Shown: positions 1 to 64,000 of the stretch, one piece after another
Layout of the letters: each line of letters starts with the position of its first letter
Numbering within the stretch: position 1 is the stretch's first letter
DNA from: Christensenellaceae bacterium
GTDB taxonomy: Bacteria; Bacillota; Clostridia; Christensenellales; DTU072
DNA length: 64,000 nucleotides
Assembly (NCBI GenBank): GCA_031259085.1
Contig: JAIRMA010000061.1
Location: forward strand, 46,740 to 110,739
Direction of reading: 5' to 3'
Position numbers and translations under genes: made by a program
Notes under the pieces: generated by a model
What the model was told of the DNA's origin: nothing
The model's database searches: none
The model's input: only the letters and a program-made list of their open reading frames with translations

Positions 1-35
1 AAGTTGCTTTTTTTTGACTTTGCAACATTACTTTA

Positions 36-112
36 CGGGGTGTAGCGCAGCTTGGTAGCGCACTTGGTTTGGGACCAAGGGGCCGGGAGTTCGAATCTCT
101 TCACCCCGACCA
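36..112 (+). tRNA. tRNA-Pro(TGG)
   Basis: Cloverleaf: acceptor CGGGGTG/CACCCCG, anticodon loop TTTGGGA, T-loop TTCGAAT, encoded CCA. Confidence 0.96.
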
Positions 113-135
113 CGTGAGATCAAAAAAATTAATAG

Positions 136-212
136 GGGCTTTTAGCTCAGTTGGTCAGAGCGGTCGGCTCATAACCGATTGGTCCGCGGTTCGAGTCCGT
201 GAAAGCCCACCA
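136..212 (+). tRNA. tRNA with CAT anticodon, probably tRNA-Ile2 (k2C34) by resemblance of the GGCTCATAACC arm to Bacillus tRNA-Ile(CAU)
   Basis: Acceptor GGGCTTT/AAAGCCC, anticodon loop CTCATAA, encoded CCA. Confidence 0.9.
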
Positions 213-228
213 ATATCTTTTTACATGC

Positions 229-305
229 GGTCCGGTAGTTCAGATGGTTAGAATGCTAGCCTGTCACGCTAGAGGTCGAGGGTTCGACTCCCTTCCGGAT
301 CGCCA
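229..305 (+). tRNA. tRNA-Asp(GTC)
   Basis: Acceptor GGTCCGG/CCGGATC, anticodon GTC, discriminator G, encoded CCA. Confidence 0.96.
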
Positions 306-312
306 TTCTTTT

Positions 313-388
313 GCCTTGATAGCTCAGTCGGTAGAGCAATGGACTGAAAATCCATGTGTCGGTGGTTCAATTCCACCTCAAGGCACCA
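313..388 (+). tRNA. tRNA-Phe(GAA)
   Basis: Acceptor GCCTTGA/TCAAGGC, anticodon GAA, encoded CCA. Confidence 0.96.
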
Positions 389-408
389 TCCTAAGTTTTT
401 CTGGTTAT

Positions 409-484
409 GCTGGCTTAGCTCAACAGGCAGAGCAGCTGATTTGTAATCAGCAGGTTGATGGTTCGATTCCGTTAGCCAGCTCCA
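409..484 (+). tRNA. tRNA-Thr(TGT)
   Basis: Acceptor GCTGGCT/AGCCAGC, anticodon TGT, encoded CCA. Confidence 0.96.
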
Positions 485-512
485 CTTTAAAAAATTATAT
501 GTTCTTATGCAT

Positions 513-547
513 CCTCAAATCACAAACTTGTGTTTTGAGGTTTTTTT
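513..547 (+). terminator. Rho-independent terminator of tRNA cluster 1
   Basis: CCTCAAA...TTTGAGG hairpin followed by TTTTTTT. Confidence 0.8.
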
Positions 548-670
548 ATACATTATTAGCTTAAAATTAATAGGTTATTCCTTTGTTTTGGTTTATATAC
601 TCTTGTGTTGATTTTCTGTCTGTTTAATTATTTCTATATTAATAGCGCTTCTTGCTTGCATTTGTCCGTT

Positions 671-682
671 ATATCCTAATTT
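671..682 (+). repeat. Left arm of perfect 12-bp inverted repeat (ATATCCTAATTT)
   Basis: Exact reverse complement AAATTAGGATAT at 769-780. Confidence 0.85.
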
Positions 683-685
683 TAC

Positions 686-714
686 TTGACAAAACCTGTA
701 TAAAATTATAAAAT
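686..714 (+). promoter_or_regulatory. Sigma-A-like promoter upstream of the riboswitch
   Basis: TTGACA (686-691), 17-bp spacer, TAAAAT (709-714). Confidence 0.7.
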
Positions 715-768
715 ATATAATGTTGTTTATATGCTTATAATTTTGTCTGTCAAAAGCATCTATATAAC

Positions 769-780
769 AAATTAGGATAT
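769..780 (-). repeat. Right arm of perfect 12-bp inverted repeat (AAATTAGGATAT)
   Basis: Exact reverse complement of 671-682. Confidence 0.85.
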
Positions 781-794
781 CATAATTTCTTATA

Positions 795-876
795 TGTCAA
801 AAGCAAACCAGGTGAAAGCCTGCGACGCAAAACTAAAGGATCTACGTCATAAAGATACGATAGCCAGTTGCCAATC
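795..876 (+). promoter_or_regulatory. c-di-GMP-I (GEMM-I) riboswitch aptamer
   Basis: GCAAACC - CAGGT(GAAA)GCCTG P2 with GNRA tetraloop - CGACGCAAAACT - P3 - GATAGCCAGTTGCC match the GEMM-I core layout. Confidence 0.9.
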
Positions 877-903
877 GCGTTTGTTGTAACACTGGCTTTT
901 TTC
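863..903 (+). terminator. Riboswitch expression-platform terminator
   Basis: AGCCAGT (863-869) pairs with ACTGGCT (891-897), then TTTTTT; 5' arm overlaps the aptamer 3' strand. Confidence 0.8.
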
Positions 904-965
904 ATGTAACCTGGAAAAAGTAATTAGAGTAAATTAGTGTTATCTCTATTATTGATGGAGGCCAC

Positions 966-1193
966 ATGGGACCTAAAAACTCAATCAAATTATTGCTCTC
1001 ATCTGTTGTCCATAATTCAATATCAAAAATGTTTTGCCTCGTAAGATTTAAATCCTACTTAAAGTTAACTAAATTTAGGGATTTCCTTTTTTGTTTACAT
1101 GCACAAAATACTGAGTTTTTGGACAATCTGCATATTAATCTAAACATTTCTTCAGATCGTAATAATTTCAGGAGCTTAGCCTTATATTCATGA
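966..1193 (+). CDS. Small 75-aa protein of unknown function, first ORF after the riboswitch
   Basis: GGAGG Shine-Dalgarno 5 nt upstream of the ATG; ATGA overlap with the next ORF. Confidence 0.5.
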   Translation: MGPKNSIKLLLSSVVHNSISKMFCLVRFKSYLKLTKFRDFLFCLHAQNTEFLDNLHINLNISSDRNNFRSLALYS

Positions 1194-4100
1194 TAAAGCG
1201 GTTTTTTACACTACATATATATTCAATCGTTTTATTGATTATTATATTAACAGCTTTTGCTTTCATAGGCGCTTCTGTATATGCTGCAATCAATAGCACT
1301 ATAGACTTCAATGACATCTATCTTGCTGGTACTGACGTTTTTTATTTTGATTCAAATGAGTCATCCTATAGCAAAGATTATTCCGTCACTACTGCATCAA
1401 CATCTGTGTCTGTCACAATTAAGCGTAATGACAAAACTAATGATCATGTGTACACAAAACTTGATTTGTTGGTGTTTTCTGACGGAATAGAGGCCACATA
1501 TACTGCAACAGGTGTGACCTCTAAGCACACTAATGTTTCCTTAAGCTCAAAAACCTACAAAAATTGCTCTATCATTGAAAATATTACATTTAAAACCACT
1601 GCATATTCAATTGCTATTTCAACACCTCCTACTAATCAAACTATTAATGTGGTTGTAATCCCACGCGCTGAATATTATTACGAGACACCTAATGCGAATG
1701 GTACTTATCAGGGGCATACTGCAGTCACACCAAACCGGTATGTTGTAGATTTATTCGATTTAGAAATGTTGAATACAGAAGAACGCTATAATTTTTATTT
1801 AGATCCGAATGTGCCAATGCATAGACAACAATATTATAAAAATGTTTATTTCTTAAGCGATATAATTGTTAATCGCGAGTTGATTATAAACTATCCTGGC
1901 TTTTTAAATCTACTCTTTGCTAAAATCCAGTTATATAAGCCCTTAACTATTATGCACACATCTGAGGGAATGTATGATATAAAAACATTGGGTGGTAAGA
2001 TATATAATTCCACTGAAAAATTTACTATAAATACTCCAAAAGCTTATTATAGTGAATCTGGATCCACTGACACATCTCATACGTCTTTTATATGCACCAG
2101 TACAACAAACTTCAGTAAAACAACAAATGTGGATTTCACAGACCCTCTTAATTCAGCGTTATTAAATGCGGCACTGTCCGATGCAGTAGTTTTTGCACAA
2201 AATCACATCCCTTTTCAATTGCTAAAAGATTTGATTTTACCTAATGAATATCAGTCATTAGGCATTACTTACACGTATATTCTAAAGGACACCTCTCTTA
2301 CCAACTTAGCTACTATTGGACATTTAGACAGAGATCTATGGAACGCATCATCAACAACACAATACAAACTAGAAATAATCGCTAATTATGGTGGTACCAG
2401 TCTTTCAAAGACAATTGATATCGAATTAGTTGGCACTGGAATTGAGTCAATTACGTCAGCACTTGCAAATGCATATTACAATTTAGGAGTAACAACTGGC
2501 ATTTTATTACCAGAGATTGATATTCAAACTGCAACGGTTAAAAAGGATCAAAATAATAGCACAATTTTTATTTCATCTCTTAAGCAGGATTTGGAAATGA
2601 CTGATTTATTAGAAACATTTATATATGAGTCTAATTTAAGATCGGACATCTCACTTGTTTTGACTCCTGCCTCTCCAATTGATTTCCTATTTAACGATGA
2701 GCTTTATAGACGAGTTGACTTAACTTATTCAACTACCTATCAAAAATATAGGATCTCATTTAGTAAGGATCCGTCGACTCCAGATAATGTTACATTCTAT
2801 AGTCTTGATTCTATCCAGTTCTTTGCCTCTCCTCAAACGCTGTTACTGCTAGCAAGCGAGGCAGAAATGAAGGTAATCACTTATAATCTTGACTTAGATA
2901 ACAATCTAAATAATAATATAGAGGCTACTTCTGCCGTTGCAAAATTTTATGTGTACGGTATTTCTTTTAAAGAACAGCAAATGTATCTAGAACGTTTCAT
3001 AGAGAATAAATATGTCACATCAAAAGATCAAATCGTAAATCTTTTAAGGGTCGATACTGCACTTGATAGAATATTTAATGGACCAACTGAGGAAGTCATC
3101 CCTTATACTTTTAATCTTAAAAGTATAACATATAATTTTTATTGTGTTGATAGTGATGACGCAGATTATTTAGTAGATTTAAATAATACATATGATGCAA
3201 AAGCTACTTATTTTGCTACTATTATAAATAATAATTCTCACACAATAAATCCTTCTGCGCCCCCAGGGGACGATACTTATAATTCATTTTTCATTTTTGA
3301 TACAACTAATAGCACGATGGAGCTAGCCAATGATGTTTATTTAAACATCCCTGATGGGACTTCCATGATAATAAAAATTGATCTTACTTATGAACAAAAT
3401 GTTGTATTGCCACATGGAGTAGGTGACTATTCTACTTATCGCAGATTCATAATCCCCAAAGAAGGACTTGGGGGCAATGATTCTACAAAATATTTATTAG
3501 GCGACACTTTTGCTGAATATTTTAACAATTTAGTTAATGGAATGTTAATTGATTCAACCTTAAGCCTTTTTACTGATGGCGTCGAAACTACACCAGGCAC
3601 TGCGTTTATGTTAAAACCTGATTCCTCAGATGATATAATTGGACTCAGAATGAGTATCGTCAATGATTCTGAGGTTGGAGCATACTGCAAAATTTTACAA
3701 CCCGATTCAGTAAACCATCCATATTGGTGGCAAATTGAGATTGATATAGATAAAATACCTGCATACAATTCCGTAGTCAACGTTTCTGCCGAGTTTTTTA
3801 TAATAGTAAATAATGCAGAAACCCCATTGTCAGAGCAATTATATTCTTTTATAATCCCTGGCATATATAGAGTAGGTGCTTCAGCTGAATTCAAATCTAC
3901 ACAATTATACGAACTAATAATCTCAATCAAAGATAATTCTAACAACTATTTGTATGGGTATTATGAATCACAACAAGGAGACAAGTACCTTTTAGTTGAC
4001 TACGCTCAAAAAGATGTTGATACATTAGAAATCACACAAGCGGCTTTAGATTCGCAACCTAGTGGGGCTGTGCCCGCTAGTGGACTTGATCTTAGTGGCA

Positions 4101-5140
4101 TGGAATACCTTATTAATACGAAAAAATTAATATTTAAAAATGTTAGAAAAATTATAAGCTTCGAGCCGTTTAATCGTATTGACACTTCAATCATAACCGA
4201 ATTGACTCTTGATAATTGCAGTCTCACAGATGCTTTATTGAATCCTGCTTATTTGGCTAATTTGCAAACTCTCACGTACGTTAATTTAAATAATAACCCT
4301 AATATCACGAGGCTGTCATTACCAAGTGGCACGAAGAGTGATCCTGTATACACCCCCTATTTTTATAGGTCAGTGGAAATATTCTCTTTAGATAAAACAG
4401 GGATCCGTGAAATTCTTGACATTACAAAATATCCGTACATAACAGATTTGTATGTAAGAGATACACCTATTCCATTTTACGAGCCTCTCGTCTCTTTAAA
4501 ATATTTAAAGCGTCTATACTTAGATTGGACACAGACTACAAGGAATGACAGCTTTTATTTTAACGAAAATTTACCCTCTACTTCATATGATGCAAGTGTT
4601 AATAATTATTTATACGCAAACGGTGTTGTAAATATTCCTGAGTATGTGACACTAATAATCAAAGGTGTGTCAATTTATTATAAACCATCGGCTGGGGTTA
4701 GTGACGCTCTCATGGCAATTGGAGAAAATGAATTCATTCCTTATGACTTATATGAGGCCGCTATAATACTAAATAGCATCTATGTTTTTCGTCAACATTA
4801 TAATTATTTAGCTTTTCCTGCTAAAGTATTTTCAAAAAACTATCAGATTGGAGGCACATCAAACGGTACTAGAACAGAAATCTATGTTAGGTATGCTATC
4901 AATAATACTCAGACCTCTGGAGCATCGTATTTGTTTACTGCAAGAGAATTTAATCATCATTCTTCGCCTACCACGACTTCTGACCCACATGCTACTACTG
5001 ATACTACAACGACGGACGACGCAATAAAGTTTAGTACAACGCCAGCAAGCAATCGCCTTATTTATATAGTAGCAAAATGCACAGTAAATTCAACTACTTC
5101 TTATAAGGCTTATCCTTTAATTTGGATGGGGTTGAAATGA
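1190..5140 (+). CDS. Large (1316 aa) surface-anchored/exported protein with leucine-rich-repeat-like C-terminal region
   Basis: Long ORF; N-terminal hydrophobic segment IVLLIIILTAFAFIGASVYA; LRR-like stretch LTLDNCSLTDALLNPAYLANLQTLTYVNLNNNPNITRLSLP. Confidence 0.85.
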   Translation: MIKRFFTLHIYSIVLLIIILTAFAFIGASVYAAINSTIDFNDIYLAGTDVFYFDSNESSYSKDYSVTTASTSVSVTIKRNDKTNDHVYTKLDLLVFSDGIEATYTATGVTSKHTNVSLSSKTYKNCSIIENITFKTTAYSIAISTPPTNQTINVVVIPRAEYYYETPNANGTYQGHTAVTPNRYVVDLFDLEMLNTEERYNFYLDPNVPMHRQQYYKNVYFLSDIIVNRELIINYPGFLNLLFAKIQLYKPLTIMHTSEGMYDIKTLGGKIYNSTEKFTINTPKAYYSESGSTDTSHTSFICTSTTNFSKTTNVDFTDPLNSALLNAALSDAVVFAQNHIPFQLLKDLILPNEYQSLGITYTYILKDTSLTNLATIGHLDRDLWNASSTTQYKLEIIANYGGTSLSKTIDIELVGTGIESITSALANAYYNLGVTTGILLPEIDIQTATVKKDQNNSTIFISSLKQDLEMTDLLETFIYESNLRSDISLVLTPASPIDFLFNDELYRRVDLTYSTTYQKYRISFSKDPSTPDNVTFYSLDSIQFFASPQTLLLLASEAEMKVITYNLDLDNNLNNNIEATSAVAKFYVYGISFKEQQMYLERFIENKYVTSKDQIVNLLRVDTALDRIFNGPTEEVIPYTFNLKSITYNFYCVDSDDADYLVDLNNTYDAKATYFATIINNNSHTINPSAPPGDDTYNSFFIFDTTNSTMELANDVYLNIPDGTSMIIKIDLTYEQNVVLPHGVGDYSTYRRFIIPKEGLGGNDSTKYLLGDTFAEYFNNLVNGMLIDSTLSLFTDGVETTPGTAFMLKPDSSDDIIGLRMSIVNDSEVGAYCKILQPDSVNHPYWWQIEIDIDKIPAYNSVVNVSAEFFIIVNNAETPLSEQLYSFIIPGIYRVGASAEFKSTQLYELIISIKDNSNNYLYGYYESQQGDKYLLVDYAQKDVDTLEITQAALDSQPSGAVPASGLDLSGMEYLINTKKLIFKNVRKIISFEPFNRIDTSIITELTLDNCSLTDALLNPAYLANLQTLTYVNLNNNPNITRLSLPSGTKSDPVYTPYFYRSVEIFSLDKTGIREILDITKYPYITDLYVRDTPIPFYEPLVSLKYLKRLYLDWTQTTRNDSFYFNENLPSTSYDASVNNYLYANGVVNIPEYVTLIIKGVSIYYKPSAGVSDALMAIGENEFIPYDLYEAAIILNSIYVFRQHYNYLAFPAKVFSKNYQIGGTSNGTRTEIYVRYAINNTQTSGASYLFTAREFNHHSSPTTTSDPHATTDTTTTDDAIKFSTTPASNRLIYIVAKCTVNSTTSYKAYPLIWMGLK

Positions 5141-6276
5141 GCATGAAAGAACTTAAAAAGAAAACACTAATAACTTCTATCGTGACAATCATTCTCGTAA
5201 TATTTCTATCAATCGGCGTTCTATGGGCATGGTTTTATGATGAGGAAGTAGACGGCACAATACCCCGTCAAACAGGTGATCTTTATGCCAAATTCGAATT
5301 ATACTCTGGCCGTGACCATAATTTAGATGCGCGTTTAGATCCCATAAATTTGTCATATTTAGGTGTTTCTAATATCACCAGAACAACACGTCTATCGCAA
5401 TTTTACAATAAAACAAACGATTATTTAACTGCTGGGGCAGATGATTCTCTTAACTCCTGGCTAAGTCTAAAGGAAGGTCGCGCAGTATCCTATAAAATGC
5501 TAGCTACAGTTCTAAAAGATTCCCCGTCTGGTGTTTTTGAACTGAATTTTTCTAATTTAGCTCACTACTTTTATCTCAATCCTCAAAACTATTTAGATAT
5601 TGTCTCTTATCCTAACACATTATCTCCACTAGCTAATTATCTTAAGACCCTAGGGACTACCAATAAGGGTAATTTTTCAACACTTATTACCACGACTGCT
5701 TTTCAAGACTATCTAGGTAATAATGTTGCTAGATTGATGTATAAGCTGATAATTGATGGCGTCAGAATATATTCAGATGAGAATGGGACTCAATTTACCG
5801 CGTTTAATACAGGATTTGAGAAAATTCTGACAACTAGCGTTGCAACTGAATCCACAAATTTAGGGGTGCCACAATTAACAATCCCTAAAACAGAATATTA
5901 TTTACATGAATTGTCACATAGTGAACCTTTTGTTCAGGATATAGTGCTTAGTAGTGAACAACTAATAGAGGTTGATTTTCATTTAGTTGCGATTGGAGAA
6001 ACAGAAGCTATAGACAAATATACTAATTATTTGGCTACCGAAAAAACTTCTCTAGCTTCTCGTGCAAGCTCCTACATAAATAATATAGGCAACTTCTATG
6101 CCGTATTGAATGCCACACAAGTGAATGCACTATCTACTATTGCAAATAACTTTATAGATGACATGTCTAATGTAGAAATTTCATATCTCTTAGGTGAAAT
6201 TGTTGACGAACGCAAACTACTTTTTAATATTGATCGAATTACTGGATCTATTAGATCTATAGTGGATGGTGTTTAA
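5137..6276 (+). CDS. Exported/membrane-anchored protein with N-terminal helix and WAWF motif (SipW/TasA-type-like)
   Basis: ORF 5122..6276; ATG at 5137 overlaps upstream stop (ATGA); IVTIILVIFLSIGVLWAWFYDEEVDG. Confidence 0.8.
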   Translation: MSMKELKKKTLITSIVTIILVIFLSIGVLWAWFYDEEVDGTIPRQTGDLYAKFELYSGRDHNLDARLDPINLSYLGVSNITRTTRLSQFYNKTNDYLTAGADDSLNSWLSLKEGRAVSYKMLATVLKDSPSGVFELNFSNLAHYFYLNPQNYLDIVSYPNTLSPLANYLKTLGTTNKGNFSTLITTTAFQDYLGNNVARLMYKLIIDGVRIYSDENGTQFTAFNTGFEKILTTSVATESTNLGVPQLTIPKTEYYLHELSHSEPFVQDIVLSSEQLIEVDFHLVAIGETEAIDKYTNYLATEKTSLASRASSYINNIGNFYAVLNATQVNALSTIANNFIDDMSNVEISYLLGEIVDERKLLFNIDRITGSIRSIVDGV

Positions 6277-7160
6277 TGGAAGCTCTAAAAAAAGAAAAAC
6301 GAAAACACCTAATAAAAATGTTAGTGCCTATTTGTGCAGCTGTTTCTTTGGTTGTGATTGCTGCCATTGCGATGTCTGGGCTATATGGTTGGTTTGCTTT
6401 CAGTGATAATGCTGTTGTCAGTGAGTCCACTTTCTTTGTTAGAACCGGAAATGAGCCTAACATTCAGATTGAAGCCTTAGATGTAAATGGTAATTTACTT
6501 GAAAACCCGCCAACTGTAATTAAGCCTGGTGACTATTTGCGCTTTCGAATAAGCTTATATAATCACACAGGGACCACTGTTAAACGTTCTCTTTTAATTA
6601 ATAATTTGTTTGTGTTATATCCTACACAAAAAACAATTGATTCAGTCCCATTTACTTTTGACAATGAGCATGTTAATACAGATGATTACTATTTCGGTAC
6701 TGGGATGGTTAGATTTGATATATTTAATACAACAAATTTCCCGAATCAGTCTAATAGATATGATTTTTTCACATCATTTATGGCCCCTGCTACAAATGCT
6801 CTACGATACTCTTTGAGAACTACATTTAACCCCTATTTTGATCCAAATGAAAATTATTTAAAGATGACAGCTCTAAGTAATGCAACAGCTAGTGAAATAA
6901 TTGCACCAGAAATGAATAACGTGCTTGCTACTCCTGTGCCTTTATCGATATCTAGTATAGAGAATATTACTGCATTCTCTATACCTTCAACCGCCACTAC
7001 TTATGATACAGCGGTTGTTACCTATCTCTTATTATATTTTAACCCAGACTTCCCTAGTACTTCTTTATTTTCAAATCAACCTGTCGTTTTAAAAAATAGC
7101 AATCCGTTCTATTGGCAGGATTTAGAGATTTTTTTGAATTTTGAGGATGTTTCAGTTTAA
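6276..7160 (+). CDS. Exported protein with SipW-like/TasA-like N-terminus (GLYGWFAFSDNAVV)
   Basis: TAATG overlap with upstream gene; hydrophobic segment then YGWFAFSDNAVVSESTFFVRTGN. Confidence 0.8.
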   Translation: MEALKKEKRKHLIKMLVPICAAVSLVVIAAIAMSGLYGWFAFSDNAVVSESTFFVRTGNEPNIQIEALDVNGNLLENPPTVIKPGDYLRFRISLYNHTGTTVKRSLLINNLFVLYPTQKTIDSVPFTFDNEHVNTDDYYFGTGMVRFDIFNTTNFPNQSNRYDFFTSFMAPATNALRYSLRTTFNPYFDPNENYLKMTALSNATASEIIAPEMNNVLATPVPLSISSIENITAFSIPSTATTYDTAVVTYLLLYFNPDFPSTSLFSNQPVVLKNSNPFYWQDLEIFLNFEDVSV

Positions 7161-7333
7161 ATAGCGTATTAAAGTTTTAACCATTCTCAAGTTTTTGTAG
7201 TTTCCCTTCTTAAATTCAATTTGCTATTGCAATATTTACTCTTTTGTGTTAAAATATTGTAATATTTAATGAAGAGTTTTTCTGAATTTCTTTTTTTTTA
7301 TAACAAAAGCATGTTGGAGGGAAACCAAAGAAT

Positions 7334-9940
7334 ATGAATTTCATTTTCCAAAAAATATCGAATGTGGCAACAGATGTTCGTGCGCATTGGAGAAGACCAG
7401 CTCCTAAGAATCATATACCATACCGTGAGATGGCAAATTATTCTATCGCAGGTCTTGGATATAACTTTATAGGCTTACTCACAACATATTTAGGCCTCGC
7501 CGCTACTAATACTTTTATAGGGTCAGTCATTGGAATTAGACCAGTTGATATTTATTATATGAATATCGCTATGTCTATTGTTAGCTCCGTGTTTTCGTTA
7601 ATAAGAGGCACTATAGTTGACAATACAAAAACTAGATGGGGCAAATTTAGACCATACATCCTTTTCTTTGGACTACCAGTAATGGTCATAGATATATTGT
7701 TTGTCTTTTTGCCTTTTGACAGGTATAGCTATACAGAGAAAATATTCTATATCTTGCTAGTGAGCGTAGGCCACGGTTTTTTAGCTCCATTCTTTACAGA
7801 CACCTATGGCGATTTGAAATCCGTAATGTCACCAAACACGGAGGAGCGCACCATTTTAATTACTGTGCAAACAATGATTATGTCATTTGCACCAACTCTT
7901 ACCAACTTTTTCATACCACTCCTAATGTCAAAAATACCTGGCAATTACACAAATATTTATGCATACAGATGGATAATAGCGCCAGTCGCTGGCGTAGGGT
8001 TTTTCTTCACGCTCTTTGCGGCGTTTGGGACAAAGGAGCGCACAGTCCTACCTAAACAATATAAGCCCAAGGTGCGTCTTATTAAGGGTATTGTTCAAAT
8101 ATATAAAAATAAGTATTTTTGGGTTCGTAATTTGCACGGTTGGCTTGGATTCTTAGAAGGTGCCTTTGGCGCTTTGTTTGGATGGATTTTTATCTATTAT
8201 TTGCAAGACATGGTAATGATGGGCGTGGTCCAAACCATAAATGGTGTAGCGGGGGGGATTTGTATACTCATAACCCCATGGGTACTTAGGAAAATTGGAA
8301 ACAGACGAATGCTACTAATGGTCAATGTCTTGAACGTTTTATTTGTATCATTGATGTCTCTCACATTTAAACTGCCAGCCCTCTATTTCACATTCAATTG
8401 GCTGAATACATTCTTACAAATGTTCTATATGGTAGGTGATCCTGTTATGCATTGTGAGGTTAAGGATTACCAACAATACTTGTCTGGTGAGCGGTTGGAT
8501 TTTGTGTTTGGATCAGCTTTAATTATAGGGACACCTATAGGCATTTTTTCTGGGATGGTAATACCACGCGTTTATGAGTCAATGGGGCTCACTACAAATT
8601 ATGATGTGTTATATGACCCAGCCGTAAGGAATGCAATGTTTAGAGTTTTGTGTTACCTATCAATAATTGGCTCTATTTTGAATTTGCTACCATTATTCTT
8701 TTATGATTTAACAGCTATAAAACATCGTAATATCATTAAAGTGTTAAAACTTAGAGCACTTTTCGATGATTATATCTCAGAGGATGGAGTAATTCCAGCA
8801 GACGTGATCAAGCATAATGTTGAGCAGATAAATGAAGCCAATTTGTTGACTTCACTAGAAAAGCCAAATTTAAAAGAGATAAGGAGTAATATTCTGCGGT
8901 CTGTTAAGGCCAAGGGCTCAAATTCAACTGAAAAGAAGCAGCGCTGGAAAGCAATAATACACGCATATAGTGATTTAACTAAGGCTAAGGATCTATATGA
9001 TGAAATCGATACAGCAAATATTGTCTTAAACGAATTAAACAAATTTTCGACTAAAGAATTCATTGTTAAGGCAGAATTAGCAACTGAGACTGTTAGTTTA
9101 ACTTTCGATGATGTATTAAAACTAAATGATGACCTCTTAATTGAGGCTAAAAATATTACACGTCCAAACCGAAAGGAGTTAATTAATCAAGCTAAAAAAA
9201 TTCATTTTAACGAAAGTAATCTAAAAGAAATACTAAAAGAGGTTGAGAAAAAATACAAAGAAGATGTGATGCTCAGACGATTTAAGATTAATAGGGCTCG
9301 GGGTCTCTTGAAAATGCGCGATCTTTCTATAAAATATTATCCAGACGGATTGGTCGTACCAGACCCACAAGTCTACAAGAGCGCACAAGAAATGCCTGCT
9401 ACTAATAACAAGGAGCGAAAACTTAAATTTAATGCGCTAAAGGCTGCTGAAAAAACAATAAATCTATATCACAGAGTAGCAGAGGTTTATATAGATGCAC
9501 AGCGTTTACTCAATTTGAAACGAGCGTATCTGTCATATTCTGAAATTGCTACGCGCTATGATGTGGCTTGTCTTGAAGTCGCAGAAAATGAAAGGATTCG
9601 TGTTGAGAAAGAATTGGAAGCTAAGCTTGAGAAAAAAGCAGAGCTCGACCGAATTAGAGCTGAAAAATTCGCACAGCTGTCACCTAAGCGGCAGGAATCA
9701 GTCCTAGCTAAACGCGCTAAACGCGCGGAGAAAGAGCGGCTAAAAGCTCTTGAAAAACAGAAACGTTTAGATGAGCAGGATAAAAAGGATGATCCTCACA
9801 AAGAAGAAACTGACTTACCTCTTGATAATTCAATTGATGATAATGCAAATATAATTGAACCAGTGACCTTGCCTGTTGATCTAGAGAGCACAGAGTCTAA
9901 CATAAAAGAAATTGAAGAGTCAAATGAGGAGGAAGATTAA
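7334..9940 (+). CDS. GPH-type (MFS_2) sugar:cation symporter with ~390-aa charged C-terminal extension
   Basis: RGTIVDNTKTRWGKFRPYILF motif typical of GPH transporters; K/E-rich helical C-terminus; GGAGG RBS. Confidence 0.85.
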   Translation: MNFIFQKISNVATDVRAHWRRPAPKNHIPYREMANYSIAGLGYNFIGLLTTYLGLAATNTFIGSVIGIRPVDIYYMNIAMSIVSSVFSLIRGTIVDNTKTRWGKFRPYILFFGLPVMVIDILFVFLPFDRYSYTEKIFYILLVSVGHGFLAPFFTDTYGDLKSVMSPNTEERTILITVQTMIMSFAPTLTNFFIPLLMSKIPGNYTNIYAYRWIIAPVAGVGFFFTLFAAFGTKERTVLPKQYKPKVRLIKGIVQIYKNKYFWVRNLHGWLGFLEGAFGALFGWIFIYYLQDMVMMGVVQTINGVAGGICILITPWVLRKIGNRRMLLMVNVLNVLFVSLMSLTFKLPALYFTFNWLNTFLQMFYMVGDPVMHCEVKDYQQYLSGERLDFVFGSALIIGTPIGIFSGMVIPRVYESMGLTTNYDVLYDPAVRNAMFRVLCYLSIIGSILNLLPLFFYDLTAIKHRNIIKVLKLRALFDDYISEDGVIPADVIKHNVEQINEANLLTSLEKPNLKEIRSNILRSVKAKGSNSTEKKQRWKAIIHAYSDLTKAKDLYDEIDTANIVLNELNKFSTKEFIVKAELATETVSLTFDDVLKLNDDLLIEAKNITRPNRKELINQAKKIHFNESNLKEILKEVEKKYKEDVMLRRFKINRARGLLKMRDLSIKYYPDGLVVPDPQVYKSAQEMPATNNKERKLKFNALKAAEKTINLYHRVAEVYIDAQRLLNLKRAYLSYSEIATRYDVACLEVAENERIRVEKELEAKLEKKAELDRIRAEKFAQLSPKRQESVLAKRAKRAEKERLKALEKQKRLDEQDKKDDPHKEETDLPLDNSIDDNANIIEPVTLPVDLESTESNIKEIEESNEEED

Positions 9941-10828
9941 ATGAAGAAATTAACAGTAGCTAGTGTGCTTTTAATTATTACAGTAATTATTACAGTTAAT
10001 TTAACATCATGTAGTGTTGTAATTTCTACTGAAGAAGGGTTACAAGCATTTGATGAGGCTTTGAAAAATTCTCTAAACGCTGAGCTTTATTATATTAAAG
10101 AAAAAATAAACGATGACGGGACTGACCTAGACTATCCTAAGAAGTTCGCTGAAATATTTGTAAACGTTTATGGTGAATATAAAGAAGTAGGAAATGATAC
10201 AGATATTTATGCTCCTACAAAGGATGAAAATGGGAAAATTAAGGATTTTACTATTTTTATAAAAGAGACACTCGGTGAAGGTAGCGATAATGCTATGCAA
10301 AAACGCGTGCATGTGGGGAAGTCTAATTCTTCAAAAAAGGGAGAAACCTTAGATTATATCTTTAGAGAGATAATAAAGACCTCAGGTAAGGATATGGATT
10401 ATTCTTTAGACCCAATGAGTGCATATGACTACTTTGAAAGTTCTGAATTTCAAGAAAACTATGCACTATCTAATTTCTTTACCGAATTATTGAGAATAAA
10501 ACACTCAGATATGTTTTTTCTAGAAAAAAATGGTGCAATTAAGAATGGGGTTGGTGTTGCCTTGAAATTCAAAATTTCCGATTCTTATTTAACTGAATAC
10601 AGGCAGGAATTTGGCAAAGTATCAAGGTTTAGTGGTAGTAAGTATATAAGCGTTGAGATCATAAACGAAAAAATCTCACAAATAATTGTATTCCGTGATA
10701 GCAAACTCTCAAACACGGATGTGAATATTGAGGCCGAGCCATATAGTTTAAGCATCACTTATTTAGGCCCAATAATTAACATGCCAAAATATGACAAGTC
10801 AGATTGGTACAATGATTCTCTAGCTTAA
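9941..10828 (+). CDS. Putative lipoprotein
   Basis: Signal sequence with lipobox-like LTSC; starts directly after the 7334..9940 stop. Confidence 0.75.
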   Translation: MKKLTVASVLLIITVIITVNLTSCSVVISTEEGLQAFDEALKNSLNAELYYIKEKINDDGTDLDYPKKFAEIFVNVYGEYKEVGNDTDIYAPTKDENGKIKDFTIFIKETLGEGSDNAMQKRVHVGKSNSSKKGETLDYIFREIIKTSGKDMDYSLDPMSAYDYFESSEFQENYALSNFFTELLRIKHSDMFFLEKNGAIKNGVGVALKFKISDSYLTEYRQEFGKVSRFSGSKYISVEIINEKISQIIVFRDSKLSNTDVNIEAEPYSLSITYLGPIINMPKYDKSDWYNDSLA

Positions 10829-11087
10829 AAATTCAAATCCGCCCTACAGCTTGGATGTGAAATCGATTCTTTGCAATAAACTAATTTGACATAACAACTA
10901 ATTTTATTCTATACTTAGATAGTAATTATTTGCAATGCAAATTGGATCGACTTTAAAAAAAAGATTTCATTCAATTCATATAGCCGTAATATTCAAAATT
11001 GAAATTCTTTATATAACAATGTTTGTTATTACTGTTATTCAAGATGCTTTTTATGTAGTGAATCTATCAAACTAAATGGAGATTAGT

Positions 11088-11534
11088 ATGAAAGTTATAT
11101 TATCAAGCGACATTCAGGGACATGGAAAACGTGGGGATATAGTAGAAGTTAATGAGGGCTATGCCCGCAATTATTTATTACCTAAAAAACTTGCGATAGA
11201 AGCTACCAAATCTATTATAAATGAATATACACAAAAACTTGATCGCGAAAAGCGTTTGATTAAGGAAGAGAAGGAAAATGCTGTGGAGTTGGGCAAAGCA
11301 TTAGAGGCTAATTGTCTAACAATTAAAGTAAAATGTGGCGATGGCAAATTATATGGTAGTGTAACTACCCAAGATATCTCTAACGCATTAAAAGAATTAG
11401 GCTTTGATATAGATAAGAGAAAGATTAGTATTAAAGACACAATAAAAGCCACTGGAATGTATATCGCTGAAATTAAAATTCATAAGGATGTCAGTGTTAA
11501 AATCAAATTGGACATCATCCCTGATAAAGGTTAA
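11088..11534 (+). CDS. rplI: 50S ribosomal protein L9
   Basis: MKVILSSDIQGHGKRGDIVEVNEGYARNYLLPK; GGAG RBS supports the second ATG of ORF 11076..11534. Confidence 0.97.
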   Translation: MKVILSSDIQGHGKRGDIVEVNEGYARNYLLPKKLAIEATKSIINEYTQKLDREKRLIKEEKENAVELGKALEANCLTIKVKCGDGKLYGSVTTQDISNALKELGFDIDKRKISIKDTIKATGMYIAEIKIHKDVSVKIKLDIIPDKG

Positions 11535-11629
11535 CTCTAGATACTAGTGATCATATTTACTAGTGTTATACTTTAATATAGTATTTATTCATCTGATTAA
11601 AATTAGGCATTTTGTGAATACTTAGCTAT

Positions 11630-12115
11630 ATGAGCTTTAAGTATTCATTAATTCCTGTTATCATGTGTATTGGGTCGACTAGCTTGATTGGAGACTCCTT
11701 AGGCCCGCTTGTTGGAGATATTTTAAGAGAACATTATAATATTAATGCCTATGTCTATGGAAGTTTAAAAAGACCTATTAATGGAAATAATTATTTTAGT
11801 TATTTAAACTTCATTAATCGAATACACCCTAATACTCTTATAATAGCTGTTGATGCTTGTGTAGGGCTCGACTCTGATATTGGTAAAATAAAGTTTTCTA
11901 GGAACGGCGTTAGAGCAGGCGCTGCCATAAAAAAAAGCTTAGGAAACGTAGGAGACATTGGCATACTTGGCATCGTAGCAAAAAAGGGAGAAAACAACGC
12001 ACAGGCTTTAGCAACAGCACCTATAGACTTAATTAGAAAGACAGCAATTTCTGTTGCTGATTGTGTCTTTAAATTAACAAAAGCGTGGGATATTCTGTTG
12101 AAATCAGTGCTTTAA
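11630..12115 (+). CDS. yyaC: Sporulation protein YyaC (DUF1256)
   Basis: CIGSTSLIGDSLGPLVGD and VDACVGL motifs. Confidence 0.9.
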   Translation: MSFKYSLIPVIMCIGSTSLIGDSLGPLVGDILREHYNINAYVYGSLKRPINGNNYFSYLNFINRIHPNTLIIAVDACVGLDSDIGKIKFSRNGVRAGAAIKKSLGNVGDIGILGIVAKKGENNAQALATAPIDLIRKTAISVADCVFKLTKAWDILLKSVL

Positions 12116-12116
12116 A

Positions 12117-13157
12117 TCACCACTTGTTATGAACCTTTTCTGTAAAACCTAGTAATCCATCTATGCTAATTTTTGTATTATCATCTAATATTACATGCCC
12201 ATAGAATTTACCGAATACTTGATGCGATACCATTGCTAAAACTCCTATGTCAATAGGCCCCACCTTATCATATACAGGTTCCATTGTTAATTCAACACGA
12301 TTATCTGAGGATGAAATTATCCACGTCTTTAAGAATTCATCCGCTCCGTTGCTATCTACAGGTATTTTAAACTCAACGTCCTCAGTTTTATGTCCTATCC
12401 CGTTAACAAATATCATATTTTCTGATGCAGCGGTTGTATTACCAAATCCACAACCCAAATTCCAGGCAATGACATCCCCGTTGGGAAGTTTAGCGCTTAA
12501 ACTAGACCAAAACCAAGTGCTTTCATATGGCCAAACTCCACGGCCCCAATCCAGAGTCCCATAAGAATCTTTTGACTCAATTACTATTTTTTTGTCCCCT
12601 ATCATTACAATGCCAGAAGCCTTCATTGCATTGATTTTTTGATTGTAATAAAAATATCCAGGCTTATCAAACGGAGTAGCTATTACCATTGAGTCTCTAG
12701 GAAAGTCTGTTAATTTAATATGAAATGCAAGCTCTTCTTTTTTTTTGCCAAACTTAGGAAATCTTCCCTCTAAGGTTCGCACATTCCCATCGTTTGCAAA
12801 GACCATCTCTGTAGAACCACTTTTATACGACAAACTGCCCCTTAAACTTGATTGAGGGAGTTTTAATTTGCCCATTGGGAATGTTTTTATACTAGAGGCC
12901 TTGATGCCTTCCTTTTTTTCCAGGTCAACAATTGAAAAACTAGCTACAGCTATGTATCCACAGTCTGAAATGGTGAGATCTATTGAATCATGATCATTTG
13001 TTATTATATAGTAATCCCATTCCTTTATTCTGATTTTAGGTGCAGTTATATCATTTCTTGAATAGGTCCATACGGGCTTCTTTGCAAATCCAGGTTCTTT
13101 TATGTTACCATTCTCTAGTAGTTTTTGAGGTGTAGTCACCTCATGCATTATCCTCAT
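12117..13157 (-). CDS. DUF2804 domain-containing protein
   Basis: DWGRGVWPYESTWFWSSLSAKLPNGDVIAWNLGCGFG typical of DUF2804. Confidence 0.85.
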   Translation of the reverse strand: MRIMHEVTTPQKLLENGNIKEPGFAKKPVWTYSRNDITAPKIRIKEWDYYIITNDHDSIDLTISDCGYIAVASFSIVDLEKKEGIKASSIKTFPMGKLKLPQSSLRGSLSYKSGSTEMVFANDGNVRTLEGRFPKFGKKKEELAFHIKLTDFPRDSMVIATPFDKPGYFYYNQKINAMKASGIVMIGDKKIVIESKDSYGTLDWGRGVWPYESTWFWSSLSAKLPNGDVIAWNLGCGFGNTTAASENMIFVNGIGHKTEDVEFKIPVDSNGADEFLKTWIISSSDNRVELTMEPVYDKVGPIDIGVLAMVSHQVFGKFYGHVILDDNTKISIDGLLGFTEKVHNKW

Positions 13158-13194
13158 ATCTACATAGCCTCCTTTGATAAGTAGTCTATTATAA

Positions 13195-14214
13195 TTATTC
13201 TACAATGTCTTTGAAAAACTTAAGATTTTGTGGCGTTGGCTCAAGCTCACCGTTCTCAATCCTTTTTACTATTTCAACAACCTTTTCATTGTATGGAACT
13301 TCTAGTGATACTGCTTTTGCTAGATCACAGATCCGTCCGTTAATAGCATTGATTTCGCAAGGTTTTTTCTTAATCAAATCTTGTAGCATGCTAGCTGTAA
13401 TTGATCGATGTTTTTTTATCGCAATTGGAATTAACATAAACCCTATCTTCTGTTTGAATTTAGATGAATAATCTAATAACTTAACAACATCCTTCCCCTG
13501 AATCTTAGCGAACTTGACATTGTTAGCATGACCTACTTTTATGCACTCTTTTATGATTTTTTGTGCATATAGCCTGCTGACCTTATCATCGACAATCTCG
13601 CCAAAATTTCGCCCTGTCACAGCAGACAATCCAGAAAATGCACAGTTAATTAAAAGCTTAGTATATCTTGCTCCGATAAAATTCTTGTCGATCTCAACTG
13701 GACCCATTGTCTCGAGAAGTTTTTTTACTAATTGTACGTGCCGCTCTGGTACACTACCTATGCTCCCCAAAGAAAAAGTGCAAGCCTCCAATTCAGAAGT
13801 TAGTTTGGAAACGCCAGGCTCTATCAATTCAGCACCCCACGCAATAGCGCATCCCATTGTCTTATCAAGACCCACTACTTTTGCGACATCATACTCAGGT
13901 AATCCGTTTTGGATTGTACAAACTACCCCATCCTTTTCTAGATAATTCGACAGTTTTATTATTGTGTCATCGTTGTTTATTACCTTTGTGGTTAAAAATA
14001 TCACATCGTACTTACCCACTATTTCGTCTATGGTTTTTGCATTTACTTTGACTTCTAAATTTACTTTGCCTATAATGCGTGCACCTTTTTCCCTTAAACA
14101 CTCAACATGTGCCCTGTTTCTATTGATCAAATCAACAGCAAATCCTGCGCGTGTCATAAATGCTCCTAACACTGTCCCTAGTGATCCTGCCCCATAAATG
14201 GCTATTTTTATCAT
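13195..14214 (-). CDS. panE: 2-dehydropantoate 2-reductase family protein
   Basis: IAIYGAGSLGTVLGAFMTRAGF Rossmann motif; ApbA/PanE-like body. Confidence 0.85.
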   Translation of the reverse strand: MIKIAIYGAGSLGTVLGAFMTRAGFAVDLINRNRAHVECLREKGARIIGKVNLEVKVNAKTIDEIVGKYDVIFLTTKVINNDDTIIKLSNYLEKDGVVCTIQNGLPEYDVAKVVGLDKTMGCAIAWGAELIEPGVSKLTSELEACTFSLGSIGSVPERHVQLVKKLLETMGPVEIDKNFIGARYTKLLINCAFSGLSAVTGRNFGEIVDDKVSRLYAQKIIKECIKVGHANNVKFAKIQGKDVVKLLDYSSKFKQKIGFMLIPIAIKKHRSITASMLQDLIKKKPCEINAINGRICDLAKAVSLEVPYNEKVVEIVKRIENGELEPTPQNLKFFKDIVE

Positions 14215-14572
14215 GAGCCCTCCAAATTTCTTTTGAAATCGATGTTGATAATTTATTTTTAAGAAAACTATATTCTTAACAAATATATCAACTTTTGAAT
14301 TATTTTAGCAATCAAAAATATTTTTTAAATAGTATAGTAGTTTTCTATACAAATTATATCATCAATAATGATTAGAGTCAATATCTCTTGCATTATTAAA
14401 TTTATTGTTTTTTTAAGATAATCATATTGATTTTTGCTAAATATATTAATTTTCAGATCGCCATTTCAAAAGTCGTGCAGTTTGTTTGAAATTGGACTAA
14501 TTTTAGTCTCATACAAGGCACTTTAATGTGTATATATCGTCTAAATAACAATTAAATTCAAAAAGTAATAAC

Positions 14573-14602
14573 TTGACAACTTTAGATTAAATAATATATA
14601 CT
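14573..14602 (+). promoter_or_regulatory. Sigma-A-like promoter upstream of ftsA-like/ftsZ
   Basis: TTGACA (14573-14578), 18 bp, TATACT (14597-14602). Confidence 0.6.
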
Positions 14603-14647
14603 ATATTCACTACAGATTTGTAGGTGCGAACATCTCGAGGAACTACT

Positions 14648-15802
14648 ATGAAATCTAGGCGATTGGCGGTTTTGGATATCGGATCCGATGTGATTACCCT
14701 AATTGTACAGGACAACAAAAATACTAACATTCTATACAAAGGGAGCAAAACCTATGCTGGATTTGGCCAGGGTTGGTTCTTTGATGAGGAAGGCTTGTTC
14801 AATGCTATTCGTTCATTAACCAGAGAGTGCCGCATTATAGCAGGTGCCCCTGAATATATTCTTGTAGGAGTGCCTGGTGAATTTTCTACAGTTGTTTGTA
14901 AATATGTATCTACCTCATTTTATACTAAACGCATGATTACACCAGATGATGCTGAAGCATTACTTGCACGCGGTGATACATACAAAAAACATACTGCATT
15001 CCAATCTATATGCTATTTCCCAATCAATTACATTTTAGATAATGGCGAGGAAACAATGTATCCTATAGGTAAAAATTCGGAATCTATAGGTGCCAATGTT
15101 TCGTATATTTTAGCCGATCGCCGTTTTATTACATTTTTCGATGCGATTGCCAATGTTCTTGATATGAGGTTTGAATTCACTTCAAGTGTGACATCTGAGG
15201 TTTTGCATATAATACCTCCTGATATTAGAGATGAAGGTGTGATCTTGCTAGACATAGGCTATATCTCATCTGTAGTGGCCTTTGCTAAAGGCGACGGGAT
15301 TATACATATGGCTACTTTCTCATTGGGATTAGGACACATAGCAGGATATTTATGGAATTATATTGATATGCCATTTAACCACGCGCTTGCACTCTCACAC
15401 AAAATAAATCTGAATCTTTGTTCAAACGATGAGGATACTTATTCTATAACTATAGACAATAAATCCTATGTATATAAAATAAAAACCGTAAACGAGATAG
15501 CTTCTTTTGCTATGAGTCTGATTACTAACACTCTAAAGAATGTGTTGAACGCTAGAGCAGAAATTCCAGCATATACCCCAATACTTTTAACGGGATCTGG
15601 GCTATCTGAAACCATCGGTGCTAAGGAATTCATTGCTAATGAGACATCTAGGCGTGTGACTATTATACGCCCCGCATCAATTCAGTTTGACAAGCCCTCA
15701 CAATCATCAATGGTCGGCTTAATGCGCGAGCAAAAACGCATATATAAAAAACAAAAATCATTTATCAAGAGATTTTTTCAGTCTTTTTGGAGGAATAAAT
15801 AA
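14648..15802 (+). CDS. ftsA: FtsA-like cell division protein
   Basis: Actin-fold start RRLAVLDIGSDVITLIV; immediately upstream of ftsZ; GAGGA RBS before ATG 14648. Confidence 0.8.
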   Translation: MKSRRLAVLDIGSDVITLIVQDNKNTNILYKGSKTYAGFGQGWFFDEEGLFNAIRSLTRECRIIAGAPEYILVGVPGEFSTVVCKYVSTSFYTKRMITPDDAEALLARGDTYKKHTAFQSICYFPINYILDNGEETMYPIGKNSESIGANVSYILADRRFITFFDAIANVLDMRFEFTSSVTSEVLHIIPPDIRDEGVILLDIGYISSVVAFAKGDGIIHMATFSLGLGHIAGYLWNYIDMPFNHALALSHKINLNLCSNDEDTYSITIDNKSYVYKIKTVNEIASFAMSLITNTLKNVLNARAEIPAYTPILLTGSGLSETIGAKEFIANETSRRVTIIRPASIQFDKPSQSSMVGLMREQKRIYKKQKSFIKRFFQSFWRNK

Positions 15803-17085
15803 TGCCAGTAGGTGTTGCTAATATTAAAGTAATCGGCGTAGGTGGTGCAGGCAATAATGCAGTTAACCGAATGATTCATGCTGATGTAGATATAAAGAAT
15901 GCTACATTCATTGCTGCCAACACAGATATGCAAGCTCTATCTTTGTCTTTGGCCTCAATTAAAATTCAATTAGGTGCCACATTAACAATGGGCCTAGGAG
16001 CTGGCGCTGATCCTGAAGTAGGAAAAAGAGCCGCTGAAGAGAGTATTGATGAAATTCGAGATAGCATTCGTGATGCTAACCTCTTATTCATAACAGCTGG
16101 AATGGGTGGGGGCACAGGCACTGGTGCGGCTCCGGTAATTGCAGAAGTTGCAAAAGACCTTGGGATTTTGACCATCGCTGTTGTGACAAAACCTCTAAAT
16201 TTCGAGGGCAAGATACGCATGGAGAATGCCATTGCAGGAATAAACAAACTACGTGAATGCGTGGATACTCTTTTAGTAGTACCAAATGAAAAAGTTAGTG
16301 CGTTCGTTGCAGAACATACTTCTCTTTTAAAAGCATTCCATATTGCTGACGATATTCTAAGACAGGGTATAAAAGGCATCTCAGATATTATATCAACCCC
16401 TGCACTCATTAACCTTGATTTTGCTGACATACGAACTATCATGAAAAACAAGGGGAACGCACATATTGGCACTGGCCGTGGTAAGGGTGATAATAGAACG
16501 TTAGACGCAGTTAGACAAGCTGTACAAAGCCCATTACTTGAGACTAATATCCAAGGTGCAACTGGCATAATTGTCTATGTGTCAGGTGGAGATTCATTGA
16601 CACTTGAAGAAGTAAATGAAGCCGTTGGTCTAGTTCGCGAAGTGGTAGATGAATCAGCAAACATAATTTGGGGAGTAGGTATCGATTCTGGATTAGAAAA
16701 CGATGTGGCTGTTACCATTATAGCAACAGGCTTTGGAACTAAACCAGAAAGTCGGTTTATAACAAAACCAATTTTCTCAGAACAACCCTCAAGACCACAA
16801 TACAAGGAGAAAATGGATTTGTGGTATGGCGGGGTAGAATCCCAGCCTAGTGAGAGACCACAAACACAACACCCGTCATCAACGCAAGTCCCAGTACAAC
16901 CACAACCATTGCCACAACAAATTCAACAGCCTCAATTTGTCACTGCCCCACCAATGCCTAATACCGGAGGGATACTCGAGAACGAAACTGAGAGTATTCA
17001 ATCTTCAAGAGTGGAAGTCCAGTACAATTATGAGATCCCTGAATTTTTGAAACGCTTGCAAGAGGAGAAGAATCGTAATCGATAA
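15802..17085 (+). CDS. ftsZ: Cell division protein FtsZ
   Basis: GVGGAGNNAVNRM, GMGGGTGTGAAPVIAEVAK. Confidence 0.98.
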   Translation: MPVGVANIKVIGVGGAGNNAVNRMIHADVDIKNATFIAANTDMQALSLSLASIKIQLGATLTMGLGAGADPEVGKRAAEESIDEIRDSIRDANLLFITAGMGGGTGTGAAPVIAEVAKDLGILTIAVVTKPLNFEGKIRMENAIAGINKLRECVDTLLVVPNEKVSAFVAEHTSLLKAFHIADDILRQGIKGISDIISTPALINLDFADIRTIMKNKGNAHIGTGRGKGDNRTLDAVRQAVQSPLLETNIQGATGIIVYVSGGDSLTLEEVNEAVGLVREVVDESANIIWGVGIDSGLENDVAVTIIATGFGTKPESRFITKPIFSEQPSRPQYKEKMDLWYGGVESQPSERPQTQHPSSTQVPVQPQPLPQQIQQPQFVTAPPMPNTGGILENETESIQSSRVEVQYNYEIPEFLKRLQEEKNRNR

Positions 17086-17167
17086 TACTTGCTGTCTTTT
17101 CTTTATATTTAAGGTGGATTTGATTATTCAATACTTTATTTTGATTTCCTCCTTTGTTGATATTTTA

Positions 17168-17192
17168 AACCCTCACTTCGTGAGGGTTTTTT
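17168..17192 (+). terminator. Terminator after ftsZ
   Basis: AACCCTCACTTCGTGAGGGTTTTTT. Confidence 0.85.
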
Positions 17193-17212
17193 AATGCGAA
17201 TTTTGTAGTATT

Positions 17213-17944
17213 ATGTTGATTGATTTTTTGAACTGGTTTGCTATCTTCTATCTGATATACCGCTTAGTTGCAATCATGACCAAAGCCCAATTCTCGATAT
17301 CAAAAACTATATTTATTGCAACTTTAGCAAGTTTTTCAGAATTGATTTTCCCCTATTGGTCTATACTTACTGTCTATAGCAAATTAGCAACACAGATACT
17401 GATAGTTCTTATTATAAAATGGAATTCATTTGAGCTCAAAAGTGCAATTATTACATTCCTGTCCTTTATGATTATTAAGCTTGCTTGTACTGGTGCATCA
17501 AACTTATTTGGAAATGCAGTACCAGCATCAATTGCAACTTGTGCTGGGATTATAACTGTCTTGTCCGCAATTAAATACCTCTTTTACTATATCCAAAGTT
17601 CTGTAAAGAATAGATTTATCTCTAAGGCACACATAATTACAAATACAGACGAAATTGCTTGTCGCTTTTTTTATGACACTGGGAATTGCTTGTATGACGA
17701 TAATAATAATCCTGTTGTAGTAATTTTGACTAACTTAGCAACAAAGCTTAACTTAAAGCCTGCAGGACAAATAATGACAAAAACTGTGAATGGTATCAAA
17801 ATTCTACCATTAGTCGATTTGAGATTGAAGGTATATTATAACGATCACAGCCATAAAATATATGATGTACGTGGGGCGTGTAGTAATTATCTGAAACGCC
17901 ATCATGATATAATTTTACATTCTGACATGGGTTATTATGAATAA
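17213..17944 (+). CDS. spoIIGA: Sigma-E processing peptidase SpoIIGA
   Basis: Multi-pass N-terminus plus aspartyl-protease-like FFYDTGNCLYD; overlaps sigE. Confidence 0.85.
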   Translation: MLIDFLNWFAIFYLIYRLVAIMTKAQFSISKTIFIATLASFSELIFPYWSILTVYSKLATQILIVLIIKWNSFELKSAIITFLSFMIIKLACTGASNLFGNAVPASIATCAGIITVLSAIKYLFYYIQSSVKNRFISKAHIITNTDEIACRFFYDTGNCLYDDNNNPVVVILTNLATKLNLKPAGQIMTKTVNGIKILPLVDLRLKVYYNDHSHKIYDVRGACSNYLKRHHDIILHSDMGYYE

Positions 17945-18680
17945 ATTTAATTTTAAAGCAAAGCTCCTATCTCTTGTTGATATCATCAAAAACTTAATAA
18001 GACAATACTTTAAAGACGTCAATTCAATTGATTATATGATCTCTTTGCCAAATCCTTTAGAGCCAGATGAGGAAGCAAAAATGATCGCTTTAAATGAGAC
18101 TGGAGATAATAAGGCACGTAATATCTTAATAGAGCATAATTTAAGGCTCGTGGTTTATATTGCAAAACGATTTGATAATACCGGGATGGATATAGAGGAA
18201 TTGATATCCGTAGGAACTTGGGGGCTCATAAAAGCAGTAAAATCATATAATTCAGAAAAAAAAATCAAGCTCGCTACTTATGCTAGTAGATGCATCGAAA
18301 ATGAAATTCTAATGTTCTTAAGAAAAATGGTCAGAATAAAAACTGAAGTTAGTATTGACGCTCCAATCAACGCAGATAACGATGGGCATAAACTTTTGTT
18401 AAGTGACGTATTAGGAAGTGAGGCTGATCAAATATACCTAGATTTTGAATTAAACGATGAGACAAATACTTTGCGAGAGCTGTTTTCCACTTTGGATAAA
18501 CGTGATAAGAAAATCATATGCTTAAGATATGGCCTATTCGGTGTAGAAGAAAAAACTCAAAAAGAAATAGCAGATGAAATGCAGATTTCACAATCATACA
18601 TAAGTAGACTAGAAAAACGAATAATAGAAAAACTAAGGAATGATTTCAATAAAAAAACCACTCCCTCAATCGATATTTAA
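17937..18680 (+). CDS. sigE: RNA polymerase sporulation sigma factor SigE
   Basis: Sigma-70 region 2 (NLRLVVYIAKRFDNTGMDIEELISVGTWGLIKAV), N-terminal pro-sequence, next to spoIIGA. Confidence 0.93.
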   Translation: MNKFNFKAKLLSLVDIIKNLIRQYFKDVNSIDYMISLPNPLEPDEEAKMIALNETGDNKARNILIEHNLRLVVYIAKRFDNTGMDIEELISVGTWGLIKAVKSYNSEKKIKLATYASRCIENEILMFLRKMVRIKTEVSIDAPINADNDGHKLLLSDVLGSEADQIYLDFELNDETNTLRELFSTLDKRDKKIICLRYGLFGVEEKTQKEIADEMQISQSYISRLEKRIIEKLRNDFNKKTTPSIDI

Positions 18681-18761
18681 ATATAATTATAGTTAAATAA
18701 TATCATTTAAATGCTGTTTGTTTAGAATTTTTAATAGGAGAAATCATTGTTTTAAAATGCT

Positions 18762-20699
18762 TTATGTTTGCTCAAATTTAATTTCACTTGCCGGAGCATT
18801 AGTGTTAACTCCTGCAAACTGGCTTTGATACAATTCATAATAGAAACTCCTTTTGGCCATTAAGGATTCATGATTTCCCTGTTCAACAACATCCCCATGG
18901 TTCATAACGAGTATGATAGCAGCACTCTTTATTGTAGATAGTCTATGTGCAATAACAAAGCTGGTACGTCCCTCCATCATTGCAAGCATTGCACTTTGAA
19001 TATATTTTTCTGTTCGTGTATCAACAGAGCTTGTTGCCTCATCCAAAATTATAATCTTAGGATTTTTAAGAATCGCCCTGGCAATTGTTAACAACTGCTT
19101 CTGTCCTTGACTTATATTAGAGGCATCCTCATTCAATACTGTATCATAACCATTCTCCATGGTTTCAATAAAAGGATGTGCATAAGCCTTTTGAGCAGCA
19201 AGGACTATTTCCTCTCTGGTTGCTTCACTATTTCCATACGCTATGTTTTCTGCGACAGTCCCGTTAAATAACCATGTGTCTTGTAAAACCATTCCGTATA
19301 AGCTTCTTAATGAATCTCTTGTATATTCCTGAAAGTCAGTCCCGTCAATATATATAGCTCCATTATCTATGTCATAAAATCTCATTAATAAATTAACCAG
19401 AGTTGTCTTCCCAGCACCAGTAGGACCTACTATTGCTATTGACTCGCCAGCCCTTACCTGTAAGTTCATGTCAGTTATTAGTTTCTTAGTTTTGTCATAT
19501 GAAAATGCTAAATGCTCTATGTCAATAGCGCCTGTTATCATTGAAACATCAGTTTTAAGCCCGACCTCACTAGTCATTTCATCGAGATCAAATATCTCAA
19601 AAACCCTCTCGGCAGCCGCCATTGCAGTTTGAATTGTGTTTGCAATATTGCTTATTTGCTCTATCGGTTGAGCAAAATTTCTTGTGTATTGTAATAACGC
19701 TTGTATATCACCAATCGTTATTATACCTTGCCCAGCCCTGAACCCACCAGATACACAAATTCCTACATAGGCCAAATTATTTATGAATTTTATTGTTGGT
19801 AAAATTATCCCGGCTAAAAATTGCGATTTTCTTGTGGCACTCTTTAATTGCGAGTTAATCGTTTTGTATTTTTCTATACTGTCTTCTTCTCTGTTATATA
19901 GTTTTATAATAGAATGTCCAGTATACATTTCTTCTATATGACCGTTTAATTCGCCGATTCGCTTCTGCTGTTTAGCAAACTCTACTTGTGAGTATTTAAT
20001 TATAATATTACTTGCGAGCAATAACAATGGTAAACTTACAAGCGCAATGATCGATAACAACCAGTCTATCCTTATCATCATTATAAATACACCAATTACT
20101 GTCATAACACCCGTTATAATTTGATTAATGCTCTCTTGTAATGTTATAGACACCATTTCAATATCGTTTGTCACGCGTGATAATATGTCCCCTGTGGGGG
20201 TTTGATCAAAATATGCTAGTGCTACTTTATCCAATTTGTCTTTCACGTTAATTCTCATTCGTCTAACAACGCGTTGACTCATTACAGCCGCTATTAGACC
20301 GCTGGCAAACTGGAATAATGCATTCAAAACATATAGCGCAGCACAGGTCCATAATACTGGAGCAATATACGTATTAAGTCTGTTATTGCCTGAAGGGGAT
20401 ATATCTGTAAAAAATTGTAGACTTTCAACTAACGCATTTGTTACTTTCTTCATTATATCCGGGACCCAGATTAAAAACCATGACCCGACAGCGGCTAATG
20501 CTATCATTAGTAATAGTAGTACAATCTGAGGCTTTAAATACTTTATCAAACGCTTGAGAGTTCCACCAAAATTTTTGGCCTTTTCAACTGGCTCCAGCGC
20601 TTCCGCAGCACTATTAATGCCAAGAGCTCCGCCTAAATTGAATCCCTTTGATTCTTGTTGTTTTAAATCAGTGAGCTGCTTTTCGTCATATTCACTCAT
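18762..20699 (-). CDS. ABC exporter, fused permease/ATPase
   Basis: Walker A GPTGAGKTT, LSGQ-like ISQGQKQ, Walker B IIILDEATS. Confidence 0.93.
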   Translation of the reverse strand: MSEYDEKQLTDLKQQESKGFNLGGALGINSAAEALEPVEKAKNFGGTLKRLIKYLKPQIVLLLLMIALAAVGSWFLIWVPDIMKKVTNALVESLQFFTDISPSGNNRLNTYIAPVLWTCAALYVLNALFQFASGLIAAVMSQRVVRRMRINVKDKLDKVALAYFDQTPTGDILSRVTNDIEMVSITLQESINQIITGVMTVIGVFIMMIRIDWLLSIIALVSLPLLLLASNIIIKYSQVEFAKQQKRIGELNGHIEEMYTGHSIIKLYNREEDSIEKYKTINSQLKSATRKSQFLAGIILPTIKFINNLAYVGICVSGGFRAGQGIITIGDIQALLQYTRNFAQPIEQISNIANTIQTAMAAAERVFEIFDLDEMTSEVGLKTDVSMITGAIDIEHLAFSYDKTKKLITDMNLQVRAGESIAIVGPTGAGKTTLVNLLMRFYDIDNGAIYIDGTDFQEYTRDSLRSLYGMVLQDTWLFNGTVAENIAYGNSEATREEIVLAAQKAYAHPFIETMENGYDTVLNEDASNISQGQKQLLTIARAILKNPKIIILDEATSSVDTRTEKYIQSAMLAMMEGRTSFVIAHRLSTIKSAAIILVMNHGDVVEQGNHESLMAKRSFYYELYQSQFAGVNTNAPASEIKFEQT

Positions 20700-23605
20700 A
20701 GCCCGAGTTCCTCCTCGCTCATTTGTGATAATGCAATATCACGATACAACTTACAATTCTTCACAAGCCAATCGTGTTTGCCATGCCCGACTATTGCACC
20801 GTCATCTAAAACAATGATATCATCTGCATCCATTATAGTACCTATTCTCTGCGCCACTATAATCGTAGCGCTATCCTTAGTTATGCCTTTTAAAGCCATT
20901 CTTAAATTCTTATCTGTTCTGAAATCAAGAGCAGAAAAACTATCATCGAATATCAATATTTCAGGGCGTCTAACTATTGCTCTTGCTATAGATAGGCGTT
21001 GTTTTTGTCCACCACTAAAGTTTCTGCCACCTTGTTCAACTCTGCTTTCTAAGCCGTTCTCTTTGTCTCTAACAAAACTACCACTTTGTGCAATTTCCAA
21101 AGCACTCCAAAAATCTTCTTCTGTAGCATCTTCTTTTCCATATTGAAGGTTTGATTTTATTGTTCCAGAAAACAACATAGAACGTTGAGGCACAAACCCA
21201 ATTTTGTGACGCAATTCTTCTTGGTTAATCTCCTTGATTGGGATTCCATCTATGTATATCTCTCCTGAATCTATATCGTAAAAGCGTGGGATTAAATTTA
21301 TAATAGACGTTTTCCCGCTACCTGTGCCACCAACTATAGCTGTCACTTGACCTTTCTTTGCATGGAATGTAATATTCTCAAGAATATTCTTTGAAGCGTC
21401 TTTTGAATATTTAAAACATACATTGTCAAATCTAACGCTCCCAACCTCATTATAATTATTATTTGGATTATCAGGATCTAAGATAGTTAAATCTGTCTCA
21501 AGAACCTTGTTTATTCGAAGTGCGGAAGCAGATGCACGTGGGAACATTACGAATACAGTAGCTAACATGACTAATGCCATCATTATTTGTGTAATATACT
21601 GAATGACAGCCATCATGTCCCCAACATTTATGTCCTCATTATTGGCAATTTGTTTGCTTGCCGTCCACACAATTCCTACCATCGTACAGTTCATGCAAAC
21701 AGCAATTAACGGAGCTAAAACGGCGACATATTTATTAACTTTTATGGAAAGTTTTGTCAATGTCTCATTGACATCCTGAAATCGTTTGCGTTCTCTATCT
21801 TGCTGATTAAATGCCCTCACAACGCGAATCCCTGTTATTCCTTCTCTCATTATTAGTGTCAATCTATCTACTTTTGTTTGAATTAAAGTGAATAGAGGGA
21901 ATACGATTTTTGCTGCTACTACTGAGGCCACTACCAAAATTGGGAATGGGTATAGTAAGTTTACTGTCATAGCAACACTCTTTTGTCCTGCTAGAATAAC
22001 ACCACCTATTATGGTGAAAGGGGCAATTAAAAATGTGCGTAGAATTAATAAGAAAACTGTCTGTATTTGATTAATATCATTAGTTGATCTAGTTATCAAA
22101 CTAGCAGTAGAAAACTTATCAAACTCATTCAGAGCAAATGTTTCAACTTTAGAAAATATATCGATTCTAATCTTAGACGAAAACTCAGAAGCCACATGCG
22201 CACTAATCATTGCAGCAATTATAGCAGCCATACAAGCTGCAACGGTTAATAGAAGCATCATTCCACCACGTTCTAATATATATTTAAAATCGCGGGTTTG
22301 AATTGTGTCACCATCTGGTAATAAGGTTTCTTTTCCTGTTGTAAGTTCCTTTACTAAATTTTTGGCGGACGCTGTGCCAGTAGGTGATAACTTCAAGTAG
22401 TTAAGAAGCTTAATCCAAAATATCTCGAATCCAGAGACATCATGATTGTAATATTTTTCTACAAGTTTGATTATCTTGTTTTGATTTTTTGTTTTGGAAT
22501 TTAATAGATTATCTAAAACAATCAAATCGTCTTTGTAATATGTAGTTATACTTAATAGCTGTTGTCTAATCGTCGAAGCTGTGCTAGTATCAAAGCCTTT
22601 ATCTACTACTAGTATTTCATACAAAAGCTCAGCATTATATTCGTTTGCTAGTTCCTGGGCTCTCTCGTCAGTTATTCCCAATTGATGATCTACCCATTTA
22701 TCTCCAGAATATTTGTATGCATAGGCCAGTGAATTAGTGCACATTATAACTTCATAGTCAGGCATTGCAACTGGCCTACCAGTCTCAGAAGCGCTTTCAT
22801 TATAATATTCTTTACCATCATCATCTACATCGTAAATATAAATTAATTTGTTTGATTCAAGAGGATGTCCATATTCGTCAGTCGGAATTCGTTCCCCGCC
22901 TTCATCTAACGGGATCGGCATTAGGTTGCCATATTCACTGTGCTTCATGTTCATGATACATGCAGTAATAATCTTTCTGTTAGTATCATTATTCATTGCA
23001 TCTTCATCGTCATCATCGTCTGCTTCTAATAATTTATTTACAGTTAAATATCCAGAATCCTCACTATCCCCGTCAACAGGTAGCGTGTTCGGATCATTTG
23101 GATCAAAAAGAATTAAGGTGTTTATAATATCTTTTATGATTTCTTGTTCTTCTGGAGTATAATCTACGTCGTAATTAGGATTCTTCTTTTTATATACGTC
23201 TAATCCGTCCAGGAAAGGCGTTATTACTTCTTCAAATAATTCCCTGCTATCTTTTATTGGAATATCTTTAAAAACTATACGTGAGTTAAGTGTTCCATTC
23301 TCAATTTCATTTAGGGATTTAGCCAGATCAAAAGTCGAAAACCCATCGTTCATTTCAAACACTGGTATTTCATCTGAATTATATCCTTTTAGAGTCTTTT
23401 CACTATCAATCCCGCTAATGCTAGCTGGCTTATCCATTTTTAAACTTTTGTATTGGGGTTCGTAATCTAAATAAATGCCGTCATCAATTATTTCAGACAT
23501 TTTTTCGGGCAGGTATAACTCAGCAATAGCTTGACCCGCCACAAGACCAATTATTAAAACTAATAATACCGCCATAGGTTTTAGATTTCGAAATAATTTA
23601 AACAT
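20696..23605 (-). CDS. ABC exporter, fused permease/ATPase with ~400-aa insertion between TM1 and TM2
   Basis: GGTGSGKTS, FSGGQKQR, ILIFDDSFSALD; overlaps partner 18762..20699. Confidence 0.93.
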   Translation of the reverse strand: MFKLFRNLKPMAVLLVLIIGLVAGQAIAELYLPEKMSEIIDDGIYLDYEPQYKSLKMDKPASISGIDSEKTLKGYNSDEIPVFEMNDGFSTFDLAKSLNEIENGTLNSRIVFKDIPIKDSRELFEEVITPFLDGLDVYKKKNPNYDVDYTPEEQEIIKDIINTLILFDPNDPNTLPVDGDSEDSGYLTVNKLLEADDDDDEDAMNNDTNRKIITACIMNMKHSEYGNLMPIPLDEGGERIPTDEYGHPLESNKLIYIYDVDDDGKEYYNESASETGRPVAMPDYEVIMCTNSLAYAYKYSGDKWVDHQLGITDERAQELANEYNAELLYEILVVDKGFDTSTASTIRQQLLSITTYYKDDLIVLDNLLNSKTKNQNKIIKLVEKYYNHDVSGFEIFWIKLLNYLKLSPTGTASAKNLVKELTTGKETLLPDGDTIQTRDFKYILERGGMMLLLTVAACMAAIIAAMISAHVASEFSSKIRIDIFSKVETFALNEFDKFSTASLITRSTNDINQIQTVFLLILRTFLIAPFTIIGGVILAGQKSVAMTVNLLYPFPILVVASVVAAKIVFPLFTLIQTKVDRLTLIMREGITGIRVVRAFNQQDRERKRFQDVNETLTKLSIKVNKYVAVLAPLIAVCMNCTMVGIVWTASKQIANNEDINVGDMMAVIQYITQIMMALVMLATVFVMFPRASASALRINKVLETDLTILDPDNPNNNYNEVGSVRFDNVCFKYSKDASKNILENITFHAKKGQVTAIVGGTGSGKTSIINLIPRFYDIDSGEIYIDGIPIKEINQEELRHKIGFVPQRSMLFSGTIKSNLQYGKEDATEEDFWSALEIAQSGSFVRDKENGLESRVEQGGRNFSGGQKQRLSIARAIVRRPEILIFDDSFSALDFRTDKNLRMALKGITKDSATIIVAQRIGTIMDADDIIVLDDGAIVGHGKHDWLVKNCKLYRDIALSQMSEEELGL

Positions 23606-24460
23606 GTATCCTCGCAGTATTTATTAAACATATAAATACTCTTCTCTTGTGCTAGACAATATACACAATATTTTAACATTTAAAGTACTATTTGTCAAGA
23701 TTACCAGGATCTCTAAAAATGAAGGCGTTTTAAAATTAGGACTTTTAATATCTCCTGCTGCTTTAAATAAAGTTTTGTTTCATATCCTGGCGCTTTAGGT
23801 GTTTTTTATTTTTCTTTATAGTTATCCTAAATATCAATTGTCAGCTCAGAAGTGCTTTATCAAATTTTTTAGTTAACTTTTTAAACTGAAAATTATTGTT
23901 TATTAATACAATATTAAATGCTAAAACATAGAAATCTTGAGTTTGAATATTTTTATGACTTAGTTGTAAAACATAAGCAAAAGTAATGATCTTAACTAAA
24001 GCTACTCACTTAGTTATTATATAACCACAGCTATTTTAACACATAAGTGATTTAATGGATTAACACACTAGATGATACCCCCCAGGCGGGCATTTTATTT
24101 GTAGTTTTGTTTTAAATGGTTAATTTGTGCCCTTAAAAAACATTGTAGGTATTGTAGGCTTGTGCTTTTAGTAATTTCGTAGAGTTCTTCTGACACTTGA
24201 GATCTTTAATACTGTTATGCTACAATATTAACACTTTCGAGCTGTTCTGATTTTATCATCTCTCAAACCTTTTAATATCTAAAATTAAAAAAACCTTAGA
24301 ATTAATCCTATACCAGTTGACTAAAAATTTGTGACATGGATATGTTTATTGTAATAATAATTAGTTAAAAAATTCTAATGCTAATTGATTTTTGGTTTAA
24401 ACTGTGATTATGAAGAATTCGCTTTAAACAGGTAGTGTTACTAAAGTTAAATTTTCGAAA

Positions 24461-25003
24461 TTAAACAACTTCACTCGAATCAATTCGTGTTATTGATTCG
24501 ATTACAATCGGTGGATAAGGAAAATCTGTGAATAAGGCGTTTATAACAGCAGTCGGAGCTTCGTTTAGCTCCATTAATGTCTCCATGCTCTCTTCGTCAG
24601 CAATCCGCCCAAAGGCCGCATAATGCCCGTCTAAATGAGTTGATGTAGCAGTGCAAATAAAAAACTGAGTAGATGCAGAATCTTTTTCTTTACTCCTAGC
24701 CATAGAAATAACGCCTTTTTCGTGTTTAATATAGTTTCTATTAAAGTCATTTGAGAAAAACTCCCCAAATATCGTAGGCATTTCCTCAGCGTCTGCTATC
24801 ATTTTATCTATCACTTTATGCCCTCCAGCCTGAACCATGAAATCTGGAATGATGCGATGAAAGCATAATCCTTGGTAATATCCGCGGTCTACTAAAGACA
24901 TGAAGTTTTCAACTGTACCAGGTGCACTTTGTGGATCCAATATCAAGCGCATCTGTCTTCTATCTGCTAGCTTTATTAGAATCCTTATTTGTTTATTAAC
25001 CAT
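24461..25003 (-). CDS. Cyclophilin-type peptidyl-prolyl cis-trans isomerase
   Basis: GLCFHRIIPDFMVQAG, STQFFICTA. Confidence 0.93.
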   Translation of the reverse strand: MVNKQIRILIKLADRRQMRLILDPQSAPGTVENFMSLVDRGYYQGLCFHRIIPDFMVQAGGHKVIDKMIADAEEMPTIFGEFFSNDFNRNYIKHEKGVISMARSKEKDSASTQFFICTATSTHLDGHYAAFGRIADEESMETLMELNEAPTAVINALFTDFPYPPIVIESITRIDSSEVV

Positions 25004-25086
25004 TATATTCCTTATTATTAATTTATTGTCTTTTAGTAGTGACTCTTAAAGCAATCAAAATTTAATTTCATTCTAATGAGAATTAA

Positions 25087-25440
25087 TTACTTATTCAAAT
25101 TCAAGATATTAATCCAAAAAATAAACTTTAACATTTCTTCTATATAAGGTTCATCTACTATTTTGTATCCCATAATCATATAATCATCTTCTATAACTTC
25201 AACAAAGCACAGTTTCTTCTGAACTAAAAAAATTGATTTGCCTAATTCCTCAAACCTTATTTTTGAAGGAATTAAAACTAAATAGTTCTTTCCAGTAAGT
25301 TCATGGTTTATTACTGCAACCTCGTTATATTTAATAGACGCACTCTTTTTAGGATCTAAGGATGCGCCGCTTATTTTGCTTTTTACATAGTGATCTGGCA
25401 ACAATTTACAATTAAAATAATCGTATCCACCATCGTTCAT
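25087..25440 (-). CDS. DUF1292-like protein
   Basis: Similar architecture to the 25502..25873 product; NYLVLIPSK core. Confidence 0.5.
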   Translation of the reverse strand: MNDGGYDYFNCKLLPDHYVKSKISGASLDPKKSASIKYNEVAVINHELTGKNYLVLIPSKIRFEELGKSIFLVQKKLCFVEVIEDDYMIMGYKIVDEPYIEEMLKFIFWINILNLNK

Positions 25441-25501
25441 GTCATCTCCTGTTAAAAACGCACTATATTATAAATTTATAGATTATACAGTTTATATCAT
25501 C

Positions 25502-25873
25502 TTAATGCTTACAATTTGGATCATCACAAGAGTGATGTCCGCAATCACACTCGTCATCTTCATCGTATATTTCTGTTATTCTGTCGGCAAATGTCTTGTC
25601 AAGTTCATCTATAAGAGTATCGTCCTCTACTACTGTAACGGTTTCTACATCACCAGAATATTCTATTTCAGCAAACATTATCTCTAATATATCATCTTCC
25701 TCACGAGTTTCTGAGGTAGCTTCTGCTAATGCTAGATAGTTTTTGCCTTTATGCTCAAAAGGAAGAATTATATTGAAATCTACATCATTACCCTCAGCAT
25801 CAGTAAAGGTTAATATATCCTCAAATTCATCATCGTCTTCAAATTCATCTATATTAAGTCTGTCATCACTCAT
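25502..25873 (-). CDS. DUF1292 domain-containing protein (YrzB-like)
   Basis: LTFTDAEGNDVDFNIILPFEHKGKNYLALAEA. Confidence 0.8.
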   Translation of the reverse strand: MSDDRLNIDEFEDDDEFEDILTFTDAEGNDVDFNIILPFEHKGKNYLALAEATSETREEDDILEIMFAEIEYSGDVETVTVVEDDTLIDELDKTFADRITEIYDEDDECDCGHHSCDDPNCKH

Positions 25874-26222
25874 GTCAAACTCTCCTAAATTAAAAATTAT
25901 TACTCACAAAACGCATCCTAAACTACAATAATGTTAGTTTTACAAAAAAGATTTGTGCTATCAACAAATATCGTTTTATTGTTGTATCACATTAATTAAT
26001 TAATATCCAACTAATAATTTTCATTATAATACAGATGAAAAGTTTTTTGTGTATTGTATTAATATATACCATTTTAACAACGTTGTCAAGAATAATAATA
26101 GTAATAACTTATTGCCTGCAAAAAAATAAAACAACTAGTCAGCAACTAAAAATATGATATAGAATTTTGATTAAATTCTAGATTCTTATTAAAATAAACT
26201 TAAATGGTTAATTATACTATAC

Positions 26223-26930
26223 CTATTTAACCTTTTGTTTTAATTCTTCAATAATTGTACTATCATTAATCATAATATAATCTTCAACCCCATTATCTAA
26301 TACTTTTTTTTCGCAAAACTTAAGTTGCTTTAAGTCTTTCTTATATTTTTGACTCTCGCTATATGGATAAAGTGTTAGATATGTTTTATCGTCATACGAT
26401 ACTTCAAACATTACCTCAAATGTATCTTCACTCCCATTTTCATTTTCAAATGTCAATAAATCAATCACTTCAGGTGATGAATCTTCAGATGGGGCATTTT
26501 TCACAATTTTCTTATTGTTTATCTTATCCAAATAACACTGCAAAATGATTGTCGCGGCTACTTTATCAATTACAGTTTTTCTTTTACTACGTCTGAGCCC
26601 AGAATCAATCAAGAGTCTTTCTGCTTGATTAGTTGTATAACGCTCGTCTTGATATTCTATCTTGCGTGTAGTTAATTTCTGGAGTGTTTTTACAAATTCA
26701 ATTGTCTTTTCAGCTTGTCTTCCATTTGTTCCATCAATTTTCAATGGCATCCCAGCGACAATCGTATCAACATTATTTTTTTTACAAAATTCCTCAATAT
26801 GCTCAGCGTCCTTTATGGTATCATGTGATCTCTTATAGGTTTCATATGCACAAGCTATTGTTCCAGTAATATCACTTATAGCGACCCCGATTTTCGAATC
26901 ACCAATATCTAAAGCAACCGTTTTCATCAT
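26223..26930 (-). CDS. ruvX: RuvX/YqgF Holliday-junction resolvase fused to C-terminal DUF1292-like domain
   Basis: VALDIGDSKIGVAISD, YQDERYTTNQAERLL, then LLTFENENGSEDTFEVMFEVSYDDKTYLTLYP. Confidence 0.88.
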   Translation of the reverse strand: MMKTVALDIGDSKIGVAISDITGTIACAYETYKRSHDTIKDAEHIEEFCKKNNVDTIVAGMPLKIDGTNGRQAEKTIEFVKTLQKLTTRKIEYQDERYTTNQAERLLIDSGLRRSKRKTVIDKVAATIILQCYLDKINNKKIVKNAPSEDSSPEVIDLLTFENENGSEDTFEVMFEVSYDDKTYLTLYPYSESQKYKKDLKQLKFCEKKVLDNGVEDYIMINDSTIIEELKQKVK

Positions 26931-26987
26931 TATCCTTATTCAAAGCCTAGATTCAAGGGCGGTAGCCCGCCCTCAACCTAAATATTC

Positions 26988-27527
26988 TTAGTAATTTTTT
27001 GCAACTTCCTCAAAATAAGCTTTGGGATGTTTACATACAGCACAAAGCTCAGGTGCTTTATCAGCTACAACAATATTGCCACAATTTCTGCAAATCCATG
27101 CTATTTTTCCATCTCTGATAAAAACGGATCCATCTTGAACTCTTGCGGCTAGTGCCCTGTAGCGTTCTTCGTGTTCTTTTTCGATCGCGGCAACGCCTCT
27201 AAATTGAGCGGCTAGCTCTAGAAATCCTTCCTCTTCTGCTTCTTTAGCAAACGTAGCATACATGTCAGTCCACTCGTAATTTTCACCACTAGCCGCTGCT
27301 ATCAAATTATCCGCAGTTGCATTAATGCCTTGCAAAGCTTTGAACCAGAGTTTTGCGTGCTCTTTTTCGTTATCAGCTGTTTCTTGAAAAATAGCTGATA
27401 TCTGTTCATAACCATCTTTTTTAGCTTGCGATGCATAGAAAGTATATTTGTTTCTTGCCATACTTTCGCCAGCAAAAGCTTCTAAAAGGTTCTTCTCGGT
27501 TTTTGTGCCTTTAAGTGTCTTTTCCAT
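26988..27527 (-). CDS. rbr: Rubrerythrin
   Basis: [28 protein letters not shown] ferritin-like domain; C-terminal rubredoxin-type [10 protein letters not shown]...CAVCKHPK. Confidence 0.95.
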
Positions 27528-27849
27528 AATTTGAACTCCTTGACATAATTGTCAACCATTTTTGTTTTTCACTATTATTATTATATGTGCACCACGTCAT
27601 TTAGGGAAGACATATAAATAGTTTATCTTTTATTTTATCAGATAAAAAAATATTTAACTCATCTTGATTGCCAATTTTCATGTAATTTAATAATTATAGT
27701 CTTTTACCTCTGATTTGTCAAACCTTATTATAATAACGCACATGGAGCATGAATAATGTCGGCAATTTTGAGCTAAGCCTTTTAATTTTTGCTTTCTACA
27801 ATCTAAAAGTCATGATCCTATTTTCCAGTTAGTTAGGCACTATAAGCTT

Positions 27850-28358
27850 TAGATATTCCTTTGATTTGCCGTTAATTCACCGATGACAAGATCTTTTTCA
27901 AAAACCTTACATTATAAGATTGCGCATTTCTTTAATAGTACTAGCTAATGTTTATATATCATTGATATTTCCCTACATAACGAAAATACAGCGGCATTTT
28001 AGCTTTTATATCAACAGACAATATTAGACACGAGTTTCTTTTTCAATTCCTCCATTATGGTGCCCACATCCACATAGAGGAAAATCGATTTCATTAGGTA
28101 GCTCTGTACTATCTATTATTATGCCATTATCACTAGTATATTCATTCATGTATTTTTCAAAAAATCTCTGATGTAATTTTTCTGATCCTAACTTTTTCAA
28201 GAAAAGGCTTATGTCTTGAGATTTAATTTTTGCGTCTTTACACAATATTTTTGCATAATTGCCATTATACCAAGTCGATGCATGGTTAAATGCATTTTTA
28301 CTTAGAATTCTGTAATATAGTAATGACATCAAAGTATCATGATCCTTCCAATTTCCAT
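27850..28358 (-). pseudogene. Degraded IS1634/IS4-type transposase
   Basis: IIIDSTELPNEIDFPLCGCGHHNGGIEKETR, then +1-frame LILSVDIKAKMPLYFRYVG, then TLASTIKEMRNL with stops. Confidence 0.7.
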
Positions 28359-28692
28359 TAATTTTAGTTTTTTTGATTTTTGACAGACGCTAATAAAGTC
28401 CTTTAATTAATTCGTTTTAATTAGTTTTTTCAATGTGTTAAGTATTCGATATTAAAGTATTAATGAAATGCGATTTATAATACACCATGCTCAAAATGCT
28501 ATGTCGGATTTCATATATGACTCTGTTTTAAAGTATTTTTCAAAGCAACTTAAAAATCTGGTTTTATTCGAGTCTTTTTTGGTTTAAATCCTTCTAAGGT
28601 AATGGCACAGATATTCGCGCTATTCTTTTTTGGTTTTTTAAAACGGTAGCTTTACCGCATTTTTTTTAAATAATAAACTAATTAAATTGCTC

Positions 28693-29928
28693 TTATCTCA
28701 ATTTTTTATCTTTCTTGAAATAGCTTCTATCTTTCAATGAGTCTGGCAAATATTGTTGCTCAACATAACCTCCGTAGTCGTGCGGATACTTATATCTTTT
28801 ACTTGCTTCTGTATGGTTGCGTAAGTAATCAGGAATATTGTCGTCGGGGTGATTTAGAGCATCATCTATTGCCATGTCTTTTGCCACAACTACTCTGTTG
28901 TCTTTTGGCGCATTGCAAACATAAATTATTGCCTGCGTGAGTGCCAAATTCCCCTCTGGCATACCTAGCTTGTCTAGGGCGAAAAGCGCAGCATTCGCCT
29001 GGATTAGCGCGTTTGGGTCGGATAAGCCAACATCCTCCGATGCATGGCAAATAGTTCTACGCGCCAATAACTGCGGTTCACAGCCAGCTTCGATAAGGCG
29101 GTTCGCATAATACAAAGCCGCCGTTGCATCACTGCCTCTAAGGCTCTTGCAGAACGCGCTAAGGATATGGTAAAAAATATCTTCACTAAGGCTTAAAGTT
29201 TTTTTCTGCAAGCACTCTACGGCTGTGTCTTTTGTAATTATTGTTTCGCCTCTTAAGTTGATGTTGGTTGTTAGCGCACCTACCTCTAACCCATTTAGTG
29301 CACTGCGGACATCTCCGCCGCATGCTGTGGCAAAGTATGTTAATGCATCATCATCAATCTTTATGTTAAACGTCTTTAGTCCGTTTTCGGCCACGATCGC
29401 TCTTTGCAGTGCTTTTTTTATATCCCCTACCTCTACTTTCTTAAATTCAAATAATGAAACTCTGCTCACTATGGCGCGCGTCATATTGTACGTAGGGCTT
29501 TCTGTTGTCGATCCGATCAGTAAGATTTCTCCAGATTCTAGCACTCCAAGCAAAGAATCGCTTTGTGCCTTACTCCAACGATGGCATTCGTCGAGTAGCA
29601 AATATGTCTTTTTGCCGAACATTTCGAAATGCTTTTTTGCCTCGTCAATTACAACTTTCACATCGGCAACACCACTACTAGCCGCATTCATCTTGACAAA
29701 TCTACCGCCTACACTCTCTGCAATAATGCCAGCAAGGGTGGTCTTTCCTGTTCCTGGCGGGCCATGGAATATTACGCTGGGCACGCGCTTTGCGTCAATT
29801 AAACGGCGAAGAAGTTTACCCTGTCCTAAAATATGCTGTTGACCTATAAAATCACTCAAGGTTTTTGGGCGCATTCTCTCAGATAACGGCTTTAGGTGGT
29901 TATATTTATTTGAAAATAGATTATCCAT
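28693..29928 (-). CDS. rarA: Replication-associated recombination protein A
   Basis: MRPKTLSDFIGQQHILGQGKLLRR, FHGPPGTGKTTLA. Confidence 0.95.
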   Translation of the reverse strand: MDNLFSNKYNHLKPLSERMRPKTLSDFIGQQHILGQGKLLRRLIDAKRVPSVIFHGPPGTGKTTLAGIIAESVGGRFVKMNAASSGVADVKVVIDEAKKHFEMFGKKTYLLLDECHRWSKAQSDSLLGVLESGEILLIGSTTESPTYNMTRAIVSRVSLFEFKKVEVGDIKKALQRAIVAENGLKTFNIKIDDDALTYFATACGGDVRSALNGLEVGALTTNINLRGETIITKDTAVECLQKKTLSLSEDIFYHILSAFCKSLRGSDATAALYYANRLIEAGCEPQLLARRTICHASEDVGLSDPNALIQANAALFALDKLGMPEGNLALTQAIIYVCNAPKDNRVVVAKDMAIDDALNHPDDNIPDYLRNHTEASKRYKYPHDYGGYVEQQYLPDSLKDRSYFKKDKKLR

Positions 29929-30644
29929 CGGTACACATTCACTATTTTAGATTTCGTTGTTGTTATTCTACCAAAAACTGTCTAAAATGTCCATTGAATA
30001 GTCTTGCATAAATGAAAACGCCCGACAAAAGCATTTCTACTCTCAAGATTAACTGTTTCCTTGTTTTATAATATATGGCGATTATCTTTTAAAAAGTGTT
30101 TTAAAATTTCATTTTTTTAAGCACATTGATATTGTATAATATGCCTTAACTTAAAGTTTGTCACGATTAAACATGCATTGCAAATTTTAAATAAAATAAA
30201 TGATGTACATACAAAACTTGTTTTTTTTAAAAACTAAGAGTTGCTAAAAAGAGGGATGATTTTTTTGGTGGATTAAAAATAGTATTTGAATTCATGATGT
30301 AGCTTTAAAATCTCACATACAAAGAAATCAGTCTATAGCGCCCCTCTTCGCACTAGTTTTAAATCAAATTTGCGGCATGTCAAAATTTGTTATTTAAATG
30401 ATTGTCTTTTTTTTATTTATTTGTTATATTTATTTATATTAACATTTGCGAAATTTAATCAAAGTCTTGTGTTCTTTTTAATGTTTTTAATGTATACCAC
30501 AGTGTGTCTATAAATTAAGTATCTGGTCAAAACACTAGCCTACTAAAACATTATGTTCATAAATTATTACTTTCTTAAATTGCGTTTATGTTTTAACTTA
30601 TAACCTAAAACAAATGTTGATTTTATATTTAGAGGACTCTTATT

Positions 30645-31538
30645 ATGTATGATGTAATTATTATAGGCGCAGGCCCAGCAGGTTTAACAGCGGCAATTTA
30701 TGTAGCACGTGCTGGCAAGTCCGTAGCAATAGTCGCTGAGATTATTGGTGGTGCGGCCTCAACCGCGCATAGAATTGATAACTATCCAGGAATGCCACAA
30801 ATTAATGGATTTCAATTAACACAAAACATGTATGAACATGCTTTATCATTTGGAATTGATTTTATATCGGAAAAAGTAGTACACCTAGAGTTAATAAAGC
30901 CAATAAAGGAAGTGGTGCTATCTAAGTCCACTATAACGGCCAAAAAAATTATAATCGCAACTGGATCCAAATTTCGCAAGTTAGGCCTCCCTAATGAGAA
31001 CAGTTTATTAGGTCGTGGCATTTCATATTGCGCTACATGTGATGGTAATTTCTTTAGGAATAAAGATGTAGTTGTAGTCGGAGGTGGAGACACAGCTATA
31101 TGTGACGCACTGTTTTTGTCATCAATTGCAAAGCATACAACCTTAATTCATAGAAGAGATGAATTTAGAGCTGCTAAGTCAATTGTGAATGCATTTAAAA
31201 AAGCGCAAATTACTTTTATCTCTGATAGTGTTGTGTCAAAATTAGTAGGTGATGACTTTTTAACATCAATAGAAATTACAAATGTCAAGACAGGTTTGAA
31301 ATCACAAGTAACAACGAATGGCGTATTTGTAGCAATTGGATCTCTCCCAAATTCAGAATTAGTTAAGGATTATGTCAATCTAGACAATAATGGTTATATT
31401 ATAACAGATGCTCATATGAGAACTAATGTAGAGGGCGTTTTCGCAGTTGGGGATGTTCGAAACACATTGTTTAGACAGATTATAACCGCGTGTGCTGATG
31501 GCGCAATCTCTGCAGAAAGCGCAGTGAATTTTAATTAA
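30645..31538 (+). CDS. trxB: Thioredoxin reductase
   Basis: IIIGAGPAGLTAAIYVARAG, CATCDG, FAVGDVR. Confidence 0.95.
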   Translation: MYDVIIIGAGPAGLTAAIYVARAGKSVAIVAEIIGGAASTAHRIDNYPGMPQINGFQLTQNMYEHALSFGIDFISEKVVHLELIKPIKEVVLSKSTITAKKIIIATGSKFRKLGLPNENSLLGRGISYCATCDGNFFRNKDVVVVGGGDTAICDALFLSSIAKHTTLIHRRDEFRAAKSIVNAFKKAQITFISDSVVSKLVGDDFLTSIEITNVKTGLKSQVTTNGVFVAIGSLPNSELVKDYVNLDNNGYIITDAHMRTNVEGVFAVGDVRNTLFRQIITACADGAISAESAVNFN

Positions 31539-31768
31539 ATAATATGGATTGCACAATTATTTACAATGATATAAAATTTGTGTTTTTATTAAAATAAATT
31601 GTTGGTACAGGATATTATGTATATGTATGTGTGTGAATATCAATTATTTCTTATAGTTTTATAAAATCTAGAAAACTTCGGATTAATTTTGCCAGTAGTT
31701 GCAATAAAGGGGTTTATTAAAGGGCAATAAACTTGTTTAAGATTAAATGCTTCATCCTCTCCAATATT

Positions 31769-33904
<2,136 letters not shown>

Positions 33905-33912
<8 letters not shown>

Positions 33913-34966
33913 TATCTGGGTCCTCTGATAATGGCAAATAATTAAACATTGTAACCTCATTCGCACCGTTATAATCAACACCTAAATGCTCATAAGCGCG
34001 CTTTAAACAAATCCTGCCACGGGGAGTGCGTTGAATAAATCCTAATTGCAGTAAGTATGGCTCATATACATCTTCTATCGTAGTATTCTCCTCTCCAGAT
34101 GCAGCAGCTAATGTATCAAGACCCACTGGTCCACCCTCAAATTTAGCTATGATCGTTCTCAAAATAGCGATGTCTACTTTATCAAGACCCAAAGTATCAA
34201 CCTCTAATTGTGTTAACCCCATCTTTGCAATGTCTGATGTTATCGTCTCTGAATTATAATATTCAGCAAAATCACGTACCCGCTTTAATAGTCTGTTTGC
34301 AATTCTAGGAGTGCCCCTTGAGCGTCTTGCGATTTCCATACAAGCATCAGTTTCTATTTTAATCCCCAAAATCCTAGCAGAACGCTTTAATATTAGAAAC
34401 AGTTCTTCTGGTGTATACATTTCCAACCTGCATATAACACCAAACCTGTCCCGCAAAGGTGCGGATAATTTACCTGCTCTTGTAGTAGCCCCGACTAACG
34501 TAAAATGTTTTAGTGGAACTCTGACAGTTCTTGCCATCAGTCCCTTGCCTAGTACCATGTCTAAAGAAAAATCTTCCATTGCTGGATATAATACTTCCTC
34601 AACAACTTTGCTCAACCTGTGTATTTCATCTATAAACAGGACTGAATTTTCTTGTAATGAGGTCAAAATCGCAGCTAAGTCCCCAGCTCTTTCAATCGCA
34701 GGTCCAGATGTTACTTGAATTTCAACTTTCATTTCATTAGCTATTATTTTCGATAAAGTGGTTTTTCCTAGTCCTGGAGGGCCATAGAGTAATACGTGAT
34801 CAAGCGAAGCACCACGCTTTCTTGCAGAATGCATGAAAATAGAGAGATTGTGCTTTATGCTCTCTTGTCCTATGTAATCACGCATCTCTCGTGGTCTGAG
34901 AGAATTGTCATTATCCTCATCACCTGTGCGGCCTGGGTTTAATATTCTGTCATTTTCATCCATCAT
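33905..34966 (-). CDS. ruvB: Holliday junction branch migration helicase RuvB
   Basis: [39 protein letters not shown]. Confidence 0.97.
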
Positions 34967-35075
34967 TTAATATCCTATTTGAAATGATCTAACAAATAAA
35001 TATTGTTAACATCAGTATATATCAATTAAAAATACGTCAGTTGAATAATTTAGTTGTAAGATAAAATTACTAAAT

Positions 35076-35684
35076 TTATTTTTGATTAATTTTCCTTAAT
35101 GATTCCACAATTAGATCTTCTAGATTTAAATCATTTCGATTTGGTATAGATTGCAATACGGATTGTGCTTCTCCTTTGGGTATTCCTAATGATTGCAGGG
35201 CAAGTAAGGCATCGTTCATAGTTCCATGCGAAAATTCGGTGCTACCTGTCTTATAATCTCCTATACTCCAAAAACTCGCATCCTTTGCTAACTTCTCAGT
35301 CAATTCTAATACTATACGCTCTGCTGTTTTTTTACCTATTCCCTTTACGGATGATAATGTCCTGATATCTCCTGCTATTATAGTAGATGCTAAGCTTGCA
35401 GTGCCGAGCCCCGACAACATCAACATCGCTGATTTTGAGCCAACTCCACTTACAGAAGTTAAATATTGATACATTCTTTTTTCATCGTTTGAATTAAACC
35501 CAAGTAAAGTAATTGAATCATCTTTAACTTGCATAATAGTATGTAGTTTAACTTCATTTCCTAATGGAGGCAAGTGCTGTATTGTTTCAATTGAAACAAA
35601 CAATTCAAAACCAACCCCGTTTATATCTACGATTATGGAATCATCAAGAGCTTTAGAAAAAGTGCCTTTAATATATGCAAACAA
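35076..35684 (-). CDS. ruvA: Holliday junction DNA helicase RuvA
   Basis: MFAYIKGTF, SGVGSKSAMLML, VKGIGKKTAERIVLEL. Confidence 0.96.
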   Translation of the reverse strand: MFAYIKGTFSKALDDSIIVDINGVGFELFVSIETIQHLPPLGNEVKLHTIMQVKDDSITLLGFNSNDEKRMYQYLTSVSGVGSKSAMLMLSGLGTASLASTIIAGDIRTLSSVKGIGKKTAERIVLELTEKLAKDASFWSIGDYKTGSTEFSHGTMNDALLALQSLGIPKGEAQSVLQSIPNRNDLNLEDLIVESLRKINQK

Positions 35685-35871
35685 TATTTATCTCCTTATG
35701 TTTAAAGCGTTTAGATAAAAATAACCATATTCTATAGTGTGGCTTGATTTACTAATGTATATAGCTAATAAATTAGATATCTTTATAATATTGTAATATT
35801 ATTTTAACATAAAAACCTACTAATTTAAATTAATTTGTCATTACTTGAATATTGCACTAAATTATTAACCG

Positions 35872-36366
35872 CTATTTAATTTTAAAATTACCAAATATCG
35901 AATTTGACCTTGCATGAGTTAATGCTATTGCTAACGCGTCTGCAGCATCATCAGGTTTTGGTACTGTTGGAATTTTCAAGAAAACCGTGACCATTTGCTG
36001 TATTTGAATTTTTTCTGCATGCCCATAACCAGTTAATACTTGCTTAACTTGAAGCGGTGTATATTCAAAAATCTGAGCAGCTGAATTTTCTGCTACGAGC
36101 AAGATCACACCCCTAGCTTCAGCCACTAAAATAGCAGTTTTTTGATTACTCTGGAAAAATAATTCCTCTACTGCTATTGCGTCCGGCTTGTATTGATCTA
36201 CTATAATATTAATTTCATCAGCCAGAATTTTAAGTCGTGTTGGAAAGCGCGCGTCTTTTGGAGTCACTATAGTTCCGTATTTAATTAAGCTTTGACTATT
36301 TCCAATACTTTCTATAATGCCATACCCTAACGTTGCATAACCAGGGTCAATACCTAGTATAATCAT
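35872..36366 (-). CDS. ruvC: Crossover junction endodeoxyribonuclease RuvC
   Basis: MIILGIDPGYATLGYGII, AVEELFFQSNQKTA, KPDDAADALAIA. Confidence 0.96.
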   Translation of the reverse strand: MIILGIDPGYATLGYGIIESIGNSQSLIKYGTIVTPKDARFPTRLKILADEINIIVDQYKPDAIAVEELFFQSNQKTAILVAEARGVILLVAENSAAQIFEYTPLQVKQVLTGYGHAEKIQIQQMVTVFLKIPTVPKPDDAADALAIALTHARSNSIFGNFKIK

Positions 36367-36415
36367 AAGTAATATAATATTTTATTTATGAAGAATTGTC
36401 AAAATTATTATTATC

Positions 36416-37843
36416 TTAAATCTGTTTTGAGCGAAACCCACCCACCTTATGTATTTTTATAGATTTTATATATGGCTCTAATCTTGCTTGCAAAATTACA
36501 AGTGTTAGATTGTCTGTCATGATCGGTTTAAATATTGCTATCTTATTAAAACCTATGACACCCCCTGAATACAATTTAATCGTTTTGCCAGCATTTTGGG
36601 TCAGAATCACAAATTCTTCCACTCTTTGTGAATATCTTGTATCCTCTTCAATTGTGACCCTGTCTATTGTGCTTTTATTGAATTGTAGAGTAATGTCGTA
36701 TTTGTCATTTATTTTGGGTGAATATGTGCCTCCTGTTTTCAAATTCAATAAAGGGAATTCTGTCTTTTGATTTGAGGTAGTAAAGACGTTATCAATCGCT
36801 ACTTTAAGAGATTCTTCTAATCTAATCAAATCTCCCATTTTTTTTAATCTCAAAACATCCCGTTTATGAAAAAGCCCCTTTTTATTAGGCGGGATGTTTA
36901 ATAACAATAAACTATTACCACCCACAGCACCATAGTATATTTTCATTAGTTTGTTAATTGATTTGACTCGAAGGTTTTGTGAGGAATGATAAAACCAGCC
37001 AGGCCTAATTGAGACATCAACTTCTGCAGGTCGCCATACAAAGCTATCATAATTTTCCAAAACTTCCCTACTCCCCATATCATCAGACATGTTGTTTAAA
37101 CAGTCATCCTGAAATTGCTTATTATCTGCATCAGTTTGTTGACAAGCTAAATTTCTTGCTGAATTAGATGCTGGAATTACATTCCATTCAGAAATTCGCG
37201 CAATGCCACTTTCGTTCCCTACCCATCTCACATCAGGACCTTGATTTGCTAGTATTATCTTAGGTTGGTAATGTAGTGCTGTATTATATATCCTATCATA
37301 ATCATATGACATTGGAGTTTTTCCATCTAATGCTGCGCCACATGCACCATCAAGCCAAAGCATAAAAATGTCACCATATTGAGTTAATAATTCTGTTAGC
37401 TGCTCTATATAAAAGTCCATATATCTACTTGTTCCATACAACTTGCAATTCCTGTCCCATGGCGACAAATAAATACCTAATCTCAAATTATATCTTTTGC
37501 AAGCCTCACTTAGTTCCTTTATAATATCTCCTCCGCCGTTTTTATAAGGGGTATATCCTATTGAGTGCTGAGTGGTTTGAGTTTGCCACAAACAAAATCC
37601 ATCATGGTGTTTAGCAGTAATGACGACACCCTTCATTTCTGCACTTTTTATTGCTCTGCACCATTGGTCTACATCTAATGCCGTGGGATTGAATAATTCT
37701 GGTTTTTCAAAACCAGATCCCCACTCTTTTCCTGTAAACGTGTTTATTGAAAAATGAATAAATGCATAAAATTTCATGGATTGTATTAATAATTGTCTGT
37801 CATTTGGAACGGTTTTTGTGTACAACTCAAGTTTATCACTCAT
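36416..37843 (-). CDS. GH29 alpha-L-fucosidase
   Basis: KGVVITAKHHDGFCLWQT, MLWLDG, NSLLLLNIPPNKKG. Confidence 0.93.
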   Translation of the reverse strand: MSDKLELYTKTVPNDRQLLIQSMKFYAFIHFSINTFTGKEWGSGFEKPELFNPTALDVDQWCRAIKSAEMKGVVITAKHHDGFCLWQTQTTQHSIGYTPYKNGGGDIIKELSEACKRYNLRLGIYLSPWDRNCKLYGTSRYMDFYIEQLTELLTQYGDIFMLWLDGACGAALDGKTPMSYDYDRIYNTALHYQPKIILANQGPDVRWVGNESGIARISEWNVIPASNSARNLACQQTDADNKQFQDDCLNNMSDDMGSREVLENYDSFVWRPAEVDVSIRPGWFYHSSQNLRVKSINKLMKIYYGAVGGNSLLLLNIPPNKKGLFHKRDVLRLKKMGDLIRLEESLKVAIDNVFTTSNQKTEFPLLNLKTGGTYSPKINDKYDITLQFNKSTIDRVTIEEDTRYSQRVEEFVILTQNAGKTIKLYSGGVIGFNKIAIFKPIMTDNLTLVILQARLEPYIKSIKIHKVGGFRSKQI

Positions 37844-38286
37844 ATTAAACCTGCCTATAAACTAATTAGACTATCTACATGACAATTCGTTTTTGAATTG
37901 TCATAATTTATACAGTCTAAAATGAAACGGAATTTGGTGCGTTATATCATATTATAACATATAGTCTTTATATAATAAAACAGTGGTATGATTTAAGAAA
38001 ATAATCTTTTTGGATTATGCCCTCATCAAGCTATATTTTATCTTTACAATTTCTGCCTGGTTACCTTAAAATATCAAATTGCTTAATAAAACACTCCTGG
38101 TTTTAAATTAAAAAACTAATACCCTAGATATGATGAAATAGTTTAGTCGTCAACAATTGTAATTTATGCGAATATTAGCAAATTATTAGACTTCTCCATC
38201 GGATTGTTAATATTTTTTATTTAATTTGATTTATCTATTCAATTTAGTTGACAACCCTTCATATATAGTATATCATATAATGACAT

Positions 38287-38362
<76 letters not shown>

Positions 38363-38410
38363 TTTTTTTTATAGTCTTTAGGATGAGTTACACGAGTCTC
38401 TATAGACTGA

Positions 38411-38487
38411 GGCGGCGTAGCTTAGGTGGTTATAGCGGCCGGTTCATACCCGGCAGGTCGTTGGTTCGAATCCGACCGCCGCTACCA
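38411..38487 (+). tRNA. Elongator tRNA-Met(CAT)
   Basis: Acceptor GGCGGCG/CGCCGCT, GGTTCATACCCG arm resembles Bacillus elongator tRNA-Met. Confidence 0.9.
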
Positions 38488-38499
38488 TTTTTTTTATCA

Positions 38500-38574
38500 G
38501 GTCCCATCGTCAAGCGGTCAAGACGTTGCCCTTTCACGGCAGAGTCGGGAGTTCGATTCTCCCTGGGATCACCA
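38500..38574 (+). tRNA. tRNA-Glu(TTC)
   Basis: Acceptor GGTCCCA/TGGGATC, anticodon TTC, encoded CCA. Confidence 0.95.
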
Positions 38575-38577
38575 CTT

Positions 38578-38653
38578 GGGAGCATAGCTCAGCTGGGAGA
38601 GCGCTTGCCTTACAAGCAAGATGTCACAGGTTCAAGTCCTGTTGTTCCCACCA
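38578..38653 (+). tRNA. tRNA-Val(TAC)
   Basis: Acceptor GGGAGCA/TGTTCCC, anticodon TAC, encoded CCA. Confidence 0.95.
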
Positions 38654-38681
38654 ATAAAATTCAGGCATAATAAAACAAGGG

Positions 38682-38709
38682 TGTCCGCATATGAATGCGG
38701 ACATTTTTG
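38682..38709 (+). terminator. Terminator of tRNA cluster 2
   Basis: TGTCCGCATatgaATGCGGACATTTTTG. Confidence 0.85.
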
Positions 38710-38995
38710 TTTACTTTTGCAAATTGCTATCCTACACTAATTATTGCATTTATTCACTATCCAAATGATAACCACAAAAAATAAATTAAGAACAGAGAAC
38801 TAAACGGAATAAACACACGATCAAAATATTTTAAATAAATGAAGGTCTAGGATATATAGATAATTTGTGTTCACTTGATAGAATTCTTAGTGCATTTTAA
38901 TCTGTGTTTAGTAAAATTTGTTTTGCGGTTTTGCGGTTTTGCGATTTTAAATATACTTAAAATTTACCATTATTTTTAAATAAAACGTTCAATAC

Positions 38996-39409
38996 TTGCA
39001 AAATTATAATTGTTTTGATATAATTAAAATCAAGATGAAGGAGACCCCAGAACGTATTTTACACGTTATATACAAATTATCACTCGAAAATCAGTTATTG
39101 AAATCAATAGCTATTGCAAAAAAACTGGGCATAACTCGCCCTGATGTTTTTCGATCCATTAAATTATTAAAAAATTATGGTTACATTTATCAAAAGCCTT
39201 ATGGAAAAATAGCCTTAACCGAGAAGGGTCGTGTCCGGGCTGAAAAAATACATAGACTACATAAAGGCTTATTAGTAGCATTAACAAATCACGTGGGGCT
39301 AGCTACTGATGAAGCATCTGAAGCGGCCTATAGTGCTGAACATATATTAAGCGAGAGTGCAATTGATAAAATTTTAGCCCTATTAATAAAATTAGGATTA
39401 ACAGAATAA
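38996..39409 (+). CDS. DtxR/MntR-like winged-helix transcriptional regulator
   Basis: IAIAKKLGITRPDVFRSIKLLKNYGYIYQKPYGKIALTEKG. Confidence 0.7.
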   Translation: MQNYNCFDIIKIKMKETPERILHVIYKLSLENQLLKSIAIAKKLGITRPDVFRSIKLLKNYGYIYQKPYGKIALTEKGRVRAEKIHRLHKGLLVALTNHVGLATDEASEAAYSAEHILSESAIDKILALLIKLGLTE

Positions 39410-39439
39410 TATACTTAAGTTTGAAAAATGAAGGTTTAA

Positions 39440-40135
39440 ATGATAGGACTATATATAACTTCTGCACTGACACTCCTAGCAGGAACAATTTCATCATATT
39501 TGTATTCCAAGCAAAAACATACGCTTCGCTTGATCTTTAAAAGCTTAGCCTCACTTCTTTTTTGTGCGACTGGCTTATTAGCGATTTTATTGTCAAGGAC
39601 ATTTTCTGTGTATTCATTAGGGGTCATGGCAGCATTAATTTTGGGGCTTGTGGGTGACATATTTTTATGTCTCGATTCACTACTGCCAGAAGAAAAATCC
39701 AAAATGTTGATGAACGGCATCGGTCTTCTTGCGTTTTTAGCAGGGCACGTATTTTTCATAATTATATTCATGCAAAAGGCGCCCTTTAAATTACAAACGT
39801 TGCCAATAATTTTAATAATACCTTTGCTCTTCTTATTTGCGCATAAATTAAGACTTATCAACTCTCCTAAATCAGTAGTTATTCCTTGTTTAGTATATGG
39901 CATGTTTTTGGGCTTAACTGTTACATCAACTGTTAGTCTCTATTTAACAGAAAGATCTCTGGCACACTTAATTGCACTATTTGCCGCATTATTGTTTACA
40001 ATATCCGATTCTACACTTGTTATACGATTCTTTTCAGTAAGTAATGAACGTAAAAATTACATACTTATGTATGTAGTACTTTTTTCTTACTATATGGCAC
40101 AAAGTCTGTTTGCTATCACAATTATATTAAATTAG
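39440..40135 (+). CDS. YhhN-family (lysoplasmalogenase-like) membrane protein
   Basis: Multi-pass; ALILGLVGDIFLCLD and ALLFTISDSTLV motifs. Confidence 0.7.
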   Translation: MIGLYITSALTLLAGTISSYLYSKQKHTLRLIFKSLASLLFCATGLLAILLSRTFSVYSLGVMAALILGLVGDIFLCLDSLLPEEKSKMLMNGIGLLAFLAGHVFFIIIFMQKAPFKLQTLPIILIIPLLFLFAHKLRLINSPKSVVIPCLVYGMFLGLTVTSTVSLYLTERSLAHLIALFAALLFTISDSTLVIRFFSVSNERKNYILMYVVLFSYYMAQSLFAITIILN

Positions 40136-40185
40136 CTTTTTTTTATAGCCTTTTTAGCATTATTAAACACAATGATCACTGGCTC

Positions 40186-41379
40186 TTAGTCTTTACTAAT
40201 GAGTGCTCTCGTTTCTCTTGCAATCATTAATTCCTCGTTTGTGGGGATGACGATCACTTTAATTTTTGATCTTGCTTGATGTAATTCTCCGAATTTACCT
40301 CTTATGCTCTGGTTCTTTTTTTCATCTATTTTAACACCTAAGCATTCAAGACCGTCTGTTATTTTTTTTCTGGCATACCAAGCATTTTCACCAATGCCAC
40401 CAGTAAATGCAATACAATCAAGACCAGACATCGCTACAAAATATGATCCAATATATTTCCTGACGCGATATGCAAACATCTCTATTGCAAGGTTTGCTCT
40501 AAAATTGTTTTCGTCAGTTGCCATTCTTGTCAAATCTCTAAAATCACTAACTCCTGCAATGCCTAAAAATCCAGACTTTTTGTTGAGATAATCTACTATT
40601 TCATCAGCTGATACATTTTTTTGCTTTGCTAGATATGTAATAAGTGCTGGATCACAATCACCACTTCTTGTGCCCATTATCATCCCTTCTAATGGCGTTA
40701 AACCCATAGATGTATCAACACATTTACCATCAACTACTGCTGCTAGAGAACTTCCATTCCCTAAGTGGCATACTATTATTTTTGAGTTTTCTTTGTTTAA
40801 ATATTTGACAGCTTCTCCTGATACATATTTATGAGATGTACCATGAAACCCGTATTTTCGTACCTTAAATTTTTCATAATCCTCAAAATCAATTGCATAC
40901 ATATAAGCATGTGCAGGCATTGATGAATGGAATACAGTGTCGAACACAGCAACATTAGGCACGCCTTTTAAAACTGAAATGCAACTATCTACACAACCAA
41001 GATTCGCATATTGATGCAATGGACCAAGCACCGCATTCTCATAGCATATTTTCAGTACCTCATCATCAATAATTACACTGCTTTTATAATCTTCAGCTCC
41101 ATGTAATACTCTGTGTCCAATCGCCGTTATTTCGCTGGTGTTAGTTAAAAATCCAATGCAGGGATCTGTCATTGACTCTAAGACAACTCTAAGTGCCTCT
41201 GTGTGATTTGACATCGCTTTTTTTATTGTATTAGTACTTGAACCAGAGGTTTGGGTTAATGTCGATTCCTGTTGACCAATTCTTTCAACTATACCACGGC
41301 CTAAAGTTGTCTCATCATCCATATCTATCACTTGATATTTTAAAGATGAGCTACCTGCATTAATTACTAATACTTTCAT
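40186..41379 (-). CDS. ackA: Acetate kinase
   Basis: MKVLVINAGSSSLKYQ, FHGTSHKYVS, CHLGNGSSLAAV. Confidence 0.97.
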   Translation of the reverse strand: MKVLVINAGSSSLKYQVIDMDDETTLGRGIVERIGQQESTLTQTSGSSTNTIKKAMSNHTEALRVVLESMTDPCIGFLTNTSEITAIGHRVLHGAEDYKSSVIIDDEVLKICYENAVLGPLHQYANLGCVDSCISVLKGVPNVAVFDTVFHSSMPAHAYMYAIDFEDYEKFKVRKYGFHGTSHKYVSGEAVKYLNKENSKIIVCHLGNGSSLAAVVDGKCVDTSMGLTPLEGMIMGTRSGDCDPALITYLAKQKNVSADEIVDYLNKKSGFLGIAGVSDFRDLTRMATDENNFRANLAIEMFAYRVRKYIGSYFVAMSGLDCIAFTGGIGENAWYARKKITDGLECLGVKIDEKKNQSIRGKFGELHQARSKIKVIVIPTNEELMIARETRALISKD

Positions 41380-41475
41380 TTGTTTACCACCTGTCTATTG
41401 TTTTACTTTATTTCTTTTGACTGCAATCTTTGATTTATTATCTGTATCCTTCGTTTATACATAAGTTTAGTCGCA

Positions 41476-42474
41476 TTATATGGCTTGCAATGCAGTTATT
41501 GCAACAACACTTACTACATCATATACAGAGCAACCACGCGACAAATCATTAATAGGCGCCGCTAACCCCTGGCAAATTGGTCCTATAGCCTCAACCCCAG
41601 CAAATCGTTGAACTAATTTATATCCTATATTGCCAGACTGTAAATCTGGAAAAATTAGGACGTTTGCGTGGCCTGCTACACAACTATTAGGAGCTTTTAA
41701 TTTAGCTACTTCTGGAACGATCGCTGCATCTAATTGTAACTCACCATCAAATTCAAACGATGGTTTTAAATCCTTTAATATTGCAACTGCATTGTTAACC
41801 TTATCGACTAGAGGGTGCTTTGCACTACCCTTTGTAGAGAATGATAACAGCGCCACTTTGGGGCATTCAATCCCAGCTATTGTTTTTGCACTGTCAGCAC
41901 TAGCTATTGCAATATCAGCTAGTTGCTCTGATGTTGGATCTGGCAGTACAGCGCAATCACCGAAAATCATAACACCTGTGTCAAACAGTGATTCATCAGG
42001 CAACGCCATAATAAAACAACTAGATACAGTCTTAATCCCTTTCTTTCCTTTGATTATTTGTAAAGCTGGTCTCAGCACATCCCCTGTAGCATTTATAGAG
42101 CCTGCTACCATACCGTCTGCGTCCTTGCTTTTAATCATTAAACAACCAAAATACAACGGGTTTGTTGCAAGTTTTTGTGCTTGATCCGCGCTAAGACCCT
42201 TATCTTTTCTAAGCTGGTATAAAAGATTAGCGTAATCTTCTAACTTAGTAGATTCAGCAGGATTAATAATCTTGACACGAGAAATATCTAGTTTTGCATC
42301 AGTAGCCTTTGATAATATTTTGGTCGAATCGCCCAATAAAATAATGTCTGCTATCCCTTCTTTTGATACGATAGCAGCCGCTTCTATTATTCTAAGCTCT
42401 TCTCCCTCTGCTAAAACTATGCGCTTATATCGTGATTTTGCCGCAATAATAGCCGAATCTATGAATTTTGACAT
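41476..42474 (-). CDS. pta: Phosphate acetyltransferase
   Basis: KRIVLAEGEELRIIEAA, DGMVAGSINATGDVLRPALQI. Confidence 0.96.
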   Translation of the reverse strand: MSKFIDSAIIAAKSRYKRIVLAEGEELRIIEAAAIVSKEGIADIILLGDSTKILSKATDAKLDISRVKIINPAESTKLEDYANLLYQLRKDKGLSADQAQKLATNPLYFGCLMIKSKDADGMVAGSINATGDVLRPALQIIKGKKGIKTVSSCFIMALPDESLFDTGVMIFGDCAVLPDPTSEQLADIAIASADSAKTIAGIECPKVALLSFSTKGSAKHPLVDKVNNAVAILKDLKPSFEFDGELQLDAAIVPEVAKLKAPNSCVAGHANVLIFPDLQSGNIGYKLVQRFAGVEAIGPICQGLAAPINDLSRGCSVYDVVSVVAITALQAI

Positions 42475-42858
42475 ACTCCCTCCGAATTAAGTATTGATTT
42501 ATTGTTGTAAGTAATATATAATATAACTAAGTAAAATAATTACTGTCATTTAATGTGTGTTAATTATTTCTAAAATAATCATTGCAATTGATAACAGTTA
42601 ATCAATGTTCTTGATATATATTACTATTTTTTGTTAAAATAATCAAGCAATATAACTATTAAACTATTTTTTTTAGTGTTTATTTGCATACATTTTGCTG
42701 TACAAATTCTTGTATTTTTGTTTGCAATTTTTTGATTTTAATGCTTTATTAAAGCGATCTAATCGTATAATATAGTCATATCAATAATTTGCAATATCCA
42801 AAAAATGAATGGTTTTTATCACAATAGACTCTAAAATAATTAGCGCGGGGAGGTACTT

Positions 42859-44067
42859 ATGAAAATCACTGCAATCATTTGTGAATACAATCCAATGACC
42901 AATGGACATATTAGACACTTGAATAAAGCCAAGTCTGATACAGGTTGTGATACTATATTATGCATTATGAGCGGTAGCTTTGTTCAGCGTGGAGATCCTG
43001 CAATAGCAGATAAATATTTTAGGGCACAAGTGGCGGTTAAACAGGGCGCAGATGTCGTAGTAGAGCTACCAACAATTTATGCAATTTCTCCTGCTGATAA
43101 TTTTGCATTTGGTGCAATTAAAACAATTTCTGCCTTCTCAGATGTTGAATATTTGAGCTTTGGTAGTGAATGTGGTGACGCCGAGTTATTAACTAAAGCT
43201 GCTATGCTTTTGTCTGATGAACCTGGAGAATTAAGTGCATTAATACAGAAAAATTCCAAAAACGGTGACAATTATCCCAAAGCCCGTGCCTTAGCACTTA
43301 ATGAATATGGAAAAAAACATAAGGATTTTGAGAATCTAATAGGGATTTTAGATAAACCAAATAATGTATTAGGGATTGCCTATATAACAGCAGTCTTAAA
43401 GGCAGGACTTAATATCAAAATTCATACAATAAAAAGAGATGGGGCAGACTATAACTCTGTAGAATGTGATTCAGACTATCCTTCTTCTACTGCAATTCGA
43501 AATGCAATAAAAAGAAAAGATTTAGAAAGTATTGCAAATGATGTGCCATACGAAGTATATTCATACATCTCAAAGTTGCAAACGGGTGAGGATGCTTTAA
43601 GTGATATGATTTTGTTTAAAATCAAAAGTATGAGTAAGGAAGAACTCTCTACTTGTTACGATGTATCCACTAATGGGATTTTGAATAGAATAAAGGCCGC
43701 TTCAATTTCTGCCACTACTCTAGACCAACTATTAGAAACTGCAAAAACAAAAAATCATACAATGGCACGTATTAAGCGCCTATGCTTATATGCTTTATTC
43801 GGTATTACAAATAAAATGTATCAAGATGCGGTTACTTGTCCAGCACACGTTAGCATTCTAGCCATTAATGAATCACGAAAAGATACTATCCTATCATCCC
43901 TATCTCTATCGTGCAAAAATGTTTTAACTAGATTCAGTGATGTTAATCGCGTAGATAAGACCTTAAGATTTTTGATTCAATTGGATTTTACCGCACAAGG
44001 AACGTTAAATATAATTAACAGGACAAGCTCATATAATAAAAAAATGTTACTTGTGTCTCGTTCCTAA
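42859..44067 (+). CDS. tmcAL: tRNA(Met) cytidine acetate ligase (YlbM family)
   Basis: IICEYNPMTNGHIRHLNKAK, MSGSFVQRGDPAI. Confidence 0.92.
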   Translation: MKITAIICEYNPMTNGHIRHLNKAKSDTGCDTILCIMSGSFVQRGDPAIADKYFRAQVAVKQGADVVVELPTIYAISPADNFAFGAIKTISAFSDVEYLSFGSECGDAELLTKAAMLLSDEPGELSALIQKNSKNGDNYPKARALALNEYGKKHKDFENLIGILDKPNNVLGIAYITAVLKAGLNIKIHTIKRDGADYNSVECDSDYPSSTAIRNAIKRKDLESIANDVPYEVYSYISKLQTGEDALSDMILFKIKSMSKEELSTCYDVSTNGILNRIKAASISATTLDQLLETAKTKNHTMARIKRLCLYALFGITNKMYQDAVTCPAHVSILAINESRKDTILSSLSLSCKNVLTRFSDVNRVDKTLRFLIQLDFTAQGTLNIINRTSSYNKKMLLVSRS

Positions 44068-44103
44068 CTATAATTTTGCTTACATGTTATATTTTTCTTA
44101 ATT

Positions 44104-44139
44104 AAAAAAACACCAGAATTAAATTCTGGTGTTTTTTTT
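44104..44139. terminator. Bidirectional terminator between tmcAL and rpsR
   Basis: AAAAAAACACCAGAATTAAATTCTGGTGTTTTTTTT. Confidence 0.9.
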
Positions 44140-44171
44140 GTATATATGCATTTCCAATGAACAAACTACTT

Positions 44172-44465
44172 CTATTCACCTTTAAAAGGTATAAGTGCCA
44201 TCACCCGCGCCCTTTTTATCGCGATGGCTAACAGTCTTTGATGAGTGACACATACTCCAGATATCCTGCGTGGTATTATTTTGCCTTTCTCTGTTATATA
44301 TTTCGGTCTCTGTTTCTCAGAATTCTTGTCAAAATAGGATGTCCTTTCAATTTCTCTAGCTATTCCAATATAATTAATATCATTTGTTCTTGTAACACAA
44401 AAATTACATACTTTTTTTCTTGCTGGTCTGCGTCCAGAATATGCTGGCCTTGAGTCCTTATTCAT
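44172..44465 (-). CDS. rpsR: 30S ribosomal protein S18
   Basis: [17 protein letters not shown]...[22 protein letters not shown]. Confidence 0.95.
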
Positions 44466-44483
44466 TTTGTTATTTTCTCCTTT

Positions 44484-44915
44484 TTAAAATGGTAAATCGT
44501 CGCTTTCGACAGTGACGTTTTTAAGTTGGTCCACCACTTTGTGGTCATCTTTAGGGGTATCGGATCCATAATACTGTGGGCTGTCAGTAGTGTCACCTTT
44601 AGTTCCCAAAAATTCAACTTCATCTGCTACTATATCTACGCTCTGTCTTTTAGTTCCATCGTTACTAGTATACTGAGAAATTTGAATTGAACCAGAAACT
44701 ATTACTGGCTTTCCCTTCTTTAAATATTTTGCACAGTTTTCAGCTATCGCACGCCAGCAAACAACATTGAAAAAATCAGTGTTGACTTCTCCTTCCTTTG
44801 TTTTTGTGGGATAAGATCTTTGAACTGCAAGCCCGAATTTACACAACTTTGCTCCGCCTGCGGTTGATAATTCTGGGTCACGAGTTAAATTCCCTTTAGC
44901 AATAAACTTATTCAT
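44484..44915 (-). CDS. ssb: Single-stranded DNA-binding protein
   Basis: MNKFIAKGNLTRDPEL, FNVVCWRAIAENCAKYLKKG, DDLPF tail. Confidence 0.96.
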   Translation of the reverse strand: MNKFIAKGNLTRDPELSTAGGAKLCKFGLAVQRSYPTKTKEGEVNTDFFNVVCWRAIAENCAKYLKKGKPVIVSGSIQISQYTSNDGTKRQSVDIVADEVEFLGTKGDTTDSPQYYGSDTPKDDHKVVDQLKNVTVESDDLPF

Positions 44916-44925
44916 AAATTCACCT

Positions 44926-45210
44926 CTATTCGTCTAGAGTGATTAGTTGGCGAAGAATTACGTCACTAATGCGCATTTGTCTATTAACTTCTAATGGGAT
45001 AGTTGATGGACCCTCAAACAAAACAAGAACATAAAACCCTTCGGTTTTACGATTTATTGGATAGGCTAATGTGCGCTTGTCCCATTGGTCGGTTTTTGTA
45101 ATAGAACCGCCCAAACTTGTTATTAGCTCTGTATATTTATCAACGATAGCTTGTCTAGCTTCCTTTTCCAAGCTCGCGTCAATAATATATAATAATTGAT
45201 ATTTTGTCAT
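44926..45210 (-). CDS. rpsF: 30S ribosomal protein S6
   Basis: YQLLYIIDASLEKEARQAIVDKY...DQWDKRTLAYPINRKTEGFYVLVLF. Confidence 0.95.
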   Translation of the reverse strand: MTKYQLLYIIDASLEKEARQAIVDKYTELITSLGGSITKTDQWDKRTLAYPINRKTEGFYVLVLFEGPSTIPLEVNRQMRISDVILRQLITLDE

Positions 45211-46084
45211 TAAAAAAACTCCTTATGGTCATTTGGCTTCTCTCGAGAAGCAAGGATATCTCGCATGTAACCGCGAGATTATATGGATATATAATAACAA
45301 AGTTTTTGTGGTTTGTAAAGTAAATTTAATTGAATAATCTGGATATTTACTAATTTGATCGATTATTGTAAATAAATATAGTCCTTGTTTTTGTGTTTGG
45401 TTTCACTTTTTTCAGTACGTTAATATGAATTTAACCGACATTCTAATGCTTAATTATATGCTTGTTCCTTTTCTATTAAAGCTAATTAAAACTTAATTGC
45501 TTATTAAATCTAATGGATCTGGTTAAAAATGCTAATTCTATTCAAAATCGCTCCTTAAGAGATTTAACTATTCAAATTTAACATTTTAATCTCAAAAAAA
45601 GAAGAAATATTCCTTTCTCACAAATCTTTTTTAAGTCAAAAATAATTATAATTTCTCTTTTCATATGAAAACTAAAAAAATCATGACTTATAGGCTGTGA
45701 AAAGCTAGAAATATATGGCTTAGTCCAAAATTATCGACTTAATTCACCATTCCCTTAATTGATCTTAAGGCTTGTTTGCTTATGAATTTTTCGGTTATTT
45801 ATTTTGAAATAATTACATTATTGTTAAATCTATAAATTTTGTTTAAAAAGCATAATTTTACTCGCCATAAAACTTTTTTTATAGTATAATTATAAAGATT
45901 TAATTTTGTATGAATCGGTATCACATCTTTATAATATATGTGACACTCATATTCAACGCTTTTCTATGTTAAATTTACATAAATTTCTAGCTTTATGTGA
46001 TCTCAAATTGCGGAATTAGAAATTAAATAACCATTCTATAAATTTGCGATGTAGATTTTCAGTACTGTAGGTCAGGTAGTCTAA

Positions 46085-48760
46085 ATGACAGTTAAAACAA
46101 GACGCTTTAGCATAATAATTTTCATATGTGCCGTTTTTATAACTGCGTTAGTTACAATTGTTAGTTTCACTAACAATTTTGCAACGGCAAAAATTACTTA
46201 TCCAGGTCTTGAATTTCCAATAGCTGAAAATTCTGGAAACATTACGTATGATCCTACAAAAACACTCGCCGATTTTAATCTTATTAATGGTTCAACTTCG
46301 GCTGGAACTTTTGTATGGAAATATCCAGGTTTAACACCAACATGTAACGTCACACTCTATGACGTTGTTTTTACACCCTTTGATCAGAGTAATTACGAGA
46401 TCGAAACAAAAGCTGTAGAGCTTATCATTAAGAAAGCAACACCTACATCAATCACATTCCCAGAAATTACTCAAACTCATACTTACAGTGTCAATTTAAA
46501 ACTGCAGGACATTCAATTTACAAATGGCGCAGGTGATGGAAATTTTTCATGGAATAACGGTGAGAATGAATTATTAACTGTTGGGACAAAATCATACACA
46601 CTGACATTTACACCCAGGGATCTCATTAATTATGATTATTCGAGTTATTCCAGTTTATCAAAAAACTACACAATAACTATTACACCAGCGGTTGGTTCCG
46701 TAGTTTTCCCAACACACTTAAACATAGTTTATGAGCCAAATAAGACTTTGGGTGACATTGACATAGTTGAAAAGGCCTCTGTGGATAGCGGTGGCAAAGT
46801 GGGTGGGAATGGATCCTTTTATTGGAAAACCCCAACAACAGTTATATCAACGTCTCTCACAAATTCTTTAGTTGTTTTTGTTCCTAATCCAAATTATTCG
46901 TTTGAGGATCAGACGTTTGAGAGATCCATTACTATAGTGATTGACAAGGCTACGCCTCCAAATTTAGTTTTTCCTACAGCAAATTCTATAATATATGCTC
47001 CGACTAAACAATTATCTCAAATTGCATTAATAGATGGATTAGGTGATGGTAAATTTGATTGGAAATATCCCACGACAATCCCACAAGTAACCATTAATAG
47101 TTACCTCGTTGTATTTGTCCCACGCGATTCTAACAACTATGATTATCAAGATGTCGCATGCGAGGCAATGGTCACATTATTAGTCGAAAAGGCAACTCCT
47201 GATACAATAATTTTTCCATCAGCACCAACAATGATCACTTACAATCCGAATCACACCCTGATAAACATCCCCTTGTCTGGTGGAGCAGGTGATGGCGGTT
47301 TCTCGTGGGCTAGTCCTAACACTGTGCCAGTAGTCGCGATCACTGACTACGTTATTTTATTCACGCCTAGAGATGAGGTTAATTATAATTACACTGAAAT
47401 TCCAAGGACTCATACAGTACAAATTACAGTGCAAAAAGCAATCCCTGTAAACGTGATATTCCCGACTACACAAGCTGTAACATATGATCCAACATCATCA
47501 TTGGAAAATGTCGCATTTGTCAGAGAGAGTGGCAGCGGGGATGGTTCGTTTCAGTGGACTACTCCCTCTATAGTACCATCTGCATCAGTCAGTTCATATC
47601 AAGTAAAATTCACACCGTCTGATATAGCTAATTACGAGATTCTTTATTCAATGATAGATCTCCAAGTTAATAAGCTACAGTTGAGCGAAGTATCTGATCA
47701 CGGAGTGCAGTTTCCATCAATTTTAGGCGCTGTACAATATGACCCCACTTCTACTTTATCTAATATTGCAATTAATGGTATCACCTCAACTTACACTGGC
47801 ACGTTTAACTGGGCTGATCCTAATATTATTCCGACTGTCAATGTGACTCAGTATGATGCAGTTTTTGTCCCTGACGATGCAAATATTATAGGCCTCACAT
47901 ATAAAATTACATTAACCGTCCAAAAGGCAATTGCTACATCCTTCCCGCGTCCAGACGACTTCACTCTTCCTTTTACTTATACTGAAAGCCTAAGCTTATT
48001 GGATATCACTTTTTCAAATAATAGCGAGGGTAGTTATGAATGGACGAATCACAACATAAATCCATTCGTAAATAATGATGGTTATACCGCTGTTTTTGTC
48101 CCATACAATAATTCTAATTATGATTATTCTGAATTAGAAACCCTTGAATTCACAGTTATACCTTTGATTAGTCCTAAAACACTTTCTCCATCAGAATACA
48201 CTATTCCTACCGATTTAAGAGCTACATATGGAGACACTCTGTCTGATATTATATTACCTAATGGCTTTAATTGGGAAATCCCTGAGAATACTCAAGTCGG
48301 TCCAGTAGGGAACCGCGTTTTCAGCGCATCATATCACCCAACCACAAATTCTCAAAATTATGTTACTATAACTAATATTGCCTTAACAATTACTGTAGAA
48401 AAGGCCACAAATAGTGCTCAACCTAGTGCATCTGACGTAAAGGTTGCCAAAAAAAGTGGAAGCTCAATAGTGTTTGAAAGCGACAAGGCTCTCGAATATT
48501 CTATAGATGGCGGTAAAACGTGGCAGAGCTCACCTGTATTTACTGAGTTAACACCACAGAAAGAATATAAATTTTTAGTACGAATTAAAGAAGATGAATT
48601 TTATCTTGCTAGCGCAAATTGGCAAGAAATTGTAATTAAAACACCAATGTCAGGATTTCTTGCAGCTCTAATTGTCATAGCTGGCTTTTTGGTAGCGGGA
48701 ATAATTTTTGCGATAGTATACTATCTATGTGTAAAAAGGCAAACTGACAAAAAACTATAA
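46085..48760 (+). CDS. Surface protein with about nine MBG/YDG-like repeats and C-terminal TM anchor
   Basis: Recurrent F P..I.Y.P...L..I....GDG.F.W..P...P......Y.V.FTP.D..NY.Y units; hydrophobic C-terminus FLAALIVIAGFLVAGIIFAIVYYLCVKRQ. Confidence 0.85.
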   Translation: MTVKTRRFSIIIFICAVFITALVTIVSFTNNFATAKITYPGLEFPIAENSGNITYDPTKTLADFNLINGSTSAGTFVWKYPGLTPTCNVTLYDVVFTPFDQSNYEIETKAVELIIKKATPTSITFPEITQTHTYSVNLKLQDIQFTNGAGDGNFSWNNGENELLTVGTKSYTLTFTPRDLINYDYSSYSSLSKNYTITITPAVGSVVFPTHLNIVYEPNKTLGDIDIVEKASVDSGGKVGGNGSFYWKTPTTVISTSLTNSLVVFVPNPNYSFEDQTFERSITIVIDKATPPNLVFPTANSIIYAPTKQLSQIALIDGLGDGKFDWKYPTTIPQVTINSYLVVFVPRDSNNYDYQDVACEAMVTLLVEKATPDTIIFPSAPTMITYNPNHTLINIPLSGGAGDGGFSWASPNTVPVVAITDYVILFTPRDEVNYNYTEIPRTHTVQITVQKAIPVNVIFPTTQAVTYDPTSSLENVAFVRESGSGDGSFQWTTPSIVPSASVSSYQVKFTPSDIANYEILYSMIDLQVNKLQLSEVSDHGVQFPSILGAVQYDPTSTLSNIAINGITSTYTGTFNWADPNIIPTVNVTQYDAVFVPDDANIIGLTYKITLTVQKAIATSFPRPDDFTLPFTYTESLSLLDITFSNNSEGSYEWTNHNINPFVNNDGYTAVFVPYNNSNYDYSELETLEFTVIPLISPKTLSPSEYTIPTDLRATYGDTLSDIILPNGFNWEIPENTQVGPVGNRVFSASYHPTTNSQNYVTITNIALTITVEKATNSAQPSASDVKVAKKSGSSIVFESDKALEYSIDGGKTWQSSPVFTELTPQKEYKFLVRIKEDEFYLASANWQEIVIKTPMSGFLAALIVIAGFLVAGIIFAIVYYLCVKRQTDKKL

Positions 48761-48809
48761 AATAACACATTGCATCTTACATGCAAAATTAAGGATAAAT
48801 ATATAACAT

Positions 48810-50060
48810 ATGACATTTAATGAATTGAACTTATCACAACCGATTTTAAAAGCTATATCGAAAATTGGATTCTCTGAACCAACTGAAATACAAGCCAAAT
48901 GCATCCCCGAATTACTTTCAAAGAAAGATGTAGTAGGCCAATCCATGACAGGATCTGGTAAGACTTTTGCATTTGGCATTCCAGCTATTGAATCTATTGA
49001 TCAAAACATCAATGAAATACAAGCGCTGATTTTATGTCCGACTAGAGAACTCGCAATACAAATTACAGACGAGCTACGTAAATTAACTTCTTATAACCAT
49101 AGTATAGGCATTGCGCCAGTTTATGGCGGGCACAATATGGCTAAGCAAATTATGTCTATTAAAAAGAGTAAAATTGTAGTTGGTACTCCTGGCAGAATAT
49201 TAGACCATATGCACAGAAAAACTCTAAAACTTAATTCCATAAGCTTTGTGGTCTTAGATGAAGCTGACGAAATGTTGAACATGGGATTTAGACACGACAT
49301 TGAAACAATCTTAAAAGCTACCCCACGAAACAACAAAACTACTGCGATGTTTTCTGCGACAATGCCTGTTGCTATTAAATCACTAATGGTGACACACATG
49401 CATTCGCCAGTATTTATAGAGACTTCTAAATCTACCACCACGCAGGAGGAAATAGACGAAACATTTCTTAGAACTATACCTGGTGGCAAAAAACAAGCCG
49501 TTCTTGAGTTGCTAAATAAACTTCATCCACAAAGTGCAATTGTCTTTTGTAATACCAGACAAATGGTAGATTCACTCACTAGGTTCCTAATATCACACTC
49601 AATAGACGCTAAAGCAATACACGGTGATAGAACTCAATCTGAGCGCAAGAGAACTATGGATCTAATGAAAGCACATAATTTAACAATTTTAGTCGCAACA
49701 GATGTGGCTGCACGAGGAATTGATATTGACAGTGTTGAGTATATTATAAACTTTGATATTCCCAATGATTTTGAATTGTATACGCATCGGATTGGAAGAA
49801 CAGGCCGAGCTGGGAAAAAGGGTGTTTCTATCTCTATTGTTGATGATGCAGAGAAATTAGACACATTGACGGCTATTATAAAATCTAGGAAAACAACTCT
49901 TAGAGAACATGAATTATCTACAACCCTATCAACCTTTTCTGATATTGTTTCGACTAAAAATTCACCAAAATCAGCTATGCATGGCGGCGGACCTTATAAT
50001 GCTAAATCTAAAACATTTATACCTTTTATGAAGTCGAACTCTCGAAGGAAACTTCGCTAG
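48810..50060 (+). CDS. DEAD-box RNA helicase
   Basis: GSGKTFAF, VVLDEADEML, HRIGRTGRAGKKG. Confidence 0.96.
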   Translation: MTFNELNLSQPILKAISKIGFSEPTEIQAKCIPELLSKKDVVGQSMTGSGKTFAFGIPAIESIDQNINEIQALILCPTRELAIQITDELRKLTSYNHSIGIAPVYGGHNMAKQIMSIKKSKIVVGTPGRILDHMHRKTLKLNSISFVVLDEADEMLNMGFRHDIETILKATPRNNKTTAMFSATMPVAIKSLMVTHMHSPVFIETSKSTTTQEEIDETFLRTIPGGKKQAVLELLNKLHPQSAIVFCNTRQMVDSLTRFLISHSIDAKAIHGDRTQSERKRTMDLMKAHNLTILVATDVAARGIDIDSVEYIINFDIPNDFELYTHRIGRTGRAGKKGVSISIVDDAEKLDTLTAIIKSRKTTLREHELSTTLSTFSDIVSTKNSPKSAMHGGGPYNAKSKTFIPFMKSNSRRKLR

Positions 50061-50090
50061 TATACTTAAAAAGTTTATTTATAATCGGCT

Positions 50091-51077
50091 TTAAAAGAAA
50101 ATTTGACATATGACCAGTGTCACTGAAAAGCTTAATATGCTTTGCCAAACCTTTGTAATCAAATATTTTCTAAACTTAATCTTGCATTTTATTAAGAAAG
50201 CCATTGATTGAAGAGCTATTGACATGCCTCCAAAAGCTAACATAACAGATAAAATAGGTAGAATTATCTTTGGATCATAATTCAGTTTTGAAATAATAAT
50301 TATCCCGCGCGTGGGTTCGATTATAGAAGTGATAATAGCTGATGAGATTTCATTTGGCACTTTAAAAAGCCTCAATACACTTGAAATTCCACTAATAATA
50401 GACAAGCTGTTTAGTAGAGTTATTATAACATTAAAAATAATAATGTATGCGCCAACTATAAGAATTGATGTGGTGCTACTGCTTACGGCATTTGTCAGAG
50501 TTTCAGATATTTGTGGTGCCTTAAATTGATTTTTTATTATTAACGGTCTCTCTTCTCTATGTTCATTCAAAATAGCCGATTTTCCAAATAATACTCCGTT
50601 TAATATAGCCCCTATATAATGAGAAATTAACAAAGCTATCCCTATGTATCTATTGTTAAAATGAGCAGTCCCAATCGTTCCTAATATGAATAGCGGACTA
50701 GCTGTTGATGTAAATGGTATGATTGACTCAGCTCTTGACGTATCCAATAATTTCTGATCATAGCAATCAGAAATTAATTTTGCTCCTGTTGGATAACCAG
50801 AAATTGAGGCTATCGCAAATATAGAATATCCAATTCGAGGGGCATTGAAGATATTCAATCTCCGCCTTTTTTTAGACTGGCTTAAGTCATTAGCTAAAAT
50901 TTGTAATATTAAGACCTTCGAAAAAAAGAAAAATGGAAAGAGGTTAGGAAAAATGTACACTGCAAAAATCGACAAACTATCCAGAACCGAGTCTATATAC
51001 GGTTTTGGATTAATTGCAATCATGATCATAATAACTGATGTGATTCCTGTCATTACTACAATTGAATATTTTCTCAC
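50091..51077 (-). CDS. ylbJ: Sporulation integral membrane protein YlbJ
   Basis: FPNLFPFFFFSKVL, SGYPTGAKLISD gate-type motifs. Confidence 0.85.
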   Translation of the reverse strand: MRKYSIVVMTGITSVIMIMIAINPKPYIDSVLDSLSIFAVYIFPNLFPFFFFSKVLILQILANDLSQSKKRRRLNIFNAPRIGYSIFAIASISGYPTGAKLISDCYDQKLLDTSRAESIIPFTSTASPLFILGTIGTAHFNNRYIGIALLISHYIGAILNGVLFGKSAILNEHREERPLIIKNQFKAPQISETLTNAVSSSTTSILIVGAYIIIFNVIITLLNSLSIISGISSVLRLFKVPNEISSAIITSIIEPTRGIIIISKLNYDPKIILPILSVMLAFGGMSIALQSMAFLIKCKIKFRKYLITKVWQSILSFSVTLVICQIFF

Positions 51078-51198
51078 TCACATATTTTATGCAATATGTA
51101 TGCTAAATATTTTTAAAAAGAACATGTGAGGAATATATAAATCAGCGTGGTTTTTGCTTTTTAATCTTATTCAAATTCACATGATGTTATTGATATGC

Positions 51199-52227
51199 TT
51201 ATCTAAGATAATATTTGTTTTCGATTTCCTTTATAGTAACAATTCTTTTTTCTATTAATGATGTTTGAGCGGCTATCCCCATTAGTACTGGCTTTAACCC
51301 GTCTAATACGTTCACTAAAACTGGTGTGTCGTTTACAATCGAAGTTATAAATGCCTTTATTTCACTAATATAGGCCTCGGTGTATCTGTCTAAAAAGAAG
51401 TATTTAGGTTTTTCACCAATTATTCCATTACTGTTACTTATAACAGCAGTTGAATTTGTATCATTAGAAATCGAAATTTGTCCTAAACTTCCAAACGCCT
51501 CAATCCTTTGATCATAACCATATGTTGTTTGACGGCAATTATCAATTATTGCTGTGCACCCATTATCTAATGTTATTATAACGGCGGCTGTATCAATATC
51601 CCCAGCCATTCCAATCTCACTACTAACATTTGCGGCGCCTGTAGCAAAAACAGCTACTGGCTCTGCTTTTGATATAAAGCGAACCATGTCAAAATCGTGT
51701 ATCGTCATGTCTAGGAAAATTCCACCAGAGACTTTAATGTAGGAAATAGGTGGTGGGGCAGGATCTCTAGAGGTGATTTTTAAAATATTAAGAGCCCCTA
51801 TCAGCCCATTTCGAGTAGCATCCTCAACAGCTTGGAAATTGTGATCGAATCTTCGATTAAATCCCACTTGGTATTTAATTTTAGAGTCTCTTAATGCATC
51901 TATAACCTTGTTTATTTTATTTACATCATGGTCAATCGGTTTTTCACAAAATACATGTTTCTTTTTTGCTATTGCATCCAGCGAAATTTGGCTATGCGTG
52001 TCTGTGGATGAGCATATGAGAACAGCATCAATCGATTTGTCCATCAATATTTTATTATAATCATCGTAAATCTCAAAAATACCTATCGAGTTTGCCCATT
52101 TTTTAATATCATCATTAATCAGTGGATCTGCAATAGCCTTTATTTTAGCTTCTGGAACAAGCCTCGATATGCTCTCTGCATGTACCCTTCCGATGCGGCC
52201 AACGCCAATAATACCTATGTTTAACAT
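51199..52227 (-). CDS. iolG: Gfo/Idh/MocA oxidoreductase, probably inositol 2-dehydrogenase
   Basis: IGVGRIGRVHAESI, CEKPIDHDVN, VGFNRRFDHNF, MTIHDFDMVRF. Confidence 0.85.
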   Translation of the reverse strand: MLNIGIIGVGRIGRVHAESISRLVPEAKIKAIADPLINDDIKKWANSIGIFEIYDDYNKILMDKSIDAVLICSSTDTHSQISLDAIAKKKHVFCEKPIDHDVNKINKVIDALRDSKIKYQVGFNRRFDHNFQAVEDATRNGLIGALNILKITSRDPAPPPISYIKVSGGIFLDMTIHDFDMVRFISKAEPVAVFATGAANVSSEIGMAGDIDTAAVIITLDNGCTAIIDNCRQTTYGYDQRIEAFGSLGQISISNDTNSTAVISNSNGIIGEKPKYFFLDRYTEAYISEIKAFITSIVNDTPVLVNVLDGLKPVLMGIAAQTSLIEKRIVTIKEIENKYYLR

Positions 52228-52403
52228 ATAAACTCCATTGCCTCACTCTTGTTGCTAAGAGCTTTCTTTAATTGCGATTCGTTTGATCTGAGAATATTTT
52301 AATGATTTGCCTGCTATCATTACATTGAATTATATCATTATAGAACAAAATATGCAAGTGACACTCTGCATGTTAAATGCAAATTATTTGAAAACGCCAA
52401 GAG

Positions 52404-53297
52404 CTATATCTTTCCGTTTTCTTTAATATATTTTCTCGCTATCAATGCCATTTCGAATGGGTTAGCAATACTTGGATCTTGCTCAGCCTCGACAAGCAAC
52501 CAACCAATGTATTCGTTATCAGCTAGGACTTGAAAAATAGGCACAAAATCGATTGCCCCATCGCCTGGAACAGTAAATGTACCAAGCTTAACGCCTTGCA
52601 AAAACGAAAGATTATCCTCTTTGACTTTTTCAATTATTTGTGGTCTAATATCTTTTAAATGAATATGCTTGATTCTAGAAATATACTTATTCAAGATTAT
52701 CATCGGATCAATTCCACAATATGCTAAATGTCCAGTGTCAAATAATAATGATACAGAATTAGGATCGGTGTTTAGCATTAATCTATCAATTTCTTCCTCA
52801 GTTTGAACTACAGTTCCCATGTGATGATGATAAACTAAAGCGAGTCCGAATTCTTGAGCGATTTCACCTAGCCAGTTTAAGCTTTTACATAAAAGTGCCC
52901 ATTCCTGATCATTCATTGAGTATTTTTCACCAAACACAGGTACATTGCTGCCTTGAATACTGAATGTTTGCTCACTTACGCCAATGCATTTAGCACCTAC
53001 TGCTTTTAGGAGCTTACATTTCTTTCTGAATTCAATATCAATATCATTAAATGGTTGTGACAAAGTATATGCTGAAAACCACGCGTTTGCAACTGTTAGT
53101 TTTCTAACTCTTAAATAACGACGTAATTCATTTATTTTGGTTGGATACTTCCCACCCAATTCTGTGCCTTTAAAACCAGCTAATGCTGTCTCACTTAAAC
53201 ATTGCTGAAACGAATTTTCAGCCCCAAGCTCTGGCATATCATCATTAGTCCATCCAATCGGTGCAATTCCAAGTCTAATGTTTTTTTTATTTAACAT
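52404..53297 (-). CDS. iolE: Myo-inosose-2 dehydratase-like TIM-barrel protein
   Basis: IAPIGWTNDDMPELG, YHHHMGTVVQTEEEIDRLM, LFDTGHLAYCG. Confidence 0.88.
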   Translation of the reverse strand: MLNKKNIRLGIAPIGWTNDDMPELGAENSFQQCLSETALAGFKGTELGGKYPTKINELRRYLRVRKLTVANAWFSAYTLSQPFNDIDIEFRKKCKLLKAVGAKCIGVSEQTFSIQGSNVPVFGEKYSMNDQEWALLCKSLNWLGEIAQEFGLALVYHHHMGTVVQTEEEIDRLMLNTDPNSVSLLFDTGHLAYCGIDPMIILNKYISRIKHIHLKDIRPQIIEKVKEDNLSFLQGVKLGTFTVPGDGAIDFVPIFQVLADNEYIGWLLVEAEQDPSIANPFEMALIARKYIKENGKI

Positions 53298-53714
53298 TTA
53301 GTAACTCCTACGTAATATGATTAGAAAATCTGTTTCTTTGTTGTATACATTATGATCATTTTGCACGTACTTTGAAAAGAAAACACAAAACAACTCAAAT
53401 AAATATTGGATTTTCACATGAATAAATATAACAAATTTAATCCAAAAAAACAAGAAATTAAATGTACAAATATGCTAAATTGTAAAATTTCTTGCTAATA
53501 TAATTCTTATGCCTAGTAACATATAACACTTTGGATACCTAGTTAGTATAAAATCAGTTACTAATTGTGAAATATTTGTCTGAGAAGAGATAGGTTGCTT
53601 AAATTTAAACGTAGAGATGAGCATATAATTTGTGCGATCCATAGATCATTCTGGCAATATAATAAACTTCTTGAATCATTAAATTTGATGCCACTTATTC
53701 TAAAAGAGGCTTAA

Positions 53715-53743
53715 ATAAAAAAACCCACTGTTTCCAGTGGGTT
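53715..53743 (-). terminator. Terminator of rplM-rpsI
   Basis: Minus strand AACCCACTGGAAACAGTGGGTT followed by T-rich tail. Confidence 0.8.
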
Positions 53744-53763
53744 AAATCAAATTTGACAAATAA

Positions 53764-54183
53764 CTAACGTTTGCTAAATTGTGGTGCTTTGCGAGCTTTA
53801 TGTAGCCCATATTTTTTACGTTCTTTCATTCTTGGATCACGAGTTAAGAACCCAGCACTTTTAAGTGAAGGTCTTAGCGTCGCATCAGCTTGACATAATG
53901 CCCTTGCAATACCATGACGAATAGCACCAGCTTGACCAGTCGTACCACCACCTGAAACGTTAACTGCTATATCATAAGCAGAATTCATCGATACTAAATG
54001 TAGTGGTTGTCGAACAATGTACTTAAGTGTTTCTAATCCGAAATAGTCATCTATACCACGCTTGTTTACAATAATAGTACCATCGCCACCAGGAATAAGT
54101 CTTACACGTGCCACCGCCGTCTTCCTTCTACCTGTGCCCCAATATTGGATTTTTTTCTTTGTTGCCTTTTTAGTTGTAGCCAT
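53764..54183 (-). CDS. rpsI: 30S ribosomal protein S9
   Basis: [16 protein letters not shown]...[14 protein letters not shown]. Confidence 0.97.
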
Positions 54184-54194
54184 TTACTTATCCT

Positions 54195-54623
54195 CTAAAA
54201 TACTAACGATTCAGGTCTTTGAGCCTGTTGTTTGTGTTCACTACCTGCATAAACAAATAGCTTTGAAAACATTTTTCTACCGAGTGAGTTTTTTGGCAAC
54301 ATGCCTTTTATTGCATGTTCAACTACAAAAATAGGCTTAGTGCTCATCAATTTATCATAGCGCACTTCCTTTAACCCACCCACATAACCAGTATGATAGC
54401 GATAGAATTTCTTTTCTGCTTTCTTACCAGTTAAAATAACATTTTTGCAATTTATTATTACTACATAATCACCCGTATCAACATTAGGTGTAAAAATAGG
54501 TTTGTTCTTCCCTCTTAGTATTGATGCAACTTGTGCAGCAAGCCTTCCCAAAGCCATGCCAGTTGCATCTACAACATACCATTTTCTCTCTATTGATTCG
54601 GATTTTGCCATAATTGTGTCCAT
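54195..54623 (-). CDS. rplM: 50S ribosomal protein L13
   Basis: [41 protein letters not shown]. Confidence 0.97.
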
Positions 54624-55024
54624 GGTTAGACCTCCGATATAACGTTGCGCTTAAAATCGATTACGGGGGCTCAATCCGAATTCAAAAAATCACGCTCATT
54701 AATAATATTATATATTTAAATTTGAGTCAAATATTTAAGTATATAAAATGAGGTTTTTTTAATTTTAATGTTTGCTTATTTCATTACATACTCTTTTTAA
54801 TAACATTAAATAGTTAGGCATAATCCAATTCTGATCGTTTTCCTGGTTCTTTACTGTTTACTATAATACTACTAAATGATTACTCCCCAAAGAATATTAC
54901 ATTTTAAGCCTACTCTAGACAAAATTGATAATTGTAGTCTGCTCTCCCTGAGTTATGAATTAATTAACTTTTCACTTCATATTATATTAAAATCCTTTTT
55001 TTATTAAAGATAAGTTTAAAAAAA

Positions 55025-55064
55025 TGTGGATAAGTCTGTTGATAACTCACTAAAATGTGGATAA
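55025..55064 (-). promoter_or_regulatory. Cluster of DnaA-box-like 9-mers
   Basis: Plus-strand TGTGGATAA at 55025-55033 and 55056-55064 (reverse complement of TTATCCACA) and TGTTGATAA at 55037-55045. Confidence 0.65.
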
Positions 55065-55150
55065 CTTGTTAATTTTTAAGATTATTAGAAATAAACATGT
55101 AACATACTTTAACTAATTCCAAAAAGAATTGTTTATATAAGAGAGGCTAG

Positions 55151-55849
55151 ATGAAATCTATTAAAATATTCTTAGCTGTAATTCTCCTGCTTGGTTGTTA
55201 TTTGTGTGTCTACACTACGGTTCACGCCATATTAGGAAATGCATTAGAAAATCACCGCTATGTTGTAGTAATTGATGCAGGACATGGAGGAATTGACGGT
55301 GGGGCAGTTGGTATTAAAACTGGGGTAAAAGAATCTGATTTGACTCTAGAAATCAGCAAACTAATAGCTTCATATTTAGAGGCCTCTAGTACAATTGATG
55401 TTGTTTTGACTAGAGACTCACCTGATGGGCTTTATTCAGAAAAATCAAAAAACAAAAAATTAGACGATTTGAATAAACGCAAATCTATTATTTTGAGTTA
55501 TAATCCATGTTTAGTTGTTAGTATTCACTGCAACAAATTTCCAAATCCAAATAGGCGCGGCGCACAAGTATTTTTTTCAAATACCAATGAGTCCAATAAT
55601 TATTTTGCCAGCATTTTACAAATGAATGTTAATATGCTCAATTCTAAATATCTGAATAGGACTTTTTCGGCGTTGATGGGTGATTATTTCATTATAAAAT
55701 GCACAAGCTTTACATCTGCTCTTGTCGAATGTGGTTTTTTGTCAAATTCTGAGGACGAGAAACTCCTTCTCGATCCTATTTATTTAGATGAATTGGCACG
55801 TTGCATACATGCTGGGATTCTTTCTTTTGTACTAAACATAATATGTTAG
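55151..55849 (+). CDS. cwlD: N-acetylmuramoyl-L-alanine amidase CwlD (Amidase_3)
   Basis: VVVIDAGHGGIDGGAVG, VSIHCN, VECGFLSNSEDEKLL. Confidence 0.9.
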   Translation: MKSIKIFLAVILLLGCYLCVYTTVHAILGNALENHRYVVVIDAGHGGIDGGAVGIKTGVKESDLTLEISKLIASYLEASSTIDVVLTRDSPDGLYSEKSKNKKLDDLNKRKSIILSYNPCLVVSIHCNKFPNPNRRGAQVFFSNTNESNNYFASILQMNVNMLNSKYLNRTFSALMGDYFIIKCTSFTSALVECGFLSNSEDEKLLLDPIYLDELARCIHAGILSFVLNIIC

Positions 55850-56100
55850 CTTTTTTAATATTTCCAATTCTCAATCGTTAATTATTCTCATGCTCTTGAA
55901 CAGTAATTATTAACCTATTTGCTCAAATTGACACAGGAGGCATCTTATAAAATTTTTTTTCTAATTTCTGTGTCAAGTTAGAGGTGAATCAAAAACCTAA
56001 ATGTTTCCTGACGAATTTTCAAGATTTAAGGTTTTATCAAAATTTTTTATTTTATGCTCATTCGTTGAGCTTTTTTATTAGTTTTGCCTGAGAAACAGCC

Positions 56101-56250
56101 GACAATGCAAAAGAACACGCCGAAACCGAATTTGAAAAAATTCGCATTATACAAGACAAATTGTTTCAAAGTGATTATGATAAATTCATTGACTAACTTT
56201 TGGCAGAAGGTAAAAAGAGAGCAAAAGGCAGTGACAAATGGCGAAATTAG
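56101..56250 (+). pseudogene. C-terminal remnant of a RhuM-family virulence protein
   Basis: Translates DNAKEHAETEFEKIRIIQDKLFQSDYDKFID*LLAEGKKRAKGSDKWRN*; resembles the RhuM family C-terminus. Confidence 0.55.
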
Positions 56251-56440
56251 ATAAGTTGATCGACGACATTTATCTCACAAAATGACATGTACGTGCCCAA
56301 TTTATTGAATTGATAAAATAAACTATATTCTATAAGCTCGAATATCAAGTGAAATGGATCCTAAAATACTTTTAAAAACTAACATGATTAAAACTCTAAT
56401 AATATTTTAATTGTCTAACTTTTGTTTTGAGCAAATCATA

Positions 56441-57772
56441 TTATTTAAAAACAAGGTTTTTTAGTGCTTCATAATATATATCAAATGCTAATGCAAGATC
56501 TTTTAATGAAATGCATTCATCTTTTTGATGGACAACAGATACTGTGTCTGGAAATGAAGGCCCAAATGCAACCCCATGCGGCAAAAATCTAGCATAAGTA
56601 CCACCACCAATAGTAATAGGTTTGGACTTAGTAAACATTACTTTATCATAGGCGTTTAATAAAGTTTTAACAAGAGGATCATTTTGATCGACAAACAATG
56701 GATCGTGCCCGTCAATTTCATTAATAGTTAAAAATTTAAGTTTGTTCTTTAGCACATTTATTAAGAGGCCTTTTGAAATAGACACTGGAAAGCGAATGTC
56801 CAATTCAAAAACCAATTGAGCATTAATAATTGACACAGTACCTAGGTTTAGAGTAAGTGCTCCACTTTTTGAATCACTTAAATTCAAATTACAACATGAA
56901 CCATCGTATGAAGAAAAAGCCCGCGAAATATTAAGCAACTCAGAATTTGTTTCACCTAAAATTGACAATAGTTTGATAATAGCATTATCGCCATCATAAG
57001 GGGTGCTAGCATGAGCCGATTTGCCGCGTGTAGTGATAGTAACAGAAGATTGATCTTTAGATTGATCTATCAATATATTGTCATTATCTAATTTATTTAT
57101 AGCATGTTTTAATGATTCATATAACTGCAAATCTATTCGTGCAACTGCGATATCTGGTACAACGTTTGAACGGGTTCCACCTGATATTTCAAAAAAACCA
57201 TGTGGAATAGGCATCGACATGCGATATCTAACAATGCCTTTTTCGCAATTTATTACAGGAAAATCCGCATCTGGAGAAAATCCAATCGCAGGTATTTCTT
57301 CGGTTTTTGCGTAGTGTTCCATGCATTTCCAACCGCTTTCTTCGTCACATCCTAATATAAAACGTAGACGTTTTTTTGGGATGTAGCCTTCGTTTAGCAA
57401 TTTTGCAGCAGCAAATATTGATACGACAGTTGGACCCTTGTCATCAACAGCGCCACGGCCATATATTTTCCCATCATGCAATTCAGCAGCAAACGGAGGA
57501 AAACTCCAGCCAGGCCCAACTGGAACTACATCTAAATGGCCTAATACCCCAACCAGTTCACCTTCACCAATTTCAGCATAACCACAATAGTTATCTAAAT
57601 TTTTAGTGTTAAATGAGAAGTCATGTAAAACACCTAATGTAAAGTCCAGGGCCTCTGCGCATCCATCTCCAAATGGTTTTAATGGTGTTACTTTACTTTC
57701 TACACTGTCTATTCTTATAAGATCTCGAATGACAGACACCATCGTATCAAAATTGGGTATTCTCTTTAACAC
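56441..57772 (-). CDS. pepV: Dipeptidase PepV/Sapep (M20 family)
   Basis: GVLGHLDVVPVGPGW, GRGAVDDKGP, GCDEESGW, GGGTYARFLPHGVAFGP. Confidence 0.92.
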   Translation of the reverse strand: MLKRIPNFDTMVSVIRDLIRIDSVESKVTPLKPFGDGCAEALDFTLGVLHDFSFNTKNLDNYCGYAEIGEGELVGVLGHLDVVPVGPGWSFPPFAAELHDGKIYGRGAVDDKGPTVVSIFAAAKLLNEGYIPKKRLRFILGCDEESGWKCMEHYAKTEEIPAIGFSPDADFPVINCEKGIVRYRMSMPIPHGFFEISGGTRSNVVPDIAVARIDLQLYESLKHAINKLDNDNILIDQSKDQSSVTITTRGKSAHASTPYDGDNAIIKLLSILGETNSELLNISRAFSSYDGSCCNLNLSDSKSGALTLNLGTVSIINAQLVFELDIRFPVSISKGLLINVLKNKLKFLTINEIDGHDPLFVDQNDPLVKTLLNAYDKVMFTKSKPITIGGGTYARFLPHGVAFGPSFPDTVSVVHQKDECISLKDLALAFDIYYEALKNLVFK

Positions 57773-58964
57773 ATGACCTCCAATATAATGAAATAATTAG
57801 CATAAGATAAGAGCTGATTTAAATTCCTGTTATTTAACTCGCATTATGTAAAGCAATTTATGCACGTATATAAATAGTTATCTCTACATAGGATCATCCT
57901 ATATTTAAAGGCCCTAAATTTGATATCATTTATTCTGTATTAACATCCGTTAAATTGCAAATAACCCTCTAAAGTATGAAAATATGAAATCCCATCTAGT
58001 ATTTTGAATAATATAAGCCTCTAAAATTCTACTTAAACAATAATATGAAAATTGCAAAAGTCAGATGATTTAGTATTTAGGAATAAATTGGAAATGTGTT
58101 TTAACGTTTGCTCGTCGGAGGGAGTTAATAAGAAGATGAATCACTATGAACACACTTATCAAACACCTTACTATATCCCGCCCTTAAAAATGTTACTTTG
58201 TTGAGATTTGCAAATTCGTAAATATGTTATCGTACCTTTTAGTGGTATTATTTCAATGTGCAATTAGACAAAAAAGTAACTATTACTTACTCACATAACC
58301 ATTGCATTATGCGTGTAGAATTAACTAATATTATGCTTAAAAAAAATAGGACAAGTTTTTTTTTAACTTAACTCATTAAAAACATCTGAGTTTGGTTAAG
58401 AAAAACCATTGTGAGGTGCGTTTATAGGCAGAATAATGTGATTAATTCTAGGATCTATGAAGTATAAACTTTAGTATTTACACATTATTTAAGGTTATGA
58501 TCTTTCAAACAACATACTTTAAATTTAGCGTAATATATGTTAACATGAATATATAAAAAAATCAAATGCAAAATGCTTAATTTTAAAGAGCAGAAGACTT
58601 TAAAAAGCATCCCTAATTCAGTTTCGATGTCGATTTATAGATTAATAGAGCAGTGTAAAACGGTGTTATCCATAAAATGATTATGCGCGACAGTTTATCT
58701 CAGAAATTAATTTTTAAAAACGAATATGATTAAAACTCTAGAAAAATTTTACCCCCCATCGCCTTTTGGGGCAAACCATAATATTCTCAATACTACCTTA
58801 AAATAATGATTAATATACCATCATTTTTTAGTATGATATAGTTAAATACCACGCTTTTAAAATCCAAACATTAAAAATATTTTCCCCCCATAAATCCCAA
58901 TATTGGTTTAAACATCTCAGTTTGACATTATGTTTTTTTTTCTGTATAATTATGTCGGTAGCCT

Positions 58965-61217
58965 ATGAAAAAACCAGAATTATTATTACCTGCTGGTAAT
59001 TATATATCCTTAATACGAGCCATTATGTGTGGTGCTGATGCCGTCTACATTGGCGTGCGCGGGTTTAACGCGCGAGCTGGAGCGATCAACTTCGACGAAA
59101 CTAGTCTAACTAATGCTGTTTCAGTATGTAGATTATATGGGGTTCGTTTATACATTGCGCTGAACATTTATCTACGTGAATCTAAAATAGAACATATTAA
59201 ATCTATAATTAAAACAGTCCATGATATAAAAGTCGATGCTGTCATAATATCAGACATAGGTCTTATCCCTATAATAAATGAATTGGCCCCTGATTTGCCC
59301 ATACATATTAGTACGCAAGCTGGAACTCACAACAAGGAAGGAGCAACATTCTTTTCTAAGCTAGGTGCGGATAGAGTTATTTTAGCACGCGAAACCCTCC
59401 AAGACGATATTATCGATATAAAAAAATCACTACCCAAATTATCACTTGAATATTTTGTCCACGGCGCATTATGCGTTTCTTTTTCTGGCGGATGCCTACT
59501 AAGTTTTGTCCAAAATGGTGGTTCGGGTAATACTGGGGAATGTCTCCAACCCTGCAGACAAAAAATAACACTCACATTGGGTGATACATCTGTTAGACGA
59601 GGTTATTGTCTCTCAACATCCGATCTTTGTTTGTTATCAAAGCTAGATCAGCTTGCAAAAATGGGTATTGACTCATATAAAGTAGAAGGGAGGATGCGTA
59701 GACCTGAATATGTTTCTCAAGTGGCCCAATCATATAGTGCAGTAATTAATAATAAATCTACACCTTCCAAAGAAATATCACACCTAAGACGGATTTATAA
59801 CCGAGGCAATTTCTGTTCTGGATATATGTTTTCCGACACTCTAGACATTATGTCTACTAATGTCCAAAGTCACATTGGCGAGAAATGTGGGAAAATTAAA
59901 CGCGTGTTTTTGAAAGGCGGGTTCAATTATGCGGAGGTGTCTTCTACTCATCCTATAGTACAGGGTGATGGATTTAAAATATTGCGTGGCTTTAGTGAGG
60001 TTGGCGGATCAAATGTTCATTCTGTGGAAAGGATAGATACAAACATTTACATCATCCCTGTTAGCTCAAAAGTTGTAGCCAATGATACTCTTTACTTAAC
60101 GACCGATAAGGCTCAAAATGATATTTTGAATGCGAATTTTAAGAAAATTCCTGTTGATATTGGAATAACAGCAATTAAGGGTCAGCCTCTTTCAATTTTC
60201 TTGCAACATGGAAAAATAAATTCAGTAGTAGAAAGTGATTATATTGTAGAGAAAGCTACAGACAACCCAGTATCAGAAGATGCAATAAGAATGGCAATAT
60301 CTACTTTAGGCGATACAGAATTCTCCACGCTTGATGTTTTAATAGACAAAGATAAGGACGCTTTCTTCCCAATATCAAAATTAAATACATTGAGACGAGA
60401 AGGAATTTGTGCACTACGAAAGGCTATCATGTCTGAACACAAACCTGCACGACGTGTTAATAAAAACACACCTCTCAAATCTACCTATTGTAAAAATACT
60501 TTTGGAATCACAATAGTAGAATGCAACGCATTTGAAGATTTAACTAAAGAAGATCTGTCCGCGACGCGAATAGTATACCGCCCAGAAAATTTTTCCGCAT
60601 CAATAGTTAATGACTTTATTTTAGCAATCAGTCAACACTCATCAGCCTTAGTATATTTAGCGCTCCCTCGCTTATTAAGAATCGCAGATAAGAAACATTA
60701 TCTAGATTATTTGTCTAAAACGTCTTTAATCGGAATATATGCAGATAATTATGGAGCTGTAGAATTAGCTAGATCTTTAAAGAGGCATTATATTGCTGGA
60801 CTCGGGCTTAACGTGTTTAATGTAAATACCATGGATCTTTTAAGCGATGCTGATGATATTATAATATCTCCAGAATTATCAGACACAGATTTAGAACCAC
60901 TATTGAGAAAAGGTGGAATCCCATTTACAACTGGGCATTTGCCTTTAATGCATCTTGCTCATTGTCCTGTATATTTAGTAACAGGCAAAAATTGTAAACG
61001 CTGTACTTTTGATGGATCCGAGCAAATTAAATATACAGACACTAAGTACTCATATACTGCGATTCGTTATATAACTCACTATTGTCAATTTGTAATATAC
61101 AACCCCATATTTACAAATAAATTTAGAGCTTATGAATTAAACAATGATTATCATGGATATTTTCATAGTAAGATTTCACTAAGACACACATCGCGGTTTA
61201 AGACAACCCAAAATTAG
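58965..61217 (+). CDS. U32 family peptidase with DUF3656-type C-terminal part
   Basis: [52 protein letters not shown]. Confidence 0.92.
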
Positions 61218-61552
61218 AAAAACCCAAGACTTATAAGTAATGCTGTGTTTACACGCTTCATTGTTTCATCGTCAGCTACACCGATTTTTTCTTGAAGCCT
61301 GCTTTTATCAATCGTCCTGATTTGTTCTAGCAAGAGTACACTATCTTTTGTTAATCCTAATGATTGAGACAATTCTATATGTGTCGGCAATTTCGCCTTA
61401 TTTAGTTGTCCAGTAACTGCTGCCGCAATGACTGTAGGTGAGTGTCTATTCCCAATATCGTTCTGAACAATTAATACAGGTCTAACTCCACCTTGTTCAC
61501 TCCCTATGACGGGACTCAAATTTGCGTAGTACAGTTCTCCCCTTTTTATCAT
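61214..61552 (-). CDS. mazF: MazF/EndoA-type mRNA interferase
   Basis: [32 protein letters not shown]...[13 protein letters not shown]. Confidence 0.94.
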
Positions 61553-62305
61553 AAAGCACTCCTTCTTTTTTTAAAGCGCACTATATGTAGCTGTTTATGC
61601 CTTTAAGGATCACAGCACAAAAATCTCATATCTTTAATTTTTTACATATAGCATCCTACCAATTTGTTATACACCTTCTAATACACTTAATTTGCATTGT
61701 TCACTCATTAATTGTTATGATGATCGTTTTTATGCAATTTGTAATAATCAAAAACACAGTGCCATTTTTATCTATACTTTTAGAATTGCCTAATTTGGAT
61801 TTGCTAACATTCTTTGATTTTTGAAATAAATCTAGCATATCTCATTTGGTGTCATTTCTTAGCTTATGCCTAATTAATCCTAATTAAAATGGTGTGTGAA
61901 ATTTACTCAGCCAATATGTTTTGCTATAATATATTTTAGACTCTTTTTATTTAACTATTCTATTTAAGTTACAATTTGTACAAACTGGCTAAAAAAAGAC
62001 AAAAATCGAATAATCTAATGCGTTCAAAGAATATTCTTTTGCAAATTTCCTCATTTGCATCAAGAAATAGTAAGACGCTTATATTAATATATAAACTCTA
62101 CTTTGTTGATTTTTTATAAAATTTACTAATGTTATTGACATAATAGATTTTAAGTGTTATTATATATGAAGAAAAGTGATGGCACTCTAGATTCAAAAAT
62201 TAAAGTTTTTTATGTTATAAAAGCCTCGAGATAAATGCTTTCCTTTTTAACTATCTTTTATAGATGCAGTAATTTATATATCGACGGCATTCTAGGAGAA
62301 ATTAT

Positions 62306-62602
62306 ATGGTTATGGATTACGAAAATTTAAATGATTCCGATTTCGAAGGCAGTAAAAGCTATGCAAAATTCGAAATGAGCGATGAGTTACACGCCAAAAT
62401 AATAGCAGAAATCGCGGGGGCAAAAGCTATCACGAAAACCCGTGATCGTGATATAGCTGAAAAAATCGGTAAAACTCATCAAGCTTACTCGGCAATGATT
62501 AGTTATGGCCTTTCTAAACTTGGCACTGTAGAAGCAATTGCTAATGCTTTAGGATTTAGAGTCAAAATTGAATTTATTCCAAAGGACGTAGATCTTAGCT
62601 AA
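62306..62602 (+). CDS. XRE/HigA-like helix-turn-helix protein
   Basis: TKTRDRDIAEKIGKTHQAYSAMISYGLSKLGTVEAIANALGFRVKIEF; AGGAG RBS. Confidence 0.65.
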   Translation: MVMDYENLNDSDFEGSKSYAKFEMSDELHAKIIAEIAGAKAITKTRDRDIAEKIGKTHQAYSAMISYGLSKLGTVEAIANALGFRVKIEFIPKDVDLS

Positions 62603-63724
62603 ACAATTTTAATACCTAAACTATTTATAATAATTGTTTCACTATCATAATTTAAATTTAAATTTAATCAAAGCTTTAACTCCACTAGCAAAGACTTAAA
62701 AGACATCAGTTTATAAAGCTACAATGAGAAAAACATTATTGTTGTCTTGTTGCTTAATCTTTAATGATATTTGCATTTCTGAATTATCTACCTGTGGACA
62801 AAACACAGCTAGCAATGATATAAAAGCGCTAGTATTTAGTTTTGGATTTTGTCTCTATTGTCAGTAGCAAATTATAATTTGCTTTTACCTCCTGATATAT
62901 CTAAAAGCATTATGCAAGGTTCCATTATTTTTAGATGCAAGCGGGCAATTTCAAAACAAGATTCTCAAAATCCTCAATGTTACCAGAATATATTCAGACC
63001 AATTAGGTATGCTGTGGAAATTGTGCGCTTTAAAACTTATGACATCTAAAAGATTTTAGTACTACCTTTTTTTGACAAGGATTATCTTGTTGATAATGTA
63101 GCTATTTATATCAATCTTAATAGATCATTCTTTATTTGCACCTCAAACGGTTACTTCGATAGTATTTAAATTGAATGATCAGAGGTTTGATGTTCCCATA
63201 AAAAATTATAAACAAAAGAAATTTTGGTGTCTATCAAAACTTGAAAATATATCACTCCTGTTAAAAACAAAGGTGGACTGGTATTTAAAAACGATTTTAT
63301 GGCATATACCTAAAGCCGATGTAAATACCAATATCATGTTAACAGACATAACTAAATTCCAACTTGCATGAGATGTCTGACTTTCGTTATAACAAATTAA
63401 TGATGATGAGAATATAAGAATTATAAAGACAGCAATTTATCTATAAATATCAATTTTGCGCGAGTGATAAATTTCTCGCTAATTGAATGACATCTTAAAT
63501 TAACGATTATTTTGGGCATAAAAAACTAATTAGATATGTCTTAGCGGCTGATAGAAAAGAATATATATACTTATTTGCACATTGCTATTCATTCGCTTTT
63601 AAGAATCTTTTATAAGAGATAATAAACACCAAAAGCGAACTTATATAGAGGATAGTCTGGTCATAAGCTGGGTGAACATAGGCGTTATTATATAACAACA
63701 CTTTATTATACGGAGACTTGAAAA

Positions 63725-64000
63725 TTGCTGAATGTATTAGAAAATATTCTGCAGAATGAATATAATCGAGACAATCTAAATAAACTGATGGAATTCTTAT
63801 TTGAGGATTATTCTATTGAATACCCAGCAGAAGAATATGAACATCATTCAAAACTTTTTAGTACTGTACATAAACTTGGCGTAGCAAAAGAGATAGATGA
63901 CCTACATGTTTTTGAAGTTATTCTATTAGACGATGCAGACAATAAACAGATCAAAATTACTCAAGATATGTTTAGACTCTTAGATAACCATGTTATAACT
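63725..64000 (+). CDS. Partial CDS (runs off window), possibly N-terminus of a type IIG/Eco57I-like restriction-methylation protein
   Basis: Open frame from TTG at 63725 with CGGAG RBS: LLNVLENILQNEYNRDNLNKLMEFLFEDYSIEYPAEEYEHHSKLFSTVHKLG...LHVFEVILLDD; not in the supplied ORF track. Confidence 0.4.
   Translation, partial: MLNVLENILQNEYNRDNLNKLMEFLFEDYSIEYPAEEYEHHSKLFSTVHKLGVAKEIDDLHVFEVILLDDADNKQIKITQDMFRLLDNHVIT

Follow-up and report, generated by a model that had tools for sequence, protein, structure and literature searches.

A c-di-GMP-I riboswitch upstream of SipW-type exported proteins and its predicted three-switch regulon in a Christensenellaceae bacterium

A candidate class-I c-di-GMP (GEMM-I) riboswitch precedes a row of genes for exported proteins in an uncultured gut-type bacterium. 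Which ligand does it recognize, in which direction would it switch the downstream genes, and what else in the genome (2.35 Mb, 92% complete) is placed behind the same type of RNA? We examined the window, i.e. the whole 64,000-nucleotide stretch of DNA that was analysed, together with the rest of the genome and its relatives. The RNA is of a known kind, while its regulon appears to be new.

The aptamer and the window operon

An Rfam scan of the whole window gave a match to RF01051 at 792–875 on the forward strand. It covered the full model (1–87) and scored 65.6 bits, compared with a gathering score of 35 (E=1.3e-10 over the whole window and 6.3e-13 over the local 301 bases). This significant covariance-model hit confirmed the first-pass annotation, which had placed a GEMM-I riboswitch at 793–905 and had proposed such a search as a check. 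The core motifs quoted there are all present: AAAAGCAAACC (799–809), GGTGAAAGCC (811–820), CGACGCAAAACT (823–834) and GATAGCCAGTTGCC (859–872). The model alignment delimits a P2 hairpin with a GNRA tetraloop (CAGG U GAAA G CCUG, 809–822, forward strand) and P3 (831–869, same strand), whose base is formed by 831–834 with 866–869 and in which 838–839 pair with 864–865; P1 comprises only about 2 bp. In an alignment of 23 family sequences, 98.2% of the cells in the aptamer helices pair and two-sided changes occur at 10 pairs, and shifting the partners by a single base abolished the pairing signal. With its GNRA-capped P2, P3, invariant core and covarying helices, the window aptamer is a real and ordinary member of a known RNA class. 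A partial repeat of the aptamer start (TGTCAAAAGCA; 749–760 versus 796–805) is found in the leader, about 46 bases 5′ of the aptamer.

Further upstream, a probable sigma-70-type promoter (TTGACA-17-TAAAAT, 686–714, forward strand) carries 11 of 12 consensus bases, and transcription is expected to start near 720. Since one such site was found where 4.5 would be expected from the pattern alone, what speaks for the promoter is its high score and its position. Five tRNA genes (Pro, Met, Asp, Phe and Thr; 36–484) lie directly 5′ of the riboswitch locus. Between the aptamer and the first large gene, a Shine-Dalgarno-like GGAGG is followed by a 75-aa ORF (966–1193; whole element 957–1193, forward strand). 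This ORF was rejected as a regulatory leader peptide because it is not conserved in the orthologous locus of a related genome, G019.

The operon itself encodes, on the forward strand, a 1316-aa exported protein with an LRR-like C-terminal region (1190–5140), a 378-aa exported protein with a SipW-type signal region (...IGVLWAWFYDEE; 5140–6276, with an alternative ORF start at 5122) and a 294-aa exported protein, also with a SipW-type signal region (...MSGLYGWFAFSDN; 6276–7160). N-termini ending in WAWF, YGWF or YAYF are, on inspection and from general knowledge, what we take to be typical of SipW-dependent signal peptides. None of the three proteins matched a domain family in Pfam or NCBIfam, and searches of the same collections found no TasA/camelysin domain in the exported proteins. 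An AF2 model of a SipW-type relative (pLDDT 75) had FimA as its best fold match in the PDB, which was not significant (E=0.02); a PDB sequence search with another SipW-type relative returned no match, and the window 294-aa protein, predicted without an alignment, reached a pLDDT of only 38. Past the operon, at 7334–9940, lies a gene for an 868-aa MFS_2 (GPH-type) transporter; some 400 charged residues at its C-terminus extend beyond the family coverage.

Sister switches in the genome and in the family

Three c-di-GMP-I riboswitches were found in the genome, that of the window having the highest score, and two of them precede large exported proteins of the SipW signal-peptide type. While the window riboswitch leads into the 1316-, 378- and 294-aa proteins, the second is followed by a leucine-rich-repeat protein of 3,660 aa and the third by an operon for a SipW-like signal peptidase, an AAA protein, its 562-aa partner and a second signal peptidase. 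The first of these peptidases matches NF046067 with E=2.4e-18, a model that gives 66–67 bits on SipW-like peptidases, below its cut-off of 190; the second (L007:4465–5250) matches TIGR02228 with 83.9 bits (cut-off 51.85). The regulon therefore contains a SipW/ER-type signal peptidase. The surface-protein operon of the first-pass annotation stands, whereas the genes it had called merely "different" form part of a SipW-type export regulon.

Across the family, 22 riboswitch loci could be read, and in each of them the next genes encode SipW-type exported proteins or SipW/AAA proteins; in the wider order, genes of SipW type follow only a minority of riboswitches, about a quarter of those examined. 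In genome G021, genes for the giant, a 1315-aa and a 383-aa protein share one contig and strand with the SipW-AAA operon, an arrangement that links the window operon to the SipW-AAA machinery.

The same relatives suggest how the locus arose. In the aptamer tree, the switches preceding these cargo proteins in G021, G020, G019 and the window genome (G000) form one clade with a support of 99/100. G020 and G021 have a single switch before the giant, 1.3-kaa and WAWF proteins, which stand in a row; in G019 and the window genome the row is split and each part has its own riboswitch copy, these two being the only genomes with two copies of this cargo lineage, which carries A at position 20 of the ligand pocket (A20, see below). 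Moreover, the window leader keeps a GGAGG and an ATG resembling the start of the giant gene, and the 75-aa ORF is probably a remnant of that start. The simplest reading would be that the operon split and that each piece retained its riboswitch.

Terminator, predicted polarity and ligand

An intrinsic terminator (862–902, forward strand) overlaps the aptamer: AGCCAGT at 862–868, inside the aptamer, pairs perfectly with ACTGGCT at 891–897, and a T run follows at 897–902. The first-pass annotation was right in locating the 5′ arm within the aptamer 3′ strand, although the position it gave, 863–869, has to be replaced by 862–868. A generic terminator scan of the window locus found none because of its loop limit of 8, whereas a dedicated search found the hairpin. 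P3 uses the terminator 5′ arm as its 3′ strand, so aptamer and terminator cannot coexist, as had been anticipated. In the ligand-free RNA, the terminator fold lies 3.2 kcal/mol below the aptamer-constrained fold. The shared strand and this preference support the earlier prediction of an ON switch.

The window terminator is modest (−10.4 kcal/mol), among the weaker ones of the set, and only moderately significant by itself, since an equally stable and overlapping hairpin arose in 19 of 500 shuffles of the 25 bases 3′ of the aptamer. Among the 22 evaluable family loci, 20 show the overlap, mostly at 0–3 of 500 shuffles, as do 65 of the 74 evaluable riboswitches in the wider related set, which shares a few loci with the first; the architecture is thus beyond chance. 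The overlapping 5′ arms vary, some loci using AGCCAGT and others GTTGCC or TGCC, and that different bases lead to the same outcome points to selection for mutual exclusion.

If no ligand is present, the polymerase would make the aptamer, the segment 891–897 would then capture the P3 3′ strand (862–868), and transcription would halt at the T run once the terminator had formed. Binding of c-di-GMP would lock J1/3 and the base of P3 and keep the terminator from forming, so that the operon (1190–7160) would be transcribed. From sequence and folding we consider it quite probable that the riboswitch acts as a transcriptional ON switch for c-di-GMP.

The opposite polarity, in which ligand binding would promote termination, has its precedent in Clostridioides difficile, where the class-I switches that were tested and found functional turn expression OFF, while the ON switches of adhesin and pilus genes belong to class II (PMC6200980). 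The parallel that the first-pass annotation drew with class-I riboswitches of Clostridioides is in this respect inexact. Cd1 and the other C. difficile class-I switches resemble that of the window in aptamer class and in belonging to Bacillota, but they are OFF switches (PMC6200980) and the window one is predicted to be ON. In Cd1 the terminator can coexist with the aptamer, whereas in the window both claim 862–868, an exclusion like that of pilM (PMC9262584); moreover, no alternative anti-terminator was seen at the window locus, and the overlap recurs in the 65 relatives counted above. We dropped the OFF reading on account of this overlap and regard it as very improbable. Equally improbable in our view is that the window copy is a decayed product of the operon split, with a recognizable aptamer and no important switching. 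The second copy of one A20 lineage in G019 and the window genome, where G020 and G021 have one, the likely gene remnant in the leader and the weakness of the terminator would all fit such decay. But the G019 orthologue keeps the aptamer core, the terminator and the distance to the 1316-aa gene while the rest of its leader has diverged, and the window aptamer outscores both of its sisters in the genome.

A further question is that of the ligand. At the contact equivalent to G20 of Vc2, where the consensus is G (usual, not obligatory for c-di-GMP-I), the window aptamer has A802 (forward strand; numbered by the pair 803–828, equivalent to G21-C46). This deviation had been overlooked in the first-pass annotation and brings up the choice between cGAMP and c-di-GMP. 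A occupies the position in 9 of 23 family aptamers; in the genus of the window, the cargo switches have A and the SipW switch has G. The RNA could accordingly be a switch resembling GEMM-Ib, with 3′,3′-cGAMP (cyclic AMP-GMP) as its natural ligand: G20A is the key change that shifts engineered GEMM-I toward cGAMP, and Geobacter cGAMP aptamers have A14 at the equivalent position (PMC6274999). In the latter, however, the adjoining first P2 pair is C15-G40 (PMC6274999), whereas the window keeps G803-C828 as in c-di-GMP aptamers. The enzymes speak the same way. Hypr GGDEF enzymes are marked by Ser in place of Asp (PMC6456294), while the canonical Asp is present in the two cyclases of the genome and in every one of the 28 GGDEF motifs read across the family; neither a Hypr GGDEF, a DncV-type synthase nor any SMODS-type cyclase/nucleotidyltransferase was found in the 92% complete genome. 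EAL genes also adjoin A20 riboswitches in other genomes. Finally Bc2, with A at the same position, answers c-di-GMP and not c-di-AMP, GTP or cGMP, the passages compared making no mention of cGAMP (PMC4933901). The canonical GGDEF motifs, the lack of a SMODS match and the Bc2 precedent led us to drop cGAMP as the leading idea, and we hold it to be unlikely. c-di-GMP is, judging from these sequence comparisons, very probably the ligand of the window riboswitch. GGDEF proteins were found in 9/9 riboswitch-bearing family genomes versus 4/31 lacking the riboswitch (p=2.6e-6, a value that ignores shared ancestry).

Bc2 of Bacillus thuringiensis, a class-I ON switch, is the closest proven precedent (PMC4933901). 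It shares with the window the class-I aptamer and A at the G20-equivalent (A11), and it is a terminator-based ON switch with a surface adhesion protein downstream, as proposed here. It differs in that this protein, Cap, is a collagen adhesion protein for which no SipW-AAA operon is described, and in that one switch serves one gene, in contrast to a three-switch regulon that includes export machinery. The pilM switch of Geobacter metallireducens (GEMM-Ib) is likewise ON, with mutually exclusive terminator and aptamer and A at the G20-equivalent; it differs in its ligand, cGAMP, in the C15-G40 pair beside the pocket where the window has a G-C pair, and in serving pilus genes (PMC9262584, PMC6274999). 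With A20 and G20 pockets in one regulon, nature offers sister switches that differ at the base tuning ligand or threshold, so that its effect on either could be tested between sisters.

Wider distribution and a possible c-di-GMP circuit

The sister riboswitches would govern the 3,660-aa protein and the operon of SipW-like peptidases with the AAA protein; with switches on both cargo and export genes, high c-di-GMP would turn on the two together, and this joint induction would give a surface layer or matrix. We infer co-ordinated expression and a putative role of the regulon in matrix formation or adhesion.

With the AAA protein as query, we retrieved 80 loci from named genomes. The best match (96%) is from a Christensenellaceae MAG, and the remainder include members of Clostridia, of Bacilli and of the wall-less Acholeplasmataceae; Acholeplasma oculi, A. 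granularum, Paracholeplasma vituli and Peloplasma aerotolerans are in the set. Searching with a model of the family aptamers, we detected 75 full-length riboswitches and one cut-off in 44 of the 80 loci, all on the operon strand. Where at least 8 kb of sequence precedes the AAA gene (42 loci), a riboswitch lies upstream of it in 30. Genes for c-di-GMP breakdown are commonly beside the switch, since in 18/39 eligible riboswitch loci the first riboswitch directly follows the end of an EAL or GGDEF-EAL gene.

These loci may represent an undescribed, widespread circuit in which c-di-GMP directly gates a proteinaceous surface layer, from its making to its export, a reading to which we give about even chances. 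Its parts would be EAL/GGDEF genes, c-di-GMP-I ON riboswitches, often in tandem, SipW-type peptidases, the AAA ATPase together with the partner dedicated to it, and exported proteins of giant size; its range would extend from Christensenellaceae-like Clostridia to wall-less Acholeplasmataceae. In the lineage of the window, the operon would have been split in three, each unit keeping a riboswitch, with A20 in the pocket of two.

Dedicated SipW peptidases are also found in sipW-tasA of B. subtilis and sipW-bsaABCRSD of Clostridium perfringens, where SipW-dependent extracellular polymer proteins serve biofilm formation. Other regulators control these operons (in C. perfringens, a two-component system; PMC7395162), and the literature compared mentions no c-di-GMP riboswitch and describes no AAA/partner pair for them. 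Within the open-access literature, with subscription literature outside the search, we found no paper linking SipW to a c-di-GMP riboswitch, nor one joining Acholeplasma with c-di-GMP or GEMM riboswitches. The circuit would tie a second messenger, by RNA alone, to a type of export that other regulators run in the Bacillus and Clostridium cases compared, and for Acholeplasma, whose members lack a wall and can be cultivated, it predicts that c-di-GMP would switch lifestyle.

A second SipW-AAA cluster of the window genome (G000:C94 1–16000, L184) has no riboswitch. It opens with a gene for a 907-aa protein with a weak, probably degenerate EAL domain, and an EAL-like/AAA pairing was also seen in G019, G021, G022, G030 and G039; this cluster may use a protein receptor instead of a riboswitch. 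At a distance from the riboswitch loci, a GGDEF-EAL-EAL gene row (G000:C56 48825–54517, L185:825–6517) is likely the main c-di-GMP turnover operon of the genome, although its homologues adjoin riboswitch loci in other genomes. Two or three tandem class-I aptamers precede the same operon at L042 (G021:C167), L039 (G021:C217), L093, L061, L103, L106 and L109, most of them with an overlapping terminator of their own.
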